Positions 1 through 64,000 of a DNA stretch of 64,000 bases are shown here, piece by piece. The stretch comes from Halarcobacter sp. Lineage in GTDB: Bacteria > Campylobacterota > Campylobacteria > Campylobacterales > Arcobacteraceae. The stretch lies in assembly GCF_963676935.1 (NCBI RefSeq), contig NZ_OY781470.1, positions 496,001 to 560,000 of the forward strand, written 5' to 3'. Within the stretch, counting starts at the first letter, position 1; the number at the start of each line of letters is the position of its first letter. The translations under genes were made by a program, and so were the position numbers. The notes under the pieces were generated by a model. The model was given only the letters and a program-made list of their open reading frames with translations. It had not been told where the DNA came from and did not search any database.

Positions 1-114
1 GAAAGTTGTGATGGTTCTAAAGGTTATCTTTCTTGTAGAAGAAAACCTTCTAGAGAAGAGATTGACGCTATTAAGGAAGTTTACAAACAATGGAATTTAG
101 AAGAGGGGAAATAG
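1..114 (+). CDS. 3' end of an unidentified gene (partial)
   Basis: An open frame enters from the left edge and stops at TAG 112-114, giving a 37-residue C-terminal tail that is mostly charged and helical (it ends IKEVYKQWNLEEGK). It contains two cysteines. The stop directly abuts the cheW start codon, so the two genes are probably cotranscribed, and the cheW ribosome binding site (GAGGGGAA) lies inside this tail. I do not recognise the family from this fragment. Confidence 0.55.
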   Translation, partial: ESCDGSKGYLSCRRKPSREEIDAIKEVYKQWNLEEGK

Positions 115-603
115 ATGGAAACAATTAATAATACTCATGAAGAAGTAATAGATTATGCAAACTCAAGTGAGTTTATGACATTTGAACTTGGTAAAATGAA
201 ATATGCGATTGAATTACCTAAGATTAGAGAAATTCTTACATATCCTAAGAATATAACAATATTACCTAATACAACAAAATGGGTAAAAGGTTTAATTAAT
301 CTTAGAGGTGAAGTTGTTCCAATTCTTGATATTAGAGTTAAATTTAATACAGGTGAAGTTGTTTATAATGAAAGTACAGCAGTTATTGCTGTAATAACAG
401 AAGATAATAGAATGATTGGAATTGTAGTTGATAAAGTTGATGATGTTCAGAGAATTGATACTTCAACATTAGCACCTGTATCTGATATGGGGTCAGCAAT
501 TCCTTCTAAATATTTAAAAGGTTTTGTAAGATTGGCAAACAATCAAATGCTTGTAATAATGGACATTGAATCTGTTGTTAGTAAAGATGAATTAAAGAAT
601 TAA
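115..603 (+). CDS. cheW: Chemotaxis coupling protein CheW
   Basis: CheW is the cytoplasmic adaptor that links methyl-accepting receptors to the CheA kinase in chemoreceptor arrays. The 162-residue product is a single CheW domain with the usual short extension. The signature GLINLRGEVVPILDIR lies at residues 59-74, and the later strands (IGIVVDKVDDV, residues 101-111) are typical of the second beta barrel. Length is normal for the family. The ATG at 115 is preceded by GAGGGG and directly follows the stop of the upstream gene. Two receiver-domain proteins follow on the same strand with gaps of 17 and 5 bp, indicating one chemotaxis/signalling operon. No CheA or receptor gene lies in this window. 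Confidence 0.93.
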   Translation: METINNTHEEVIDYANSSEFMTFELGKMKYAIELPKIREILTYPKNITILPNTTKWVKGLINLRGEVVPILDIRVKFNTGEVVYNESTAVIAVITEDNRMIGIVVDKVDDVQRIDTSTLAPVSDMGSAIPSKYLKGFVRLANNQMLVIMDIESVVSKDELKN

Positions 604-620
604 AAGAATAAAATTATTTC

Positions 621-1010
621 ATGCAAGAAAAAATAGAAAAATTAAAGCGATTAAAACTACTATTTGTAGAAGACGAGACAGATCTTGTCGAAATTATTAC
701 TGATACATTACAAAAGTTAAATGCAAACTTTTTATCAGCAAAAAATGGTCAAGAGGCTCTTGATATTATAGAAGCTAATGATGACATAGATATTATTGTC
801 ACAGATATAAATATGCCTGTTATGAATGGTCTTGTTATGATTAAAGAATTGCGAGACAAGGGTAACTCTATTCCTATTATCATAATGTCAGCACATACAG
901 AAACAGATTATATAAATAAGGCAAAAGAGTTAGGTGTTGATAATTATTTATTAAAGCCTTTTGATTTTATTAAATTTATCGATTTAATAACTGAAATGGA
1001 AATAAAATAA
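621..1010 (+). CDS. Stand-alone response regulator receiver protein (CheY-like)
   Basis: A 129-residue single receiver (REC) domain with no output domain. Visible landmarks are the acidic pair E17-D18, the phosphoacceptor D62 in VTDINMPVMNG, the switch residue S90 and the conserved K112 in LLKPFD. Such proteins act by protein-protein contact, like CheY on the flagellar motor, or as phosphate sinks or relays. Its position right after cheW fits a chemotaxis role. The S at the switch position and the VTDINMPVMNG style resemble the REC domains of the neighbouring REC-PAS proteins more than classical CheY, so the motor-binding role is not proven. The cognate kinase cannot be told from the sequence. 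Confidence 0.88.
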   Translation: MQEKIEKLKRLKLLFVEDETDLVEIITDTLQKLNANFLSAKNGQEALDIIEANDDIDIIVTDINMPVMNGLVMIKELRDKGNSIPIIIMSAHTETDYINKAKELGVDNYLLKPFDFIKFIDLITEMEIK

Positions 1011-1015
1011 CCTAA

Positions 1016-2395
1016 ATGTCTGGGACTATTGATAAAAAACTTTTAAAAAGACTTAAACTACTTTATGTTGAAGATGATGATACTGTAAGAGCAGATTTGT
1101 CATCTTTACTCTCAAATTTTTTTGACACAGTGTATACAGCAAAAGATGGACAAGAGGGACTATCTTTATATAAAGAAAAACAAAATGAAATTGATGTAAT
1201 TGTAGCTGATATAAATATGCCAGTTTTAACAGGTATTCAAATGTTACAAAAGATAAGAGAGTTTGACAAAGAGATACCTACAATATTCGCAACTGCATAT
1301 TCTGATAATGAATTTTTAGTTGATGCTATTAAACTAAAAGTTTCAGAGTACATAATTAAACCGATTGATATTAGAAAGCTGATGACTTCATTAAATGAAA
1401 TAGCAAAAAATATTTATCATGATTTTCTTATAAATCAACAAAATAAAGAACTTAAAAAATATAAAGATATAATTTATAACAATAATATTGTTATAAGAAC
1501 TAATAAAAATATGAAAATCACTTTTGTTAATGATCTTTTTTGTGAAATTACTGGATTTGACAAAAAAGAGTTATTAGGAGAAGAATTAACCATCTTAAGA
1601 CACAAAGATACTGATTCTGAAATCTATAAAAAAATTTATAATAGTATACTAAACAATAGACAATGGAATGGTGAACTAAAAAACTTAACAAAAGATGGAA
1701 ACTTTTATTATGCTGATACTTCTATTGTATCTACATTAAACGATTCAGGGGAGATTACTGGTTGTTTGATTATACAAAAAGATGAAACTTTAAAAGCTAT
1801 AAAAAGAAGAGAAATTCAAACTTCCTTGATAAAAGATAAAAGTGAAATTTTTCAAAAAAGTAAGAAAAGTTCAGCTGAACTTTATCAAGTAATAAATAAT
1901 TTAAATTATGAGCTTGAATCTTTGAAAAATAATTTATTAAAAGAGAAGCAAGAAAAAGATTCTTATATAAGTACACTGGAAAGATACAGTAGTGAAAATA
2001 AAAAACTTTTAAGTGAAATAATTACATATAGAAAAGTCAATGAAACTTCACATGATGCAACAAGAAAATTGATTAAGATGTCAAAAGAGAGTGCAGATTT
2101 AAAAGTTGAAATAAAAAGATTAGAAACAAAATTAGAGATGATTGAAGATGAACATCAAAAAGAATTAAAACAACAAAAAGTTTATTATGAAGTTAAATTA
2201 GATGATATGGATAAACTTTTAACAAATGTAAAAGAGAAATTAGATGCAGTTGAAAATGTTGAAGCAGTTTCACAAAAATTAGCTTATTGGAAAGAAAAAG
2301 CAAAAAGTGAGGCAAAGAAAAATGAAAAGATCGAAAGAGAAATAATAAGTTATGGTGATAAAAAATTGATGACTAAACTTTTCGGAGGAAGATAA
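1016..2395 (+). CDS. Response regulator with PAS domain and long coiled coil
   Basis: A 459-residue protein with three parts. The first is an N-terminal receiver domain (acidic E19-D20, phosphoacceptor D65 in VADINMPVLTG, K115 in IIKPID). The second is a PAS domain at about 145-260 (KITFVNDLFCEITGFDKKELLG, then an RRE linker). The third is a highly charged, heptad-like coiled coil from about 280 to 440. There is no histidine-kinase, GGDEF, EAL, HD-GYP or DNA-binding domain, so the output is probably protein interaction through the coiled coil. It starts 5 bp after the preceding receiver gene and is the last gene of the cheW operon. A role near chemoreceptors or as a scaffold is inference only. 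Confidence 0.85.
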   Translation: MSGTIDKKLLKRLKLLYVEDDDTVRADLSSLLSNFFDTVYTAKDGQEGLSLYKEKQNEIDVIVADINMPVLTGIQMLQKIREFDKEIPTIFATAYSDNEFLVDAIKLKVSEYIIKPIDIRKLMTSLNEIAKNIYHDFLINQQNKELKKYKDIIYNNNIVIRTNKNMKITFVNDLFCEITGFDKKELLGEELTILRHKDTDSEIYKKIYNSILNNRQWNGELKNLTKDGNFYYADTSIVSTLNDSGEITGCLIIQKDETLKAIKRREIQTSLIKDKSEIFQKSKKSSAELYQVINNLNYELESLKNNLLKEKQEKDSYISTLERYSSENKKLLSEIITYRKVNETSHDATRKLIKMSKESADLKVEIKRLETKLEMIEDEHQKELKQQKVYYEVKLDDMDKLLTNVKEKLDAVENVEAVSQKLAYWKEKAKSEAKKNEKIEREIISYGDKKLMTKLFGGR

Positions 2396-2405
2396 CCTCC
2401 AAAAA
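2379..2405. terminator. Hairpin between convergent operons
   Basis: GGAGG (2384-2388) and CCTCC (2396-2400) form a 5-bp stem around a 7-nt loop, extended past one mismatch by TTTT/AAAA arms. It overlaps the stop codon of the REC-PAS gene and ends at the stop of the convergent cyclophilin gene, so it could serve both strands. The stem is short, and termination is inferred. Confidence 0.5.
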
Positions 2406-2936
2406 TTATTTGATCTCAATATTTAAAATCTTTTGTTCCATTAAGGGTTTGTTTCCATTACTTTGACCAAGAGTTGGAACATTTTCTATAGCTCTTAGAG
2501 TCTTCATTCCATCTTTTAAATAACCAAAAATAGTATGTCTTCCATTTAACCATGGTGTAGGAACTGTTGTTATAAAAAATTGACTTCCATTTGTATTAGG
2601 ACCTGCATTTGCCATAGCTAAAATCCCTGGCTTATTAAAAGTTATATTAGGTGCAAATTCATCTTTAAAAGGTTTTCCCCAGATTGATTCTCCACCTCTA
2701 CCAGAAGCTGTAGGATCTCCTCCTTGTATCATAAAGTTTTTAATTACTCTATGAAAAACAGTACCATTATAATAACCATTTTTTGCATGGGTAATAAAGT
2801 TTTCAACGGCTTTAGGTGCTAAATCAGGTCTTAATTCAATTTTCATTTCACCTTGATTTGTTTTTATAATTGCAATAGGATTCGCTGCTTCTAAAAGTAA
2901 CATGAAACCAAAAAGTAGAAAAAATATTTTTTTCAT
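2406..2936 (-). CDS. Periplasmic peptidyl-prolyl cis-trans isomerase (cyclophilin type)
   Basis: Cyclophilins catalyse cis-trans isomerisation of Xaa-Pro bonds during protein folding. The 176-residue product has an N-terminal signal peptide (MKKIFFLLFGFMLLLEA) and so acts in the periplasm. The active-site string FHRVIKNFMIQGGD runs from F61, with the catalytic arginine R63. NTNGSQFFIT (114-123) and W129-L-N-G-R-H complete the substrate pocket. It is a full-length small bacterial cyclophilin (PpiA/PpiB class). It is transcribed alone on the minus strand, convergent with the chemotaxis operon and divergent from the ferredoxin gene. Confidence 0.93.
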   Translation of the reverse strand: MKKIFFLLFGFMLLLEAANPIAIIKTNQGEMKIELRPDLAPKAVENFITHAKNGYYNGTVFHRVIKNFMIQGGDPTASGRGGESIWGKPFKDEFAPNITFNKPGILAMANAGPNTNGSQFFITTVPTPWLNGRHTIFGYLKDGMKTLRAIENVPTLGQSNGNKPLMEQKILNIEIK

Positions 2937-3037
2937 TTTTTACCTTTATTTCTAAATTTGAGAGCAAGTATATTACTTAAGATTTTAAAATCTTATTAAA
3001 ATAACTTTTTTATATGGGTTTAAAAATTATCTGTTAA

Positions 3038-3062
3038 AATTAAGATACTTTTTATCTTAATT
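3038..3062. repeat. Perfect 10-bp inverted repeat upstream of the ferredoxin gene
   Basis: AATTAAGATA (3038-3047) and TATCTTAATT (3053-3062) are perfect inverted copies separated by CTTTT. The repeat ends 16 bp before the ATG at 3079, just ahead of the AAAGGA ribosome binding site. It could be an operator dyad or a 5'-UTR hairpin. No known regulator motif is recognised. Confidence 0.55.
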
Positions 3063-3078
3063 ATAAAGGAAACAAAAT

Positions 3079-3438
3079 ATGGAAATGCCAGCAATTCCTC
3101 AACCAACATTTTATATCTTTAAATGTGAACAAAGCGCTCCTCCAGGTATGCCAAAACCTTCATGTGTAACAGAGGAAAGTAGAGACTTATTTAATCATTT
3201 AGCACAAACCATGATGCAAAAAGGATTAATGGGACCAGTTCAGCCAATTAGAACATCATGTTTAGGTCGCTGTCAAATGGGACCAGTAATGTTAGTTGAA
3301 CCAGGTCATCACATGTACTGCCAGTTATCTAAGGAAAAAATAGATAAAATAGTCGAAGAACACATTATAGGTGGAACTCCTGTTCATGAGTATTTAATAC
3401 CTGAACAATTCTGGGGAGATCCTATAAGTTTATCTTAA
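3079..3438 (+). CDS. Thioredoxin-like [2Fe-2S] ferredoxin
   Basis: A 119-residue protein of the thioredoxin-fold [2Fe-2S] ferredoxin family, the fold also found in the NuoE subunit. Cysteines at 16, 29, 61 and 65 are the likely cluster ligands (pattern TSCLGRCQMGPVM at 59-71), with a further C81. The C-terminal half (VEEHIIGGTPVHEYLI) matches the usual ending of this family. It probably carries electrons or acts in Fe-S metabolism, but the partner is unknown. ATG 3079 follows AAAGGA. panD follows 15 bp later, so it is the first gene of a ferredoxin-panD-ybaB-ispA operon. Confidence 0.85.
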   Translation: MEMPAIPQPTFYIFKCEQSAPPGMPKPSCVTEESRDLFNHLAQTMMQKGLMGPVQPIRTSCLGRCQMGPVMLVEPGHHMYCQLSKEKIDKIVEEHIIGGTPVHEYLIPEQFWGDPISLS

Positions 3439-3453
3439 AAGAGGATATTATTA

Positions 3454-3837
3454 ATGACATTTGATATGCTTTATAGTAAGATTCATAGAGCAACTGTAAC
3501 TGATGCAAACTTGAATTATGTTGGTTCAATCACAATTGATGAAGATTTAATGAAAGCTTCTAAATTAAGGGTTGGACAAAAAGTTGAAATTGTTAATATA
3601 AACAATGGTGAAAGATTTGCAACTTACGTTATAAAAGGGAAAGCAGGCAGCAAAGATATGTGTTTAAATGGCGCAGCTGCAAGAAAAGTAGAAATAGGTG
3701 ATAAGATTATTGTAATTTCATATGCTTCATATTCTGAAGAGGAATTAGAAACTTATAAACCAACAGTTGTAATCGTTGATGATGAAAATAATATTGATTC
3801 AATAACTAACGAACTTGTAGGAAGTGACCATGTTTGA
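3454..3837 (+). CDS. panD: Aspartate 1-decarboxylase (PanD)
   Basis: PanD decarboxylates L-aspartate to beta-alanine for pantothenate and coenzyme A synthesis. It is a pyruvoyl enzyme made by self-cleavage of a pro-enzyme. The Gly24-Ser25 cleavage site is present in YVGSITID, K9 and the N-terminal [12 protein letters not shown] are canonical, and the NGAAAR motif that helps form the active site follows. The 127-residue length is normal. It lies between the ferredoxin and ybaB genes and overlaps ybaB by a few bases, so translation is probably coupled. Confidence 0.97.
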
Positions 3838-4150
3838 TGGTATTGATCTAAGTAAAATAAATTTAAATGAAGTGATGGGGCAGGTTCAAGAGATGGCTGA
3901 TAAAGCCAAAGAGGAAAATGCTTCTAAAATTTTTACTTCAAAAGCAGGTGGAGGAATGGTTGAGCTTTCTATAAATGGAAACTCTGAAGTTATTGATCTT
4001 CAAATTGATGATTCTTTAATGGATGATAAAGATTCTCTTCAAATATTATTGATTTCTGCAATGAATGATGTAATAAAACAATCTGATGAAAACAAGAAAT
4101 CTATGGCCATGAATATGATGGGTGGATTTGGTTCGTTTGGTCAAAATTAA
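3830..4150 (+). CDS. YbaB/EbfC family nucleoid-associated protein
   Basis: A small DNA-binding protein of the YbaB/EbfC family, about 106 residues, which forms dimers that bind DNA and affect nucleoid structure. Recognisable are the N-terminal helix with [12 protein letters not shown], the [21 protein letters not shown] core and the Met/Gly-rich tail. The ATG at 3830 is preferred over an in-frame GTG at 3824 because AGGAAG (3819-3824) is correctly spaced only for the ATG. It overlaps the 3' end of panD by 8 bp, and ispA follows after 2 bp. Confidence 0.88.
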
Positions 4151-4152
4151 AG

Positions 4153-5016
4153 ATGCAAAAACTTTTAAAAACATTTGAAGATTATCTATTTGATAATCTT
4201 CCCACTTCAAATACATTTCATCCTTACTTTGAAAAAGCTCTAGGTGAGATGTTAAAAGCTGGGGGAAAAAGATTTAGACCTATGCTATTACTTTGTGTGG
4301 TAAAATCAAAAAAACCTTTATTATTAAATAATTCACTTCCTGTAGCACTTGGATTAGAGATGTTACATACTTATTCTTTAGTACATGATGATTTACCAGC
4401 AATGGATGATGCAGATTTAAGAAGAGGTTTTAAAACTATTCATAAAAAATATGATGAAGTTACTGCAATATTAGTAGGTGATGCCTTAAATACTGAGAGT
4501 TTTAACAAAATAGTAAATGCACCATTACATAATGATATAAAAATAGAATTGATTAAAACATTAAGCACTGATGGTGGAATTAATGGAATGATTATTGGTC
4601 AAGCAATAGATTGTTTTTTTGAAAATCAAAAATTAGAATTAAACCAATTAGAATTTTTGCATATTCATAAAACTGCAAAACTTATTGCTGCAAGTTTGAA
4701 AATGGGTGCAATAATTTCTGAATATGATTTAATGACACAAGAAAAGTTATATAACTTTGGTATAGATTTAGGTTTATTATTTCAAATTCAAGATGATATT
4801 ATAGATGAAACACAAAGTGAAGAGGAAGCAGGGAAAACTACACAAAACGATAGTGCTAAAAATTCATTTGTAAACCTTTTAGGTTTAGACGGAGCAATCA
4901 AGAGTGCTGATGAATTAGCAAATAAGTGTATTGACGAATTAAACAGTCTTGATGATAATTTAAAAGATTCCCTAAACGAGCTACTTTTAAAATATATAAA
5001 TAGACATAAAAATTAA
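4153..5016 (+). CDS. ispA: Farnesyl diphosphate synthase (polyprenyl synthetase family)
   Basis: Condenses isopentenyl diphosphate with dimethylallyl and geranyl diphosphate to make farnesyl diphosphate, the precursor of quinone side chains and undecaprenyl phosphate. The 287-residue protein shows GGKRFRPML (37-45). The first aspartate-rich motif DDLPAMDDADLRRG begins at D79, and the second QDDIID has D214-D215. The two-residue insertion in the first motif is typical of bacterial type-II FPP synthases. It is the last gene before the groES promoter. Chain-length specificity is inferred from the family. Confidence 0.93.
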   Translation: MQKLLKTFEDYLFDNLPTSNTFHPYFEKALGEMLKAGGKRFRPMLLLCVVKSKKPLLLNNSLPVALGLEMLHTYSLVHDDLPAMDDADLRRGFKTIHKKYDEVTAILVGDALNTESFNKIVNAPLHNDIKIELIKTLSTDGGINGMIIGQAIDCFFENQKLELNQLEFLHIHKTAKLIAASLKMGAIISEYDLMTQEKLYNFGIDLGLLFQIQDDIIDETQSEEEAGKTTQNDSAKNSFVNLLGLDGAIKSADELANKCIDELNSLDDNLKDSLNELLLKYINRHKN

Positions 5017-5053
5017 TTTTTTAAAAAACTTTAGTCAAATATACTCAAACTAC

Positions 5054-5082
5054 TTGACAATTAATAAAAAATTTTTTATAAT
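5054..5082 (+). promoter_or_regulatory. Consensus sigma-70 promoter of groESL
   Basis: A perfect -35 TTGACA (5054-5059) and a perfect -10 TATAAT (5077-5082) are separated by exactly 17 bp. It lies between ispA and groES and is immediately followed by the CIRCE operator, so the transcript would start inside the operator. A perfect -35 is notable because Campylobacterota promoters usually conserve only the -10. Confidence 0.9.
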
Positions 5083-5109
5083 TTGGCACTCTATTTTTTT
5101 GAGTGCTAA
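5083..5109 (+). promoter_or_regulatory. CIRCE operator (HrcA binding site)
   Basis: TTGGCACTC (5083-5091), a 9-bp spacer and GAGTGCTAA (5101-5109) match the CIRCE consensus TTAGCACTC-N9-GAGTGCTAA with one mismatch. HrcA binds CIRCE to repress chaperone operons until heat shock. The site directly abuts the -10 box, so bound HrcA would cover the transcription start. The hrcA gene is not in this window. Confidence 0.95.
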
Positions 5110-5153
5110 TAAAATAACAAAAATTAAAAAACAGATTTTACAGGAGAAATATT

Positions 5154-7050
<1,897 letters not shown>

Positions 7051-7051
7051 T

Positions 7052-7160
7052 TGTCCAATTATGTCTATTTATAGTACCCTTTTGGGGGTACTATGTTACT
7101 TTTCCTAAATATTTCTTAATCACAATTGTCTATCTATGACTAAATTTGTCTACTTTTGCC
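7052..7160 (+). repeat. 10-bp-phased TGTC repeats upstream of the beta-lactamase gene
   Basis: TGTC occurs at 7052 and 7062, then TGTC, TGAC, TGTC and TGCC occur at 7127, 7137, 7147 and 7157, an exact 10-bp step, each usually followed by TA. The intervening stretch (AATTATGTCTATTTA, and CCTAAATATTTCTTAA at 7104-7119) resembles sequence on the other side of the beta-lactamase gene. The function is unknown. It could be a degenerate tandem array, protein-binding sites spaced at one helical turn, or a remnant of a recombination event. Confidence 0.5.
7071..7094 (+). terminator. Hairpin downstream of groEL
   Basis: ATAGTACCC (7071-7079) and GGGTACTAT (7086-7094) form a perfect 9-bp stem around a 6-nt loop, 20 bp after the groEL stop. 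It is followed by a mixed T-rich stretch rather than a clean T run, so it is a probable but not textbook terminator of the groESL operon. Confidence 0.7.
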
Positions 7161-7246
7161 TAAATCAGTTGTAGGAATGTAAATTATCTCTCACCCACCT
7201 AATAGTTTCTTTTTGATAAAATGAAAAAAAATAAATGGACGAAGTA

Positions 7247-7999
7247 ATGATCAAATTTTTTAGTTTACTGTTTTTATGTTTTACTTTATTGAGTGGTGAT
7301 GACAAATCATTTGAAAAGATATTTAAAGATTTTAATATTAATGGAACTTTAGTAGTGACAACACTAAAAAGTGATGAGTTATATGTATATAATTTAAAAA
7401 GGGCTGATAAGAGATTTTGTTCAGCTTCAACTTTTAAAATACCTCATACTTTAATTGTATTAAATGAAAATCTAATTACATCAAAAAATGATATTATAAA
7501 ATGGGATGGTGTAAAAAGAGGATATGACCTTTGGAATAAGGATCAAACATTACAATCAGCGATTTCAGTGAGTTGTGTTTGGTGTTATAAACAGTTTACA
7601 CATAAAATGTCAAAAGAAAAATATACTGATTATCTTTTAAAATTTAACTATGGAAATAAAACAGTAGGGAAAGATAAATCATCTTTTTGGTTAAATGGTA
7701 ATTTGAAGATATCTGCTTTTGAACAAATAGATTTTTTAAAAAAACTTTACAATGAAAATCTCCCAATCTCTAAAAAAAATATTAGTATAGTTAAAGCTAT
7801 TATAACAGTAGATAAAAATGATAAATATGAATTAAAAGCAAAAAGTGGGTGGGATGGAGCTATTGGTTGGTATGTAGGTTATGTAAAAACAAATAATAAG
7901 GTATATTTCTTTTCTTTAAATGGTGATATAAAAAGAGAAAAATTGAAGCTAAGAAAAGAAATAGTTTATAAAGCATTAAAATCCAAAAATATTTTATAA
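7247..7999 (+). CDS. Class D (OXA-type) beta-lactamase
   Basis: A secreted serine hydrolase that opens beta-lactam rings in the periplasm. Numbered from the ATG at 7247, the 250-residue product has a signal peptide (MIKFFSLLFLCFTLLSG). The class D motifs are S61-T-F-K64 (catalytic serine and carboxylated lysine), S109-C-V111, Y135-G-N137 and K199-S-G201, with W148 downstream of YGN. An in-frame ATG at 7235 would add four residues ahead of the signal peptide and has no ribosome binding site. The gene stands alone between groEL and a minus-strand gene, flanked on both sides by non-coding phased repeats. Resistance spectrum cannot be read from the sequence. Confidence 0.92.
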   Translation: MIKFFSLLFLCFTLLSGDDKSFEKIFKDFNINGTLVVTTLKSDELYVYNLKRADKRFCSASTFKIPHTLIVLNENLITSKNDIIKWDGVKRGYDLWNKDQTLQSAISVSCVWCYKQFTHKMSKEKYTDYLLKFNYGNKTVGKDKSSFWLNGNLKISAFEQIDFLKKLYNENLPISKKNISIVKAIITVDKNDKYELKAKSGWDGAIGWYVGYVKTNNKVYFFSLNGDIKREKLKLRKEIVYKALKSKNIL

Positions 8000-8006
8000 A
8001 ATAAGG

Positions 8007-8225
8007 TGTCTTAAAATGTCCAAGATAGTTTAATTATGACTATCTAAACTCACCCAAAATATTTTCTTAACAAATTTTCTAGCCCATTTTAAAACCCAAA
8101 TTTATCCTCTATTAATAGGAAGTTTTTTCTAATTTTGAAAGTGTCTTAAAAAGTCTAAGTTGGATTTTTACTTTGTCTCAATCAGTCTCTCTGGCTAAGT
8201 ATGTATATCTGAGGATAGTTGAGTC
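8007..8225 (+). repeat. 10-bp-phased TGTC/AGTC repeats downstream of the beta-lactamase gene
   Basis: This otherwise gene-free stretch (8000-8276) contains GTGTCTTAAAATGTC (8006-8020) and a near copy GTGTCTTAAAAAGTC (8141-8155). Further TGTC/AGTC words sit at 8174/8184 and 8222, many 10 bp apart. CCCAAAATATTTTCTTAA (8053-8070) resembles the upstream flank at 7104-7119. All copies are in the same orientation as those left of the gene, so they are direct repeats, not terminal inverted repeats. I see no ORF or RNA gene here. Confidence 0.5.
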
Positions 8226-8276
8226 TAATTTACTTCAAAAGATGATGTAATTCTTTTTTATTATTTAAAAACAACT

Positions 8277-8864
8277 TTATTTTAAATTATCTAAATTTTT
8301 CAAGGAATCTTGATGATATTTGAAAAATTTTGAATCTACTTTTCCTATATATTGAAAAAAATCTAAATTATTAATTGTTTTAATTTTTTTAAAATCTTTT
8401 TTTTCTAGTTTTTCAAATTCTAAATGGGTTTTAACATATTTATCTTGATATGTTTCAAAAATATCATTATGAAAATTCTCACTTAACTTATTATTTTTAA
8501 ATATTAAATTATTGTTATTTTTTTTATAGGCAATTTCTGGGCAGTTTAAATCAAAATAGATTTGATTATCTAGATTTGGACTTAGGGGATATAGTCTACA
8601 AACTGTAGGTCTGTTTTCATAAATTGTACACTTATAATCTTTTAAGTAGGGGCAATAATCTTTTCCATTAGTAAGTAAAATAACTGGTTTGATATAATTT
8701 AGGTTACCAAATATAAAAACTATGGGGAATCTTTCATAAACTTTTTTAAAATCTTCTAAAATTATTTGTGAGAATATTATTCCATTTTTACCATTACAGC
8801 AGTTAGCTTCACAATTACTACAATTTCCAAAATATAGTTGTTTATTGGTTGTTAAAGTGAACAA
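8277..8864 (-). CDS. YkgJ-type cysteine-cluster protein (possible Zn/Fe-S binding)
   Basis: The product contains the cysteine cluster typical of the YkgJ/CxxCxxCC family: CSNCEANCC near the N terminus, then a spaced DYCPYL, YKCTIYENRPTVCRLYPL and LNCPE. These cysteines are thought to bind zinc or an Fe-S cluster, and the biochemical role is unknown. The frame is open back to a TTG at 8936, but that start lies inside a hairpin and lacks a ribosome binding site. The TTG at 8864 sits 8 bp after AAGGAG (8873-8879) and gives a 195-residue protein beginning just before the cluster, so I prefer it. The C-terminal third is Lys/Asn-rich and unremarkable. Confidence 0.75.
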   Translation of the reverse strand: MFTLTTNKQLYFGNCSNCEANCCNGKNGIIFSQIILEDFKKVYERFPIVFIFGNLNYIKPVILLTNGKDYCPYLKDYKCTIYENRPTVCRLYPLSPNLDNQIYFDLNCPEIAYKKNNNNLIFKNNKLSENFHNDIFETYQDKYVKTHLEFEKLEKKDFKKIKTINNLDFFQYIGKVDSKFFKYHQDSLKNLDNLK

Positions 8865-8914
8865 TGGATAAGTCTCCTTAAAATTGATAGAGTATAAATA
8901 GGATGGAGAGAAAC

Positions 8915-8952
8915 AAAAAAAGGGAAAAGATTTCAAACCTTTTCCCTTTTTT
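8915..8952 (-). terminator. Strong intrinsic terminator of the small minus-strand transcript
   Basis: Read on the minus strand, an A-rich run is followed by GGGAAAAG, a 9-nt loop, CTTTTCCC and seven Ts. The 8-bp stem with a T7 tail is a textbook rho-independent terminator. On the plus strand the same element ends in six Ts. It lies between the 12-codon ORF at 9020-9058 and the cysteine-cluster gene, so it could end a short RNA or act as an attenuator for the downstream gene. Confidence 0.85.
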
Positions 8953-9019
8953 AAATTATTTTGTAAATAAAACCTATATTTACAAATCTACTAGATAGTA
9001 AATTTATTGATAAATTTCA

Positions 9020-9058
9020 TTAAATTTTAACAATACCAAAAAGTGATTTTTTTCTCAT
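9020..9058 (-). CDS. Putative 12-residue peptide ORF with strong ribosome binding site
   Basis: ATG (9058-9056) opens a 12-codon frame encoding MRKKSLFGIVKI, closed by TAA (9022-9020). It is preceded by GGAGGTG (9068-9062), one of the strongest Shine-Dalgarno sequences in the window, at correct spacing, and by a TATAAT box (9094-9089). The transcript would end at the terminator 8915-8952, about 170 nt in all. The peptide is cationic at its start and hydrophobic after. It could be a leader peptide, a small membrane-active peptide, or the coding part of a dual-function small RNA. Translation is not proven. Confidence 0.45.
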   Translation of the reverse strand: MRKKSLFGIVKI

Positions 9059-9088
9059 TTACACCTCCATATTGTTTATGTTAAATGT

Positions 9089-9094
9089 ATTATA
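9089..9094 (-). promoter_or_regulatory. -10 box of the small minus-strand transcript
   Basis: ATTATA on the plus strand reads TATAAT on the minus strand, about 30 bp upstream of the 12-codon ORF. The -35 region (TTACTT, 9112-9117) is weak, which is usual for promoters of this phylum. Confidence 0.55.
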
Positions 9095-9217
9095 CTCCTT
9101 TTTTTTATTAAAAGTAAATTAAATTTGAAATTAATATGAAAATATATAGAAAAAATAAATTTAATTAATCTAAATCTAGTTTAATTTTGTTAAAATTCAA
9201 AGAAAATTTGGATTAAT

Positions 9218-9994
9218 ATGAAAGATAAATTAAAAGAGATTATATTAGAAGCAGGAAAGATATTAAGAGATGGATATTTTTCTAAAAAAGATGTAAATTT
9301 TAAAGCAAAAAAAGATTTAGTTACAAAATATGATGTTGCAGTTGAAAATTTTTTAAAAGAGAAGTTTTCAGATGAGTTTAAAGATTTTAACTTAATTGCT
9401 GAAGAATCAAATAATGAAAATATTGAGTTTAATAATTCTATTATCATAGACCCAATAGATGGAACAACAAATTTTGTAAATCAAGTTCCCCATACTGCAA
9501 TATCTGTAGGAGTTTATAAAGATAAAAAACCTTATATAGGTATAGTATATAATCCTATTTTGGATGAACTTTATGAAGCACAGATTAATTGTGGTGCTTT
9601 TTTAAATGGAGAGAAAATTGAAGTTTCTAAAGAGAAGGTTTTTCAAAAGGCATTAATATCAACTGGTTTTCCATATAGTAGTGGTACAAATCAAGATGAT
9701 CTATTAGATGTTATAGAAAAGATTAAAAATATTTTGCCAAAGTGTCAAGATATTAGAAGATTAGGTTCTGCAGCTTTAGATTTATGTTATATAGCAAAAG
9801 GTACATACGAAGGTTATTATGAAATGAATCTAAAAGCATGGGATGTAAGTGCAGGAATAATAATCTTATTGGAAGCTGGTGGACAAGTATCAAATTTATA
9901 TCTGCAAGATTATAAATTATTTGAAGACAAATATATAGTTGCTTCAAATGGTCTTATTCACTCACATTTAATATCTAATTTAGTTATGAAGTAA
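9218..9994 (+). CDS. suhB: Inositol-1-monophosphatase family protein (SuhB-like)
   Basis: A Mg2+-dependent sugar/inositol phosphatase of the IMPase fold, 258 residues. Metal-binding motifs are clear: E62-E63, D78-P-I-D-G-T-T-N85 and W208-D209 in AWDVSAG. Family members hydrolyse inositol-1-phosphate, histidinol phosphate, NADP or fructose-1,6-bisphosphate, and the substrate cannot be chosen from the sequence. It is full length and starts at ATG 9218. It is followed by glmS on the same strand after 57 bp. Confidence 0.88.
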   Translation: MKDKLKEIILEAGKILRDGYFSKKDVNFKAKKDLVTKYDVAVENFLKEKFSDEFKDFNLIAEESNNENIEFNNSIIIDPIDGTTNFVNQVPHTAISVGVYKDKKPYIGIVYNPILDELYEAQINCGAFLNGEKIEVSKEKVFQKALISTGFPYSSGTNQDDLLDVIEKIKNILPKCQDIRRLGSAALDLCYIAKGTYEGYYEMNLKAWDVSAGIIILLEAGGQVSNLYLQDYKLFEDKYIVASNGLIHSHLISNLVMK

Positions 9995-10051
9995 TTTTTT
10001 AGTAATTTTTAGATATTATAAATACTTTTAAAAATATTCAAAAGGGTAAAT

Positions 10052-11854
10052 ATGTGCGGTATTGTAGGGTACATAGGTAAAAAAGATACAACAAAATTTT
10101 TATTAGACGGTTTAAAAGAATTAGAATATAGAGGTTATGACTCAACTGGAATGGCTTTATTAAACAATAATAAAATTGATGTTTTTAAAGCATTAGGAAA
10201 ATTAACTAATCTAGTAAATAAAATTAGTAATGCTTCTTTAGATGAATACCCAATAGGCATTGGTCATACAAGGTGGGCAACCCATGGAAAACCTACTGAA
10301 TTAAATGCACATCCACACTTAGGTGAATACTCTTATGTTGTTCACAATGGAATAATTGAAAACTATAAAGAGATAAAAGAAGAGTTACAAGCTCAAGGAG
10401 TAAAGTTTGTTTCTCAAACTGATACAGAAGTAATTGTACATCTTTTTGAAAGTTTTTATAATAAATCAAATGATTCAAAAAAAGCATTTGAAAATACAAT
10501 AGAAAAGCTAAAAGGTGCATTTTCAATCCTTTTAATCTCAAAAGCAGACCCAGAAAAAATATTTTTCTTTAAAAATGGAAGTCCTTTGATAATTGCAAAA
10601 GGTAATGATGAAGGTGAAGTTATGTTTGCATCTTCAGATGCACCTTTAATTGGTCTTGCACAAGATGTAGTTTATTTAGAAGATGGAGTGGGAGGAATTG
10701 CCTCTGCTTCAAACATAGAGTTTTTAAGTGATAATTATACTTGGAGTACCCTTCCTACATCAAAACAATTTGCTCAAAAAGATGGTTTTAGATTCTTTAT
10801 GGAAAAAGAGATTTATGAGCAAAGTAATGTAGTAAGTGATTGTATGCTTGGAAGAATACAAGATGAAGGAATATATTTTGATGAAATTAATCCAAGCTTA
10901 ATTGAAGGAATTAAAGAGATAAAATTATGTGCATGTGGTACATCGCACCATGCAGGTCTAACATCTTCATATCTTTTTGAAAGACTTTCAAAAATAAAAT
11001 GTAATGTAGAAGTAGCAAGTGAGTTTAGATACAAAGAGCCTCTACTTACGAAAGATACATTATTTATAGTTATTTCTCAAAGTGGAGAAACAGCTGATAC
11101 TTTAGAGGCTTTAAAGATGGCAAAGAATGCTGGACTTAAATCTTTAGTTATTTGTAATGTTGATAATTCATCTATGACAAGACTTGCTGATTATACTATT
11201 TTAACAAGGGCAGGAATAGAAAAAGGTGTAGCTTCAACTAAGGCATTTTCAACTCAAACAGTAGTTTTATGGATGTTATCTCTTTATTTTGCTAAAATAA
11301 ACGGTTCAATTTCAAATGAGAAGTTACAAAGTGAATTAAAAGCCTTAAGAGAGGTTCCTAAAACATTAATTGTTGAAGATAAAATTCACGAAAAATGTAG
11401 AAGACTATCGAAAAGATATCTTCATGGTCATGGTTTTTTCTTTATAGGACGTGATGTCTTTTTCCCATTAGCATTAGAAGGTGCTTTAAAATTAAAAGAA
11501 ATTTCATATTTGCACGCAGAAGGATATCCTGCAGGTGAAATGAAACATGGTCCAATCGCATTGGCAGATCCTGAGTTATTTACAATTGCTTTGATGCCAC
11601 AAAATTTATTATATGATAAAATAAAATCAAATGTTGAAGAGTTAAGTGCAAGAGATAGTACTATTTGTGCCATATCTCCTCTTGATTTTGATCTTAGTGA
11701 TGATTTTATTAAAACTCAAGAAACAGAGCATTATATGTTAGAGTTTTTTGAGATGTTAGTTGTATTGCAACTTCTATCAATGGAGATTTCAATACGATTA
11801 GGGAATGATGTTGACATGCCAAGGAATTTGGCAAAGTCCGTTACTGTTGAATAA
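10052..11854 (+). CDS. glmS: Glutamine-fructose-6-phosphate aminotransferase (isomerizing)
   Basis: GlmS makes glucosamine-6-phosphate from fructose-6-phosphate and glutamine, the first step toward UDP-GlcNAc for peptidoglycan and LPS. The 600-residue protein has the catalytic Cys2 (MCGIVGYIG) and an N-terminal glutaminase domain with GHTRWATHG and HNGIIENY. Two SIS sugar-isomerase domains follow (CGTSHHAGL; SQSGETADT), and it ends in the conserved NLAKSVTVE. The ribosome binding site AAAGGG is well placed. No glmS ribozyme is evident in the 57-bp gap upstream. Confidence 0.97.
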   Translation: MCGIVGYIGKKDTTKFLLDGLKELEYRGYDSTGMALLNNNKIDVFKALGKLTNLVNKISNASLDEYPIGIGHTRWATHGKPTELNAHPHLGEYSYVVHNGIIENYKEIKEELQAQGVKFVSQTDTEVIVHLFESFYNKSNDSKKAFENTIEKLKGAFSILLISKADPEKIFFFKNGSPLIIAKGNDEGEVMFASSDAPLIGLAQDVVYLEDGVGGIASASNIEFLSDNYTWSTLPTSKQFAQKDGFRFFMEKEIYEQSNVVSDCMLGRIQDEGIYFDEINPSLIEGIKEIKLCACGTSHHAGLTSSYLFERLSKIKCNVEVASEFRYKEPLLTKDTLFIVISQSGETADTLEALKMAKNAGLKSLVICNVDNSSMTRLADYTILTRAGIEKGVASTKAFSTQTVVLWMLSLYFAKINGSISNEKLQSELKALREVPKTLIVEDKIHEKCRRLSKRYLHGHGFFFIGRDVFFPLALEGALKLKEISYLHAEGYPAGEMKHGPIALADPELFTIALMPQNLLYDKIKSNVEELSARDSTICAISPLDFDLSDDFIKTQETEHYMLEFFEMLVVLQLLSMEISIRLGNDVDMPRNLAKSVTVE

Positions 11855-11903
11855 ATATTAATTTTTTATTTTTTAAATTTTAAAATAAAAAGTAAGTGTG
11901 TAT

Positions 11904-11954
11904 TTAATGGAAAACAAAAATGGAAAACCTACGAGGAAAACAAAAATGGAAAAC
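11904..11954 (+). repeat. Triplicated ATGGAAAAC around the metK start
   Basis: ATGGAAAAC occurs at 11907, 11920 and 11946. The outer two are in the metK frame and the middle one is in another frame. It looks like a small tandem duplication of the translation start region that leaves extra start codons upstream of the start with the best ribosome binding site. Confidence 0.7.
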
Positions 11955-13157
11955 AAAAATCAATACTTATTTACAAGTGAAGTTGTAAGTCCGGGGCACC
12001 CAGATAAGTGTGCAGATATTATTGCTGATTCAATCGTTGATAGATTGATAATAGAAGATAGCGAGAGTAGAGTTGCTTCGGAAGTTTTTGTTGCTGGAAA
12101 GCATGTTGTAATTGGTGGAGAAGTTAAATCTAAATGCCAATTATCACAAAAAGAGTATGAAGAAATTGTAAAAGATGCTCTTGCAAAAATTGGTTATGAT
12201 GGTAAATCTAGTTTTACAAAAGAACAATGTTTACATCCTGATGATGTAGAAGTACAGGTGCTTTTAAACCAACAAAGCCCAGATATCTCACAAGGTGTTG
12301 ATCAAACAACTGGAGATATAGGTGCTGGAGATCAAGGTATTATGTTTGGTTTTGCTTCAAGCGAAACAGCTGATTTAATGCCAGCTGCTATTACTTATGC
12401 TAGAATGTTGGCTGATAAAGTTTATAATTATGCATTAAACCATAAACATAAACTTGGTGTTGATATTAAAACTCAAGTTACTATTGATTATGGTACAAAA
12501 GAGAATTTTGAGAATTGCAAACCTCAAAAAATTCATACAATTGTTGTTAGTGCACCTTCTGTTGAAGGTATGCCAATTGAAGAGGTAAGAGAGTTAATTC
12601 AAGGACTTATTGATGACACAGGTTTACCACCAGAGATGTATAAAAAGGATGAAACAATTATTCATATTAATCCAACGGGAAGATATGTAAATCACTCATC
12701 TTTACATGATAGTGGATTAACAGGAAGAAAACTGATAGTTGATTCATTTGGAGGTTATGCACCAATTGGTGGTGGAGCACAATCAAGTAAAGATTATACA
12801 AAAGTTGATAGATCTGGACTTTATGCTGCAAGATGGATTGCAAAAAATATTGTTGCAGCTGGACTTGCAAATAAGGCAGTTGTACAAATATCTTATGCAA
12901 TTGGTGTTGCTAGACCAACTTCTGTTGCCGTTGATACAATGGGTACATATACAAAAATTGATGATGACAAGTTATCACAATTTGTAATGGATGAATATCC
13001 GTTAACTCCAAGATGGATTACTGAGCAGTTCAACCTTGATAAACCTTCTGAAGAAACATTCCTTTATGCGGATGTTGCTGCAAGAGGACAAGTTGGACAA
13101 AGTGATTATCCTTGGGAAAAACTTGATCAAGTAGAAAAATTTAAAAGCTTAGTTTAG
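11946..13157 (+). CDS. metK: S-adenosylmethionine synthetase
   Basis: MetK converts methionine and ATP to S-adenosylmethionine, the cell's methyl donor. Numbered from ATG 11946, the 403-residue protein has GHPDK (17-21), the ATP motif [10 protein letters not shown] (126-135) and the glycine-rich P-loop-like [16 protein letters not shown] near 276-290. This start is preferred because GAGG (11933-11936) is correctly spaced and [15 protein letters not shown] then begins at the usual distance. Earlier in-frame starts (ATG 11907, GTG 11898) would add 13 or 16 residues, including a duplicated MENKN. accD follows after 11 bp. Confidence 0.95.
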
Positions 13158-13168
13158 AGGTATATATA

Positions 13169-14038
13169 ATGGATTTAAAAAACTTATTTAGCAAGATTAC
13201 ATTTGATAGCGGTAATAAAGAACAACCTACAAAAAATGATGCACCTACACACTGGATTAAGTGTCCAGAGTGTTCTGCATTAATGTTCTTTAAAGAGGTT
13301 GAAAACCAAAACAATATTTGTCCAAAATGTAATTTTCATATGAGAATTGGTGCAAAAAGAAGAATTGAAATTTTAGCAGACAGCGATTCTTTTGTTGAAT
13401 ATGATTCTGATTTAAAACCTATAGATCCGTTAAAATTTGTAGATAAAAAATCGTATAAAAAAAGAGTTGACGAAGCTTATAAAAAAACAGGAAGAAACTC
13501 TGCTGTTGTTAGTGGAGAGTGTACAATAAATGAAGTGCCTGTTCAAATTGTAGTTTTTGACTTTGCTTTTATGGGTGGAAGTTTAGGTTCTGTTGAGGGT
13601 GAAAAAATAGTTAGAGCTGTTGATAGAGCAATTCAAAATCATCAAGGTCTGATTATTGTTTCAGCTTCAGGTGGTGCTAGAATGCAAGAATCAACATTTT
13701 CTTTAATGCAGATGGCAAAAACATCAGCAGCACTTAAAAAAATGGATAAATTAAAACTTCCTTTTATCTCTGTCTTAACTGACCCAACAATGGGTGGTGT
13801 TTCTGCTTCATTTGCATTTTTAGGTGATATTATTATGGCTGAACCAGGAGCATTAGTAGGGTTTGCTGGTCAAAGAGTTATTAAGCAAACTATTGGTGCT
13901 GATCTACCTGAAGGTTTCCAAAGAGCAGAATTTTTACTTGAAAAAGGTTCAATTGATATGGTTGTAAATAGAAGTGAAATGAAAAAAACTCTTTCTGATT
14001 TATTAACAATGTTCCAAAAAGATACTAACGCTAGTTAA
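13169..14038 (+). CDS. accD: Acetyl-CoA carboxylase carboxyltransferase subunit beta
   Basis: AccD with AccA transfers the carboxyl group from carboxybiotin to acetyl-CoA, giving malonyl-CoA for fatty acid synthesis. The 289-residue protein has an N-terminal zinc ribbon (C32, C35, C51, C54). It also has the crotonase-like carboxyltransferase core with [21 protein letters not shown] and the later [12 protein letters not shown]. It follows metK closely and is followed by a hairpin and rlmH. It is full length with no anomalies. Confidence 0.97.
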
Positions 14039-14043
14039 TTATA

Positions 14044-14063
14044 GATGGAGTTTTTACTCCATC
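14044..14063 (+). terminator. Perfect hairpin between accD and rlmH
   Basis: GATGGAGT (14044-14051) and ACTCCATC (14056-14063) form a perfect 8-bp stem around TTTT, 5 bp after the accD stop. No T run follows, and rlmH begins 10 bp later. It may be a weak terminator, an RNA-processing site or an mRNA-stabilising stem between the two genes. Confidence 0.5.
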
Positions 14064-14073
14064 ACTTAAATTT

Positions 14074-14532
14074 ATGGCAAAAATTAATATTTATGCAGTA
14101 GTAAAACCATCAAAAGATGAGTTTGACAAATTATCAAATGATTTTATAAAAATGTGTTCAAAGTTTGCAAAAGTTGAAGTTCATTCTATATTTAATAAAA
14201 ATATAGCTAAAGCTCAGTCAATAGGTGAAAAAGAAGCGCAAAAATCTTATACAGAAGCATTTGAACCTCATATGAAGGGGTATTGTATTGCCTTAGATGT
14301 GTTAGGTAAAAAAATTGATAGTTTTAAATTTTCAGAAATAATTACAACTCATAGTGAAATAAATTTTTTTATAGGTGGAGCTTATGGTTTTGAAAGAAGT
14401 TTTTTAGATAAATGCGAGCTTTCAATAAGCCTTAGTTCATTAACTATGGCTCATAAAGTAGTAACACTTGTATTACTTGAACAAATATTTAGAGGTTTGG
14501 CGATAAAAAATAACCATCCGTATCATAAATAA
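14074..14532 (+). CDS. rlmH: 23S rRNA (pseudouridine1915-N3)-methyltransferase RlmH
   Basis: RlmH is a SPOUT-class methyltransferase that methylates pseudouridine 1915 of 23S rRNA in the assembled 70S ribosome. The 152-residue length, the knot-forming SAM motif FFIGGAYGF (about 108-116), the LSSLTMAHKVV strand and the ending IFRGLAIKNNHPYHK are diagnostic. It lies between accD and a DksA-type gene. Confidence 0.95.
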   Translation: MAKINIYAVVKPSKDEFDKLSNDFIKMCSKFAKVEVHSIFNKNIAKAQSIGEKEAQKSYTEAFEPHMKGYCIALDVLGKKIDSFKFSEIITTHSEINFFIGGAYGFERSFLDKCELSISLSSLTMAHKVVTLVLLEQIFRGLAIKNNHPYHK

Positions 14533-14548
14533 TTTATAAATATTTGTG

Positions 14549-14554
14549 TATAAT
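14549..14554 (+). promoter_or_regulatory. -10 box upstream of the DksA-type gene
   Basis: TATAAT preceded by TTGTG lies 28 bp upstream of the ATG at 14582. No clear -35 is seen. It would let the DksA-type gene be transcribed independently of rlmH. Confidence 0.5.
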
Positions 14555-14581
14555 TGCAAAATTTTTTTAATAGGGTATAAT

Positions 14582-14935
14582 ATGGCTAACACTAAACAGA
14601 TAGAAGAATTAAAAAATATCTTGCTTGAGAGAAAAGATAAAATTACTAAAAACATTCAAGGTAGTAGAGATAGTATAGATTCTTTAAAAGATTCTGAGTG
14701 CAAAGATGATTATGATTATGCAGAAGTTTCTAGTGATTCTTTCAAAGAGGGGATAATTGCTAATCAACAAATTACAGAACTTAAAGAGATCGAAGATGCT
14801 CTTAAAAGAATAGAAAAAGGTACATATGGTATTTGTGAAATGTGCGATGAATCAATTGCTATTGGAAGATTAAGAGCAAAACCATTTGCAAAATTTTGTA
14901 CACCTTGTAGAGAGATTTACGAAGTAGAACAATAA
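14582..14935 (+). CDS. DksA/TraR-family C4 zinc finger protein
   Basis: DksA/TraR proteins bind the secondary channel of RNA polymerase and modulate transcription, often with ppGpp. From ATG 14582 the product is 117 residues: an N-terminal coiled-coil region followed by a C4 zinc finger with C85-x2-C88 and C106-x2-C109 (ICEMCDESIAIG, FCTPCREIYE). It is shorter than E. coli DksA (151) but typical of Campylobacterota homologues. An in-frame ATG at 14546 would add 12 residues but overlaps the likely promoter. AGGG lies at the right distance before 14582. Confidence 0.87.
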   Translation: MANTKQIEELKNILLERKDKITKNIQGSRDSIDSLKDSECKDDYDYAEVSSDSFKEGIIANQQITELKEIEDALKRIEKGTYGICEMCDESIAIGRLRAKPFAKFCTPCREIYEVEQ

Positions 14936-14952
14936 AATTAAAAGGATTAGAT

Positions 14953-15969
14953 GTGGGACTTAAATCGTATATAGGTTTTTCTTTATTATTTATATTAATA
15001 TTAGGACTAGCTATTTTTAGTATGGAAGCAGGGGATTATGAACTAAAAGTTTTTGACTTTTCATTAAACTTACCTATAGTGATATGGTTTTTATTACCTG
15101 TAGTTGTACTTTTTGTATTAAGCCTTCTACATCTTCTTTTTTACAGTACAGTTAACTACTGTAAGCAAAAAGCTTTTCTAAAAGATGAATTAACAATTGT
15201 TACTTCAGTGAAGAATTTTTTATTACAAAAAGATGAAAAATGTAAATTAAAAACATCTGGATATAAAAATATATTTAAGATATTAAATCAATTAAAACTT
15301 GATGTAAAAGATAATACTTTTACTTCAACTAATGAAGAGTTAAATCAAACAGTATCTTTAATAAAAGATATAAAAGCTGGAAAATATGTAAGTGAAAAAA
15401 ATCTTAAATTAGATAGTAATTCTGAACTTGCAAAAACAAATCTTATTAATAAAATAAATGAGCAAGTTGATTTTTCTTTAGATATTTTGAAAAAAGTTGA
15501 TGCATATTCTGAAGATGTAATTAAAATAGCATTTTTTAATGTATTAGAAAATAAAGCAATGACAACAATAAAAAAAGTTTACACTAGTGTTAAACTTGAT
15601 AGAGAAATGGCTTATAAACTTTTTTTGAAAGATGTTGATAATATTGAGTTTGGATTAACAAAGGAAGAGATTTTAAAGATAACTAAATCTTTAAATTATT
15701 CAAAAAATGAATATATAAATTTAGCAAAACTTTATAAAGCCGTGTTAAGTCCAGATAAATTAATAGAATTATTTGAATTTATTTCAAATGAAATAGAAGA
15801 AGCTGTAGATGCTAACTTATATGTTCTATGTGAATTAGAAATGATTGACAAAGTAAGAGAAATCTTAAGTGGTTATGATAACAATGAATTAGTTGCTTTT
15901 AGAGCTTTAATAGATTTAAAAGAAGCTGGAAAGCAATACTCTCTAGACGAAATCTCATATAATAATTAA
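14953..15969 (+). CDS. Membrane-anchored protein of unknown function
   Basis: Two hydrophobic helices lie near the N terminus (about residues 7-23 and 43-66), and the remaining ~270 residues are cytoplasmic-looking, helical and Lys/Glu-rich. No motif is recognised. It begins at GTG 14953, 6 bp after AAAGGA. An ATG at 14951 is out of frame. The stop codon overlaps the dusB start (TAATG), indicating translational coupling with dusB. Probably a conserved Campylobacterota protein of unknown function. Confidence 0.8.
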   Translation: MGLKSYIGFSLLFILILGLAIFSMEAGDYELKVFDFSLNLPIVIWFLLPVVVLFVLSLLHLLFYSTVNYCKQKAFLKDELTIVTSVKNFLLQKDEKCKLKTSGYKNIFKILNQLKLDVKDNTFTSTNEELNQTVSLIKDIKAGKYVSEKNLKLDSNSELAKTNLINKINEQVDFSLDILKKVDAYSEDVIKIAFFNVLENKAMTTIKKVYTSVKLDREMAYKLFLKDVDNIEFGLTKEEILKITKSLNYSKNEYINLAKLYKAVLSPDKLIELFEFISNEIEEAVDANLYVLCELEMIDKVREILSGYDNNELVAFRALIDLKEAGKQYSLDEISYNN

Positions 15970-16901
15970 TGAAAAATAAAATAGATTTTAGCCAGCCACT
16001 TATGGTGCTGGCTCCACTTGCCGGATATACTGATTTACCATTTCGTTCTGTTGTTAAAAAATTTGGTGCAGATATTACTATCTCTGAGATGATATCTTCA
16101 AATGCTTTAGTTTATAAGTCAGAAAAAACTAGAAAAATGATTGAAAAAGCTCCAAGTGAAGACCCTTATATTGTCCAAATAGCAGGAAATAAACCTGAAC
16201 TTGTAAGGGATGCTGTTGAGATTTTAAATGATATTGATGGTATTGATGGAATCGATTTAAATTGTGGTTGTCCTGCACCAAAAGTATTTAATCATGGATC
16301 AGGTTCAAATCTTTTAGGGGATTTAAAAAAACTTGAAGAGATTTTATTAACAGTAAAAAAATACAATAAAAAACAATATACAACTGCAAAAGTTAGAATT
16401 GGAGTAAATGAAAAAATACCAGTAGAAATTGCAAAAGTTGTAGAAGCTTGTGGAGTTGACTATATTGCAGTTCATGGAAGAACAAGAGCTGGAAAATATA
16501 AAGCGCCAGTTGATTATGATGCAATTAGGATGATGAAAGAAGCTGTTTCTATTCCAGTTATTGCAAATGGTGATATCAAAGATTATGATAAGGCAAAAGA
16601 GGTATTAAATTATACAAATGCAGATGGAGTAATGATTGGTCGTGCTGCAATTGGGAAACCTTGGATTTTTTATCAACTTAAAAATGGAATTGAAAATATC
16701 AGCGAAGATAAAAAAAGAGAAATTATTTTAGAACATTTTGATGCAGTACTAAAGTTTCATGGTCAACATGGTGCTGTAATGTTTAGAAAACTTTTACATT
16801 CTTACTCTAAAGGGTATAAAGGTGCAGCTGAATTTAGAGATATTATAAATCGAATATCTGACGCAGAAGTTATGCGAGATATGATAGAAAACTTTTTTTA
16901 A
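15969..16901 (+). CDS. dusB: tRNA-dihydrouridine synthase (DusB family)
   Basis: An FMN-dependent enzyme that reduces uridine to dihydrouridine in tRNA D-loops. The 310-residue TIM-barrel protein has APLAGYTDLPFR (15-26) and the active-site NCGCP motif with C101 as the likely proton donor. VHGRTRAGKY and the FMN-phosphate site VIANGDI...DGVMIGRAAIG follow. It shares one base with the stop codon of the preceding membrane protein. DusB versus another Dus subfamily is inferred from overall similarity. Confidence 0.93.
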   Translation: MKNKIDFSQPLMVLAPLAGYTDLPFRSVVKKFGADITISEMISSNALVYKSEKTRKMIEKAPSEDPYIVQIAGNKPELVRDAVEILNDIDGIDGIDLNCGCPAPKVFNHGSGSNLLGDLKKLEEILLTVKKYNKKQYTTAKVRIGVNEKIPVEIAKVVEACGVDYIAVHGRTRAGKYKAPVDYDAIRMMKEAVSIPVIANGDIKDYDKAKEVLNYTNADGVMIGRAAIGKPWIFYQLKNGIENISEDKKREIILEHFDAVLKFHGQHGAVMFRKLLHSYSKGYKGAAEFRDIINRISDAEVMRDMIENFF

Positions 16902-16945
16902 AAACTTTTTAGATAAAATATTAAACTTTTTGCAAAGGATAATAT

Positions 16946-17752
16946 TTGTCAGACTACTATTACGAATTAATAATTAAACCTTCAGGAAATTACGAAGTTT
17001 TTCTTGATCTTTTAAATTCATTAGTTAATGATGCTATTGAAGAGAGTGATGATTCAATCATTGCTAGAAGTGAAGAAGACTTAAGTGATATAGAATATGG
17101 AATAAACGAGTTTTCCAAGGCCGTTGGTATTGAGTGTGAAACAATATTATCAAAAAAGAAAAATATTGATTGGATAAAACAATATCAAGACTCAGTAAAA
17201 GCTGTAGAGGTTGGAAAATTTTATGTTAGACCCTCTTGGGATTTGGAAAAAGAGGATAAAATTAATATAATAATTGATCCTGCTTTGTCATTTGGTTCAG
17301 GGCATCATGAAACTACTTCTAGTTGTTTAGAAGCTATAAGTGAGTTTGTTAAAAAAGATGATGAAGTACTAGATGTTGGTACAGGAAGTGGTATTTTAGC
17401 AATTGGTGCATCAAAACTTGGTGCAATAGTAGATATTTGTGATACAGATGAAGTTTGTATAAAAGATACAAAAACAAATTATAATTTAAATAATGTTATA
17501 TTTAACAACTCTTGGGTGGGAAGTGTTAATAAAGCTGAAAAAAAATATGATATAGTTATAGCAAATATTGTAGCTGATGTATTAGTCTTTATAGCTTCTG
17601 ATTTGAAGAAGTGCTTAAAAGATGATGGTATATTAATAATATCAGGGATATTGGATAAACATATTGATAAGGTTTTAAGAAAATTTCAAGATGTGAAACA
17701 GTTAAAAGTGATTCATAAGAATGAATGGATAACTGTAGTATTAAAAAAATAA
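16946..17752 (+). CDS. prmA: Ribosomal protein L11 methyltransferase
   Basis: PrmA trimethylates lysines of ribosomal protein L11. The 268-residue product has an N-terminal L11-recognition domain and a Rossmann-type SAM domain with DVGTGSGILAIGASKLGA (about 143-160) and the motif NIVADVL (about 202-208). FGSGHHETT before the SAM motif is also typical. The start is a TTG at 16946, 6 bp after AAAGGAT, and no ATG fits upstream. ftsH follows 16 bp downstream. Confidence 0.94.
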   Translation: MSDYYYELIIKPSGNYEVFLDLLNSLVNDAIEESDDSIIARSEEDLSDIEYGINEFSKAVGIECETILSKKKNIDWIKQYQDSVKAVEVGKFYVRPSWDLEKEDKINIIIDPALSFGSGHHETTSSCLEAISEFVKKDDEVLDVGTGSGILAIGASKLGAIVDICDTDEVCIKDTKTNYNLNNVIFNNSWVGSVNKAEKKYDIVIANIVADVLVFIASDLKKCLKDDGILIISGILDKHIDKVLRKFQDVKQLKVIHKNEWITVVLKK

Positions 17753-17768
17753 AGGGAGCAAGATTTAT

Positions 17769-19847
17769 ATGAGTGATAAAAACAATAAAAATGGTGGAGA
17801 TAATAACAACAACTTTTTTAATAATAATCCACTTTTAGTTTTTGTAATTTTTTCAATAGTTACAATTTTTGTTTTTAAGGCTGTATTTCCGGAAGGAAAC
17901 GGTCAATCAATGATGGGACAAAATTCAAGTATGTCAAGTTTTGGTCAAACAAAAAACAAAACAGTACCATATTCTGATTTGAAAAAATTAATTAGTAATG
18001 GTGGAATTGAGTATGTGGGTATAGGAAATACTCAAATAAAAGCAGTAGGTAAACCTTCAGGTGGTCAAGTTACTACTTATACAGCTAGAAGAGTAGTGCC
18101 AGATGATACTTTAATTCCAAGTTTAGAAGAAAAAGGTATCGCTTATGGTGGAATAAATGAAGAGAATCTAATTGCAGATATTCTTTTTGGTTGGGTTTTA
18201 CCAATTTTTATCTTCTTTGCTATTTGGATGTTCTTAGCAAAAAGAATGTCAAAATCAATGGGTGGAGGTTCAGGAGGAATTCTTGGAATAGGAAGTTCTA
18301 AAAAGATGATTAATTCTGAAAAACCAAATGTTACTTTTGATGATATGGCAGGGAACCATGAAGCAAAAGAGGAAGTACAAGAGGTTGTTGATTTCCTTTC
18401 TTCTCCAGAAAGATATATTAAACTTGGGGCTCAAATTCCAAAAGGTGTTTTATTAGTTGGACCTCCAGGTACAGGTAAAACTCTTTTAGCAAAAGCAGTT
18501 GCAGGTGAAGCAGATGTACAATTTTTATCTGTTTCAGGTTCAGCTTTTATTGAGATGTTTGTTGGGGTTGGAGCAAGTAGAGTTAGAGATCTTTTTGAAC
18601 AAGCAAAAAAAGTTGCTCCGGCAATTATCTTTATTGATGAGATTGATGCAATTGGTAAAAGTAGAGCCTCAGGTGGACCTATGGGTGGAAATGATGAAAG
18701 AGAACAAACATTAAATCAGTTATTAGCTGAAATGGATGGATTTTCAACAGAATCAGCACCAGTTATTGTATTAGCTGCAACAAATAGACCAGAAGTTCTT
18801 GATCCAGCACTTTTAAGACCAGGAAGATTTGATAGACAAGTTTTAGTTGATAAACCAGATTTTGAAGGTAGAAAAGAGATTTTAAATGTTCATATCAAAA
18901 GTGTAAAACTTGGTAAAGATGTTGATTTAGAAGAGGTTGCTAGAATGACAGCAGGACTTGCTGGAGCAGATTTAGCAAATATTGTAAATGAAGCAGCATT
19001 ATTAGCAGGTCGTGTTTCAAAAGAAGAAGTAAATTATGAAGATTTTAAAGAAGCAGTTGAAAGACAAATTGCTGGACTTGAAAAGAAATCAAGAAGAATA
19101 TCTCCTAAAGAGAGAAAAATTGTTGCTTATCATGAGTCTGGACATGCAGTAATTGCAGAGATTACAAAAGGTGCTAAAAAAGTAAATAAAGTATCTATTG
19201 TGCCAAGAGGACTAGCTGCACTTGGATATACATTGAATACTCCTGAAGAGAACAAATATTTAATGCAAAAACATGAACTTATAGCTGAAGTTGATGTTTT
19301 ACTTGGTGGTAGAGCAGCTGAGCAAGTATTTATTGGTGAAATATCTACTGGTGCAGGAAATGACCTTGAAAGAGCTACAGATATTATTAAATCAATGGCA
19401 ACTATCTATGGTATGAGTGATATTGCAGGTTTAATGGTGCTAGAGAAAAGAAGTAATCAATTCTTAGGTGGACAAACACAAAAAGATTTCTCTGATGATA
19501 TGTCAAAAAATCTTGATGAATATGTTAAAAGAATGCTTAATGAAAGATATGAAGCTGTAGTTCAATCACTAGAAGACAATAAAGATGCTATAGAAGAGAT
19601 GACAAAAGAGCTTTTAGATGTTGAAGTTATTTCAGGTCAAAGAGTAAGAGATATCATTAAAGACCATGGTGGAGAAGTATTTGAAGAAGAGGATTTACAT
19701 ACTGAAGCTTTAAATGAAGAAGAAAAATCTTCTCCTAAGGAAGAAAATGAAGAATCTTCATCAAAGACTAATGAAGAAAATATAAAAGTTGATGAAAATG
19801 AAACTTCATCAAATGATGAAGAGATAAAAGAAGATAAAAAAGATTAA
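17769..19847 (+). CDS. ftsH: ATP-dependent zinc metalloprotease FtsH
   Basis: A membrane-bound AAA+ protease that degrades misassembled membrane proteins and selected cytosolic regulators. The 692-residue protein has TM helices at about 21-40 and 138-157, Walker A GPPGTGKT (231-238), Walker B IIFIDE (286-291), and the zinc-binding H455-E-S-G-H459. The arginine-finger region is near 339-355. The last ~50 residues are very acidic (Glu/Asp/Asn/Ser/Lys), longer than in E. coli FtsH and probably disordered. It lies between prmA and a Psd-like gene that starts 2 bp after its stop. Confidence 0.97.
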
Positions 19848-19849
19848 CT

Positions 19850-20452
19850 ATGTATGATAGTTTTGTTGCAAAAGAGGGTAAAAGTCAAATAAAAATACTA
19901 TTTTTTTTATTAGTATTTTTTTATATTATGGATTGTGACTTTTTATCATTATTATCTTTTGTAGCATTACTATTTACAATATATATCTATAGATTTAAAT
20001 TTATAGATATAGCTACATTAAAAAACGATGAAATTTATTCTCCAATAGATGGAAAAGTTATATCAATTGATACAAATGGATTTAAAAAAAGTATTACTAT
20101 TGATGTTAGTATTTTTGATTCCCATATTTTAAGAAGTTTAGGTTCATCAAAAGTAGAAATCTCACATAAAAAAGGAACAAATTTATTATTAGATTCCTAT
20201 AAAGCAAAAAAATTTAATGAAACTTTTGAGATAAAATATGAAAATATGAAGATGAAACTTATTTCATCTTTATTTAATCCTTCATTAAATATTCAAAAAA
20301 AAGAGAATTACAAAAAAGGTGAAAAAATCACTACATTTATCCATGGACAAGTAATTATTAACTTTGAATCTAATATAGAAATTAATGTTTCTATGAATGA
20401 TAAAGTGATTTCTGGAAAAACAGTTATAGCTAAAAAAATAAAAAACTCTTGA
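19850..20452 (+). CDS. Phosphatidylserine decarboxylase-related protein lacking the pyruvoyl serine
   Basis: The 200-residue protein resembles short-form phosphatidylserine decarboxylase. It has two N-terminal hydrophobic helices (about 15-45), SPIDGKVISID (64-74, matching PADGKV), FDSHILRSLGSS (89-100) and a C-terminal KGEKITTFIHGQVII followed by VSMNDKVISGKTVIAK. In active enzymes a Gly-Ser bond in the FGSR/LGST motif is self-cleaved to make the pyruvoyl group. Here the aligned residues are G166-Q167, so the serine is absent. It may be a non-catalytic paralogue. It follows ftsH directly, and its stop codon overlaps the leu promoter. Confidence 0.7.
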   Translation: MYDSFVAKEGKSQIKILFFLLVFFYIMDCDFLSLLSFVALLFTIYIYRFKFIDIATLKNDEIYSPIDGKVISIDTNGFKKSITIDVSIFDSHILRSLGSSKVEISHKKGTNLLLDSYKAKKFNETFEIKYENMKMKLISSLFNPSLNIQKKENYKKGEKITTFIHGQVIINFESNIEINVSMNDKVISGKTVIAKKIKNS

Positions 20453-20477
20453 CAAACAATTTTTAAATATATATAAT
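20449..20477 (+). promoter_or_regulatory. Consensus sigma-70 promoter of the leu leader/leuA unit
   Basis: TTGACA (20449-20454) and TATAAT (20472-20477) with a 17-bp spacer are a perfect consensus promoter. The -35 overlaps the TGA stop of the upstream Psd-like gene. The transcript would begin about 23 bp before the leader-peptide start codon. Confidence 0.9.
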
Positions 20478-20506
20478 ACTTCACTTAATTTAATAGGAGA
20501 GTATAA

Positions 20507-20584
20507 ATGAAAATATATGATTTTTTCAACAACCATTTCATAAAAAGTGTTAACACTCTTCTGCTTCTTACAAAATCACTCTAA
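20507..20584 (+). CDS. Leucine leader peptide (attenuator)
   Basis: A 25-codon frame with ATG 20507-20509 preceded by AGGAGAG and closed by TAA 20582-20584. It encodes a peptide ending VNTLLLLTKSL, with four consecutive leucine codons (CTT CTG CTT CTT) and a fifth (CTC) before the stop. It lies between a consensus promoter and leuA. This is the layout of leucine-operon leader peptides in enterobacteria, where ribosome stalling on Leu codons at low charged tRNA-Leu permits downstream expression. The AGTGTTAACACT dyad (20536-20547) lies just before the Leu run. Confidence 0.82.
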   Translation: MKIYDFFNNHFIKSVNTLLLLTKSL

Positions 20585-20631
20585 TATTTAAACAATAAAT
20601 AACAAAAATCACAACTTAAGAATATAGGTTT

Positions 20632-20654
20632 ACTTTTTTTACAATAAAAAAAAG
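20632..20654 (+). promoter_or_regulatory. Possible RBS-sequestering stem upstream of leuA
   Basis: CTTTTTTT and AAAAAAAAG flank ACAAT just before the leuA ribosome binding site (AAAGG, 20650-20654), so a weak A/U stem could mask it. No GC-rich terminator with a T run is seen between the leader and leuA. Control may therefore act on translation initiation rather than by a classic terminator. This is inference. Confidence 0.3.
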
Positions 20655-20661
20655 GTATAAT

Positions 20662-22239
20662 ATGTCACTTTACAAGGGTAATAACATGGATAATAATAAA
20701 ATATACGTATTTGATACAACATTAAGAGATGGAGAACAATCTCCTGGCTGTTCAATGAACACAGAAGAGAAGATTAAAGTTGCTTTGCAATTAGAAAAAT
20801 TAGGTGTAGATATAATAGAAGCAGGTTTTGCAGCAGCCAGTCCTGGTGACTTTGATGCTGTTAGTAGAATTGCAGAAGTTGTTAAAAATTCAAGTATTTG
20901 TTCTTTAAGTAGAGCAGTTGAAAATGATATTAAGCAATCAGGTTTGGCTGTAGAAAAAGCACCATTACATAGAATTCACACATTTATAGCTACTTCACCA
21001 ATTCATATGAAGTATAAATTAAAAATGAGTGAAGATGAAGTTATCAAAAGAGCAATTCACGCAGTAGAATACGCTAGAACATTTGTTGATGATGTTGAGT
21101 TTTCTTTAGAAGATGCGGGAAGATCTGAAATCTCATTTATGAAAGAGGTTATGGATGCTGTAATTGGTGCAGGAGCTAAAACTATCAACTTACCTGATAC
21201 AGTTGGATATAGATTACCAACAGAATTAGGTGCAATGGTAAAAGAACTATCTGATTTTGCAGGAGATAGAGCAAGAATATCTGTTCATAATCACAACGAT
21301 TTAGGATTGGCAACAGCTAATACTTTGGCAGCTGTTATGAATGGTGCTAGACAAATTGAAGTTACAATTAATGGTTTAGGGGAAAGAGCAGGAAACTCAT
21401 CTTTAGAAGAAGCAGTAATGGCTATTAAAACAAGACGTGATGCTTTTGGTGGATTATATACTGATATTAATACTCCTGAGATCTATCCAACTTCAAGATT
21501 AGTTGCGACAATAACAGGAGTTGAACCACAACAAAACAAAGCAATTGTTGGTAAAAATGCATTTGCACACGAAAGTGGAATTCATCAAGATGGTGTATTA
21601 AAGCATCAAGAGACTTATGAGATTATGAAGCCTGAAGATGTTGGTGTATTTAAAGATTCTACATTGATTTTAGGAAAACATAGTGGTAGAGCTGCTTTTA
21701 GAGATAAAATCAATCAATTAGGATTTGATAAAGTTTCAGAAGAAGAGTTAAACGCTGCATTTGAAAAGTTTAAAATTTTGGCAGATAAGAAAAAAGATGT
21801 TACAGATGATGATGTAAGAATGTTAATTACTGATGAAGCATTGAACTCAGATAAAACTTATGAGTTAGTTGGATTACAAATTTCAGACTGTTCAAATGGT
21901 ATGCCAATGGCTGCTGTAACTATTAAATTTAAAGATGAAATTATGCAAGATGCAAATATTGGTGATGGTACAATGGATGCAATCTTTAAAACTATTGATA
22001 GATTAACAGGTTATGACGGACAATTAAAAGATTATAAAGTTTTATCTGTAACTGAAGGAAAGGATGCCTTAGCAAAAGTTACAACAAGAGTATCTTTTGA
22101 TGAAAAATCACCTGAATTTGTTGGGCATGGTTTAAGTATAGATACAATGTTAGCTACAGCTAAAGCTTATGTTGGTGCAGTTAATTCTTATCTTTCTCAA
22201 AAAGAGAGATTAGCAAAAAAGACTGAGCATCAAGTGTAA
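20662..22239 (+). CDS. leuA: 2-isopropylmalate synthase
   Basis: LeuA condenses acetyl-CoA with 2-oxoisovalerate, the first committed step of leucine synthesis. The protein (525 residues from ATG 20662) has the catalytic [13 protein letters not shown], the metal-binding [20 protein letters not shown], and a C-terminal LeuA dimer/allosteric domain for leucine feedback. An alternative ATG at 20686, 7 bp after AAGGG, would remove 8 residues and begin [16 protein letters not shown], closer to homologues. Both starts have a usable ribosome binding site. Expression is probably controlled by the leader peptide upstream. Confidence 0.95.
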
Positions 22240-22242
22240 ACA

Positions 22243-22261
22243 CAAGGGATTTACTCCCTTG
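22243..22261 (+). terminator. Hairpin downstream of leuA
   Basis: CAAGGGA (22243-22249) and TCCCTTG (22255-22261) form a perfect 7-bp stem around TTTAC, 3 bp after the leuA stop. It is followed by GTAAAAATAT rather than Ts, and the next gene starts 10 bp later. It is a candidate weak terminator or translational stem. Confidence 0.5.
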
Positions 22262-22271
22262 GTAAAAATAT

Positions 22272-23828
22272 ATGAAAAATAGTATAGTAAATGGCTTTTA
22301 TAAATTAGATTCTTCCACAAAGTATACTTCTTTTAAAGAATTTACAAGAAATATACTTGAAAACAATCACTATAAATATAAAAAATATTTCGATTTTTGT
22401 ATGATTTTTTTAGTTTTAAGTACTATTGGAATCTTAATCTATGAGGTAAATCATACAAAAGTTGATGTTTTAAATACTTATGAATATTTTGCAATAGTTA
22501 TCTTTCTTTTCGAATGGATAGGAAGGCTTTGGGTTTATAGTGATGTAAGAAAAAGAGTAATTCTAGACTATGAAGAATCACTTTTTTTAGCAAAAAAATA
22601 TAAACTCTCAAAATCTTTAAAAAAGGCTTTTAAAGAAAAGCTTGAATTTATCTTCTCCCCTATGTCAATTATTGATTTACTAGCTATTTTACCAGCATAT
22701 AGACCTCTTAGAGTTTTAAGAATATTTTTACTATTTAGATTATTTAAAATTATTAGATATACCAATTCTTTAAAAGAGTTTTTAAATATTTTTGTTGAAA
22801 GAAAGTTTGAATTATATACATTAGCAATCTTAAGTGGTATTGTAATATTTTTTGGTTCAACAATTATGTTTGTTTATGAAGGGCCTGAGGGGGTAAATGA
22901 TCAAGTAAATCATTTCTTTGATGCAGTTTATTGGTCTTTAATTACAATCTCAACAGTTGGTTATGGAGATATTGTTCCTATTACCCCTGAAGGAAAATTT
23001 GTTACTTTAATACTTGTAATAAATGGTTTTTTAGTTATTGCTTTTAGTACCTCAATTGTGACAACAGCTTTAGCTCAAAGAATGGAAACTATAAAGAAGA
23101 ATAGAGTAGAAAATGAAGTTAACAAATTAGATGAGTTTGTGATAATCTGTGGCTACGATATTATGGCAAAGAATTTAGTAAGGGAACTTACAAAACATAA
23201 GAAAAAAGTTTTAATAGTTGATGATGATGAAAATAATATAGCATTTGCACAAAATGATAATCTATTAGCTATCTTAGATGATCCTACTAATATGGATTTT
23301 TTGAAAAAAATTGGTGTAGGTGAGGGTGCTTCTACAATTATTACTCTAAGTGAAGATGATGCTACAAATCTTTCTATTGTTTTAGGAGCAAGAGCTTTAG
23401 ATAATAATATTAAGATTATAACTCTTGTAAATGACCAAGAGGTGGAAAATAAATTAAAACTTGCTGGAGCTGATTTTACAATAAATTCAAATGAGATAAG
23501 TGCATATGTTGCAGGGGAATATATTGGGCAACCTGTTGCCTTTGAAGCAGTAGATGGAATTTTATTAAATGATGATATTTCTGCAGAAGTTGATGAGATA
23601 GAGATTGTGAATGAGATGAATATTATTGACAAAAATATAAATTTGATAAACTTCGAAAACTATAATTTAACTCTAATTGGTATAATAAATAATTCAAATA
23701 AATATGAGTTTATCTTTAATCCTGTAAATGTAAATTATACATTAAAGCAAAAGGATATATTAATTGTAATTGGTTTTAAGGAATCATTAAAAGAGTTAAG
23801 AAGTGATTTATTAACAAAAAATTTTTAA
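22272..23828 (+). CDS. Voltage-gated-type potassium channel with cytoplasmic RCK domains
   Basis: A 518-residue 6-TM channel. S1-S3 lie within about 40-140, an S4-like segment with Arg/Lys every third residue (RPLRVLRIFLLFRLFKIIR) spans 144-162, and the pore carries the K+ selectivity filter TVGYGD (228-233). After S6 there is a TrkA-N/RCK domain (IICGYDIMAKNLVRELTKH; IVDDD) and a TrkA-C-like ending. It should conduct K+ across the inner membrane under voltage and ligand control. A second RCK protein and a DUF1538 membrane protein follow on the same strand with gaps of 10 and -4 bp. Confidence 0.9.
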   Translation: MKNSIVNGFYKLDSSTKYTSFKEFTRNILENNHYKYKKYFDFCMIFLVLSTIGILIYEVNHTKVDVLNTYEYFAIVIFLFEWIGRLWVYSDVRKRVILDYEESLFLAKKYKLSKSLKKAFKEKLEFIFSPMSIIDLLAILPAYRPLRVLRIFLLFRLFKIIRYTNSLKEFLNIFVERKFELYTLAILSGIVIFFGSTIMFVYEGPEGVNDQVNHFFDAVYWSLITISTVGYGDIVPITPEGKFVTLILVINGFLVIAFSTSIVTTALAQRMETIKKNRVENEVNKLDEFVIICGYDIMAKNLVRELTKHKKKVLIVDDDENNIAFAQNDNLLAILDDPTNMDFLKKIGVGEGASTIITLSEDDATNLSIVLGARALDNNIKIITLVNDQEVENKLKLAGADFTINSNEISAYVAGEYIGQPVAFEAVDGILLNDDISAEVDEIEIVNEMNIIDKNINLINFENYNLTLIGIINNSNKYEFIFNPVNVNYTLKQKDILIVIGFKESLKELRSDLLTKNF

Positions 23829-23838
23829 AAAGAGTAAA

Positions 23839-24540
23839 ATGAAAAAAAGTGTTGTTATCTATGGATATTCTATATTAGGCTCTAAAATAGCAAAAGTACT
23901 AAAAGAAAAGGCTTATAAAGTTATTATAATAAGTTTTATAGATGAACAAATAATTAAAGCTAAAAAAGATGGACATGAAGTTATAAGTTCAACACTTTTA
24001 AATGATAATGAATTGATTGAGATTGGAATTGGAAAAGATGTTGATTCTTTATTTTGTGTTAGCAATAGTAATAAAAATAACCTTTTTGTTACTTTATCAG
24101 CTAGAAATTTAGATAAAAATTTAAAAATTATTTCAACTTCAAAGACAAAAGCCGAAGCAAAAAAGCTACTTATAGCGGGAGCTACAAAAGTATTAAATCC
24201 AAATGAGCTTACCGCACAAAGAATATATAGACATATGACTAAACCTTTGATGTTAAAGGTTTTAGACGAAATTCTATTTAGTAAATCAGATTTAAATATC
24301 TCAGAAGTATATATAACAAAAAAATCTATTTTAAATGGAAAATTTTTAAAAGATATAACTATTCATAAAAAATATAATATTTTACTTATTGGTATAATGG
24401 ATAAAGAATTAGGGGAACAATTTATTTTTAATACAAAAGGGATAAATCATAAAATTGATGAAGGAGATATATTGGTTGTAGTTGGGCAAAGTGCTGAGTT
24501 GGAGAAGTTTAGAGAGTTTACACAGGGAGTTGAAGTATGA
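23839..24540 (+). CDS. Stand-alone RCK/TrkA domain protein
   Basis: A 233-residue soluble protein with an N-terminal Rossmann-type RCK (TrkA-N) domain (VVIYGYSILGSKIAKVLKEK, residues 4-23) and a C-terminal TrkA-C-like domain (FLKDITIHKKYNILLIGI... DEGDILVVVGQ). It has no membrane segment. Such proteins gate K+ channels and transporters on binding nucleotides or ions. It lacks the classical GxGxxG glycine pattern (GYSILG), so the ligand is uncertain. It lies right after the K+ channel gene and shares an ATGA overlap with the DUF1538 gene. Confidence 0.85.
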   Translation: MKKSVVIYGYSILGSKIAKVLKEKAYKVIIISFIDEQIIKAKKDGHEVISSTLLNDNELIEIGIGKDVDSLFCVSNSNKNNLFVTLSARNLDKNLKIISTSKTKAEAKKLLIAGATKVLNPNELTAQRIYRHMTKPLMLKVLDEILFSKSDLNISEVYITKKSILNGKFLKDITIHKKYNILLIGIMDKELGEQFIFNTKGINHKIDEGDILVVVGQSAELEKFREFTQGVEV

Positions 24541-26567
24541 TGCAATTTAACTTTTTTTTAAAGTTATTAAAAGAGTCGTTTAGGGATCTATTACCAATAA
24601 TAATAGTAATTTTATTTTTTCAATTAGCTATTATTCAAGCAGTACCAGATGGATGGGTGTCTACTGCTATTGGTTTAGGTATAGTTGGTGTAGGACTTGC
24701 GATTTTTTTACAAGGTTTAGAGATAGGGATATTTCCTATTGGAGAAGGATTAGCTAGAGATTTTGCAAAAAATGGCTCAATGTTATGGGTATTGATTTTT
24801 GGATTTTTAATTGGTTTTGGTACAACAATTGCCGAACCAGCCCTTGCGGTAATTGCTGATAAAGCAGCTTCCATATCAAGTGGTAGAATTGATGCTACTA
24901 TTTTAAGATTAGTTGTTGCAGGTTCAGTTGGTTTTGCAATACTTCTTGGTGTATTTAGAATCTATAAAGGTCATGGAATACACTATTATATTATAGCTGG
25001 ATATATTTTAGTTGTAGGAGTAACATTTTTTGCTCCAAAAGAGATTATTGGTTTAGCATATGATTTAGGGGGAGTAACTACTTCAACAGTAACTGTACCC
25101 TTAGTTGCGGCCCTTGGAATTGGATTAGCCTCTTCAATTAAAGGAAGAAATCCTGTAATTGATGGTTTTGGTTTAATTGCTTTTGCTTCCTTGACTCCAA
25201 TGATATTTGTACAAATTTATGGTATTGCTGTTTATAATCTTGTAGAAGCTAAAGAGGTAGCACAAGTTGTTGTTGAAGCTAATGTATCAGTTTCGACAAA
25301 TATAACTATTGAATCTGTAATTCATGGTTTAGGCTCTGTTATAAAAGACGTTGCACCTATTTTATTAATTATTTTATTTTTTCAATATGGAGTAATTAAA
25401 AAAAGAATTGATAATTTAAAAACAGTAATATTTGGATTTGTATTAGTAATTGTTGGTTTATATGCTTTTATCCTTGGTCTAGAGATGGGATTATTCACTC
25501 TTGGTGAAACTATGGCTTATCAACTTACAAAAAGAGATTCTGTATTTGTAATTTATGCTTTTGCATTTGCAATTGGTTTTTCTACAACAATGGCAGAACC
25601 AGCACTTATGGCTATTGCAAAAAAAGCAAAAGAGATAAGTGATGGTAAAATCAACGATTTTGCTTTAAGAATTTTTGTTGCTTTTGGTGTTGCAATAGGT
25701 ATTGCTCTTGGAGCATTTAGAATAGTTGATGGTGGACATATTCACTACTATATCATTTTTGGATATATTTTAGTTATCACATTAACATGGATTGCGCCAA
25801 AATATATTATCCCAATTGCATATGATAGTGGAGGAGTTACAACTTCAACTGTAACTGTACCTTTAGTAGCAGCACTTGGTATTGGACTTGCTACAAATAT
25901 TGAGGGGAGAAGTCCTCTTATTGATGGTTTTGGACTTATAGCATTTGCTTCACTTTTCCCAATGATAACAGTGATGTTATATGGTATTATTACTGAAAAA
26001 CTTGGTGTTAAATCAGATACAGAGATTGAAGCTGCAAATATTTTAAGAGATGCCTTAATCGATGCAGAAAATATGGATTTAGCTACTGTAAATATTGATG
26101 GAAGTGATAGAAGACACTCATTACCAATGGATTTTTCAGCAGTTGTTATTATTGTTCCAAATGATAAGAAAGTTGATGCAATACAAGCAGCTAATAAAGC
26201 AGGTGCACCTGGTGTTACTGTTCTTAGGGCAGATGGTATTGGACTTGGTCAAATGGATAATTACTACAGACCATCTTTTGAAGCAAATCAAGTAGTATTA
26301 TTGTTCTTATTACCTCAAAGTTTAGTTAATCCAGTAATAAAATCTATTATTCATACTCTTCATTTAACTACAACTGGAAAAGGTATTGCTTTTGCTTTCC
26401 CTCTAACACATATGAAAGGGATTAGTTTAAGTAGACATGATATTTTTGTAAATAGAAAAGATCATAAAAATCCTGAAAATAATACAGAGAAACTGATAAA
26501 AGAGGAAGAGGAAAAATTAACATCAAAAATTGTGGAGCCTGTTTTAAATGAAGCAGATAAAAAGTAA
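24537..26567 (+). CDS. DUF1538 polytopic membrane protein with C-terminal P-II-like domain
   Basis: A 676-residue protein with an internal duplication. Two halves (about 5-230 and 260-490) each repeat the same motifs: LGLEMGLFTLGE versus LQGLEIGIFPIGE, GFSTTMAEPAL versus GFGTTIAEPAL, GGVTTSTVTVPLVAALGIGLA in both, and IDGFGLIAFASL in both. About 10-12 TM helices are likely. The C-terminal ~150 residues (SAVVIIVPNDKKVDAIQAANKAGAPG; TTTGKGIAFAFPL) look like a P-II/NIL-type regulatory fold. It is a transporter-like protein of unknown substrate, with the K+ channel and RCK genes directly upstream suggesting ion transport. Confidence 0.82.
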   Translation: MMQFNFFLKLLKESFRDLLPIIIVILFFQLAIIQAVPDGWVSTAIGLGIVGVGLAIFLQGLEIGIFPIGEGLARDFAKNGSMLWVLIFGFLIGFGTTIAEPALAVIADKAASISSGRIDATILRLVVAGSVGFAILLGVFRIYKGHGIHYYIIAGYILVVGVTFFAPKEIIGLAYDLGGVTTSTVTVPLVAALGIGLASSIKGRNPVIDGFGLIAFASLTPMIFVQIYGIAVYNLVEAKEVAQVVVEANVSVSTNITIESVIHGLGSVIKDVAPILLIILFFQYGVIKKRIDNLKTVIFGFVLVIVGLYAFILGLEMGLFTLGETMAYQLTKRDSVFVIYAFAFAIGFSTTMAEPALMAIAKKAKEISDGKINDFALRIFVAFGVAIGIALGAFRIVDGGHIHYYIIFGYILVITLTWIAPKYIIPIAYDSGGVTTSTVTVPLVAALGIGLATNIEGRSPLIDGFGLIAFASLFPMITVMLYGIITEKLGVKSDTEIEAANILRDALIDAENMDLATVNIDGSDRRHSLPMDFSAVVIIVPNDKKVDAIQAANKAGAPGVTVLRADGIGLGQMDNYYRPSFEANQVVLLFLLPQSLVNPVIKSIIHTLHLTTTGKGIAFAFPLTHMKGISLSRHDIFVNRKDHKNPENNTEKLIKEEEEKLTSKIVEPVLNEADKK

Positions 26568-26877
26568 AGAGGAGATTGAAAATATTATTAATACAGGTAA
26601 GCCTGTATTAATATATTTTTCAGGAGAAAATTGTTCTGTTTGTAAAGCTTTAAAACCAAAAGTTGAAAATGCAATTGTAGAAAATTTTTCACAAATGGAA
26701 AATTATGAAGTAAAAGCTGATATTTATAAAGAGATAGCAAGCAATTTTTCGGTATTTTCTATTCCTACTATATTAGTCTTTTTTGATTCAAAAGAGTTTT
26801 TTAGAAAGAGTAGAAATATCTCTATTCAAGCTTTTGTTGATGAGTTAAAAAGACCATATTCACTTTTTGTAGATTAG
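26548..26877 (+). CDS. Thioredoxin family protein
   Basis: A 109-residue thioredoxin fold without a signal peptide and with a redox pair C29-S-V-C32 (SGENCSVCKALKP). The cis-proline loop FSIPTILVFF is present. The CSVC motif differs from the CGPC of general thioredoxin, so its redox potential and partners may differ. It begins inside the 3' end of the DUF1538 gene (20-bp overlap) and so belongs to the same operon. The haem-binding protein gene follows after 7 bp. Confidence 0.85.
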   Translation: MKQIKSKEEIENIINTGKPVLIYFSGENCSVCKALKPKVENAIVENFSQMENYEVKADIYKEIASNFSVFSIPTILVFFDSKEFFRKSRNISIQAFVDELKRPYSLFVD

Positions 26878-26884
26878 GAAGATT

Positions 26885-27304
26885 ATGAAAACAAATATTA
26901 TTATATTACTTATTATATTTATAGCAATGCAATTTATTACAATAGATAAAACAAATGAGGCTACACCTAAAGAGTTAGAGATGAAAATGCCTGAAAATAT
27001 ATATAATTTAGTTAAAACAGCATGTTATGATTGTCATTCAAATGAAGTAAAATGGCCTTGGTATTCAAATATTGCACCATTTTCTTGGGCTATAAATACC
27101 CATGTAAAAGATGGAAGAAAAGCTTTAAATTTTTCAGAATGGGAAAATTATCCAAAAGAAGAAAAAGAGAAAAAAATAAAAGAGATATTTAGAACTGCAT
27201 ATGCAGCAATGCCATTAAGAAGTTATCTTTGGGTTCATAAAGAAGCAGATTTAACAATGGAGCAAAGAAAGATGATTCGAGATTGGACAGGAGTTAGAAG
27301 ATAG
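26885..27304 (+). CDS. Haem-binding domain protein (membrane-anchored, CxxCH)
   Basis: A 139-residue protein with an N-terminal hydrophobic helix (about 4-20, signal or anchor) and a single haem-c attachment motif C47-Y-D-C50-H51. It is followed by SNEVKWPWYSNIAPFSWAI, the signature of the small haem-binding (Haem_bd) domain family. It is expected to face the periplasm. Such proteins are often encoded beside cytochrome or redox genes; here the neighbour is a thioredoxin. MutS7 starts 2 bp after its stop. Confidence 0.87.
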   Translation: MKTNIIILLIIFIAMQFITIDKTNEATPKELEMKMPENIYNLVKTACYDCHSNEVKWPWYSNIAPFSWAINTHVKDGRKALNFSEWENYPKEEKEKKIKEIFRTAYAAMPLRSYLWVHKEADLTMEQRKMIRDWTGVRR

Positions 27305-27306
27305 TT

Positions 27307-30267
27307 TTGAGAGAAGAAGTTCAAGAGTTATTAGACGATAAAAAAACACTACTTACAGTTACTTATTTTAAACTTCAAAAAATGTTTGAAGAGAAATATG
27401 GAAAAAATACTGTAGTTCTAATGGAAATAGGTACATTTTTTGAGGTGTATGAAGTAAATAATGATGATGAACAAATAGGAAAAGCAAAAGAGATAGCTGA
27501 ATTATTAAATATTCAATTAACAAGAAAAAATAAATCAATCTTGGAAAACTCAAAAGAGAATCCTATTATGGCAGGAGTTCCTGCTATCTCTTTAGAAAAA
27601 CATTTAGCAAGGATAATATCTGAACAAAAATACACAGTAGTAATAATAAGACAAAAGGGTTTACCACCTAAAGTTACTAGATACTTAGATACAGTTGTAA
27701 GTCCCGGAACAAACTTTGATTTTGTAATTGACCAAGATGAAAACAATATTACTTCACTTGTAATTGATGAGATAAAAGGTATTTATCTAGTTGGATATTC
27801 TGCAATAGATGTTACTACAGGAAAATGTTTTTATAATGAGATACATGGAACAAGTGAAGATAAGTTTTTTGCACTTGATGAAGTATTTAATTATATGAAT
27901 ATGCATAAAACAAATGAGATAGTTGTAACTTTCAAAGATAAAAATATAAATCAAAAAGAGGTTATAGATTATCTTGAATTAAAACTAAAAACTTTTCATA
28001 TAGGCAATTTTATTCCAAAAATAACTTACCAAAATGAATTGTTTAAAAATGTATTTAATATAGAATCCTTGCTTACAGCTATTGAACATCTTGATATGGA
28101 AAGAGTTCCTCTAAGCTCAGAATCACTTGCAATATTAATAGATTTTGTAATAGGGCATGATTCAAATATTGTTCAAAAGCTGTCTTTCCCTGTTAAACTT
28201 GATGTTAGTAAATATATCTATTTAGGAAATAATGCATTAGAGCAATTAAATATAATAGAGACAACTCATAATCCAAGTTTAATTAAACTCATAAATAATA
28301 CTTCTACTGCAATGGGGAAAAGACTTTTAAAAGAGAGGTTAACTCATCCTATTAAAGAGAGTAAAGAGTTGTTAAGAAGGTTTGCTTTGTCTAAAGAGTT
28401 GTTTGATTATCATGCACCTATTGAAAATGAACTAGCAAATATTTATGATATAGAAAGACTTACAAGAAGAATAAAACTAAATAGACTTCATCCTTTTGAG
28501 TTAAACTATTTATATGATTCATTGTTAAGTATTAAAGAAGTAGTTACATTTATGGAAAACTACAAATTTATAACTCCACCTTGTTCTTTAGCTCAACTTC
28601 AGATGTTCATTGATTCTATTGAATCTACTTTTGATTTAAGTGTATCTGGTAAGTTTATGTTAAAAGATGTTGAATGTAATATGGTTTGTAATGGAATAAA
28701 TCATCAAATAGATGAATTAAACAAAGAGAATGAAGAGCTTTATAAAAAGCTTGAAATTCTTAAAAATCATATCTTAACGTTTTTAGGAAATACTGATGGA
28801 AACTATGTCTCAATTCAAAGGTTAGATAAAGAGGGTTTCTTTTTAAGCCTAACAAAAAATAGATACAATTCAATAAAAGATGAACTTTTAAACTCTCATT
28901 TAATTGTTGATGATGAATTATTATTATTTAAAGATTTTAATATAAAAGTTCAAACAACAAATGTAAAAATCTCTTCTAGTTTAAGTGATACTATATCTGA
29001 TAAATACGTACATAATCTAAGAAAAATTATTGAATTAAACAAATTAGTTTTTAAAGAAAAGCTATTAGAATTTGAAAAAAAGTTTGCAACTCTTTTAGAG
29101 GACTTAGTTCAATTTATTGCTGAGGTTGATTTAACTGTATCAAATATTAAAACAGCAAAAAAATACAATTATGTTGCGCCTAAAATAGTAAAAACAAAAG
29201 ATGATGAAAACTTTTTAGAAATAATAGATTTAAGACATCCAATTATTGAAGCAAATGAAGAACAAGGTATTTATGTACCAAATGATATTATATTAGGTGA
29301 ACTCTCTTTAGCTAAAGAGGAATATCAAAACAATGTAATAATTAAAAACTCAAACCCTATAAATATGTTTGATAATAAAATGCATGGTATTTTACTTTAT
29401 GGTATCAACTCTTCAGGTAAATCCTCATTGATGAAATCAATAGGTATAGCAGTTATTTTGGCTCAAGCAGGATTTTATGTACCTTGTAAATCAATGAGGT
29501 TTTCTATCTTTGATTCAGTATTTACAAGAATAAGTGGAGCTGATAATATAGCAAAGGGACTTTCATCTTTTGCAGTTGAGATGCTTGAGCTTAAAAATAT
29601 TTTTAATAGGGCAACAAAACAATCTTTAGTTTTAGGTGATGAGATTTCCCATAGTACAGAAACAATGAGTGGCTTATCAATAGTTGCAAGTGCTATTTTA
29701 AAACTTGCAAAATTAGAATCTTTATTTGTTTTTGCAACACATCTTCATCAACTTCCAGAAATTGAAGAGATAGCAAAACTAAAAAATATCATCTCTTTAC
29801 ATCTGTCTGTTATGTATAAAGATGAGGAAGATAAACTTATCTTTGATAGAAAACTAAAATATGGAAGTGGGTCATCTATGTATGGTTTAGAGTATGCAAA
29901 ATCACTTCATATGGATAGAGAGTTTTTATCTGTTGCAAATGATATTAGAAAAAAACTAACAGATGATTATTCTCCTGTTGAAAGACTTACAAAAAGAAAG
30001 TCATCTAAATACAATAAAGATGTATTTGTTAGTTCTTGCGTAATTTGCGGTAAAGCTTGTGATGATGTACACCACATAAAAGAGCAAGCAAGAGCAAATA
30101 AAGATGGCTTTATAGGTCACGTAAATGCAAATCATAAATATAATCTAATACCACTTTGTAAAGAGCATCATAAAATGGTACATGATGGAACTATAAATGT
30201 AAATGGTTTTGTATCAACTTCAAAAGGTTTAGAGTTGCATTATACAATGGTAGATGAGGGAAAATAG
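27307..30267 (+). CDS. MutS7-type DNA mismatch repair protein with C-terminal HNH nuclease
   Basis: A 986-residue MutS homologue. The N-terminal mismatch-recognition domain has F44-F45-E46 in MEIGTFFEVYEV (the Phe-x-Glu motif). The ATPase domain has Walker A GINSSGKSS (699-707) and later DEISHST and ATHLHQLPE. The last ~75 residues form an HNH nuclease (C911-VIC914, VHHIKEQ, NLIPLCKEHHKMVHDG). This fusion is the MutS7 architecture known from Campylobacterota, giant viruses and octocoral mitochondria. It suggests a mismatch repair enzyme that cuts DNA itself without MutL/MutH. The start is probably TTG 27307, since domain I needs that N terminus. Confidence 0.92.
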   Translation: MREEVQELLDDKKTLLTVTYFKLQKMFEEKYGKNTVVLMEIGTFFEVYEVNNDDEQIGKAKEIAELLNIQLTRKNKSILENSKENPIMAGVPAISLEKHLARIISEQKYTVVIIRQKGLPPKVTRYLDTVVSPGTNFDFVIDQDENNITSLVIDEIKGIYLVGYSAIDVTTGKCFYNEIHGTSEDKFFALDEVFNYMNMHKTNEIVVTFKDKNINQKEVIDYLELKLKTFHIGNFIPKITYQNELFKNVFNIESLLTAIEHLDMERVPLSSESLAILIDFVIGHDSNIVQKLSFPVKLDVSKYIYLGNNALEQLNIIETTHNPSLIKLINNTSTAMGKRLLKERLTHPIKESKELLRRFALSKELFDYHAPIENELANIYDIERLTRRIKLNRLHPFELNYLYDSLLSIKEVVTFMENYKFITPPCSLAQLQMFIDSIESTFDLSVSGKFMLKDVECNMVCNGINHQIDELNKENEELYKKLEILKNHILTFLGNTDGNYVSIQRLDKEGFFLSLTKNRYNSIKDELLNSHLIVDDELLLFKDFNIKVQTTNVKISSSLSDTISDKYVHNLRKIIELNKLVFKEKLLEFEKKFATLLEDLVQFIAEVDLTVSNIKTAKKYNYVAPKIVKTKDDENFLEIIDLRHPIIEANEEQGIYVPNDIILGELSLAKEEYQNNVIIKNSNPINMFDNKMHGILLYGINSSGKSSLMKSIGIAVILAQAGFYVPCKSMRFSIFDSVFTRISGADNIAKGLSSFAVEMLELKNIFNRATKQSLVLGDEISHSTETMSGLSIVASAILKLAKLESLFVFATHLHQLPEIEEIAKLKNIISLHLSVMYKDEEDKLIFDRKLKYGSGSSMYGLEYAKSLHMDREFLSVANDIRKKLTDDYSPVERLTKRKSSKYNKDVFVSSCVICGKACDDVHHIKEQARANKDGFIGHVNANHKYNLIPLCKEHHKMVHDGTINVNGFVSTSKGLELHYTMVDEGK

Positions 30268-30271
30268 ATAG

Positions 30272-32086
30272 TTAAATCTCTTGATAGTTATTTATTTTTC
30301 CCTCTATTTTAAAAATTGAACCATTATTATATTTATATGTAAATTTACCAAATAACTGATACTTAACAATTGTATTAACTAATTTTAAACCTAAAGTTTT
30401 ATTAGATAGTTCAAGAAAATCTTTTATCTCTCTTTTCCCATTATCTTTAATTATTATGATAATTTTTTTATCTTTTGGATTCGAAATTATAAGTTCCAAC
30501 TTATTTTCTTTTTGATTAGTAAAAGCATATTTAAAAGCATTTGTTATTAGTTCATTTAAAATAATACCAAGAGGCATAACTGCTTGTATATCAAGTTCTA
30601 ACTCATCAACATCAATAGTTAAATCTAAATTCTCATTTATTGAGTAAGAGCTAATTATTGCATTTATTAAATCAATTACATAATTTTTTAGATTTATTCT
30701 ATTTAAGTCTTTTGATTCATAAATTTTTTGATGAATTAATACCATAGTAAAAATTCTTTCTTGAATATCTTTTAAAGCTTTTTTTGTTTCTTTATCTTTC
30801 ATATTTAATTCTTGAAGTTGAATCAAGCTTATTGTTAATGTAAGATTATTTTTAACTCTATGATGAATTTCTTTCAATAATACTTCTTTTTCTTCTAAAG
30901 ATTTTGAAATAACATTAGTCTTATCTTCTACTCTTTTATCAAGTATTTTAATATTATTTTCAAAAAAATTTAACATATTATCAAAAGACTCTCCTAAAAT
31001 TCCAATATCATTATCACCTTTTACATTTGATCTTATATTTCTATTACCTTTCATTACTAAAGTTGCAGTTTTTGTAAGTTTATTAATATCTTTTAATATC
31101 TTTCCAAAAGATACAATAAAAATTAGAAAACTTAATAAAATTGCTATTAATGTTTCATTTAGAAAAGCTAAATTAGCTTTTGAATTATTAAGTATTTCAT
31201 TTTTTTCAACAGTATATTCAAGTAAAAAAGAGCCTTTACCTACCCAAGTATTATTTAAATCAATAATCCAAGTTAAATAACTTTTACCTTTTACTTGGTG
31301 TTCAATTGGTCCTTTATCTTTTGCTTTTAGTATTTGTTTTATAGATAAATCACCAATAGATATATCTTTTTGCTCAGAAATTCTACTTATATAATATGAT
31401 TCTTTTTTAAGAGCTATTTGTTCATTGTTTATGCTAGGTTTTATTTTAAATATAGCTTTTTTGGCAGTTTTTAAATTCATATTTGTTAATGTATTTATTT
31501 GTTCTTTTAGATTCAATTTTAAATTTTTTCGATTTTTATTTAATTTTTTAAAGTAACATCCAATTGATAAAATTAAATCTTTATTTTTAAATTTGTGGTT
31601 ATAAAATAGGTATTTAACTCTTCCATTGGTTTTATACTCTTGCCATTTCTCAAACTCTTTATTAATATTTTTTTCAAAAGGATTAATTTTTATTATTTTC
31701 TCATATCTAAAATTATTACCAACAAAATTATAAGAACAATAGTTTGATATCTGATTTTTATTGAATAAATTAACAATTTTATATGGATTTTTAATATTTT
31801 CTATTGATAAATCAAATTGTTTTAATTGTTCTTGTATCTCTCTTTTACTTAGTTCCCTTCTCAGTTTTGACTGAATTTTTATATAATTTGAAATTACGAT
31901 AAGTTGTTTTTTTGTATTTAGTAAAGTTTTTGTAATAAAATTAAGTTCTTGATTATAATTTTTTTGTTCAATTTTTGGTAGAGTAAGGAAGTTTTTACTA
32001 ATTATAAAAACAATTACAAAAATAAAAAAAGATATCAATATTTTTGTAGTAAAAGAATAGTATTTAAAATTTAAATAATTAATCAT
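30272..32086 (-). CDS. Sensor histidine kinase (HisKA_2 type)
   Basis: A 604-residue membrane kinase with an N-terminal TM helix (about 13-30), a ~270-residue periplasmic sensor region, a second TM near 300-320 and a HAMP-like linker. A HisKA_2 phosphoacceptor region follows with H-box EIHHRVKNNL, the last ~150 residues being a HATPase_c domain (N box NELITNAFKYAF, then DNGK). This H-box type pairs with a range of regulators. It overlaps the upstream response regulator gene by 8 bp, so the pair is translated together. It is divergent from the TonB receptor gene, which hints at control of that region, by position only. Confidence 0.88.
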   Translation of the reverse strand: MINYLNFKYYSFTTKILISFFIFVIVFIISKNFLTLPKIEQKNYNQELNFITKTLLNTKKQLIVISNYIKIQSKLRRELSKREIQEQLKQFDLSIENIKNPYKIVNLFNKNQISNYCSYNFVGNNFRYEKIIKINPFEKNINKEFEKWQEYKTNGRVKYLFYNHKFKNKDLILSIGCYFKKLNKNRKNLKLNLKEQINTLTNMNLKTAKKAIFKIKPSINNEQIALKKESYYISRISEQKDISIGDLSIKQILKAKDKGPIEHQVKGKSYLTWIIDLNNTWVGKGSFLLEYTVEKNEILNNSKANLAFLNETLIAILLSFLIFIVSFGKILKDINKLTKTATLVMKGNRNIRSNVKGDNDIGILGESFDNMLNFFENNIKILDKRVEDKTNVISKSLEEKEVLLKEIHHRVKNNLTLTISLIQLQELNMKDKETKKALKDIQERIFTMVLIHQKIYESKDLNRINLKNYVIDLINAIISSYSINENLDLTIDVDELELDIQAVMPLGIILNELITNAFKYAFTNQKENKLELIISNPKDKKIIIIIKDNGKREIKDFLELSNKTLGLKLVNTIVKYQLFGKFTYKYNNGSIFKIEGKINNYQEI

Positions 32087-32822
32087 CTGATTCTATTAAT
32101 TTTATTCGATAACCTATCTCATAAATATTTTCAAAAGGGTTTTCCCCTAATCTTGATTTTAGTCTATAAATTAGTGATCGTAATTTTGACAATTCACAAA
32201 TATCTTCTCTCCAAATATATGTAAAGATAGTTTCAAAACTAACAATTTTCCCTGGATTAATTGTTAGTATTTCAAAAAGTTTGGTTTCTATTTTAGTTAA
32301 GGGAAATAATTTTTCATTCAAATAAAATTCTGATGAAAGTTTATTAAATTTCATATTTTTATCTATATGTATAAAGATATCTTCTTTTAGTTGTTTATTT
32401 AGATTTTTTTTATTATTAAAAAAATATTTATGTTTATGTATGGCTGTATTAATTGCAGCTTTTAAATCTATTTCCTTGCAAGGTTTAACTAAAAAAGCAT
32501 AGGGTTCTGCTTCTAATGCTTCATCCAATATTTTATTATTACTATATGAAGTTAAGAAAATTATAGGGATATTAAGATTTCTCCAGATGATTTTTGCGAC
32601 ATCAATTCCATTTTTATTTGCATTATTTAAATTTATATCCATCAGAACAATATCTGGATAATTATTTTGAGCACTAAGTATAGCATTATCTGGGGTTGTA
32701 GCTATACTACAAAGTTCATAACCAATTTTTTTTAGGTTTGCTTCTACAGCTAGAGCAATAATTGGCTCATCTTCAACAATTAAAATACTTAAATCTTTTT
32801 TTATTACTAAATTATTTGACAT
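32079..32822 (-). CDS. Response regulator, REC plus winged-helix DNA-binding domain
   Basis: A 247-residue OmpR-like regulator. The receiver domain has E17-D18 and phosphoacceptor D62 in IVLMDINL, with K112 or so in FLVKPC. The C-terminal winged helix (LFEILTINPGKIVSFETIFTYIW... LRSLIYRLKSRLG) binds DNA. The REC part resembles the type usually found with HisKA_2 kinases (VEDEPIIALAVEANLKKIGY), matching the kinase encoded immediately downstream. A TATAAT box on the minus strand (32848-32843) precedes it. Confidence 0.88.
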   Translation of the reverse strand: MSNNLVIKKDLSILIVEDEPIIALAVEANLKKIGYELCSIATTPDNAILSAQNNYPDIVLMDINLNNANKNGIDVAKIIWRNLNIPIIFLTSYSNNKILDEALEAEPYAFLVKPCKEIDLKAAINTAIHKHKYFFNNKKNLNKQLKEDIFIHIDKNMKFNKLSSEFYLNEKLFPLTKIETKLFEILTINPGKIVSFETIFTYIWREDICELSKLRSLIYRLKSRLGENPFENIYEIGYRIKLIESDD

Positions 32823-32878
32823 TTATTTTCCATTTAAAAAATATTATAACGAAATTTTTTTTAATATTATATTAATTT

Positions 32879-32893
32879 TGATAATAGTTATTA
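32879..32893 (+). promoter_or_regulatory. Fur-box-like site upstream of the TonB receptor
   Basis: TGATAAT-A-GTTATTA matches the 7-1-7 Fur consensus TGATAAT-n-ATTATCA at 12 of 14 positions. It lies upstream of a TATAAT box (32922-32927) that precedes the TonB receptor. Iron repression is plausible for this gene, but AT-rich chance matches are possible. Confidence 0.4.
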
Positions 32894-32952
32894 AAATTAT
32901 TTTTCTGTCATTTTTCATCGATATAATAAAATCATCAAAAAAAGGAGAGTTT

Positions 32953-34971
32953 ATGGAAATAAAAAAAATTAGTTTATCTTTAGCTGTAATACTAAGTACT
33001 ACTTTATTTGCAGATGATGAATCTACAAGATTAAGTGAAGTAACAGTTGTAAGTGCGTCAGGATTTGAGCAAAATATAAAAGATGCTCCAGCTACTATAT
33101 CAGTGATATCAGCTGAAGAGATTAAAAATAAATCTTATTCAGATATTAGTGATGTATTAAAAAATGTTCCTGGTCTATTTATTACAAATGGGGGTTCAAA
33201 CCAAAGTATCATGATGAGGGGTATGGGGGATGACTATACCTTGTTTTTAATTGATGGTAAACCAATGCAAAATGATCAAGTGTTTACACAAAATGGTGGT
33301 CAAGCTGGTGTTCAAATGAATTTTTTACCTTCTGTTGATAATATTGAAAGTATTGAAATTATTAGAGGACCTGCATCTTCACTTTATGGTTCGGATGCGA
33401 TGGGAGGTGTAGTAAATATTATTACAAAGAAAAAATCAGAAGAAGTATCTGGAAGTGTATCTTTTGAATATTTAATGGCTGATTCAAACAATAAGGTAAA
33501 TAATGATGGTCTAAATACAAGTTTTACTTTAAGAAGTCCCTTAATTGACGATTTTTTATATGCAAATCTAAGTGGTAGTTTTAATTACAATGATGAGAGT
33601 GATTTTGCAGGTGGAGGTACTGAGAGTACAGGTAGTGATCCTGAGTATAAAAATAAAAAATTAGCTACAAAATTTATTATTACACCAAATGATAATAATA
33701 CTATTGATTTAGAATATATGTATAATAAGCAGGAACGAACACATACGCCAGGGAAAAGTTTACCACTTACACAAACAATTAGAGGTGTTACTTCAGCTAC
33801 AGAATTAAGTGAAATTGTTTCTTATAAAGATACTTACTCTATAAGTCACGAATATAAAAATGATAATTTTTTAATTAAGTCATATATTACATATGATGAT
33901 GCAAAAAATCCTTCAAGAAGGAATACTACAACTGGTAATTATATAATGTCAGATACCCTTGTTGTAAATTCACAAGGAACAATATTTTTCGATAATCATG
34001 TTTTGTCTTTAGGTGCTACATATAAAGATGAAACTTATAAAGATGGAGCTACTAACTCTATTAATACTGCAGGTTATACAACAGTAGATAGATATCAATA
34101 TTCTCTATTTGCTGAGGATGAATGGTCTTTAACGGATGATTTATCATTATTTTTAAGTGCTAGATATGATGATAATGAAGATTTTGGTTCAAATATTAGT
34201 CCAAAATTATATACTGTTTATCATTTAACTGATGAGATTACATTAAAAGGTGGTGTAACAACTGGATATAAAGCTCCAAACTTAAAACAATCAAGCCAAG
34301 ATTTTTTAGGTGTCTCAAGAGGTGGAAACTATTTTGGTAATCCAGATTTAGAACCTGAAACAAGTGTATCTTATGAAGCAAGTATATCTTATGACAATGC
34401 TGATGACTTAAGTGCTAGTTTAACTGTTTATAAAACTGATTTTGAAGATATGATTACAAGATCAGATTATTATGTTTGTCCTAGTGGAACGAGCACTTGT
34501 AACTACAATGGTGAAACTTACACAGTATCAAATAGTTATGGTTTTAAAGAGATGATAAATATTGATGAAGCAGAAATTAAAGGTATTGAATTAACTACAG
34601 ATTATCAAATTACTCAAGATTTAAAGTATAGACATTCATATACTTATACAGATTCTGAACAGAAAACAGGTTCAAGTGCGGGTGAACCTTTAAATGATAT
34701 TTCAAAACATATGTTTAATGCTGGAGTTGATTGGGATATTACTCCAAAACTATTATCTTGGGCACAAGTTAACTATAGAAGTAAAACCATGAGTAAAGAA
34801 ACACCATCTTATATGTTTGCTGATGTAGGTTTAGTTTATAGGATAAAGTCAGATGTAACTTTAAAAGCAGGTGTTTATAATATTACCAATAAAGAAGTTA
34901 CTTCAGATGAAGGCTACTCTTATGTACTTGATGGTAGAAGATACAGTTTTGCCATAGATATTAGATTTTAA
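32953..34971 (+). CDS. TonB-dependent outer membrane receptor
   Basis: A 672-residue outer membrane receptor for iron-siderophore, haem or another metal complex, energised by TonB. From ATG 32953 (preceded by AAAGGAGAG) it has a signal peptide (MEIKKISLSLAVILSTTLFA), then a TonB-box-like LSEVTVVSA (about 27-35). A plug domain (IRGPASSLYGSDAMGGVVNIITKK) and a 22-strand barrel ending in the aromatic RRYSFAIDIRF follow. The frame is open further upstream, but that part would replace the clear signal peptide with an unlikely N terminus. PepSY-type genes downstream suggest ferric-siderophore uptake. The substrate is not determined. Confidence 0.93.
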   Translation: MEIKKISLSLAVILSTTLFADDESTRLSEVTVVSASGFEQNIKDAPATISVISAEEIKNKSYSDISDVLKNVPGLFITNGGSNQSIMMRGMGDDYTLFLIDGKPMQNDQVFTQNGGQAGVQMNFLPSVDNIESIEIIRGPASSLYGSDAMGGVVNIITKKKSEEVSGSVSFEYLMADSNNKVNNDGLNTSFTLRSPLIDDFLYANLSGSFNYNDESDFAGGGTESTGSDPEYKNKKLATKFIITPNDNNTIDLEYMYNKQERTHTPGKSLPLTQTIRGVTSATELSEIVSYKDTYSISHEYKNDNFLIKSYITYDDAKNPSRRNTTTGNYIMSDTLVVNSQGTIFFDNHVLSLGATYKDETYKDGATNSINTAGYTTVDRYQYSLFAEDEWSLTDDLSLFLSARYDDNEDFGSNISPKLYTVYHLTDEITLKGGVTTGYKAPNLKQSSQDFLGVSRGGNYFGNPDLEPETSVSYEASISYDNADDLSASLTVYKTDFEDMITRSDYYVCPSGTSTCNYNGETYTVSNSYGFKEMINIDEAEIKGIELTTDYQITQDLKYRHSYTYTDSEQKTGSSAGEPLNDISKHMFNAGVDWDITPKLLSWAQVNYRSKTMSKETPSYMFADVGLVYRIKSDVTLKAGVYNITNKEVTSDEGYSYVLDGRRYSFAIDIRF

Positions 34972-34982
34972 TAGTTTAAAAT

Positions 34983-35024
34983 CAATGCTCAAGTCTTTTG
35001 CGAATTTTGACTTGGCATTGTTTT
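34983..35024 (+). terminator. Intrinsic terminator after the TonB receptor
   Basis: CAATGCTCAAGTC (34983-34995) pairs with GACTTGGCATTG (35009-35020) with one bulged base, and TTTT follows. It separates the receptor transcript from the PepSY operon. Confidence 0.8.
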
Positions 35025-35064
35025 AAACAAAATTTAGAAAAATAAAAAATATAATGGAAATAAT

Positions 35065-35331
35065 ATGAATGTTATAAGAATTTTAATCGCTATTCTAGGA
35101 AGCTATATTTTTGCTTCATTAGCATCTGTTACATTAACATTTGCCTTGCCTTTTGATAATAAAGCAGAAGCAATTTTACTTGCGACAATGTTTTCTTTTA
35201 TTATTTGGACTCTTGCAATAATTTATTCATTTAGTAGTGTTTCAGTTAAAAATCTATTTTTACAATTTACTTTTATATGTATTAATTTATATTTATTTAA
35301 TGCATGTTTCATGGCAATTAAAGGTGTATGA
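35065..35331 (+). CDS. Small membrane protein, DUF3649-like
   Basis: An 88-residue, very hydrophobic protein with three predicted TM helices (about 5-25, 34-56 and 62-84). I assign it to the DUF3649 type mainly from context: in many proteobacteria a DUF3649 gene, a PepSY gene and a DUF3325 gene follow TonB siderophore receptors in this order, as here. The function is unknown. Its stop overlaps the PepSY start (ATGA). Confidence 0.6.
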   Translation: MNVIRILIAILGSYIFASLASVTLTFALPFDNKAEAILLATMFSFIIWTLAIIYSFSSVSVKNLFLQFTFICINLYLFNACFMAIKGV

Positions 35332-37283
35332 TGGCAACAGGATTTAGATCAAAAATGACTTGGCTTCATACTTGGAGTGGATTAATTCTTGGGTGGCTAC
35401 TTTTTGCCATATTTGTAACAGGTACAAGTGCTTATTATAGGGGGGAGATAACTTTATGGATGAAGCCTGAGTTACACAAATCTCAAGTTTCTGAAAAAAC
35501 TTTTGAAGTGGCTATTGATAAAGCATTAGAAAGTTCGAAAAAATTTACAAATGTAAATGTTTCTTTACCTAACAGTAGAACAAATTTAATAAGTATTAGA
35601 GAAAATGGTGCAATATCCAATAAAAATACTAATAGTTTAAAAAATAGAAAAACTAATAAAAATATTAAAGGGCATAGAGATTTTGATAATAATCCTCAGA
35701 AGCTAGATAAACAAACCTCTCTACTGAAAAATAAAAGGGAAGTAATTCGAAGTGGTAAAGAACAAAAAGCTAATGGTTCAGCAAAAGCTGCTCAACAAAG
35801 AAAAGGTAAGAAAAGAAGAATCCCACCTAAATATTACGATGCAACAACTGGTGAACTTATAAAAGAGACTACCAATACAGCAGGTGGAAATTTTTTATAT
35901 AGATTTCATTTTGAATTATATTCTATTCCAAGAGAAATTGGACGATGGATTGTTGGTATTGCTTCTATTGCAATGTTAGTTGCAATTTTTACGGGAATAA
36001 TTATACATAAAAGAATATTTAAAGATATATTTACATTTAGAAATAAACATACTACAAGAGGGTGGATGGATGCACACATTTTGCCTGCAGTTGCTTCTAT
36101 ACCTTTTCTTATAATGATTACTTATTCTGGTCTTTTACTTTTAGGAAATACATTAATGCCTTGGGGTATGAAAATGTACTATGGAAATGATTTCTTAACT
36201 TATAGAAGTGATAGAAGTCAAATAGGTAAATCTTCTCAAAAATCAGAAGAAATAAAAAACTCTATTAAAGCAAATACTTTAGGTAAAAATCCTAATAAGA
36301 AAAATCAAGAATATATAGGTAAAAAGAGTAATACAAATAGAATTTTAAATGCTAATACTCAAAAATATATTAAAAAATATAACAATAAAAATGCTCATAG
36401 AATTTTAAATGCAAGTATGAATAAGAGTATTAATATTCATAATAAAGCATCTGAATTAAAAGAAAATCAAAGCTTTCTTTTAAAAGAGTTATCAAAAAGT
36501 AAACTCATAAATATATTGGATGATGCACAAAAAATTTGGCCAAATAATGTAGGAAGATTTTCTATAAAAAAAGATACTAACAAAAATACCATAGTAGTTG
36601 AAGTTAGTCCAAAAAATCCTACAACATTATTTAGTTTTAAAGGTAGTAGAGAGATGGCACTTTATGATGGTATTAGTGGAAAGTTATTAAAAACATCAAT
36701 CCCTCCTAATGGTAATAGTATTACTGCAAATACAAATATTGCTTTATTCTCTTTACATCAGGCTTTATTTGCAGATCCTTTTCTTAGATTTCTTTTCTTT
36801 ATAAGTGGATTAATAGGTATTGTCTTAAGTGGTACAGGACTTATTTTATGGGTTCAAAAAAGAAAGAAAAAAGAATTAACTAGAAATAGTTTTGGATTTA
36901 AATTAGTAGATAAATTAAATGTTGGAACAATTATTGGTATATTTATAGCTATAGCCATTTATTTTATAGTAAATAGAGTTACTACGACATCTAACAAAGA
37001 AGAACTTGAAATAGGTGGATTTTTTATTGCTTGGGGATTATCTTATATTTATGCTTTTGTTAGAAACACTAATAAAGCTTGGTTTGAACAAACAATTATA
37101 GCTATTGTTCTTTATGCAATGCTTCCTATTATAAATGCAATTACAACATTTGATAGTTTTTCACAAATCTACTCAAGAGACAATATCTTAATATATTTTG
37201 ATGTTTTCTTTATTTTTACAGCACTTGTATTTGTTTTAATTGCATTTATTTTAATTAGAAAATCTAGAAAAGGAGTTAAATAA
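35328..37283 (+). CDS. PepSY-associated TM protein (possible periplasmic reductase)
   Basis: A 651-residue inner membrane protein of the PepSY_TM family. The start MTWLHTWSGLILGWLLFAIFVTGTSAYY is the family signature, and further TM helices lie near 200-225, 250-270, 470-500 and beyond, with periplasmic PepSY-like parts between. Related proteins (PiuB, FoxB, FsrB) are thought to reduce ferric siderophores in the periplasm. Two Lys/Asn-rich low-complexity stretches, about 95-165 and 300-390, are longer than usual and probably lie in loops. It shares overlaps with the genes on both sides (4 bp and 1 bp). Confidence 0.85.
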   Translation: MMATGFRSKMTWLHTWSGLILGWLLFAIFVTGTSAYYRGEITLWMKPELHKSQVSEKTFEVAIDKALESSKKFTNVNVSLPNSRTNLISIRENGAISNKNTNSLKNRKTNKNIKGHRDFDNNPQKLDKQTSLLKNKREVIRSGKEQKANGSAKAAQQRKGKKRRIPPKYYDATTGELIKETTNTAGGNFLYRFHFELYSIPREIGRWIVGIASIAMLVAIFTGIIIHKRIFKDIFTFRNKHTTRGWMDAHILPAVASIPFLIMITYSGLLLLGNTLMPWGMKMYYGNDFLTYRSDRSQIGKSSQKSEEIKNSIKANTLGKNPNKKNQEYIGKKSNTNRILNANTQKYIKKYNNKNAHRILNASMNKSINIHNKASELKENQSFLLKELSKSKLINILDDAQKIWPNNVGRFSIKKDTNKNTIVVEVSPKNPTTLFSFKGSREMALYDGISGKLLKTSIPPNGNSITANTNIALFSLHQALFADPFLRFLFFISGLIGIVLSGTGLILWVQKRKKKELTRNSFGFKLVDKLNVGTIIGIFIAIAIYFIVNRVTTTSNKEELEIGGFFIAWGLSYIYAFVRNTNKAWFEQTIIAIVLYAMLPIINAITTFDSFSQIYSRDNILIYFDVFFIFTALVFVLIAFILIRKSRKGVK

Positions 37284-37606
37284 TGGTTTCGATGAGTTTG
37301 TATTTAACTTATTTAGGATTATTTTTACTCTCTTTAGTTTTAAATAAACACTATAAAGAAGTATTAGGTAAAGATGCAAATAAAATTATAAAATTTGTAT
37401 GTATTTGGCTAGGTTATCTAATTTTAGTAATCTCTTTATATGCAATAATACAGATTTTTGGTTTATCTTTAGGTATTACATATTGGCTTGGTTTAGTAGG
37501 GATAATCATTGTTTTTATTGCAATGATTTATACCTATTATCCAAAACTTATTATAAAGTTATCATTACTACTTTTGATAATAACTTTAGTTTTTACATTA
37601 ATATAA
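37283..37606 (+). CDS. Small membrane protein, DUF3325-like
   Basis: A 107-residue protein with about four TM helices and hardly any loops. The DUF3325 label rests on hydropathy, size and the conserved gene order TonB receptor - DUF3649 - PepSY - DUF3325. It starts at the last base of the PepSY stop codon, so translation is coupled. Function unknown. Confidence 0.6.
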   Translation: MVSMSLYLTYLGLFLLSLVLNKHYKEVLGKDANKIIKFVCIWLGYLILVISLYAIIQIFGLSLGITYWLGLVGIIIVFIAMIYTYYPKLIIKLSLLLLIITLVFTLI

Positions 37607-37617
37607 AAAGGAAAAAA

Positions 37618-38430
37618 ATGAATATTTTAAAATTAGCTTTAGTATCTATTGCTACAGCAGGAAGTTTATTGGCACATGGATTTTGGTTAAACTCATTTGA
37701 AGCAAAATCTCATGGAAGTAGTTTAGTTACAGTTGGTTTCGGAACAGGACATAACTTAACTATTGAGGATTCTATATCAGATAGACTAAGTTTAGAATCA
37801 TTTAATCTGTTAACTCCAGATGGAGAAAAAATTCAACTAAAAAAACCTCTAAAAGGTTTAGATGATATTTATGATAGCGATACAATAAATATTGTTGACA
37901 GTAATTTAGCAATGCAAAAAATTAGTTTAAATAAAAAATCAAAAGCAGGTACTTATAGTGTAGAGATGTCTACAAAAACAAATATTTTTACTAAATATAT
38001 AGACAAAAATGGGAAAAACAGATTTTTTAGAGGTAGTGCAGAAAAAGTAAAAAATCCAAAAAAGATTATATCTTCATTGAAAAATACAATTTATGCTAAA
38101 ACATATTTTGTAAATAAAAAATGGAGTGAACCTAAACCTGTTGGTCACAAATTGGAGCTTATCCCTATAACAGATATCTCAAAGTTATATGTTGGAGATA
38201 AAATAAAATTCAAAGTATTATTTAAAGGAAAGCCTTTAAATAGTGGATTTGTTACCGCAACAAATAGTTTAAGTAAAGGTGATAATGCACTGTTCTCAAA
38301 TATTAGAAAAGGTGTAGCCTCATTTGTTTTAACAAATTTTGGTCAATGGAAATTTGAAATTAATAATAAATCAAAAGAGGATGATTTAGTAGTTTCTGAT
38401 ACTGCAAGTGCAACTTTAAATATCAAATAA
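37618..38430 (+). CDS. DUF4198 periplasmic protein
   Basis: A 270-residue exported protein. ATG 37618 is preceded by AAAAGGAAA and gives a clean signal peptide (MNILKLALVSIATAGSLLA) followed by HGFWLNSFEAKSHG, the DUF4198 hallmark (His followed by an aromatic-Trp-Leu). The C-terminal part is a Ig-like beta domain (LYVGDKIKFKVLFKGKPLNSGFV). DUF4198 proteins occur with nickel, cobalt and iron transporters and are thought to bind metal or act in its periplasmic handling. Cotranscription with the PepSY genes suggests a metal-uptake role. Confidence 0.8.
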   Translation: MNILKLALVSIATAGSLLAHGFWLNSFEAKSHGSSLVTVGFGTGHNLTIEDSISDRLSLESFNLLTPDGEKIQLKKPLKGLDDIYDSDTINIVDSNLAMQKISLNKKSKAGTYSVEMSTKTNIFTKYIDKNGKNRFFRGSAEKVKNPKKIISSLKNTIYAKTYFVNKKWSEPKPVGHKLELIPITDISKLYVGDKIKFKVLFKGKPLNSGFVTATNSLSKGDNALFSNIRKGVASFVLTNFGQWKFEINNKSKEDDLVVSDTASATLNIK

Positions 38431-38437
38431 TTTAATG

Positions 38438-38455
38438 GAAGTCTTTAAAGGCTTC
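38438..38455 (+). terminator. Weak hairpin after the DUF4198 gene
   Basis: GAAGTC (38438-38443) and GGCTTC (38450-38455) pair with one G-U and a TTTAAA loop, 8 bp after the stop. No clear T run follows. The remaining ~190 bp to the TolC gene hold no visible ORF. Confidence 0.4.
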
Positions 38456-38644
38456 TGTTAAATTTGTAAATAGAATTCTATAAAAACTAAACAAACTAAT
38501 CACTTATTTTTTTAATTGCAAACTCAAAGATTAATACTTAAAGCAGTAATAATAATTGGTATCATTAATATTGGGTTAAACTTATGTTTAGTTGAGGTTT
38601 AAAGTGCTTTAGTAAAATTTTATATATAAAAAAAGGAGTATTAA

Positions 38645-39838
38645 TTGTATAAGGTTTTGTTTTTTCTTTTATTGTATTCAATAGTTTATTCAAATGATTT
38701 ACAAATATTGAATAAAGATAAAAAAGAGTTAAGAGAAGTTGAAAAAAGAATAATTCAAGAACAATATAAATCATCAAATAATTCTTGGATTGGTGGAGTT
38801 GATTTAAGTTCAAGCTTAAATAGAAGTCACTCTTCCTCAACTGGAAGTGATAAGTTTACAAAAAGTGTCTCTATTGGATTTTCACAAAATTTATATGAAT
38901 CAGGTGGAATTGAATTTTCAATAAAAAATGCAAAAGACACTTTAAATGAACAGTTGATTGCATGGGAGAATGAAAATCTAGTTATATTAAAAACAATTTA
39001 TGAAACTTTACTCTCAATAAAAAAATTAAAACTACAAATAAAACAAAATGAATTTACATATAAAAATAAAGAGATTGAATTAGCACTTAAGAAAATTCAA
39101 TATGAAGCTGGAGATGTAGATATTACTGAACTAAACGATGCAATTATGGCAAAAAATACACAATATAAAAATAATATTGCTTTAAAAAACTCATTAAAAG
39201 ATGTATTATATGAATTGTCTAAATATACAGATTTAAAATATGAAGAGATAGAGATACTTGATTTTAAGCCAATTAATAAAGAAGATTTTATAAATAACAG
39301 TATAGATTTAAAATATGAAAATGCAAAAATTAATACATTAGATTCAAGTTATAAAGAGTTAAAAAGTTCATATGGACTTCAAGTTAATTTTTCAAGTTCT
39401 TTATCTTATTCTGAATCTGATGAACTAAATGAAGATACAAATAGCAGAAATAAATCAGGTTCATTAGGTTTGAACTTTTCATTACCACTTTTTGATGCTA
39501 CAAAAAAATATGAATTAGAAAAATCAAGATTAGAAATATTAAAACAAAAAGTTAATTTATCTGATATAAAAAAAGAGTTAATAAATAAATATGATCAAAT
39601 CTTAACACAAATCGATACATATGAAAAATACTTTCTCATAATAAATGAAAATTTAGAATTATATGAAGATTTAATTTTAATTAATAGTGTCTCAAATTCG
39701 GCTGGAATGAGTTCTGATTATGATTTAGAAATACTTAAAAATACAAAAAAAATAAATGAATATGATTTAGAGATAAATGATATAGACATGCAATTACAAT
39801 ACTCAAAATTATATTTTATGACAAAGGTTGATAGCTAA
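38645..39838 (+). CDS. TolC-like outer membrane efflux protein
   Basis: A 397-residue outer membrane factor. It starts at TTG 38645, 6 bp after AAAGGAG, and has a signal peptide (about 1-17). The body shows the TolC pattern of long coiled-coil helices (about 95-190 and 280-390) and beta strands of the barrel (SIGFSQNLYESGG; LGLNFSLPLFDATKK). It is shorter than E. coli TolC. It is followed with a 1-bp overlap by a MacA-like adaptor, so it should supply the outer membrane channel for this exporter. Confidence 0.82.
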   Translation: MYKVLFFLLLYSIVYSNDLQILNKDKKELREVEKRIIQEQYKSSNNSWIGGVDLSSSLNRSHSSSTGSDKFTKSVSIGFSQNLYESGGIEFSIKNAKDTLNEQLIAWENENLVILKTIYETLLSIKKLKLQIKQNEFTYKNKEIELALKKIQYEAGDVDITELNDAIMAKNTQYKNNIALKNSLKDVLYELSKYTDLKYEEIEILDFKPINKEDFINNSIDLKYENAKINTLDSSYKELKSSYGLQVNFSSSLSYSESDELNEDTNSRNKSGSLGLNFSLPLFDATKKYELEKSRLEILKQKVNLSDIKKELINKYDQILTQIDTYEKYFLIINENLELYEDLILINSVSNSAGMSSDYDLEILKNTKKINEYDLEINDIDMQLQYSKLYFMTKVDS

Positions 39839-41115
39839 TGAAAAATAGTTTAGAAGATGAACTTAACTCTTATTCAAATAATAGTGGAAATAAGAAATAT
39901 ATTTGGATAGTTTTAATTTTATTAATTGCAGGATCAGGTATTTATTATTATCTTATGGATAAGAATATAGAGTCTAGTCAAGTTGGATATAACACAAAAA
40001 AAGTAGAAAAAGGTGATGTTGTAGTTAGTGTAACAGCAACGGGTAATTTGGAACCTACAAATAGTGTAGATATTGGTATTGAAGTATCAGGAACTTTAAA
40101 AGAGATTTATGTTGATTTTAATGATAGAGTAGAAGTCGGACAAGTTTTGGCAAAAATTGATACTGCAAAACTTCAGGCTAAAGTTGATAGTTCAAAAGCT
40201 TCTTTAACAATAGCAAAAGCAAATCTTATTGAGAGCGAAGTTAGTTTAAAAAATAAAAAAGTAAATTATGACAGAATACTAAAAATGCATAGAGAATCAG
40301 GAGGAAAATACCCTTCTCAAAATGATGTAGATGATGCAATGTTCTCTTATGAAAGTGCTAAAGCTAGTTTAGATGCAATGAAAGCAAAAGTATTACAAGC
40401 TCAATATGATTTAAAAACTGATGAAGAAAATCTTGAAAAGGCAGTAGTTAAATCATCTATAAATGGCATTGTTTTAGATAGAGTAGTTGAAGTTGGTCAA
40501 ACTGTTGCTGCTACAAATACAACTCCTACTCTTTTTACAGTTGCAAAAGATTTAAGAAAAATGGAACTTATAGTAAATATTGATGAAGCTGATGTAGCTA
40601 ATATTAAAGAAAATCTTGATGTTGAATTTACTGTTGATGCATATCCAGATGAAAAATTTAAAGGGAAAATTAGGCAAGTTCGATATAACCCAATTGAATC
40701 TAGTGGAGTAATTACTTATGAAACAGTTGTTTTACTAAATAATGATAAATTGCTTTTAAGACCAGGGATGACAGCAACTGCACAAATTTTTACAAAACAA
40801 TTAAGAGACCAAATTATAGTTCCCAATGCTGCATTTAGATTTAAACCTAGTAATAAAGAGATAAGAAGTAATAAAAGTATGAAAGATATTATGTCAGGTT
40901 CAGGAAGAAGACCTAAAGGTTCTAGATCTAATAAAAGTTCAAAAAATATAAAAAAATCAACAAATATGAAAATTGTATATGTTTTAAAAGATGGAGAAGC
41001 AAAAAGTGTAAAAGTGAAAACAATTGACACAGATGGGAAGTTTACTGCTATTAAATCAAGAAACTTAAGTGTTGGAGATGAAGTTATTATTTCACAAAGT
41101 AGCATTAATGAGTAA
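39838..41115 (+). CDS. macA: MacA-like periplasmic adaptor (HlyD/RND family)
   Basis: A 425-residue membrane-fusion protein linking an inner membrane ABC transporter to TolC. It has one TM helix (about 22-40), a lipoyl-like domain (GNLEPTNSVDIGIEVSGTLKEIYVDFNDRVEVGQVLAKID), a coiled-coil hairpin (about 115-205) and beta-barrel domains. An unusual basic Ser/Lys/Arg-rich insertion occupies about 335-380 (GSGRRPKGSRSNKSSKN). It is expressed with TolC and a MacB-type ABC pair. Substrate could be a macrolide-like compound, lipid or siderophore. Confidence 0.88.
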   Translation: MKNSLEDELNSYSNNSGNKKYIWIVLILLIAGSGIYYYLMDKNIESSQVGYNTKKVEKGDVVVSVTATGNLEPTNSVDIGIEVSGTLKEIYVDFNDRVEVGQVLAKIDTAKLQAKVDSSKASLTIAKANLIESEVSLKNKKVNYDRILKMHRESGGKYPSQNDVDDAMFSYESAKASLDAMKAKVLQAQYDLKTDEENLEKAVVKSSINGIVLDRVVEVGQTVAATNTTPTLFTVAKDLRKMELIVNIDEADVANIKENLDVEFTVDAYPDEKFKGKIRQVRYNPIESSGVITYETVVLLNNDKLLLRPGMTATAQIFTKQLRDQIIVPNAAFRFKPSNKEIRSNKSMKDIMSGSGRRPKGSRSNKSSKNIKKSTNMKIVYVLKDGEAKSVKVKTIDTDGKFTAIKSRNLSVGDEVIISQSSINE

Positions 41116-41812
41116 TGAAAAACCAATAATAGAGTTTAAAAATATTGTTAAAACCTATGGTAAAAGTGAAGCTAAAACCTATGCTTTAAATGGAGTAGAT
41201 TTTTCTATAAAAGAGGGAGAATTTGTTGCTATTATGGGAGCAAGTGGTAGTGGAAAATCAACTTCAATGAATATGATAGGTTGTTTAGATAAACCAAGCT
41301 CAGGAGAGTATTTATTTAACAATATTCATGTAGAAAAACTAAATAGAAATCAGATGGCATTAATTAGAAGAAATTATATAGGTTTTGTATTCCAAAATTT
41401 TAATCTTCTTGGTAGAACTTCTGCACTAGAAAATGTAGAATTGCCATTAATTTATAGAAAAATACCTGCCAAACAAAGAAAATTATTAGCTTTTGAAGCT
41501 TTAAAAAAGGTTGGTTTAGAAAGTGTTATTTACCATGCACCATCGCAACTTTCTGGGGGTCAGCAACAACGTGTAGCAATCGCAAGAGCTATTGTTACAA
41601 ATCCTTTGATTTTGTTAGCAGATGAACCTACAGGAAATCTTGATAGTATAAAAAGTGTCGAGATTATGAATTTATTAAAAAAGCTAAATGAGCAATCAGG
41701 TATTACTGTTATTATGGTAACACATGAAGAAGATATGGCTACATATGCAAGTAGAACAATATATTTTAGAGATGGACATATAGATAAAGCTCTTAAAAAA
41801 GGATATAAGTAA
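41108..41812 (+). CDS. MacB-type ABC transporter ATPase
   Basis: A 234-residue ABC ATPase from ATG 41108, overlapping macA by 8 bp. Walker A GASGSGKS (44-51), signature LSGGQQQR (148-155), Walker B LLADEPTGNLD (169-179) and an H-switch in MVTHEED are all present. It powers the MacA/TolC exporter with the separate permease encoded next, which it overlaps by 1 bp. An upstream frame extension to 41069 would overlap macA more and lacks a good start. Confidence 0.93.
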   Translation: MSNEKPIIEFKNIVKTYGKSEAKTYALNGVDFSIKEGEFVAIMGASGSGKSTSMNMIGCLDKPSSGEYLFNNIHVEKLNRNQMALIRRNYIGFVFQNFNLLGRTSALENVELPLIYRKIPAKQRKLLAFEALKKVGLESVIYHAPSQLSGGQQQRVAIARAIVTNPLILLADEPTGNLDSIKSVEIMNLLKKLNEQSGITVIMVTHEEDMATYASRTIYFRDGHIDKALKKGYK

Positions 41813-43038
41813 TGTTAATAAATGCTTTTTTAATAGCTGTAAAAGAGATTAGAAGAAATATTTTAAGATCAATCTTAACTATTCTTGGAATTGTAATTGG
41901 AGTTGCCTCTGTTATAGGTATGGTTATGATTGGAGATGGTACAACAGCAAATGTAACTGAGGGTATAAAAAAACTGGGAACCAATATGTTAACTTTAAGG
42001 GTTGGTCAAGAAAGAAGAGGGCCACCTAGAACTGATAACAGTGCTAGATCTTTTAATGAAGCAGATATAGATTCTATAAAATATGAGATTCAAAATGTTG
42101 TAGGTGTTGCACCTGAGGATGATTCTAGTATAAATGTTATTTATGGTAACAAAAGTTATTCAAGTAAAATTGTTGGAACAAATAATGATTTTTTTGAAAT
42201 AAAAAATTGGGAATTAGAAAACGGTAGATTATTTGAAGTTTCAGAATTATCTGCAGGAAAAGCAGTTTGTATTATAGGTACAACTGTAATAAAACAACTA
42301 TTTGATGTAGAAGAGGGTGTGACTATTAATCCTGTTGGTGAGAAAGTTAGACTAAAAAGCTTTTCTTGTACAGTTATTGGAACATTAAAATCAAAGGGTG
42401 CAGCTGCATTTGGTAGAGATCAAGATGATATTATAGTTACACCACTTGGAATGTATCAAAGAAAAGTAAAAGGAAATAAAAATATTACAACTATAATTAC
42501 TTCAATAAATGATAGTAAAAATATTGAAAAAGCAAAAGATGATATAACTATACTTATGAGGGAAAGAAGAAATATTGGTATTAATGAAGATGACAATTTT
42601 CATATTAGAGATATGCAAGATTTACTTTCAACTATGACATCTACTACTGAAACTTTAACTTATCTTTTAGGTTCAATTGCTGCAATTTCTCTTTTAGTTG
42701 GTGGAATTGGTATTATGAATATTATGCTGGTTTCAGTAACTGAAAGAACAAGAGAGATTGGGACTAGATTAGCAATAGGTGCAATGGAAGGTGAGGTGTT
42801 ATTACAATTTTTAGTTGAAGCTGTAGTATTATCAACTTTAGGTGGTATTATTGGAATTGCATTAGGTTTAGGTTTAGGATTTACAGCTGTAACTATGATT
42901 CAGTTACCATTTATTATAAATCATGAGATTATTTTAGTTGCATTTATTTTTTCAACAATAATTGGTGTAATATTTGGATATTTTCCTGCAAGAAAAGCAG
43001 CAAGATTAAATCCAATTGATGCTTTAAGATATGAATAG
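41812..43038 (+). CDS. macB: MacB-type ABC transporter permease
   Basis: A 408-residue permease of the MacB/FtsX family. It has an N-terminal TM helix (about 20-42, in ILTILGIVIGVASVIGMVMIG), a ~230-residue periplasmic MacB core domain and three C-terminal TM helices (near 275-400). The family signature GGIGIMNIMLVSVTERTREIG is at about 295-315, and it ends in the conserved PARKAARLNPIDALRYE. Here ATPase and permease are separate polypeptides, unlike fused E. coli MacB. It is the last gene of the TolC-MacA-MacB operon. Confidence 0.92.
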   Translation: MLINAFLIAVKEIRRNILRSILTILGIVIGVASVIGMVMIGDGTTANVTEGIKKLGTNMLTLRVGQERRGPPRTDNSARSFNEADIDSIKYEIQNVVGVAPEDDSSINVIYGNKSYSSKIVGTNNDFFEIKNWELENGRLFEVSELSAGKAVCIIGTTVIKQLFDVEEGVTINPVGEKVRLKSFSCTVIGTLKSKGAAAFGRDQDDIIVTPLGMYQRKVKGNKNITTIITSINDSKNIEKAKDDITILMRERRNIGINEDDNFHIRDMQDLLSTMTSTTETLTYLLGSIAAISLLVGGIGIMNIMLVSVTERTREIGTRLAIGAMEGEVLLQFLVEAVVLSTLGGIIGIALGLGLGFTAVTMIQLPFIINHEIILVAFIFSTIIGVIFGYFPARKAARLNPIDALRYE

Positions 43039-43080
43039 TATATTTTATATGGGTGTTTGGAAAAAAGCTAAATTAATATT

Positions 43081-43114
43081 CCTTACATTTTATTTCAGAA
43101 AATAAAATGTAAGG
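43081..43114. terminator. Perfect 15-bp hairpin between convergent genes
   Basis: CCTTACATTTTATTT (43081-43095) and AAATAAAATGTAAGG (43100-43114) are perfect inverted copies around CAGA. It lies between the macB stop and the stop of the minus-strand diguanylate cyclase gene, and the T-rich arm of the stem itself provides the T run on each strand. A bidirectional terminator is the simplest reading. Confidence 0.8.
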
Positions 43115-43137
43115 TAGTTAAAAAAGAATAAAGATTT

Positions 43138-44994
43138 TTAATATTTCTCTTTATCTCCATTTTTAAGAACATCTTTTGTAAATCTAATTACTTTATTTCT
43201 TCCTGTTTCTTTTGCTTGATATAAACAAAGGTCAGCATATTTAATACATTTCCAGAATTGGTCTGTATCTGTTGGGAAGAATGCGTATCCAATACTTACA
43301 GTTTTACTAAATGATTCATTATTAAAATTAAATATGATTTTCCCAAATTCTACATTTATTCTTTGAGCCAACTCTTTTGCCGTTTCAACTGTAGGGTTTT
43401 TCATAATAATTAAGAACTCTTCTCCCCCAAATCTAACAATAAATTCATCATTTGTTACAAACTCTTTCATTGTTTTTGCAAGTCTTTGTAATATTGCATC
43501 TCCTGCATCATGTCCATAAGTATCATTTACCATTTTAAAATAATCAATATCTAAAAACATAACAGCATAAGTTGTACCTTGAGCAAGTTCATTTGGCATA
43601 GTTCTATCTACAAACTCATCTAGATATTTTCTATTGTATAAACCTGTTAATCCATCTACTAGATTTCTTTCTCTTAAAACATCCATTAAGATTCTACTCT
43701 CTAAAATAGGTTTAGTTTCCTCAAGATATTTTTTGATAATACCTATTTGATATTTATTATGTTTAATACAATCTTTGTCTTCACATAAAATATGTATAGT
43801 AACTGATTTTTGATCATTAATATTAAATGGGATACAAGTATATTCTGCTTCACAAGATTCACAATTTGCTAATCTACAAACTTCAGGGAAAGTTTCAGAT
43901 GTAATTACGTTATTTGTTCTTTGCGCCCTACAAAACTCTTTTATATCTTTTCTCACATCACAACAAGCTTTTTTATCTTTTGGTGCATAGATAATTTTTC
44001 TTTCATCTTTTTGTAAATCATCTTCAAAAATATAAAATGTTTTTATTTTTAACTTATCTTTGAAAACTTGAATAAGTCTATAATATATATCATCTTTAGT
44101 TAAATCAGTTTCGATAGTCTTTTTATAATTATATATTTCTGATATATCTTCTATAATCTCTTTTGCTGTAAGCAATTTATCATTATTTACATTTGAAGCT
44201 CTATTATGTACGAAAGCAGTTAGATTTCTTTCAATACCTGTTAATACTGTTTCAAGTTTTTCAATAATTTCATTTAACCACATAAAGGCTTCTTTATCCT
44301 CTTTTAAAATACCCTCTTGTGCCCTTACAGCATAGTTACCTTCATGTACTTGTTTTAATATATTTGTAATAGAATCAAATGAACTAGTATAAGGTTTGAT
44401 TTTTCTACTAATAAAAATTAAGAAGAAAATCAAGAATACAATAACAATAGCAATAATATTTAAAAGAATTGCTATACTAGACAATCTATCCTCTTGTATA
44501 TCAAAAGTTAAAGATATAGCACCTAATACTTCTCCCTCTTTTGCATCATGACAGGCTAAGCAATTTGGTTTATCAAGTGATGAAGCAGTATATGGAATAG
44601 TAATTCTAAGATTAGCTTGCTCAACAGTTTCGTTGATAACTACCTTCTCTTTTCCCGTTTTTAAAACCTCTTCATCCACAGCATCTCTTGGAACTTCATT
44701 TGTACTGTGAGTTCCAAATTGTTCACTAACTTTAGGAGACCTTACAACCCAAAGCTCATTTAGTTCTCTTAATCTTTCTAAACTATTTAAAAAGGTATCT
44801 CTTTGATGCATATTTCCATTGACCATATGGGATGTCAAAGCATTTTTTACAATATCTGCAGTTAAGTAAGCCCTTTTTTTAGCACTGTTATAACCACTTT
44901 CTCTTGAACCTATAGCAACTAATGCAACAATAATCAAGGTTAATAAAGTAACCATTGAAAATATAATAAGAGTAATTTTCTTGTTAGAATTCAT
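43138..44994 (-). CDS. Diguanylate cyclase with periplasmic haem-c sensor
   Basis: A 618-residue protein that should make c-di-GMP from GTP. It has two TM helices (about 7-28 and 178-200) bracketing a periplasmic domain with a c-type haem motif C145-L-A-C148-H149, of the DUF3365 kind. A HAMP-like linker and a cysteine-rich cytoplasmic middle region follow (about 315-425: CCDVRKDIKEFC, CRLANCESCEAEYTC, CEDKDC), probably a GAF-like metal site. A GGDEF domain (LVDGLTGLYNRKYLDEF; catalytic GGEEF) comes last. No RxxD inhibitory site precedes GGEEF. Redox or gas sensing is inferred from the haem. Confidence 0.9.
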   Translation of the reverse strand: MNSNKKITLIIFSMVTLLTLIIVALVAIGSRESGYNSAKKRAYLTADIVKNALTSHMVNGNMHQRDTFLNSLERLRELNELWVVRSPKVSEQFGTHSTNEVPRDAVDEEVLKTGKEKVVINETVEQANLRITIPYTASSLDKPNCLACHDAKEGEVLGAISLTFDIQEDRLSSIAILLNIIAIVIVFLIFFLIFISRKIKPYTSSFDSITNILKQVHEGNYAVRAQEGILKEDKEAFMWLNEIIEKLETVLTGIERNLTAFVHNRASNVNNDKLLTAKEIIEDISEIYNYKKTIETDLTKDDIYYRLIQVFKDKLKIKTFYIFEDDLQKDERKIIYAPKDKKACCDVRKDIKEFCRAQRTNNVITSETFPEVCRLANCESCEAEYTCIPFNINDQKSVTIHILCEDKDCIKHNKYQIGIIKKYLEETKPILESRILMDVLRERNLVDGLTGLYNRKYLDEFVDRTMPNELAQGTTYAVMFLDIDYFKMVNDTYGHDAGDAILQRLAKTMKEFVTNDEFIVRFGGEEFLIIMKNPTVETAKELAQRINVEFGKIIFNFNNESFSKTVSIGYAFFPTDTDQFWKCIKYADLCLYQAKETGRNKVIRFTKDVLKNGDKEKY

Positions 44995-45035
44995 ATTTTA
45001 CCTTTTGTGAAATTATAGTTTAAAACTTAATAAAG

Positions 45036-45746
45036 CTACAAGATTTTGAAAGCCTCTTCCAAATCAATAGTACCTTCATAAAACGCTTTACCAACTATAA
45101 CTCCAGAGATTTTTCCATTTTTTTTACAATTTTTAATATCTTCTATATCTTTTACTCCACCACTTGCGATTGTATCAATACCACTTGAATCGGCAATAGA
45201 TTGAGTAAATTCTACATTTACACCACAAAGCATTCCATCTTTTGAAATATCTGTACATATAATAGCTTCAACACCTGCATTTGCAAATTCACGAGCTAAA
45301 TCAGTAGCTTTCATTGAACTAACTTCAGCCCAACCTTCAACTGCAACCATTCCATCCATTGCATCTATACCAACTGCGATAGGGTATTTTGCTGCCATAT
45401 CTTTAACGAACTGTGGATCTTTTACTGCAATTGAACCAAGAATTAATCTATCAACTCCAAGTTCAAGATACATTTTAATAGTTTCTTCATCTCTAATACC
45501 ACCACCAAGTTCAACTTTTAAGTTACAATTTTCTCTAATCTTTTTTATTTGTTCTAAGTTTGCAGGCTTACCAGCAAAGGCACCATTTAAATCAACTATA
45601 TGTACCCAGTTACTTCCTAACTCTTCAAATCTTTTTGCTACCATCCAAGGTTCATCTGAATAGATTTTTGCACTATCCATCAAACCTTTACTAAGTCTAA
45701 CAGCTTTCCCATCTTTTAAATCTATAGCTGGTAATATATCCATCAT
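45036..45746 (-). CDS. hisA: Phosphoribosylformimino-5-aminoimidazole carboxamide ribotide isomerase
   Basis: HisA catalyses the isomerisation of ProFAR to PRFAR, the fourth step of histidine synthesis. The 236-residue (beta-alpha)8 barrel starts [17 protein letters not shown] with the catalytic aspartate D9, and has [18 protein letters not shown], and [12 protein letters not shown] with the second catalytic aspartate in TDISKDGML. It sits on the minus strand. hisH lies 5.7 kb upstream on the same strand, with an opposite-strand signalling block between. Confidence 0.96.
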
Positions 45747-45913
45747 TCTCTCTTTATAATTATTTTAAGTTAAAATTATAGTAATTCTTTTTAGTATTTT
45801 CCCTAAAATTTAAGTCTTTATGATAAATAATTGTAAAAAAGTGAACAGTTATTTATCCAAATTATAAAATTTATTTGTTAAAATAAATAATTAAACTAAA
45901 ATTATGGAAACCA

Positions 45914-46792
45914 ATGAAAAAGATTATATTAATAATTCTTTTAATAATTACTTTATCACAAGCAGAAAATTATAAATATGAAGCAACTTGTGGTTTTTTA
46001 TATCAAGGTACACTTTTAACTAAATTTAAAGAATCTAGAATTGCACTAAAATCTTGGGTAGAAGAATTAATAAAAAAAAATGGTGGTAAAGCTACTGTCA
46101 ATTTTTATGAAGATGAGAGAAAGCTTTTTAAAGACCTAAAAAAAAACAAACTTGATATGGTAGTTTTAACTGCACCATATTTTTTTAAAAATAAAGAAGA
46201 TATTTATAAATATTCAAAAGATTTTTGGAGTTTAGACTTTGGAAGTGGGAAATATATCTATTATTATCTTATTGGGAAAAATGACACAGAATATAGAAGT
46301 TTTAAAACCTTAAAAAACAAAACTTTAAGTATTCAAGTTAATGACAGTATTGGAAAAGTTTGGTTAGATAAAAACATTTATGAGATAAACAAAGTCAAAG
46401 CTGAAAAAATTTTAAAAAAATTAAAATATGAGGAAAAAGAGAGTAGCGTAGTGTTGAATGTTTATTTTGACAAAAGTGATTATGCCATTATCAACAAAAG
46501 AGTTTGGGATGATATGCTTGCTTTAAATCCTTCAATAGTAAAAAAGGTAAAAATAATAGAAAAAACTGATATAGGTCAACTAAACTCTATTGGACTATTT
46601 TCAAAAAATACTAAACAAATAATTGTTGACTCAGTATTTAAAATTGGGCTTGGGATGAAAGAGGATGAAGGCTATAAAAACGTAATAGATATATTAGAAA
46701 ATATTTCTATGTACAAATTAGAAAAAAATGATTTAGATGATTTAATTAAATATTATGACGAGTATTTTAAGTTAGAGGAAAAGTATAATTGA
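45914..46792 (+). CDS. Periplasmic substrate-binding protein (PhnD-like)
   Basis: A 292-residue exported protein with a signal peptide (MKKIILIILLIITLSQA) and the two-lobed fold of PhnD-type phosphate/phosphonate binding proteins. The elements LKKNKLDMVVLTAPYFF (about 74-91) and SFKTLKNKTLSIQVNDSIG are typical of the family. It is encoded with a histidine kinase whose TTG start overlaps its stop by 4 bp, not with ABC transporter genes. So it probably acts as a ligand-binding partner of the sensor kinase rather than in import. The ligand is unknown. Confidence 0.75.
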   Translation: MKKIILIILLIITLSQAENYKYEATCGFLYQGTLLTKFKESRIALKSWVEELIKKNGGKATVNFYEDERKLFKDLKKNKLDMVVLTAPYFFKNKEDIYKYSKDFWSLDFGSGKYIYYYLIGKNDTEYRSFKTLKNKTLSIQVNDSIGKVWLDKNIYEINKVKAEKILKKLKYEEKESSVVLNVYFDKSDYAIINKRVWDDMLALNPSIVKKVKIIEKTDIGQLNSIGLFSKNTKQIIVDSVFKIGLGMKEDEGYKNVIDILENISMYKLEKNDLDDLIKYYDEYFKLEEKYN

Positions 46793-48327
46793 AACTTAAT
46801 CTTTTTAGTAAAATTTTTATTATTACATTTGTAATATTTTTAAGTGTTTTATTTATATATATGTATGAATTAAGGGAGTCGCAAAAAAATTCACTTTTAA
46901 AAAATATTGAGATAAAAGCAAATAGCTTAGGTGATACAATTACTTTTATAAATAGTGATAATATGATTATTGATGATGAGGTCAAAATACTAGAGTCTTT
47001 ATTAAATTATGTGACTTTAAATAAAGATATAAAAAATTTAGTATTATCGAAAAAAGATGATTATCAACTTTTAGTTAAACCTAATAGTTGGTCTCAACTT
47101 GAAAATAAATTAAAAGAAAAAAGGCTTAATAATAGTATAAAAAAATCTATATTCACAGAAGAGATAGTTTATAGACATAAATATCCTATACTATTTTCAG
47201 GAATCCAATGGGGGTTTTTATATTTTGAGCTTTCTGTTGATGAATATAATGAACAACTAAAGGAAATGAACAAGCAGTTTTCGATTCTTATTTTAATTAT
47301 GTTAATAAGTAGCTTTTTTATATCTTATATTTTAGCAAGAATTATTTCTAAACCAATAATCAAACTTAATAATATTTCAAATCTAATATCAAAAGGTGAT
47401 TTAAGTCAAAGAGTTGATATTGAGAGAAAAGATGAGATTGGTACTTTGGCAAACTCTTTTAATAATATGGTTGAAAATCTTGAAAAATCACAAAATAAAT
47501 TAAAAAATTATCAACTTGATTTAGAAAAAGAGGTAGAGGAAAGAACAAAAGAATTGAAAGAATTAAATGACACCTTAGAATTAAGAGTTAATTCTGAAAT
47601 AACAAAAAGACAAGAGCAAGAACAACTTTTAATTCAACAATCAAAACTCGCTTCAATGGGTGAGATGATAGGTAATATTGCCCATCAATGGAGACAACCT
47701 TTAAACGCATTAGGACTTGTTGTTCAAAATATAAAATTTGCTTACGATTTTGATGAATTAGATGATCAATTTATGGATACCTCAATTGAAAAAGTAAATA
47801 GATTAACAAAAAATATGTCTAAAACAATTGATGATTTTAGAAACTTTTTTAAACCTAATAAAGAAAAAATTGCATTTAATCTTGATAAAATAATTAATGA
47901 AACATTGGAGTTAGTGGATTCAACATTTGAAAATCATAATATAGATATAAAAAAAGATATTGAAAAAGATATAAAAGTTTTTGGTTTTCCAAATGAATTC
48001 TTACAAACAATGTTAAATATCATGAATAATGCAAAAGATGCTTATATTGAAAATAATATTGTAAATGGAAAATTACATTTAAAAGTTAATAAAAGTACAG
48101 ATTTTGCACATGTAACTATTCGTGATAATGCAGGTGGAATACCAAAAGATATTAGAGATAAAATTTTTGACCCTTACTTTACAACTAAAGAGGAAGGTAG
48201 AGGTACAGGAATAGGTTTATATATGTCTAAAATTATTATAGAACAAAATATGAATGGAAAATTGATAAGTGAATCAATTGAAAATGGAACTATTTTTATT
48301 ATAAGTTTACCTCTTTATAAGGATTGA
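46789..48327 (+). CDS. Sensor histidine kinase (HAMP, HisKA, HATPase)
   Basis: A 512-residue membrane kinase. Two TM helices (about 7-24 and 162-180) bracket a ~140-residue periplasmic region. A HAMP domain (RIISKPIIKLNNISNLISKGDLSQRV), a coiled coil (about 230-280), the H-box GNIAHQWRQPLNAL (H at about 302) and HATPase motifs (NAKDAYIEN, DNAGGI, GTGIGLYMSK) follow. It starts at TTG 46789, overlapping the binding-protein gene by 4 bp. The HD-GYP regulator gene follows 1 bp later, so this kinase probably phosphorylates the receiver domains downstream. Confidence 0.9.
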   Translation: MKLNLFSKIFIITFVIFLSVLFIYMYELRESQKNSLLKNIEIKANSLGDTITFINSDNMIIDDEVKILESLLNYVTLNKDIKNLVLSKKDDYQLLVKPNSWSQLENKLKEKRLNNSIKKSIFTEEIVYRHKYPILFSGIQWGFLYFELSVDEYNEQLKEMNKQFSILILIMLISSFFISYILARIISKPIIKLNNISNLISKGDLSQRVDIERKDEIGTLANSFNNMVENLEKSQNKLKNYQLDLEKEVEERTKELKELNDTLELRVNSEITKRQEQEQLLIQQSKLASMGEMIGNIAHQWRQPLNALGLVVQNIKFAYDFDELDDQFMDTSIEKVNRLTKNMSKTIDDFRNFFKPNKEKIAFNLDKIINETLELVDSTFENHNIDIKKDIEKDIKVFGFPNEFLQTMLNIMNNAKDAYIENNIVNGKLHLKVNKSTDFAHVTIRDNAGGIPKDIRDKIFDPYFTTKEEGRGTGIGLYMSKIIIEQNMNGKLISESIENGTIFIISLPLYKD

Positions 48328-48328
48328 A

Positions 48329-50155
48329 ATGGATTATAAAAAAGAATTATTAGAAAATTTAAAGAATATTAATATTTTATTAGTTGAAGATAGCCTTGAG
48401 GCAAGAGATGAATTAGAAATTTTTTTTAGAAATAAAGTAAAAAAATTATATTTAGCAAGTGATGGACAAGAGGGATATGATTTATATAAAGAGTATAAAC
48501 CTGATTTAGTATTAAGTGATATTAAAATGCCTAAATTAGATGGCTTAGAGATGGCAAAGTTAATAAGAGAGTTTGATAAGAATTCAAAAATTATATTAAT
48601 AACTGCTTTTAATGATACAGATTATATGTACAAAGCGATACAACTTCATGTAGATAATTATGTGATTAAGCCTATAGATTATAATTTATTACTTGAGTCA
48701 GTTTTGGAAATATCAAAGATTATTAATTTAGATAAAATAAATAAATCAATACAAAATACATTGGAACAGTACAAAGATATTGTTGATGAACGTTCAATTG
48801 TTTCAAAAACTGATATAAATGGATTGATTACATATGTAAATAAACCTTTTGAAAATATTTCAGGATACAAAAAAGAGGAACTAATTGGAAGACCTCATAG
48901 TATAATAAGACATAAAGAGACACCAAAATATGTTTTTGAGGATTTATGGAAAACAATTATTAATAAAAAAACTTGGTATGGGACTATTAAAAATAAAAAG
49001 AAAAATGGCAGTTCTTATATTGTTGATACAATAATTAAACCTATTTTAAATATTAATGGTGAGATTGAAGAGTTTATTGCTTTAAGAAATGATATAACTG
49101 ACTTAGAAGAGTCAAAAGAGTATTTTAAAAAACAAAGCGAAAAAACAAATTTAGATTTAAAAGAGAGTATTAGAATTGCAAAAATATACGAGGATGCAGT
49201 TGATAAATGTAATATTATTCTAAGAGTATCAACTGATAAAAAAATCATATTTGTTAACGATGCTTTTTGTAAGATAAGTGGTTATTCAAAACATGAATTA
49301 ATTGGACAACCATATTCTATATTAAGAGACAAAAATATTGATATTGAAGAGTATGAACAGAGTGTAAAAAAACTCAAAAATGAATTAGATGAAGGAAAAG
49401 TGTATGATGGTAATATATCAAATACTGCAAAAGATGGCTCTATTTATCATTGTAAATATACAGTTTTTCCTATAAAAGATAAAGATGATAAAATTGTAGA
49501 ATATATGAGTATTCGTCATGATATTACACAAATTATAAAATTACATAGTGAGTTAGAAGAGACTCAAAGAGAAGTTATATACAAATTAGGTGAAATAGGT
49601 GAAACAAGAAGTAAAGAAACAGGAAATCATGTAAAAAGAGTAGCTGAGTATTCTAAGATACTAGCTACAAAACTTGGTTTAGAACAAGAAGATATTGATA
49701 TATTATTTGCAGCTTCACCTATGCATGATATAGGAAAAGTTGGAATACCTGATTCAATACTTAATAAACCAGGTAAATTAACTCCCGATGAGTGGGTTTT
49801 TATGCAAACTCACTCAGAAATTGGTTATAACATATTAAAATCTTCAACTAGACCAATCTTAAAAGCAGCAGCTATTATCTCATATACTCACCATGAGAAA
49901 TGGAATGGAAAAGGTTATCCCCGAGGATTAAAAGGTGATGAAATACATATATTTGGAAGAATAACAGCTATAGCTGATGTTTTTGACGCTTTAGGGAGTG
50001 ACAGATGTTACAAAAAAGCTTGGGAGTTGGATAGAATATTAAAATTGCTAGAAGAACAAAAAGGGAAACATTTTGATCCTCAGTTAATAGATTTATTTAT
50101 GGAAAATTTAGATGATTTCTTAGAAATAAGAGATAGATATAAAGATGATTTCTAA
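48329..50155 (+). CDS. Response regulator with two PAS domains and HD-GYP c-di-GMP phosphodiesterase
   Basis: A 608-residue protein: REC (acidic E20-D21, D64 in VLSDIKMP, K in VIKPID), two PAS domains (about 155-270 and 300-400) and a C-terminal HD-GYP domain. The HD-GYP metal and substrate motifs are complete: HDIGKVGIPD, HHEKWNGKGYPRGLKG and a DVFDALGSDR helix. HD-GYP enzymes hydrolyse c-di-GMP. It lies between the sensor kinase and a GGDEF regulator, so the locus encodes both breakdown and synthesis of c-di-GMP. Confidence 0.92.
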   Translation: MDYKKELLENLKNINILLVEDSLEARDELEIFFRNKVKKLYLASDGQEGYDLYKEYKPDLVLSDIKMPKLDGLEMAKLIREFDKNSKIILITAFNDTDYMYKAIQLHVDNYVIKPIDYNLLLESVLEISKIINLDKINKSIQNTLEQYKDIVDERSIVSKTDINGLITYVNKPFENISGYKKEELIGRPHSIIRHKETPKYVFEDLWKTIINKKTWYGTIKNKKKNGSSYIVDTIIKPILNINGEIEEFIALRNDITDLEESKEYFKKQSEKTNLDLKESIRIAKIYEDAVDKCNIILRVSTDKKIIFVNDAFCKISGYSKHELIGQPYSILRDKNIDIEEYEQSVKKLKNELDEGKVYDGNISNTAKDGSIYHCKYTVFPIKDKDDKIVEYMSIRHDITQIIKLHSELEETQREVIYKLGEIGETRSKETGNHVKRVAEYSKILATKLGLEQEDIDILFAASPMHDIGKVGIPDSILNKPGKLTPDEWVFMQTHSEIGYNILKSSTRPILKAAAIISYTHHEKWNGKGYPRGLKGDEIHIFGRITAIADVFDALGSDRCYKKAWELDRILKLLEEQKGKHFDPQLIDLFMENLDDFLEIRDRYKDDF

Positions 50156-50207
50156 AATGTTATTAATTGATTTTATAGTATAATTTATAAAACTATTAAG
50201 TATTATT

Positions 50208-51488
50208 ATGAAGAAATTAAATAAAAAAATATTAGAGAGTGCAACAGTTCTTTATGTAGAAGATGAAGATTTAATTCGTGAAGAGATGTACTATTTTCTT
50301 AATAGATATGTAAAAAATCTTTTTGTAGCTAAAAATGGAAAAGAGGGATTAAAACTTTTCCATGAAAAAAATCCTGATATTATTATTACAGACATACAAA
50401 TGCCAGTAATGAATGGTTTAGATATGTTAAAAGAGATTAATAATAGAAATATTCCTGTTATTATAACTACTGCATATTCAGACATTGACTTCTTCCTTGA
50501 TGCAATTGAACTAAAAATTGATAAATTTATAATTAAACCAATTGATTTATCTGAAATAATTACTAATATACAAGATTTAGTTGGAGCATCTAGATTAAAG
50601 AAAAAACTATTTGAAAACGATAGATTATTAGAAATTATTGATGAAAATGTATTAATATCAATTACTGACAAAGATGGTATTATAATTGATGTTAGTAGTT
50701 CTTTTTGTGAATTTGTTGGATATACAAAAGAGGAATTATTAGGTAATACTCATAAGATATTAAAACATGAAGACAATCCAAGTGATTTTTATAAAAATAT
50801 GTGGGAAACAATTAAAAAAGGTGAAGTGTTTCGAACTGAAATTAGAAATAGAAAAAAATCAAATGAGATTTGTTGGGCAAATCTAACAATTACTCCATTA
50901 TTTCAAGATGGTGAAATAGAAAATTTTATAGCAATAAGGCAAGATACAACAAATAAAAAGAAACTTGAAGAGATTGCAATTCATGATGATATGACAGGAC
51001 TTTACAATAGAAGATATCTTAATGAAGTGATTGAAAAAGAGATTAGAAGGATTAAAAGAGAAGATTCTATTCTAAGTTTAGTTACTATTGATGTAGATTA
51101 TTTTAAAAAGTATAATGATACTTATGGTCATCCAGAAGGTGATATTGTATTAATAGAAGTTGCGAGAGTACTCAAAGAACATGCCCAAAGAGCAACTGAT
51201 TATATATTTAGAATGGGTGGTGAAGAGTTTGGAATAATATTTAGTGATTTATCAATAGAAAAATCATTAGATTTTGTAAAAGATATTGTAAAAGCAGTGG
51301 AAAATTTAAAAATAAAACATAAAAACAGTGAAACATGTGATTTTATTACTATCTCTGCTGGTTTAATTGTACAATCAGCTCAAAATTTAGAATCTTTTAA
51401 AGAGATGTATAAACTTTCAGATGAAGCGTTATATAAAGCAAAAGAGAATGGGAAAAATCAGGTTGTGCTTTCTGATAAATCCCAATAG
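50208..51488 (+). CDS. Response regulator with PAS and GGDEF diguanylate cyclase
   Basis: A 426-residue protein: REC (E18-D19, D62 in IITDIQMP, K in IIKPID), one PAS domain (about 140-255) and a GGDEF domain (about 260-420). The catalytic motif is GGEEF, and an RxxD inhibitory site (RATD) lies five residues before it, so product inhibition is expected. It makes c-di-GMP. Located 52 bp after the HD-GYP gene, with a TATAAT-like box in the gap, it may be partly independently transcribed. It ends 2 bp before the convergent hisH stop. Confidence 0.92.
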   Translation: MKKLNKKILESATVLYVEDEDLIREEMYYFLNRYVKNLFVAKNGKEGLKLFHEKNPDIIITDIQMPVMNGLDMLKEINNRNIPVIITTAYSDIDFFLDAIELKIDKFIIKPIDLSEIITNIQDLVGASRLKKKLFENDRLLEIIDENVLISITDKDGIIIDVSSSFCEFVGYTKEELLGNTHKILKHEDNPSDFYKNMWETIKKGEVFRTEIRNRKKSNEICWANLTITPLFQDGEIENFIAIRQDTTNKKKLEEIAIHDDMTGLYNRRYLNEVIEKEIRRIKREDSILSLVTIDVDYFKKYNDTYGHPEGDIVLIEVARVLKEHAQRATDYIFRMGGEEFGIIFSDLSIEKSLDFVKDIVKAVENLKIKHKNSETCDFITISAGLIVQSAQNLESFKEMYKLSDEALYKAKENGKNQVVLSDKSQ

Positions 51489-51490
51489 GT

Positions 51491-52102
51491 TTATTTAAGA
51501 TTCATAAAGTTTTTTAAGATTTTTAAACCATTATCGTGAGATTTCTCAGGATGAGGTTGAAATCCATAAATATTTTCTTTATGAACGGCACTTACAAATT
51601 CATACCCATATTCAGTTTTTCCAATAACATTTTTATCCTCAGTTACAGCATGATATGAGTGTACAAAATAAAGGTAAGGGTTTTCTAATCCTTCAAATAA
51701 AGTATGATCATCTTTTGTTTTTATTGTATTCCATCCCATATGTGGAATCTTAGTATCTTCATGCATTTTTGTTTTATCAAACTTAATAACTTTTCCGTCA
51801 ATAAGTCCTAAACCTTTATGTGCACCAAACTCTTCAGAACTTTCAAATAAAAGTTGCATTCCTAAACAAATACCAATCATATTTTTACCACTTTTAGAGT
51901 ATTCCCAAATTGCTTCTTTCATACCTGTTGAATTTAAATTTTCCATTGCATCACCAAAAGCACCAACTCCAGGTAATATAATTTTGTCAAAATTTTTCAA
52001 TTCGTTAGGATCTTTTACAAAAGAGGCTTTTGCATCTAATAGATGACAGGCATTATAAACACTTGCTAGATTTCCCATATTATAATCGATAATTCCAATC
52101 AA
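51491..52102 (-). CDS. hisH: Imidazole glycerol phosphate synthase subunit HisH
   Basis: HisH is the glutaminase subunit of IGP synthase and feeds ammonia to HisF in histidine synthesis. The 203-residue class I amidotransferase shows the start MIGIIDYNMGNLASV, oxyanion motif LPGVGAFGDAM, the nucleophile C79 in GICLGMQLLFE and the His-Glu pair in QPHPEKS. HisF is not in this window. hisA lies downstream on the same strand beyond the signalling block. Confidence 0.96.
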   Translation of the reverse strand: MIGIIDYNMGNLASVYNACHLLDAKASFVKDPNELKNFDKIILPGVGAFGDAMENLNSTGMKEAIWEYSKSGKNMIGICLGMQLLFESSEEFGAHKGLGLIDGKVIKFDKTKMHEDTKIPHMGWNTIKTKDDHTLFEGLENPYLYFVHSYHAVTEDKNVIGKTEYGYEFVSAVHKENIYGFQPHPEKSHDNGLKILKNFMNLK

Positions 52103-52304
52103 ATAATATCCTTTATTTTAAAAGAAAACATTATACAAAAAAATTACATCAGCTAGGGTTAAAGAGTTTGATTATATAGGTAATTTAATAAAATCTCATT
52201 GTTGATATTTAATATTGTTTTAAATATAATTCCTAACTTTTAAACAGATAAAATTAATAATAAAAAGTAAACTTTTTATGTTATAAAATAAAGGAAAGCC
52301 AATA

Positions 52305-52727
52305 ATGTATAAGATTTGGAGAGTATGTTTTTTTATAAGTTTTTTGTTATTTACTGGATGTAGCCAAAAAAATTTAGAAAAAAATGTAGGCATTTCAAAA
52401 CCTAAACAAGAAAAAAAGATAAAAAAATATACATATTGTAAAAAACATCAATCTATAATGCAATTTGCTGCAAAATATATAAAAGATGAGTTTGACAAAG
52501 CATATTTAAATATTAAAGATACAGTTGGCGCAAAAGCACAAGTTTATTTAATAGAAAATAATACTCAAACAGTTTTTGCAAAGAATATAAATGCTGCAAG
52601 AGAATCTTATAAAGCTCAATATATCTTAGCTAAAAAAAATGGATGTAATACTCAAGATTTTAAAACTTTTCCTCTTGAAGAAGTAAAGAATAAAATACAA
52701 ATACTTGAAAAGAAAAAAATAAAATGA
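52305..52727 (+). CDS. Small lipoprotein of unknown function
   Basis: A 140-residue protein with a lipoprotein signal peptide: lipobox L15-F-T-G-C19 (FTGCSQKN). The mature part is lysine-rich and helical and has further cysteines in YCKKHQS and NGCNTQDF. No family is recognised. Its ATGA overlap with the next gene (a small exported helical protein) and the nearby response regulator and kinase suggest a common periplasmic sensing operon. Confidence 0.75.
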   Translation: MYKIWRVCFFISFLLFTGCSQKNLEKNVGISKPKQEKKIKKYTYCKKHQSIMQFAAKYIKDEFDKAYLNIKDTVGAKAQVYLIENNTQTVFAKNINAARESYKAQYILAKKNGCNTQDFKTFPLEEVKNKIQILEKKKIK

Positions 52728-52975
52728 AAAAATCAATTTTTATATTAATACTATTTTTTATCCCTATTTTAAATGCTCAAGAGTTAGTTGTAGATAAATT
52801 ACTTGAAAAAATCAATACAACAAAAGATAAAGAAGAAAAACAAGTATTGATTAAAAAGCTTAAAAAAACACTTGCTGATAAAAATAAAAAAGAGATACAA
52901 GAAGCTAATGCAATTATAAAAGCAAAACAAAAATTGCCCTCAAAAGTTTATGATGAAACTTTTTTAAATAAATAG
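52724..52975 (+). CDS. Small exported helical protein, paralogue A
   Basis: An 83-residue product with a signal peptide (about 1-18, cleaved near ILNA-QEL) and a mature helix LVVDKLLEKINTTKDKEEKQ followed by a charged LIKKLKKTLADKNKKEIQ. It is clearly related to the 82-residue protein encoded at 54687-54935 (shared pattern DKL-EKIN-TKD...). It overlaps the lipoprotein gene by 4 bp and is followed 10 bp later by the response regulator. Function unknown; perhaps a ligand or signal partner of the kinase. Confidence 0.7.
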   Translation: MKKSIFILILFFIPILNAQELVVDKLLEKINTTKDKEEKQVLIKKLKKTLADKNKKEIQEANAIIKAKQKLPSKVYDETFLNK

Positions 52976-52985
52976 TTGGATATTT

Positions 52986-53630
52986 ATGGATAATAAAAAG
53001 AATATTTTACTTTTAGAAGATGATACTATTTTAGCTCAAACTATGGTTTCTTTGTTAGAGCAAGAAAACTATAATGTAACTTTAGTTGAAGATGGTGAAG
53101 AGGTTTTAACTAAAACCTATGAAAATAAGTACGACCTTTATCTTTTTGATATAAATGTACCTTTGTTAAATGGGACAAATACTTTAAAGCTTTTAAGAGA
53201 AGCACAAGATACAACACCAACTTTTTTTATTACAGCTCTTAGAGATACAGCTTCTATCTTAAATGGTTTTGATTGTGGTTGTGATGATTATATAAAAAAA
53301 CCTTTTGATTCTGATGAATTATTAGCTAGAATAAAAGCTATTATGAAAAGAAATAACCCTGTAATCAAATATAAAAATATCACTTTTGATTTATTAGATA
53401 ATAGGATATTTTTAGATGAAGAAGAGATATCTTTAGGAAGTGTAGAAAAAGATGTTTTTTCTCTGCTTATAAAAAATATAGGTAAAACAATTGATAAATC
53501 TATATTTTTTGATTATATGAATAAACCTAGTGATGCAGCTCTTAGAGTATTAATTAGTAAATTGAAAAGAGTTTTAAATGTTGATATTTCTAACACTAAA
53601 GGTGTAGGATACAAACTTGAAAAAATATGA
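52986..53630 (+). CDS. OmpR-family response regulator
   Basis: A 214-residue regulator with a receiver domain (E11-D12-D13, phosphoacceptor D55 in LYLFDINVPLLNG, K in YIKKPFD) and a C-terminal winged-helix DNA-binding domain with DAALRVLISKLKRVL and GVGYKLE. Slightly shorter than OmpR. Its 3' end overlaps the kinase start by 14 bp. It probably controls the small exported proteins on both sides, by position only. Confidence 0.9.
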   Translation: MDNKKNILLLEDDTILAQTMVSLLEQENYNVTLVEDGEEVLTKTYENKYDLYLFDINVPLLNGTNTLKLLREAQDTTPTFFITALRDTASILNGFDCGCDDYIKKPFDSDELLARIKAIMKRNNPVIKYKNITFDLLDNRIFLDEEEISLGSVEKDVFSLLIKNIGKTIDKSIFFDYMNKPSDAALRVLISKLKRVLNVDISNTKGVGYKLEKI

Positions 53631-54648
53631 AAAAAAGTCTTTTTTAACTTCTGTTTTTTTATTTTTTATCCCTTTAGCAATATTTTCAAGTATTGTTTTA
53701 TATATGTATCATCAAGATAAGATAAAAGATATAGAACAAAATATACTTTACCAAATGAGAGATTATACTTTTGATTTCAAAAGTGATAAGTTTATATTGG
53801 ATGTAGTTGAATACGACAATAACAAAGAATTGTTTAAACTATATAAATGTAAAGAGGGACTTTGTTCCTATTTTAAAGCTGCTGATTCAGGATTGTATTT
53901 ATTAAAAGTTGTTTTCCCGCAAGAAAAATATGAAAAGATTTATAAGGATTTTATTGTAAAAATATTTAAATTTTCAGTTGTTGTTATGTTTATTCTTTTA
54001 TTTTTATCTTTTGGTTTTGCTTTTTATTCTTTAAGACCAATGAGAGAAGCTTTATATCTTTTAGAAAATTTCTTAAAAGATATTATTCACGATTTAAATA
54101 CCCCCTCAACCTCAATTTTATTAAATTCAAAACTTCTAAAAAGGCATGGTGATTTTGAAGAGATAGAAAGAATTGAACTTAGCGCAAAAACAATTAGTTC
54201 TTTATATAAAAATTTAGAGTTTATTACTCAAAAAGGTATTGAGAAAAATGAAAATATCTCTGTTAGTCAAGTAATAAATAGTAAAATAGATGTTTTACAT
54301 AAACTTTATCCAACAATAATATTTAAAAAAGATATTGAAGATTTTTTTATAAAAACAAATGAAAATGCACTTGAAAGAATTCTTGATAATTTACTCACAA
54401 ATGCTTGTAAATATAATAAAAAAAATGGAATAGTACATATTATTGCTTCAAAAAATAAGATAATTATTAAAGATACTGGTATTGGAATTAAAAATGTTAG
54501 TAGAGTATTTGATAGATATTATAAAGAGACTGATAGAGGTTTAGGTATTGGCTTGAGTATTGTAAAAAAACTTTGTAGTGCTTTGGATATAAAAATTACC
54601 ATTAAAAGTAAAATAGAAGAGGGGACAAGCGTAGAGCTTGTCCTTTAA
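53617..54648 (+). CDS. Sensor histidine kinase
   Basis: A 343-residue membrane kinase: TM helices at about 9-28 and 121-143 around a ~90-residue periplasmic domain with a cysteine pair (YKCKEGLCSYF), then an H-box DIIHDLNTPSTSI, N-box LDNLLTNACKYN and G-boxes IKDTGIGI and GLGIGLSIVKKLC. The start is TTG 53617, after TAGGA, overlapping the regulator gene. The ATG at 53627 is out of frame. A terminator overlaps its last codons. The cysteines could form a disulfide or bind metal. Confidence 0.88.
   Translation: MKKYEKKSFLTSVFLFFIPLAIFSSIVLYMYHQDKIKDIEQNILYQMRDYTFDFKSDKFILDVVEYDNNKELFKLYKCKEGLCSYFKAADSGLYLLKVVFPQEKYEKIYKDFIVKIFKFSVVVMFILLFLSFGFAFYSLRPMREALYLLENFLKDIIHDLNTPSTSILLNSKLLKRHGDFEEIERIELSAKTISSLYKNLEFITQKGIEKNENISVSQVINSKIDVLHKLYPTIIFKKDIEDFFIKTNENALERILDNLLTNACKYNKKNGIVHIIASKNKIIIKDTGIGIKNVSRVFDRYYKETDRGLGIGLSIVKKLCSALDIKITIKSKIEEGTSVELVL
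54623..54646 (+). terminator. Intrinsic terminator overlapping the kinase stop
   Basis: GGACAAGC (54623-54630) and GCTTGTCC (54636-54643) form a perfect 8-bp stem around GTAGA, followed by TTTAAAT. The stem lies inside the coding sequence and the T run overlaps the TAA stop. Confidence 0.8.
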
Positions 54649-54686
54649 ATATGGATTGTGGGTTGTTATGTTCACATTTAAGAGAA

Positions 54687-54935
54687 CTATTTATCTTCTG
54701 AGAATATTGGTTTTTTTAATTTCTTGTCAATAAGGTCTTGAGCTTTTTTTACAGCATCTTTATCTAAAGTAGCAATCTCATCATCTAGTTCATTTAGAAG
54801 TTGAGTTTTTACTTTTACATCTTTTGTGTTATTGATTTTTTCAACAAGCTTATCAATACTGTTAAGGTTTGCTGCAAAAAGTCCAGTAACAAAAAAAAGT
54901 GCTAAAATTAAAATTCCTTTTCCAAGTAATTCCAT
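54687..54935 (-). CDS. Small exported helical protein, paralogue B
   Basis: An 82-residue protein with a signal peptide (MELLGKGILILALFFVTGLFA) and the mature helix LNSIDKLVEKINNTKDVKVK, clearly homologous to paralogue A at 52724-52975. It is encoded on the opposite strand, convergent to the kinase, with a good ribosome binding site (AGGAGG, 54941-54946). No family is recognised. Its convergent position just beyond the two-component genes suggests it is a second target or ligand of that system. Confidence 0.72.
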   Translation of the reverse strand: MELLGKGILILALFFVTGLFAANLNSIDKLVEKINNTKDVKVKTQLLNELDDEIATLDKDAVKKAQDLIDKKLKKPIFSEDK

Positions 54936-55000
54936 GTTTTATTCCTCCTTTTTAAATTTGTAGAAGAATTATATATTATGAGTGTAAGTTAAGTATAAGT

Positions 55001-55570
55001 TCAAAATTTTGCATCTGCAAGGGTTAAAGAAAAAAGTATATTGTTACCTTTTTTTTCTAAAATTTTTTTAGCTTCAAGTATTGTAGTTCCCGTTGTAATC
55101 AAATCATCAACAAGGATAATATTTTTATTTGTCAAATTAGTTTCAAATTTTCTTTTATTTTTTTTCCTAAATTCTAAATCTTTCCCTGCATATTTAACAA
55201 TATTCTTTGCTTTGAGTTGTCCAAATAAAGGTTTTATAAATGATGAGTTTAGATTTTTAGATAATATTGCAGTTTGTGAATAGTCATGCCTAGTATGTTC
55301 ATCTATTCCTATTGCATATACAGTTTCATTGAAAGAAAAATTTTGTGCAAATTTATTAAAAGATAATTTTGCTAGGATAGAGTATATTCTATCCCCATGA
55401 AAATAGTATTTTGAATTGAGTAATTCTTCAATCTCTTTAAAGGAATAAAAAGAGTAGTTGAAAAAACCATTAGTTAATTCTCTTTTATAAAAAGTGGGCT
55501 GTAGTAAAGTAGCTTGACATTTATTGCAAATGATTGATAAAGATAGATTTTCACATAATAAACATTTCAT
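55001..55570 (-). CDS. ComF-family phosphoribosyltransferase-like protein
   Basis: A 189-residue ComF-type protein. The N-terminal CLLCENLSLSIICNKC (C3, C6, C16, C19 or so) is the zinc finger, and the C-terminal PRTase domain has the PRPP loop ILVDDLITTGTTI. ComF proteins are linked to DNA uptake and competence in other bacteria, but the substrate is unknown. It is transcribed alone on the minus strand, divergent from the MATE transporter. Confidence 0.88.
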   Translation of the reverse strand: MKCLLCENLSLSIICNKCQATLLQPTFYKRELTNGFFNYSFYSFKEIEELLNSKYYFHGDRIYSILAKLSFNKFAQNFSFNETVYAIGIDEHTRHDYSQTAILSKNLNSSFIKPLFGQLKAKNIVKYAGKDLEFRKKNKRKFETNLTNKNIILVDDLITTGTTILEAKKILEKKGNNILFSLTLADAKF

Positions 55571-55662
55571 AATAAAAAATATTATATCATCTTTTTTAAT
55601 ATTAGGTGATACAATTTATTATATTTATGATAATATCCAATAAAATTTTTTAAAGATGAAAA

Positions 55663-56991
55663 ATGCTTGATTCTAAACCTTTTATTTTATTTTTCAAATA
55701 TGTAATCCCTTCTATGTTGGGTTTTTTAGCAATATCATCTGCAAGTATTATTGATGGATATTTTGTAGGTAATTATATTGGCTCAGTAAGTTTAGCGGCT
55801 ATTACTGTTTCTTTCCCTTTATTTAATATTTTATTTGGCTTTGCTTTGATGTTTGCAGTTGGAAGCTCAGTTATTACTGGTAAATTAATGGGAGAGGGTA
55901 ATAAAGAAGAAGCCTCTAATGTTTTTTCAAAAGCTATATATGTTATTGTTGTACTTTCAATCTCTTTGAATTTGTTGCTTTATCTAAATATAAACAATGT
56001 TTTAGACTTGATAAATGTAAAAGATCAACTAAGAGTTGAAACCCTAAATTATCTTCCTGTTATTTTAAATTTTTTACCATTTTTGATGATAGGAATTACA
56101 GTTGATTATTTTGTAAAAGTAGATGAAAATCCAAACTTATCTTTTCTAGCCTTACTTATAAGCTCACTTATTAACATAGTTTTAGATTATATTTTCATAG
56201 TAAAATTTGATTGGGGTATAAGTGGTGCTGCATATGCAACTGGTATTTCACAAGTTTTTATCTTACTGGTATTACTTCCACATTTTTTTCTAAAAAAGTC
56301 AACACTAAGACTAGTAAAACCAAGAGGAAGTTTTTTAAGTATATTTAATGCCTTAAAAAACGGTTCTTCAGAGTTTATCAATGAATCTTCTGTAGGTATA
56401 ACTATCTTAGTTTTTAATTATATTTTATTAAAAACTTTTGGTCCTTTAGGTATTGCTTCTTTTACTATTATAGGATATTTTATAACCATTAGTATCATGA
56501 CAAGTTTTGCTGTTTCAGATTCTTTACAAGCTATTATTAGTAAAAATTTTGGTGCACAATATTTTAATAGAATGAAAAGTTTTTTAAAATTAGGAGTAGT
56601 AAGTATTTTATGTGTAGAGATAATTTTAACCTTGTTTGCAATAATTACACCGGAGTCATTGATAAATATATTTATCAATGACAATGATATAAAAACAAAG
56701 CATATAACTATAGATTTTATCTCTTATGTATGGCCTGCATTTATTTTTTCAGGCTTAAATTTGTTAGCAAGTGCATATTTAACATCAATACAAAAGCCAC
56801 TTTATTCAGGACTAATAGCTATCATGAGAAGTTTAATCTTCCCAATAATATTTATTTTTATATTGCCTCTTATTTTTGGAGATATAGGAATATTTATAGC
56901 CTTATCGTGTGCTGAGATATTAACTTTTATTTTTGCATTTAGATTTTTTATGCTAAATAGACCAAGTGTTCTTTCAAAAGTTTCTACGTAA
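55663..56991 (+). CDS. MATE-family efflux transporter
   Basis: A 442-residue polytopic protein with 12 predicted TM helices, of the MATE (multidrug and toxin extrusion) family, which exports organic cations by Na+ or H+ antiport. The repeated halves are visible, each beginning with a glycine/serine-rich segment (ISSASIIDGYFVGNYIG; FGPLGIASFTIIGYF), and the first helix start MLGFLAISSASIIDGYF is typical. The substrate is not predictable. It stands alone upstream of the RloA/RloB pair. Confidence 0.88.
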   Translation: MLDSKPFILFFKYVIPSMLGFLAISSASIIDGYFVGNYIGSVSLAAITVSFPLFNILFGFALMFAVGSSVITGKLMGEGNKEEASNVFSKAIYVIVVLSISLNLLLYLNINNVLDLINVKDQLRVETLNYLPVILNFLPFLMIGITVDYFVKVDENPNLSFLALLISSLINIVLDYIFIVKFDWGISGAAYATGISQVFILLVLLPHFFLKKSTLRLVKPRGSFLSIFNALKNGSSEFINESSVGITILVFNYILLKTFGPLGIASFTIIGYFITISIMTSFAVSDSLQAIISKNFGAQYFNRMKSFLKLGVVSILCVEIILTLFAIITPESLINIFINDNDIKTKHITIDFISYVWPAFIFSGLNLLASAYLTSIQKPLYSGLIAIMRSLIFPIIFIFILPLIFGDIGIFIALSCAEILTFIFAFRFFMLNRPSVLSKVST

Positions 56992-57120
56992 AACTTATAT
57001 TTTAAATTACATTAATATTTAATTATAGATATTAATAAATCAACTATTTGTAAAAATATTGCAAAAATTAAGTTTATTATGTTAATATTTTAAAATATAA
57101 AGATTATTAAGGAAAATATT

Positions 57121-58395
57121 GTGTTATTACAATTTAGTGTAAATAATCATAAATCAATTAAAGATACTATTGAATTTAGTCTATTAAAAGAATCACAAGA
57201 TAAAGGGAATTCTTTTAAGATTAGACAATATGAATTATTAAAAAGTGCCATTGTTTATGGTGCAAATGCAAGTGGAAAAAGTAATTTTTTAAAATCACTT
57301 GCATTTATGGGTAGAATTGTTTTAAATAAAGACAAGGTAATTCAATCAACTGATTTATTAGCACATATTCCATTTAGATTAAATACAGAGACAGAAGATA
57401 GTTCAAGTACGTTTGAAGTTGTATTTTTTATCGATGATATAAAATATAGATATGGATTTGAACTAGATAAAACAACAGTTTATTCAGAGTGGCTTTATGC
57501 AGATGAAAAAGGCAAAGAAGCAAAACTTTTTTATAGAGATATTGAAGAAGAAGATTATGTAAATTCAAATAGATTCAAAGAAGGTTATAACTTTTTTGAT
57601 AAAAATAATTCAAATATTAGAATTTCTAAAAATCAACTTTTTATTTGGAAATGTGATCAAAATGATGGTGAAATTTCAAAATCTATTTTGAATTGGTTTA
57701 ATCATGTAAATTTTATTGATGGTATTGATCATGATGGATACATAGAGTATACAATGGAACAAATGGAAAATCATGAGTTTAAATGTGAAATGATAAACCT
57801 TATTAAAACAGCTGATATTGGTATTGAAGATATTTTATTAGAAAAGAAAGAAGTACCGTCAAATATTGTTGAAGAATTACCTTTCCCTAAGGAACTGAAA
57901 GAGAAAATATTAAAAGAGGGTGGTTTAAAAGAAATTTCTTTAGATACATATCATAAAAAATTTGATAAAAATAATAATGAAATTGGAAATGTAGTATTTA
58001 ATTTGGAAAAAGAAGAATCAATCGGTACAAGAAAGTTTTTTAAAATGACAGCACCTATTTTAAATACTTTAAAAGAAGGAAAAATTTTAATCATAGATGA
58101 ACTAGATGCAAGTTTACATCCTATGCTTACAAAGTCATTGATTGAAATGTTTCATAATGAGGAACTTAATACAAAAAATGCACAATTGATTTTTGCTACA
58201 CATGATACCAACTTATTAACGCCATCATTATTTAGAAGAGATCAAATTTGGTTAACAGAAAAAGATAAATATGGTGCAACAAATATTTATTCATTGGCTC
58301 AGTTTAAAGATGTAAGAGCAAAAGAGAACTTTGAAAAAAATTATATTCAAGGTAAATATGGAGCTATTCCATATCTTGGAAAGTTTGAGTTTTAG
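57121..58395 (+). CDS. RloA-type AAA ATPase (AbiLi-like)
   Basis: A 424-residue AAA_21/OLD-like ATPase. It starts at GTG 57121 after AAGGAAA. It has Walker A G47-A-N-A-S-G-K-S54, a signature-like region and Walker B ILIIDELDASLHP (about 322-334) followed by ATHDTNLL. The middle region holds the usual variable insertion. Together with the RloB gene 2 bp downstream it forms the RloA-RloB pair, related to the lactococcal AbiL abortive-infection system. It probably senses phage or nucleic acid and controls the RloB effector. Confidence 0.85.
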   Translation: MLLQFSVNNHKSIKDTIEFSLLKESQDKGNSFKIRQYELLKSAIVYGANASGKSNFLKSLAFMGRIVLNKDKVIQSTDLLAHIPFRLNTETEDSSSTFEVVFFIDDIKYRYGFELDKTTVYSEWLYADEKGKEAKLFYRDIEEEDYVNSNRFKEGYNFFDKNNSNIRISKNQLFIWKCDQNDGEISKSILNWFNHVNFIDGIDHDGYIEYTMEQMENHEFKCEMINLIKTADIGIEDILLEKKEVPSNIVEELPFPKELKEKILKEGGLKEISLDTYHKKFDKNNNEIGNVVFNLEKEESIGTRKFFKMTAPILNTLKEGKILIIDELDASLHPMLTKSLIEMFHNEELNTKNAQLIFATHDTNLLTPSLFRRDQIWLTEKDKYGATNIYSLAQFKDVRAKENFEKNYIQGKYGAIPYLGKFEF

Positions 58396-58397
58396 TT

Positions 58398-59165
58398 ATG
58401 GCAAGGCGAGGGCAAGATAGTTCTGATAAACTTCATAATAGAAGAAAACAAGCTCTAAAAGCACAAGATTTTAAATCTAAAAAGAAAGATAAATCTAAAG
58501 TTCCAGATATAATCATTTCATGTGAAGATTCTGTATCTGCCCCAGCTTATTTTAGAAATATTGTTAAAAACCTTATTAAAGAAAAAAAGATTACGCAAGA
58601 TTCATTTGTGATAGTTCCTTCTGAAATTTTAAGTGGAACTAACCCTTCTAAGGTTTTAGAAAGATTAAAAAAATATGAAGATAGGAATGGTAAAACATAT
58701 AAAGATTTTCAACATAAATGGATAGTAATAGATAGAGATGTTGAAAGAGTCAATGGCGGTGGACATACCACAGAAGATTTTAATGTTGCAATTAATAATG
58801 CTAAAAGTACTAAACAAAATTTAAATATTGAAGTTGCATATTCAAATGATTCTTTTGAATTATGGTATCTCCTACATTTTAATTATATTACAACTGGTAT
58901 TTTAAGAGATGATATTAATACAAAATTAATTAAAAAGCTGAAAGAAAAAAATCCATATAAATTTTCTAAATTAAATAAAAAAAATATTAAACAAGATAAC
59001 TATGTAAAATATATTTTTGAGGAACTTTTAGAGTTTCAAGAAGATGCAATTAAGAATGCAGAAAGATTATTGGAAAGTTATGGAAATCAACACTCTCCAG
59101 AAAAAGATAATCCATCAACTACAATCCATAAACTTGTAGTAATTTTAAAAACATTAAATCAATAA
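58398..59165 (+). CDS. RloB-type putative nuclease (AbiLii-like)
   Basis: A 255-residue RloB-family protein. The hallmark motifs are recognisable: C42-E43 in IISCEDSVSAPAYF (TOPRIM-like acidic residue), the D-D pair in WIVIDRDVE, SNDSFELWYLLHFNY, and a final NPSTTIHKLV. The N terminus is basic. It is presumably the effector of the pair. In AbiL-type systems the toxic activity is thought to be in this partner. The first motif (usually EGE) is here EDS, which may matter for activity. Confidence 0.83.
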   Translation: MARRGQDSSDKLHNRRKQALKAQDFKSKKKDKSKVPDIIISCEDSVSAPAYFRNIVKNLIKEKKITQDSFVIVPSEILSGTNPSKVLERLKKYEDRNGKTYKDFQHKWIVIDRDVERVNGGGHTTEDFNVAINNAKSTKQNLNIEVAYSNDSFELWYLLHFNYITTGILRDDINTKLIKKLKEKNPYKFSKLNKKNIKQDNYVKYIFEELLEFQEDAIKNAERLLESYGNQHSPEKDNPSTTIHKLVVILKTLNQ

Positions 59166-59205
59166 ATAATTAATAAATCTAATGTTTTATGAAGATTCAA
59201 GGTGG

Positions 59206-59261
59206 AAGAGAAAATTTATGTAAAAGCTTACTAAACTAAGTAAGTATATAAATTTTCTCTT
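59206..59261. terminator. Large inverted repeat after rloB
   Basis: AAGAGAAAATTTAT (59206-59219) and ATAAATTTTCTCTT (59248-59261) are perfect 14-bp inverted arms. The 28-nt interior contains a second small stem (CTTACT/AGTAAG). It lies between the convergent stops of rloB and lepA and probably acts as a bidirectional terminator. Confidence 0.75.
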
Positions 59262-59285
59262 TTAAGGTAGAAGATGTGCTGAAGA

Positions 59286-61073
59286 TTAAATCTTCAACAC
59301 TGCCATAAAAGCTTCTTGTGGTACGTTTACTTTACCAATCGCTTTCATTCTTTTCTTACCTGCTTTTTGTTTCTCTAGTAGTTTTCTTTTTCTTGTAATA
59401 TCCCCACCATAACATTTTGCAGTTACATTTTTACCTGTAGATTTTACAGTTTCTCTTGCAATAATATTACTTCCAATACTTGCTTGTATTGCTACTTCAA
59501 ATAGTTGTCTTGGAATTAGCTCTTTTAAGGCTTTTATAAACTCTCTACCTTTACTTAGGGCTTTATTCTCAGGAACTATTATTGATAAGGCATCTACAAC
59601 TTCACCTGCAACTTTTATATCAAGTTTTTGTAAAACACCTGGTCTAAAACCTATTGGTTCATAATCAAAAGATGCATAACCTTTTGTTGTAGATTTTAGT
59701 TTATCATAGAAGTCCATTACAATCTCATTCATTGGAATATCATAATCCAATAAAACCCTTTTACCTAAATAATCCATTTTATTTTGTATAGCTCTTTTAT
59801 CATTAAGCAGTTTAATAACATTTCCTAAAAATTCATCAGGTACTAAAATAGTTGCTTTTACATATGGTTCAAAGATTGTATCAATATAGTTAGGCTCTGG
59901 TAATTCACTTGGATTTTGAATTGTTATTCTTTCTCCATCATTTTTAAGCACTTCATATATAACAGTAGGTGCTGTTGCAATTAAATCAAGATTAAATTCC
60001 CTTTCAAGTCTCTCTTTTATAACTTCCATATGAAGCATTCCTAAAAAACCTGTTCTAAATCCACTTCCTAGTGCTGCTGAAGATTCTGGTTCAAAAGAGA
60101 TTGATGAGTCATTTAGTTGAAGTTTAATTAAAGCCTCTCTTAAATCTTCAAATTTATCTGTTTCTATTGGATAGATTCCTGCAAATACAAAAGGTTTAGC
60201 AGGTTCAAATCCTTCAATTGCTTTTTGTGTTGGGTTTTTTGCATCAGTCATTGTATCCCCAACTGCAATTCCATCAAGTGTTTTTAATCCTAAAATAACT
60301 ATTCCAATTTCACCTGTTTTGATTTCAGTTGTTTTTTCTCTTTTTATTGGGTGTGGATACATTAAATCTAATACTGGATGTTGAACTTTTGTATTCATCA
60401 TCTTAAGCATTTGACCTTTTTTAATACTTCCATCATAAACTCTAACAAGTGCTAGTGCACCTAAATAGTTATCAAACCATGAATCATAAATTAATGCTTT
60501 TGTAGGAGCTTCCTCATCTCCTTCTGGAGCTGGAACTCTATCTACAATAGAATCAATTAAATCTTTTACACCTAAACCTGTTTTTGCAGAGATAAGATTA
60601 TGTTCTGTACAATCTAAACCTATAGCTTCTTCTGTTTCTTCTAAAACTCTCATTGGGTCAGCACTAGGTAAGTCGATTTTATTAACAACTGGAAGTAGTT
60701 CTAAATCATTATCCAAGGCAATATATACATTGGCAATAGTTTGTGCTTCAACACCTTGTGTTGAATCTACAATCAAAAGTGCACCTTCTGATGAAGCTAA
60801 ACTTCTACTTACTTCATAAGAGAAGTCAACGTGTCCTGGAGTGTCAATTAGGTTTAAGATATACTCTTCACCATCTTTTATATATTTTAATCTAACGCTT
60901 TGAGCTTTAATAGTAATACCACGCTCTTGTTCAATATCCATTGTATCCATTACCTGAGATGACATCTCTCTATCTGTAATAGCTCCACACTCTTGTATTA
61001 TTCTATCAGCTAGTGTAGATTTCCCATGGTCAATATGAGCAATAATACTAAAGTTTCTAATGTTTTTTTGCAA
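59286..61073 (-). CDS. lepA: Translation elongation factor 4 (LepA)
   Basis: LepA is a ribosome-associated GTPase that can back-translocate ribosomes and acts in initiation or stress. The 595-residue protein has G1 [10 protein letters not shown], the G2/G3 motifs [10 protein letters not shown] and DTPGHVDF, G4 NKIDLPSAD, and a C-terminal domain ending [11 protein letters not shown]. It is full length. The AATTATGG-type spacing before the start is normal. Confidence 0.97.
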
Positions 61074-61158
61074 GTTTAATCCTAAAATAGAGTTATTTAA
61101 ATTGGGCGATTATATCTAAAATTTAGTTATGAGTGAGTTAATTTATAATTTATTTGAA

Positions 61159-61191
61159 AAAGTAGTTTTAGGATTAACCTAAAACCACTTT
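61159..61191 (-). terminator. Intrinsic terminator of the OmpA gene
   Basis: AAAGTAGTTTTAGG (61159-61172) and CCTAAAACCACTTT (61178-61191) pair over 14 bp with one mismatch around ATTAA. On the minus strand, after the ompA stop, it is followed by TTTTTC, so it ends the OmpA transcript before lepA. Confidence 0.8.
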
Positions 61192-61203
61192 AATTTGGAG
61201 AGA

Positions 61204-62298
61204 TTATCTTTGAATTGAACCTTCAACTCTTCTGTTTAATGCTCTACCTTCTTCTGTTTCATTTGTAGCTACTGGTCTTGTTTCACCATAACCAATTGAT
61301 TTTAATCTTGTTGAGTCAACACCATAAGCTTCTAAAGCTTTAACAACTGATGCAGCTCTTCTTTCAGATAGTTTTTGATTATACTCATCACTACCTTTTG
61401 CATCTGTATGTGCTTCAATTTTACCACTTACTGATGGGAATGCTTTCATAAAGTCAGCAAATTTTTTGATTCTTGAATCATAAGAGTTTTTAATTCTTGA
61501 ACTATCAAAGTCAAATAAGATGTTAAGGTTTACTTTTAATGAACATCCATTTTCATCAACAATATCTCCTTTTGGAGTATCTGGACATTTATCTTTTGAA
61601 TCAACTACCCCATCTTGGTCACTATCAATTTCACATCCTAATTTATCAACAACTGCACCAACAGCTGAATTTGGACATTGGTCATTCATATCAAATACAC
61701 CATCATTATCAGAATCTTTAGGTGCAGGAGTTTCATCAACTTTTGGAGCTTCAGGAGCTGCTTTTTTACCAAATGGAATTGCAATACCTACAGTATAAAG
61801 TAGGTTATTATCTCCATGATCAGTTTCAATAACATGTCTTAAATCTGTTTTTAAATAAACATCTTCAGAGATTTTGTATTTTACACCAAAACCATAGTTA
61901 CCAAAAAGTCCACTTTCATTTCCATAAAATTCATTATCAAAGTGTTCAATACCAACACCCACTAAGGCATATAGCGACGTTGCATCATTTAATCCATATT
62001 CTTTGATAAAGTTACCAAAAACTCTAGTGACATAGGTAGAAGCACCTACATTAAAAACTGTATCTTTGTACTTTACATCATCAATAGTTCTTAAAAAACC
62101 AACTTCAAATTGATCAAACATTGAGTCATCAAGGTTAAAACCAAAACTTAAACCAACATTAGCATAGTTTCTTTCTAAATTTAAATTACCTTCAGTAAAA
62201 GTTCCACCTAACATAGGAGTAACTTCATATTTATATTCACTATTTGCAGCAAACATCATCGATGCACATAGTGCAGTAGATAATATAATTTTTTTCAT
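61204..62298 (-). CDS. OmpA-family outer membrane protein
   Basis: A 364-residue porin-like protein with a signal peptide (MKKIILSTALCASMMFA), an N-terminal beta barrel (about 25-180) and a linker with thrombospondin type-3 calcium-binding repeats (DSDNDGVFDMNDQCPNS and DSDQDGVVDSKDKCPDT, separated by paired cysteines). A C-terminal peptidoglycan-binding OmpA domain (ILFDFDSSRIKNSY; HTDAKGSDEYNQKLSERRA) follows. It anchors the outer membrane to peptidoglycan and may form a small pore. Well expressed proteins of this kind are typical of Arcobacter outer membranes. Confidence 0.9.
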   Translation of the reverse strand: MKKIILSTALCASMMFAANSEYKYEVTPMLGGTFTEGNLNLERNYANVGLSFGFNLDDSMFDQFEVGFLRTIDDVKYKDTVFNVGASTYVTRVFGNFIKEYGLNDATSLYALVGVGIEHFDNEFYGNESGLFGNYGFGVKYKISEDVYLKTDLRHVIETDHGDNNLLYTVGIAIPFGKKAAPEAPKVDETPAPKDSDNDGVFDMNDQCPNSAVGAVVDKLGCEIDSDQDGVVDSKDKCPDTPKGDIVDENGCSLKVNLNILFDFDSSRIKNSYDSRIKKFADFMKAFPSVSGKIEAHTDAKGSDEYNQKLSERRAASVVKALEAYGVDSTRLKSIGYGETRPVATNETEEGRALNRRVEGSIQR

Positions 62299-62371
62299 TG
62301 TATTTCCTTGTTTTTTTGCGTATTTTTAGATATTAACTAAAAATAAATTAAATCTTTATTTAATCTTTATA

Positions 62372-63304
62372 TTAATCAATAAAGATAGAATTTACAGATT
62401 CATTATTAGTTATTCTTCTAATTGTTTCACCAATAATTCTAGTACCACTTAATACCGTAATCTTATCACTTTTTTCTTTTGCAGGGATAGTATCAGTGAT
62501 AACTAATTCATCTAATGTACCACTATTGATTCTATCAAAAGCTGGACCAGATAATACACCATGTGTACAGCAAGCCATAACTGATGTTGCACCTCTTTGT
62601 TTTAGTACTTCAGCTGCTTTTACTAGTGTTCCAGCAGTATCAACCATATCATCAACTAAAATAACATCTTTACCTTCTACTTCACCTATGATATTCATAA
62701 CTTCAGCTACATTTGCTTTTTCTCTTCTTTTATCAACAATTACTAAGTCATATCCTAGTTTATTAGCATAAGATCTAGCTCTTGCAACCCCACCAATATC
62801 TGGACTTGCAATAATTGGATTTGGAAGGTTTTTAGCTCTTAAGTAGTCTACAAAAAGAACAGAACCATAAAGGTTATCAACAGGGATATTAAAGAAACCT
62901 TGAATTTGTGCTGCGTGCAAATCTATAGTAATAACTCTATCAACTCCAGCAGTTTCTAACATATCAGCAACTAGTTTTGCTGAAATTGGAACTCTTGGAG
63001 CCGCTTTTCTATCTTGTCTTGCATATCCAAAATATGGCATTACAGCAGAGATAGATTTTGCACTTGATCTTTTAAGTGCATCAACCATAATAAGTAGCTC
63101 CATTAAGTGGTCATTTGTTGGAGCACATGTTGGTTGAACAATAAATACATCTTGTCCTCTAACACTTTCATGAATTTGAACAGAGATCTCTCCATCACTA
63201 AATTTTTGGATACTTGCTCCACCAACATTCATATTTAAATACTGACTAACTTTTTTAGCAAATTCAGGGTTTGCAGTACCACTAAAAAGCTTAAATTTTG
63301 CCAT
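62372..63304 (-). CDS. prs: Ribose-phosphate pyrophosphokinase
   Basis: Prs makes PRPP from ribose-5-phosphate and ATP, needed for purine, pyrimidine, histidine and tryptophan synthesis. The 310-residue protein begins KLFSGTANPEFAKKVS and has the ATP/ribose motifs FGYARQDRK and VDDMVDTAGTL (PRPP loop). A minus-strand TATAAT box (63355-63350) lies upstream. It is a monocistronic unit between ompA and mnmA. Confidence 0.97.
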   Translation of the reverse strand: MAKFKLFSGTANPEFAKKVSQYLNMNVGGASIQKFSDGEISVQIHESVRGQDVFIVQPTCAPTNDHLMELLIMVDALKRSSAKSISAVMPYFGYARQDRKAAPRVPISAKLVADMLETAGVDRVITIDLHAAQIQGFFNIPVDNLYGSVLFVDYLRAKNLPNPIIASPDIGGVARARSYANKLGYDLVIVDKRREKANVAEVMNIIGEVEGKDVILVDDMVDTAGTLVKAAEVLKQRGATSVMACCTHGVLSGPAFDRINSGTLDELVITDTIPAKEKSDKITVLSGTRIIGETIRRITNNESVNSIFID

Positions 63305-63388
63305 AAATTTTCCTTTTTTGATTTTCCATGTGAGATAGATATTTTTCGGATTATACCCTCTTATTACTTATACACAATTTAGAAAAAT

Positions 63389-64000
63389 TTATTTAGTTGA
63401 TTTTATCCATCCGCTACCAATAACTTTTTCATTTTGATAAAATACTGCAAGTTGTCCTGCTGCAACTCCAAAGGCTGCTTCTTTTAAGGTGATAACACCT
63501 ATATTATCAGCAATTTTTACACTACAAGGTATTGATTTTGATCTATATCTTAATTTTACCGTACATTCAAATTCCAAGTCTTTAATATACATATTCAAAT
63601 TTTCAATTTTGACTTCATTTATCTCTAATGCTTCTTTTTTACCAACTACAATTGTATTGTTTTTGGGATTTAATTTTGTTACAAAGTGTGGCTCATGAGC
63701 GCCATGAACTGTAAAGCCTCTTCTTTTTCCAATTGTATAGTGCATATAACCTTTATGTTCACCTACTATATTTCCCTCTTTATCTAATACTTTACCTGGA
63801 ATATCTATATTTGCATGTTTTTTTACTACATCAGTATAAACTGTTTCAACAAAACAAATCTCTTGTGATTCACTTTTTTCTGTAATTTTTTTATATGCTT
63901 TATCAAGTTTTTCACCAAATTTGATAATATCTTCTTTTTTATAGCTACTAAGGGGAAACATCATATATGGGAGTGCTTCTTTTTCTACTTGAGATAAGAA
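63389..64000 (-). CDS. mnmA: tRNA-specific 2-thiouridylase MnmA (C-terminal part)
   Basis: MnmA thiolates U34 of tRNA-Lys, -Glu and -Gln. The frame is open to the right edge, so the N terminus lies outside the window. The visible ~203 residues begin FLSQVEKEALPYMMFPLSS and hold the catalytic C in SESQEICFVE. They also hold HYTIGKRRGFTVHGAHEPHFV and the C-terminal beta-barrel domain ending IGSGWIKSTK. It reads right to left into the prs promoter region. Confidence 0.93.
   Translation of the reverse strand, partial: FLSQVEKEALPYMMFPLSSYKKEDIIKFGEKLDKAYKKITEKSESQEICFVETVYTDVVKKHANIDIPGKVLDKEGNIVGEHKGYMHYTIGKRRGFTVHGAHEPHFVTKLNPKNNTIVVGKKEALEINEVKIENLNMYIKDLEFECTVKLRYRSKSIPCSVKIADNIGVITLKEAAFGVAAGQLAVFYQNEKVIGSGWIKSTK

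Follow-up and report, generated by a model that had tools for sequence, protein, structure and literature searches.

A structured small RNA family of the Arcobacteraceae keeps the translation signals of a mini-ORF while its peptide drifts

The window (the whole 64-kb stretch of Halarcobacter DNA analysed here) carries a complete tiny minus-strand unit, upstream of and co-directional with a cysteine-cluster gene (PF03692, YkgJ-like). A sequence-only reading had described it as a TATAAT box, a GGAGGTG Shine-Dalgarno (SD) sequence, an ATG opening a 12-codon frame and a terminator, and our analysis confirms each part in its place. The parts are listed below; of the predicted sRNA, the 5' end is inferred from the −10 element and the 3' end from the terminator.

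9094-9089, minus strand: −10 promoter element TATAAT, read from the sequence
9083-8915, minus strand: whole predicted sRNA, ~168 nt
9076-9029, minus strand: hairpin H1, with arms AACAATAT (9076-9069) and GTATTGTT (9036-9029)
9068-9062, minus strand: SD sequence GGAGGTG, a 7-bp match to the 16S rRNA 3' end
9058-9056, minus strand: start codon ATG, likewise read from the sequence
9058-9020, minus strand: mini-ORF from ATG to TAA, 12 codons, peptide MRKKSLFGIVKI, the TAA ending at 9020
9003-8986, minus strand: hairpin H2, with arms ATTTACT (9003-8997) and AGTAGAT (8992-8986)
8985-8961, minus strand: hairpin H3, with arms TTGTAAATA (8985-8977) and TATTTACAA (8969-8961)
8952-8915, minus strand: intrinsic terminator H4, a 17-pair stem (8952-8916) and a run of seven T (8921-8915)

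With both strands counted, the 64 kb contain GGAGGTG just twice, which bears out the claim that so near-perfect an SD is rare in this window; GGAGG followed by ATG after 4-8 nt occurs only three times. For the predicted 172-nt strand the folding energy is −42.2 kcal/mol; its shuffled counterparts average −23.4, and none of 200 folds as well (z −5.85). H1 encloses the SD, the start codon and most of the mini-ORF, and the U-run facing the SD pairs weakly with GGAGG. Elsewhere in this neighborhood, between groEL and the cysteine-cluster gene, the window encodes a transpeptidase-domain protein (PF00905; 7235-7999) of class D beta-lactamase size; the other loci compared showed none in this position.

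Searched at the DNA level, 60 relatives gave strong matches in each of the 15 remaining genomes of the genus and in genera beyond it; several genomes had two copies, and in an alignment of 23 copies both GGAGGTG and ATG were invariant. A covariance model (R1) found the unit throughout the genus (16 of 16 genomes), once in the window's own genome, and altogether in 54 of 104 family genomes and 11 of 20 genera, with at most two copies in each. The strong conservation in every genome of the genus shows that the combination is not due to chance. When a broader model (R2) was applied to samples of the order (399 genomes) and the phylum (150 genomes), matches came from Arcobacteraceae only, with stricter filters that very weak relatives could escape; elsewhere in Campylobacterales there was no credible match. 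The 5' pattern was also met in named records of Arcobacter, Aliarcobacter and Poseidonibacter, alongside some unrelated matches due to chance.

Existing catalogues did not account for the unit. Rfam 15 gave no match in the window at the gathering threshold, and matches with E values up to 10 were sub-threshold and chance-like, falling mostly on the terminator. No tRNA or tmRNA was found, searches for a mobile origin gave no plasmid match and no viral-contig match (the viral contigs being searched by pattern), and in the literature searched on Arcobacter small RNAs we found nothing on this sRNA. It is a real, apparently uncatalogued, Arcobacteraceae-wide family of structured RNAs. The sRNA often lies near groEL and suhB, with immediate neighbors that vary, and this proximity suggests vertical inheritance. 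Hfq was found in none of the 104 family genomes, control genomes being positive; the sRNA is apparently a hallmark of the Arcobacteraceae as a whole, a family without Hfq in which small RNAs have received little description.

Some details of the distribution deserve mention in their own right. Several genomes carry two copies at different sites: G001 (L033/L006), G002 (L008/L032), G004 (L005/L031), G017 (L014/L034) and G117 (L087/L099); in some two-copy genomes the mini-peptides differ between the copies, as with MTKDYHF and MTRRTFT in one of them. In genus g11 the sRNA is present in some species and missing from others, mostly those with smaller genomes (~1.9-2.4 Mb), a patchiness that suggests loss. 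A marginal match (E 0.045) in another genus, on the minus strand of genome G029 (L110:1400-1630), carries the full anatomy of SD, 7-codon frame (MIGLLQW) and terminator, and has a post-stop insertion in common with L094; it looks like a genuine, divergent 64th member.

The predicted pairing is well supported across members. In the 63-member alignment A3, which was fitted to the model and hence leans toward it, 93.8% of H1-H3 cells are paired, against 37-50% in slid controls, 0 of 500 shuffles reach the observed values, and 18 of the 24 pairs show changes on both sides; in the MAFFT alignment A2, which was not fitted to the model, the paired share is 91.7%, and it drops to 38-50% with slid partners. 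Compensatory changes occur in all seven pairs of H2 (alignment A3) and all nine of H3, and RNAalifold predicted both hairpins de novo on alignments A1 and A3. For H1, 91% of cells are paired over the 63 members, with both-side changes in two pairs; its covariation support is weaker because it varies mainly by G-U compatible changes. The first RNAalifold runs missed H1, which was afterwards tested by name, and this miss was probably due to a shift of the 5' arm in some members. Judged from these pairings, the transcript is very likely a structured RNA.

Signals for transcription are conserved along with the fold. The −10 element is an exact TATAAT in 46 of the 63 members and a close variant in the rest, with AAACAAT following at a constant distance of 10-11 nt in most, and farther upstream an A/T-rich pattern, TTTAA(t)TaAAAAgaTGT, is kept. 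At the other end, a hairpin with a T-run stands at the same place in the members, its sequence variable. Thermodynamic folds of all 63 members put the mean unpaired probability of the SD at 0.15, so that it would be mostly paired, its partner in the folds inspected being the U-rich strand of H1; in the same folds the start codon is about half accessible.

The start region is kept with great strictness. The SD matches the 16S 3' end perfectly over 6-8 nt in 62 of the 63 members, and where its register has shifted in some lineages (GGAGGTG to AGGAGGT, and also AGGAGGTG) the complementarity to 16S is retained. All 63 have a start codon behind a purine-rich SD, ATG in 60 and TTG in the same place in three, at a spacing from the SD of 5 nt in 59 and 4 nt in four. 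The length of the frame is likewise restricted, with 7 codons in 41 members, 12 in 17 and otherwise 6, 13 or 15, where the lengths of a control frame with the same start range widely, between 1 and 38 codons. Part of this tightness at the ORF end may derive from the conserved 3' arm of H1 or the neighboring sequence. The codon-8 stop is exchanged between TAG and TAA among members, and the indels of L098 and L099 offset one another and leave the frame at 7 codons, a length that L094 and L110 also retain though their post-stop insertion shifts the H1 arm away.

The peptide itself behaves otherwise. Among the 7-codon forms are MTKVSHF and MTKDFHF, and in a substitution test the changes were no more conservative than random (P 0.37 for 7 codons and 0.62 for 12 codons, from few codons and with low power), the other two frames scoring higher than that of the mini-ORF. 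No purifying selection on the amino acids was seen, though weak selection might escape a test on so short a frame, and MRKKSLFGIVKI would therefore be only the version found here of a frame whose amino acids drift. The sequence-only reading would have SD, ATG and peptide alike conserved in relatives; the SD and start codon are kept, but the length and sequence of the peptide are the least conserved part. These patterns favor the view that selection acts on the engagement of ribosomes and on keeping a short frame rather than on a peptide, and the mini-ORF is likely translated.

Other explanations must be weighed against this one. The RNA might be a micro-mRNA or dual-function RNA whose product is the 7-12 aa peptide itself, acting as a signalling, regulatory or membrane peptide. 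Conservation of SD, start codon and ORF length would suit such a role, as would the M-T-K/R-x-x-H-F flavor common to several distant members and the existence of functional peptides as short as the 7-aa microcin C and the 15-aa SpfP (PMC11955535). Yet the substitution test lends no support to a peptide under selection, the 12-mers of the window clade and of g11 have diverged, and L003 is frame-shifted and still keeps SD and ATG; we rate a peptide product as rather unlikely. The earlier suggestion of a membrane-active peptide in particular fits poorly with members mostly of just 7 codons and with the lack of any constraint found at the amino-acid level. That of a dual-function small RNA comes close to our preferred reading and differs from it in one point: what is conserved seems to be translation as such, not the peptide. 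A different proposal makes the translation incidental and has the G-rich element of H1 pair, as a sponge or antisense partner, with a C/U-rich sRNA or mRNA. The element is nearly invariant, and CjNC110, the closest analogue in the phylum, uses an SD-bearing loop in this way (PMC10470494), but pairing of this kind leaves unexplained the invariant start at fixed spacing, the exchange of TTG and ATG and the retention of ORF length, and we hold it to be quite unlikely.

A protein target for the same element, with GGA motifs in the hairpin loop titrating CsrA, is suggested by a GGA within the hairpin of nearly all members and an ANGGA in many of them. Only 39 of the 63 have ANGGA at the SD, however, against the 62 with anti-SD complementarity, and there is usually one site per RNA; with ANGGA not conserved, the CsrA sponge was rejected as very improbable. 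The sequence-only reading had also offered a leader peptide for the downstream gene, and indeed the order in the window (promoter, mini-ORF, hairpins, terminator, same-strand gene) is what a leader peptide and attenuator for the YkgJ-like gene would show. Across the family, a leader role is excluded because the downstream genes vary, being convergent in 41 of 62 loci and of varied kinds in the rest, and because the YkgJ-like gene is found on the upstream side of the sRNA in several relatives; a terminator moreover intervenes. The ykgJ leader was thus rejected by synteny, a role specific to the window would need read-through RNA into 8865-8277, and we give this reading hardly any credence at all.

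What the computations establish is a conserved structured RNA with promoter and terminator signals of its own, in which SD, start and ORF length are kept and the peptide drifts. On balance we lean toward a stand-alone, Hfq-independent structured sRNA in which ribosome engagement with the mini-ORF, and not the peptide, is what is selected, and in which this engagement would probably protect or switch the RNA. An sRNA of ~160-170 nt would be made from its own sigma-70-type promoter and end at its own terminator. H1 would act as a gated ribosome-binding site, its near-perfect SD partly masked by the U-run, on which 30S subunits or ribosomes could load, opening the hairpin briefly; the ribosome would then translate 7-12 codons and halt at or just past the 3' arm of H1. 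By analogy, such engagement would most likely shield the 5' end from 5'-3' decay, switch the RNA between H1-closed and H1-open forms, or do both. The sRNA would thereby report or depend on translation status, and the H2/H3 body would be the likely effector, acting in trans on putative targets without Hfq. More tentatively, we suggest the stricter possibility that function needs translation of a mini-ORF of fixed length whose amino acids are immaterial, coupling ribosome availability to RNA stability or to the exposure of regulatory parts; this remains short of an even prospect. The family amounts to a natural experiment: the start signal and ORF length are preserved and the peptide drifts, and it therefore offers a direct test of whether the act of translation, apart from its product, can be the selected function of an sRNA.

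The nearest comparison is with CjNC110 (CJnc110) of thermophilic Campylobacter, whose mini-ORFs CJsORF23/24, of 10 and 15 aa, were shown by Ribo-seq and western blot to be translated (PMC11955535). Its AAGGAG loop pairs with CUCCUU of CjNC140 in C. jejuni (PMC10470494). Both are small intergenic RNAs of the same phylum working without Hfq, with mini-ORFs and an SD-like element (AAGGAG in CjNC110) in the first stem-loop. CjNC110, however, sits after luxS, where the present sRNA does not (the luxS of its own genome is at C1:152279 and the sRNA at C1:504960), and has a conserved, Met/Cys-rich first peptide (MKLMCQMCNI-like) as well as a second SD and ORF. R2 gave no credible match at 28 luxS loci, and on 40 genomes of one Campylobacter-type genus its best E value was 0.41, neither weak match having an SD or mini-ORF. 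Homology was rejected after comparison of the post-luxS region in several genomes, with no match in sequence or structure; the present sRNA works somewhat like CjNC110 but is not a member of its family. As an observation on CjNC110 itself, its region downstream of luxS (L176, L178, L181, L184 and L186) encodes MKLMCQMCNI or a variant of it, a conserved mini-peptide rich in Met and Cys. In most of these five loci an inverted repeat and another SD with its mini-ORF come next, and L181 and L186 continue with a MetE-like gene (PF08267 was tested for L186). That region resembles a leader that senses an amino acid in methionine metabolism, and it may bear on the part in the activated methyl cycle that has been reported for CjNC110.

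More distant systems each share part of the anatomy. In FourU RNA thermometers a U-run pairs with the SD and controls a full downstream gene; in the predicted folds of the present sRNA a U-run also faces the SD in a hairpin, pairing weakly, but there is no controlled downstream gene and no Rfam match. The Stab-SD stabilizers of the Bacillus cry and hbs mRNAs are strong SDs close to the 5' end, where bound ribosomes have been proposed to stop decay from that end. The present anatomy, with its strong SD near the predicted 5' end, would be compatible with such a function, although Stab-SDs are 5' parts of mRNAs, and that of cry needs no start codon, whereas here a small RNA conserves both start codon and ORF length. 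Spot 42/SpfP and SgrS/SgrT are enterobacterial dual-function sRNAs (PMC11955535). Like the present sRNA, they stand alone with their own promoter, terminator and short ORF, but they are base-pairing RNAs that depend on Hfq and encode longer, conserved peptides, where here Hfq is absent and the peptide is not conserved. Among small RNAs with a mini-ORF, the family described here stands out in that its translation signals are conserved and its peptide is not.
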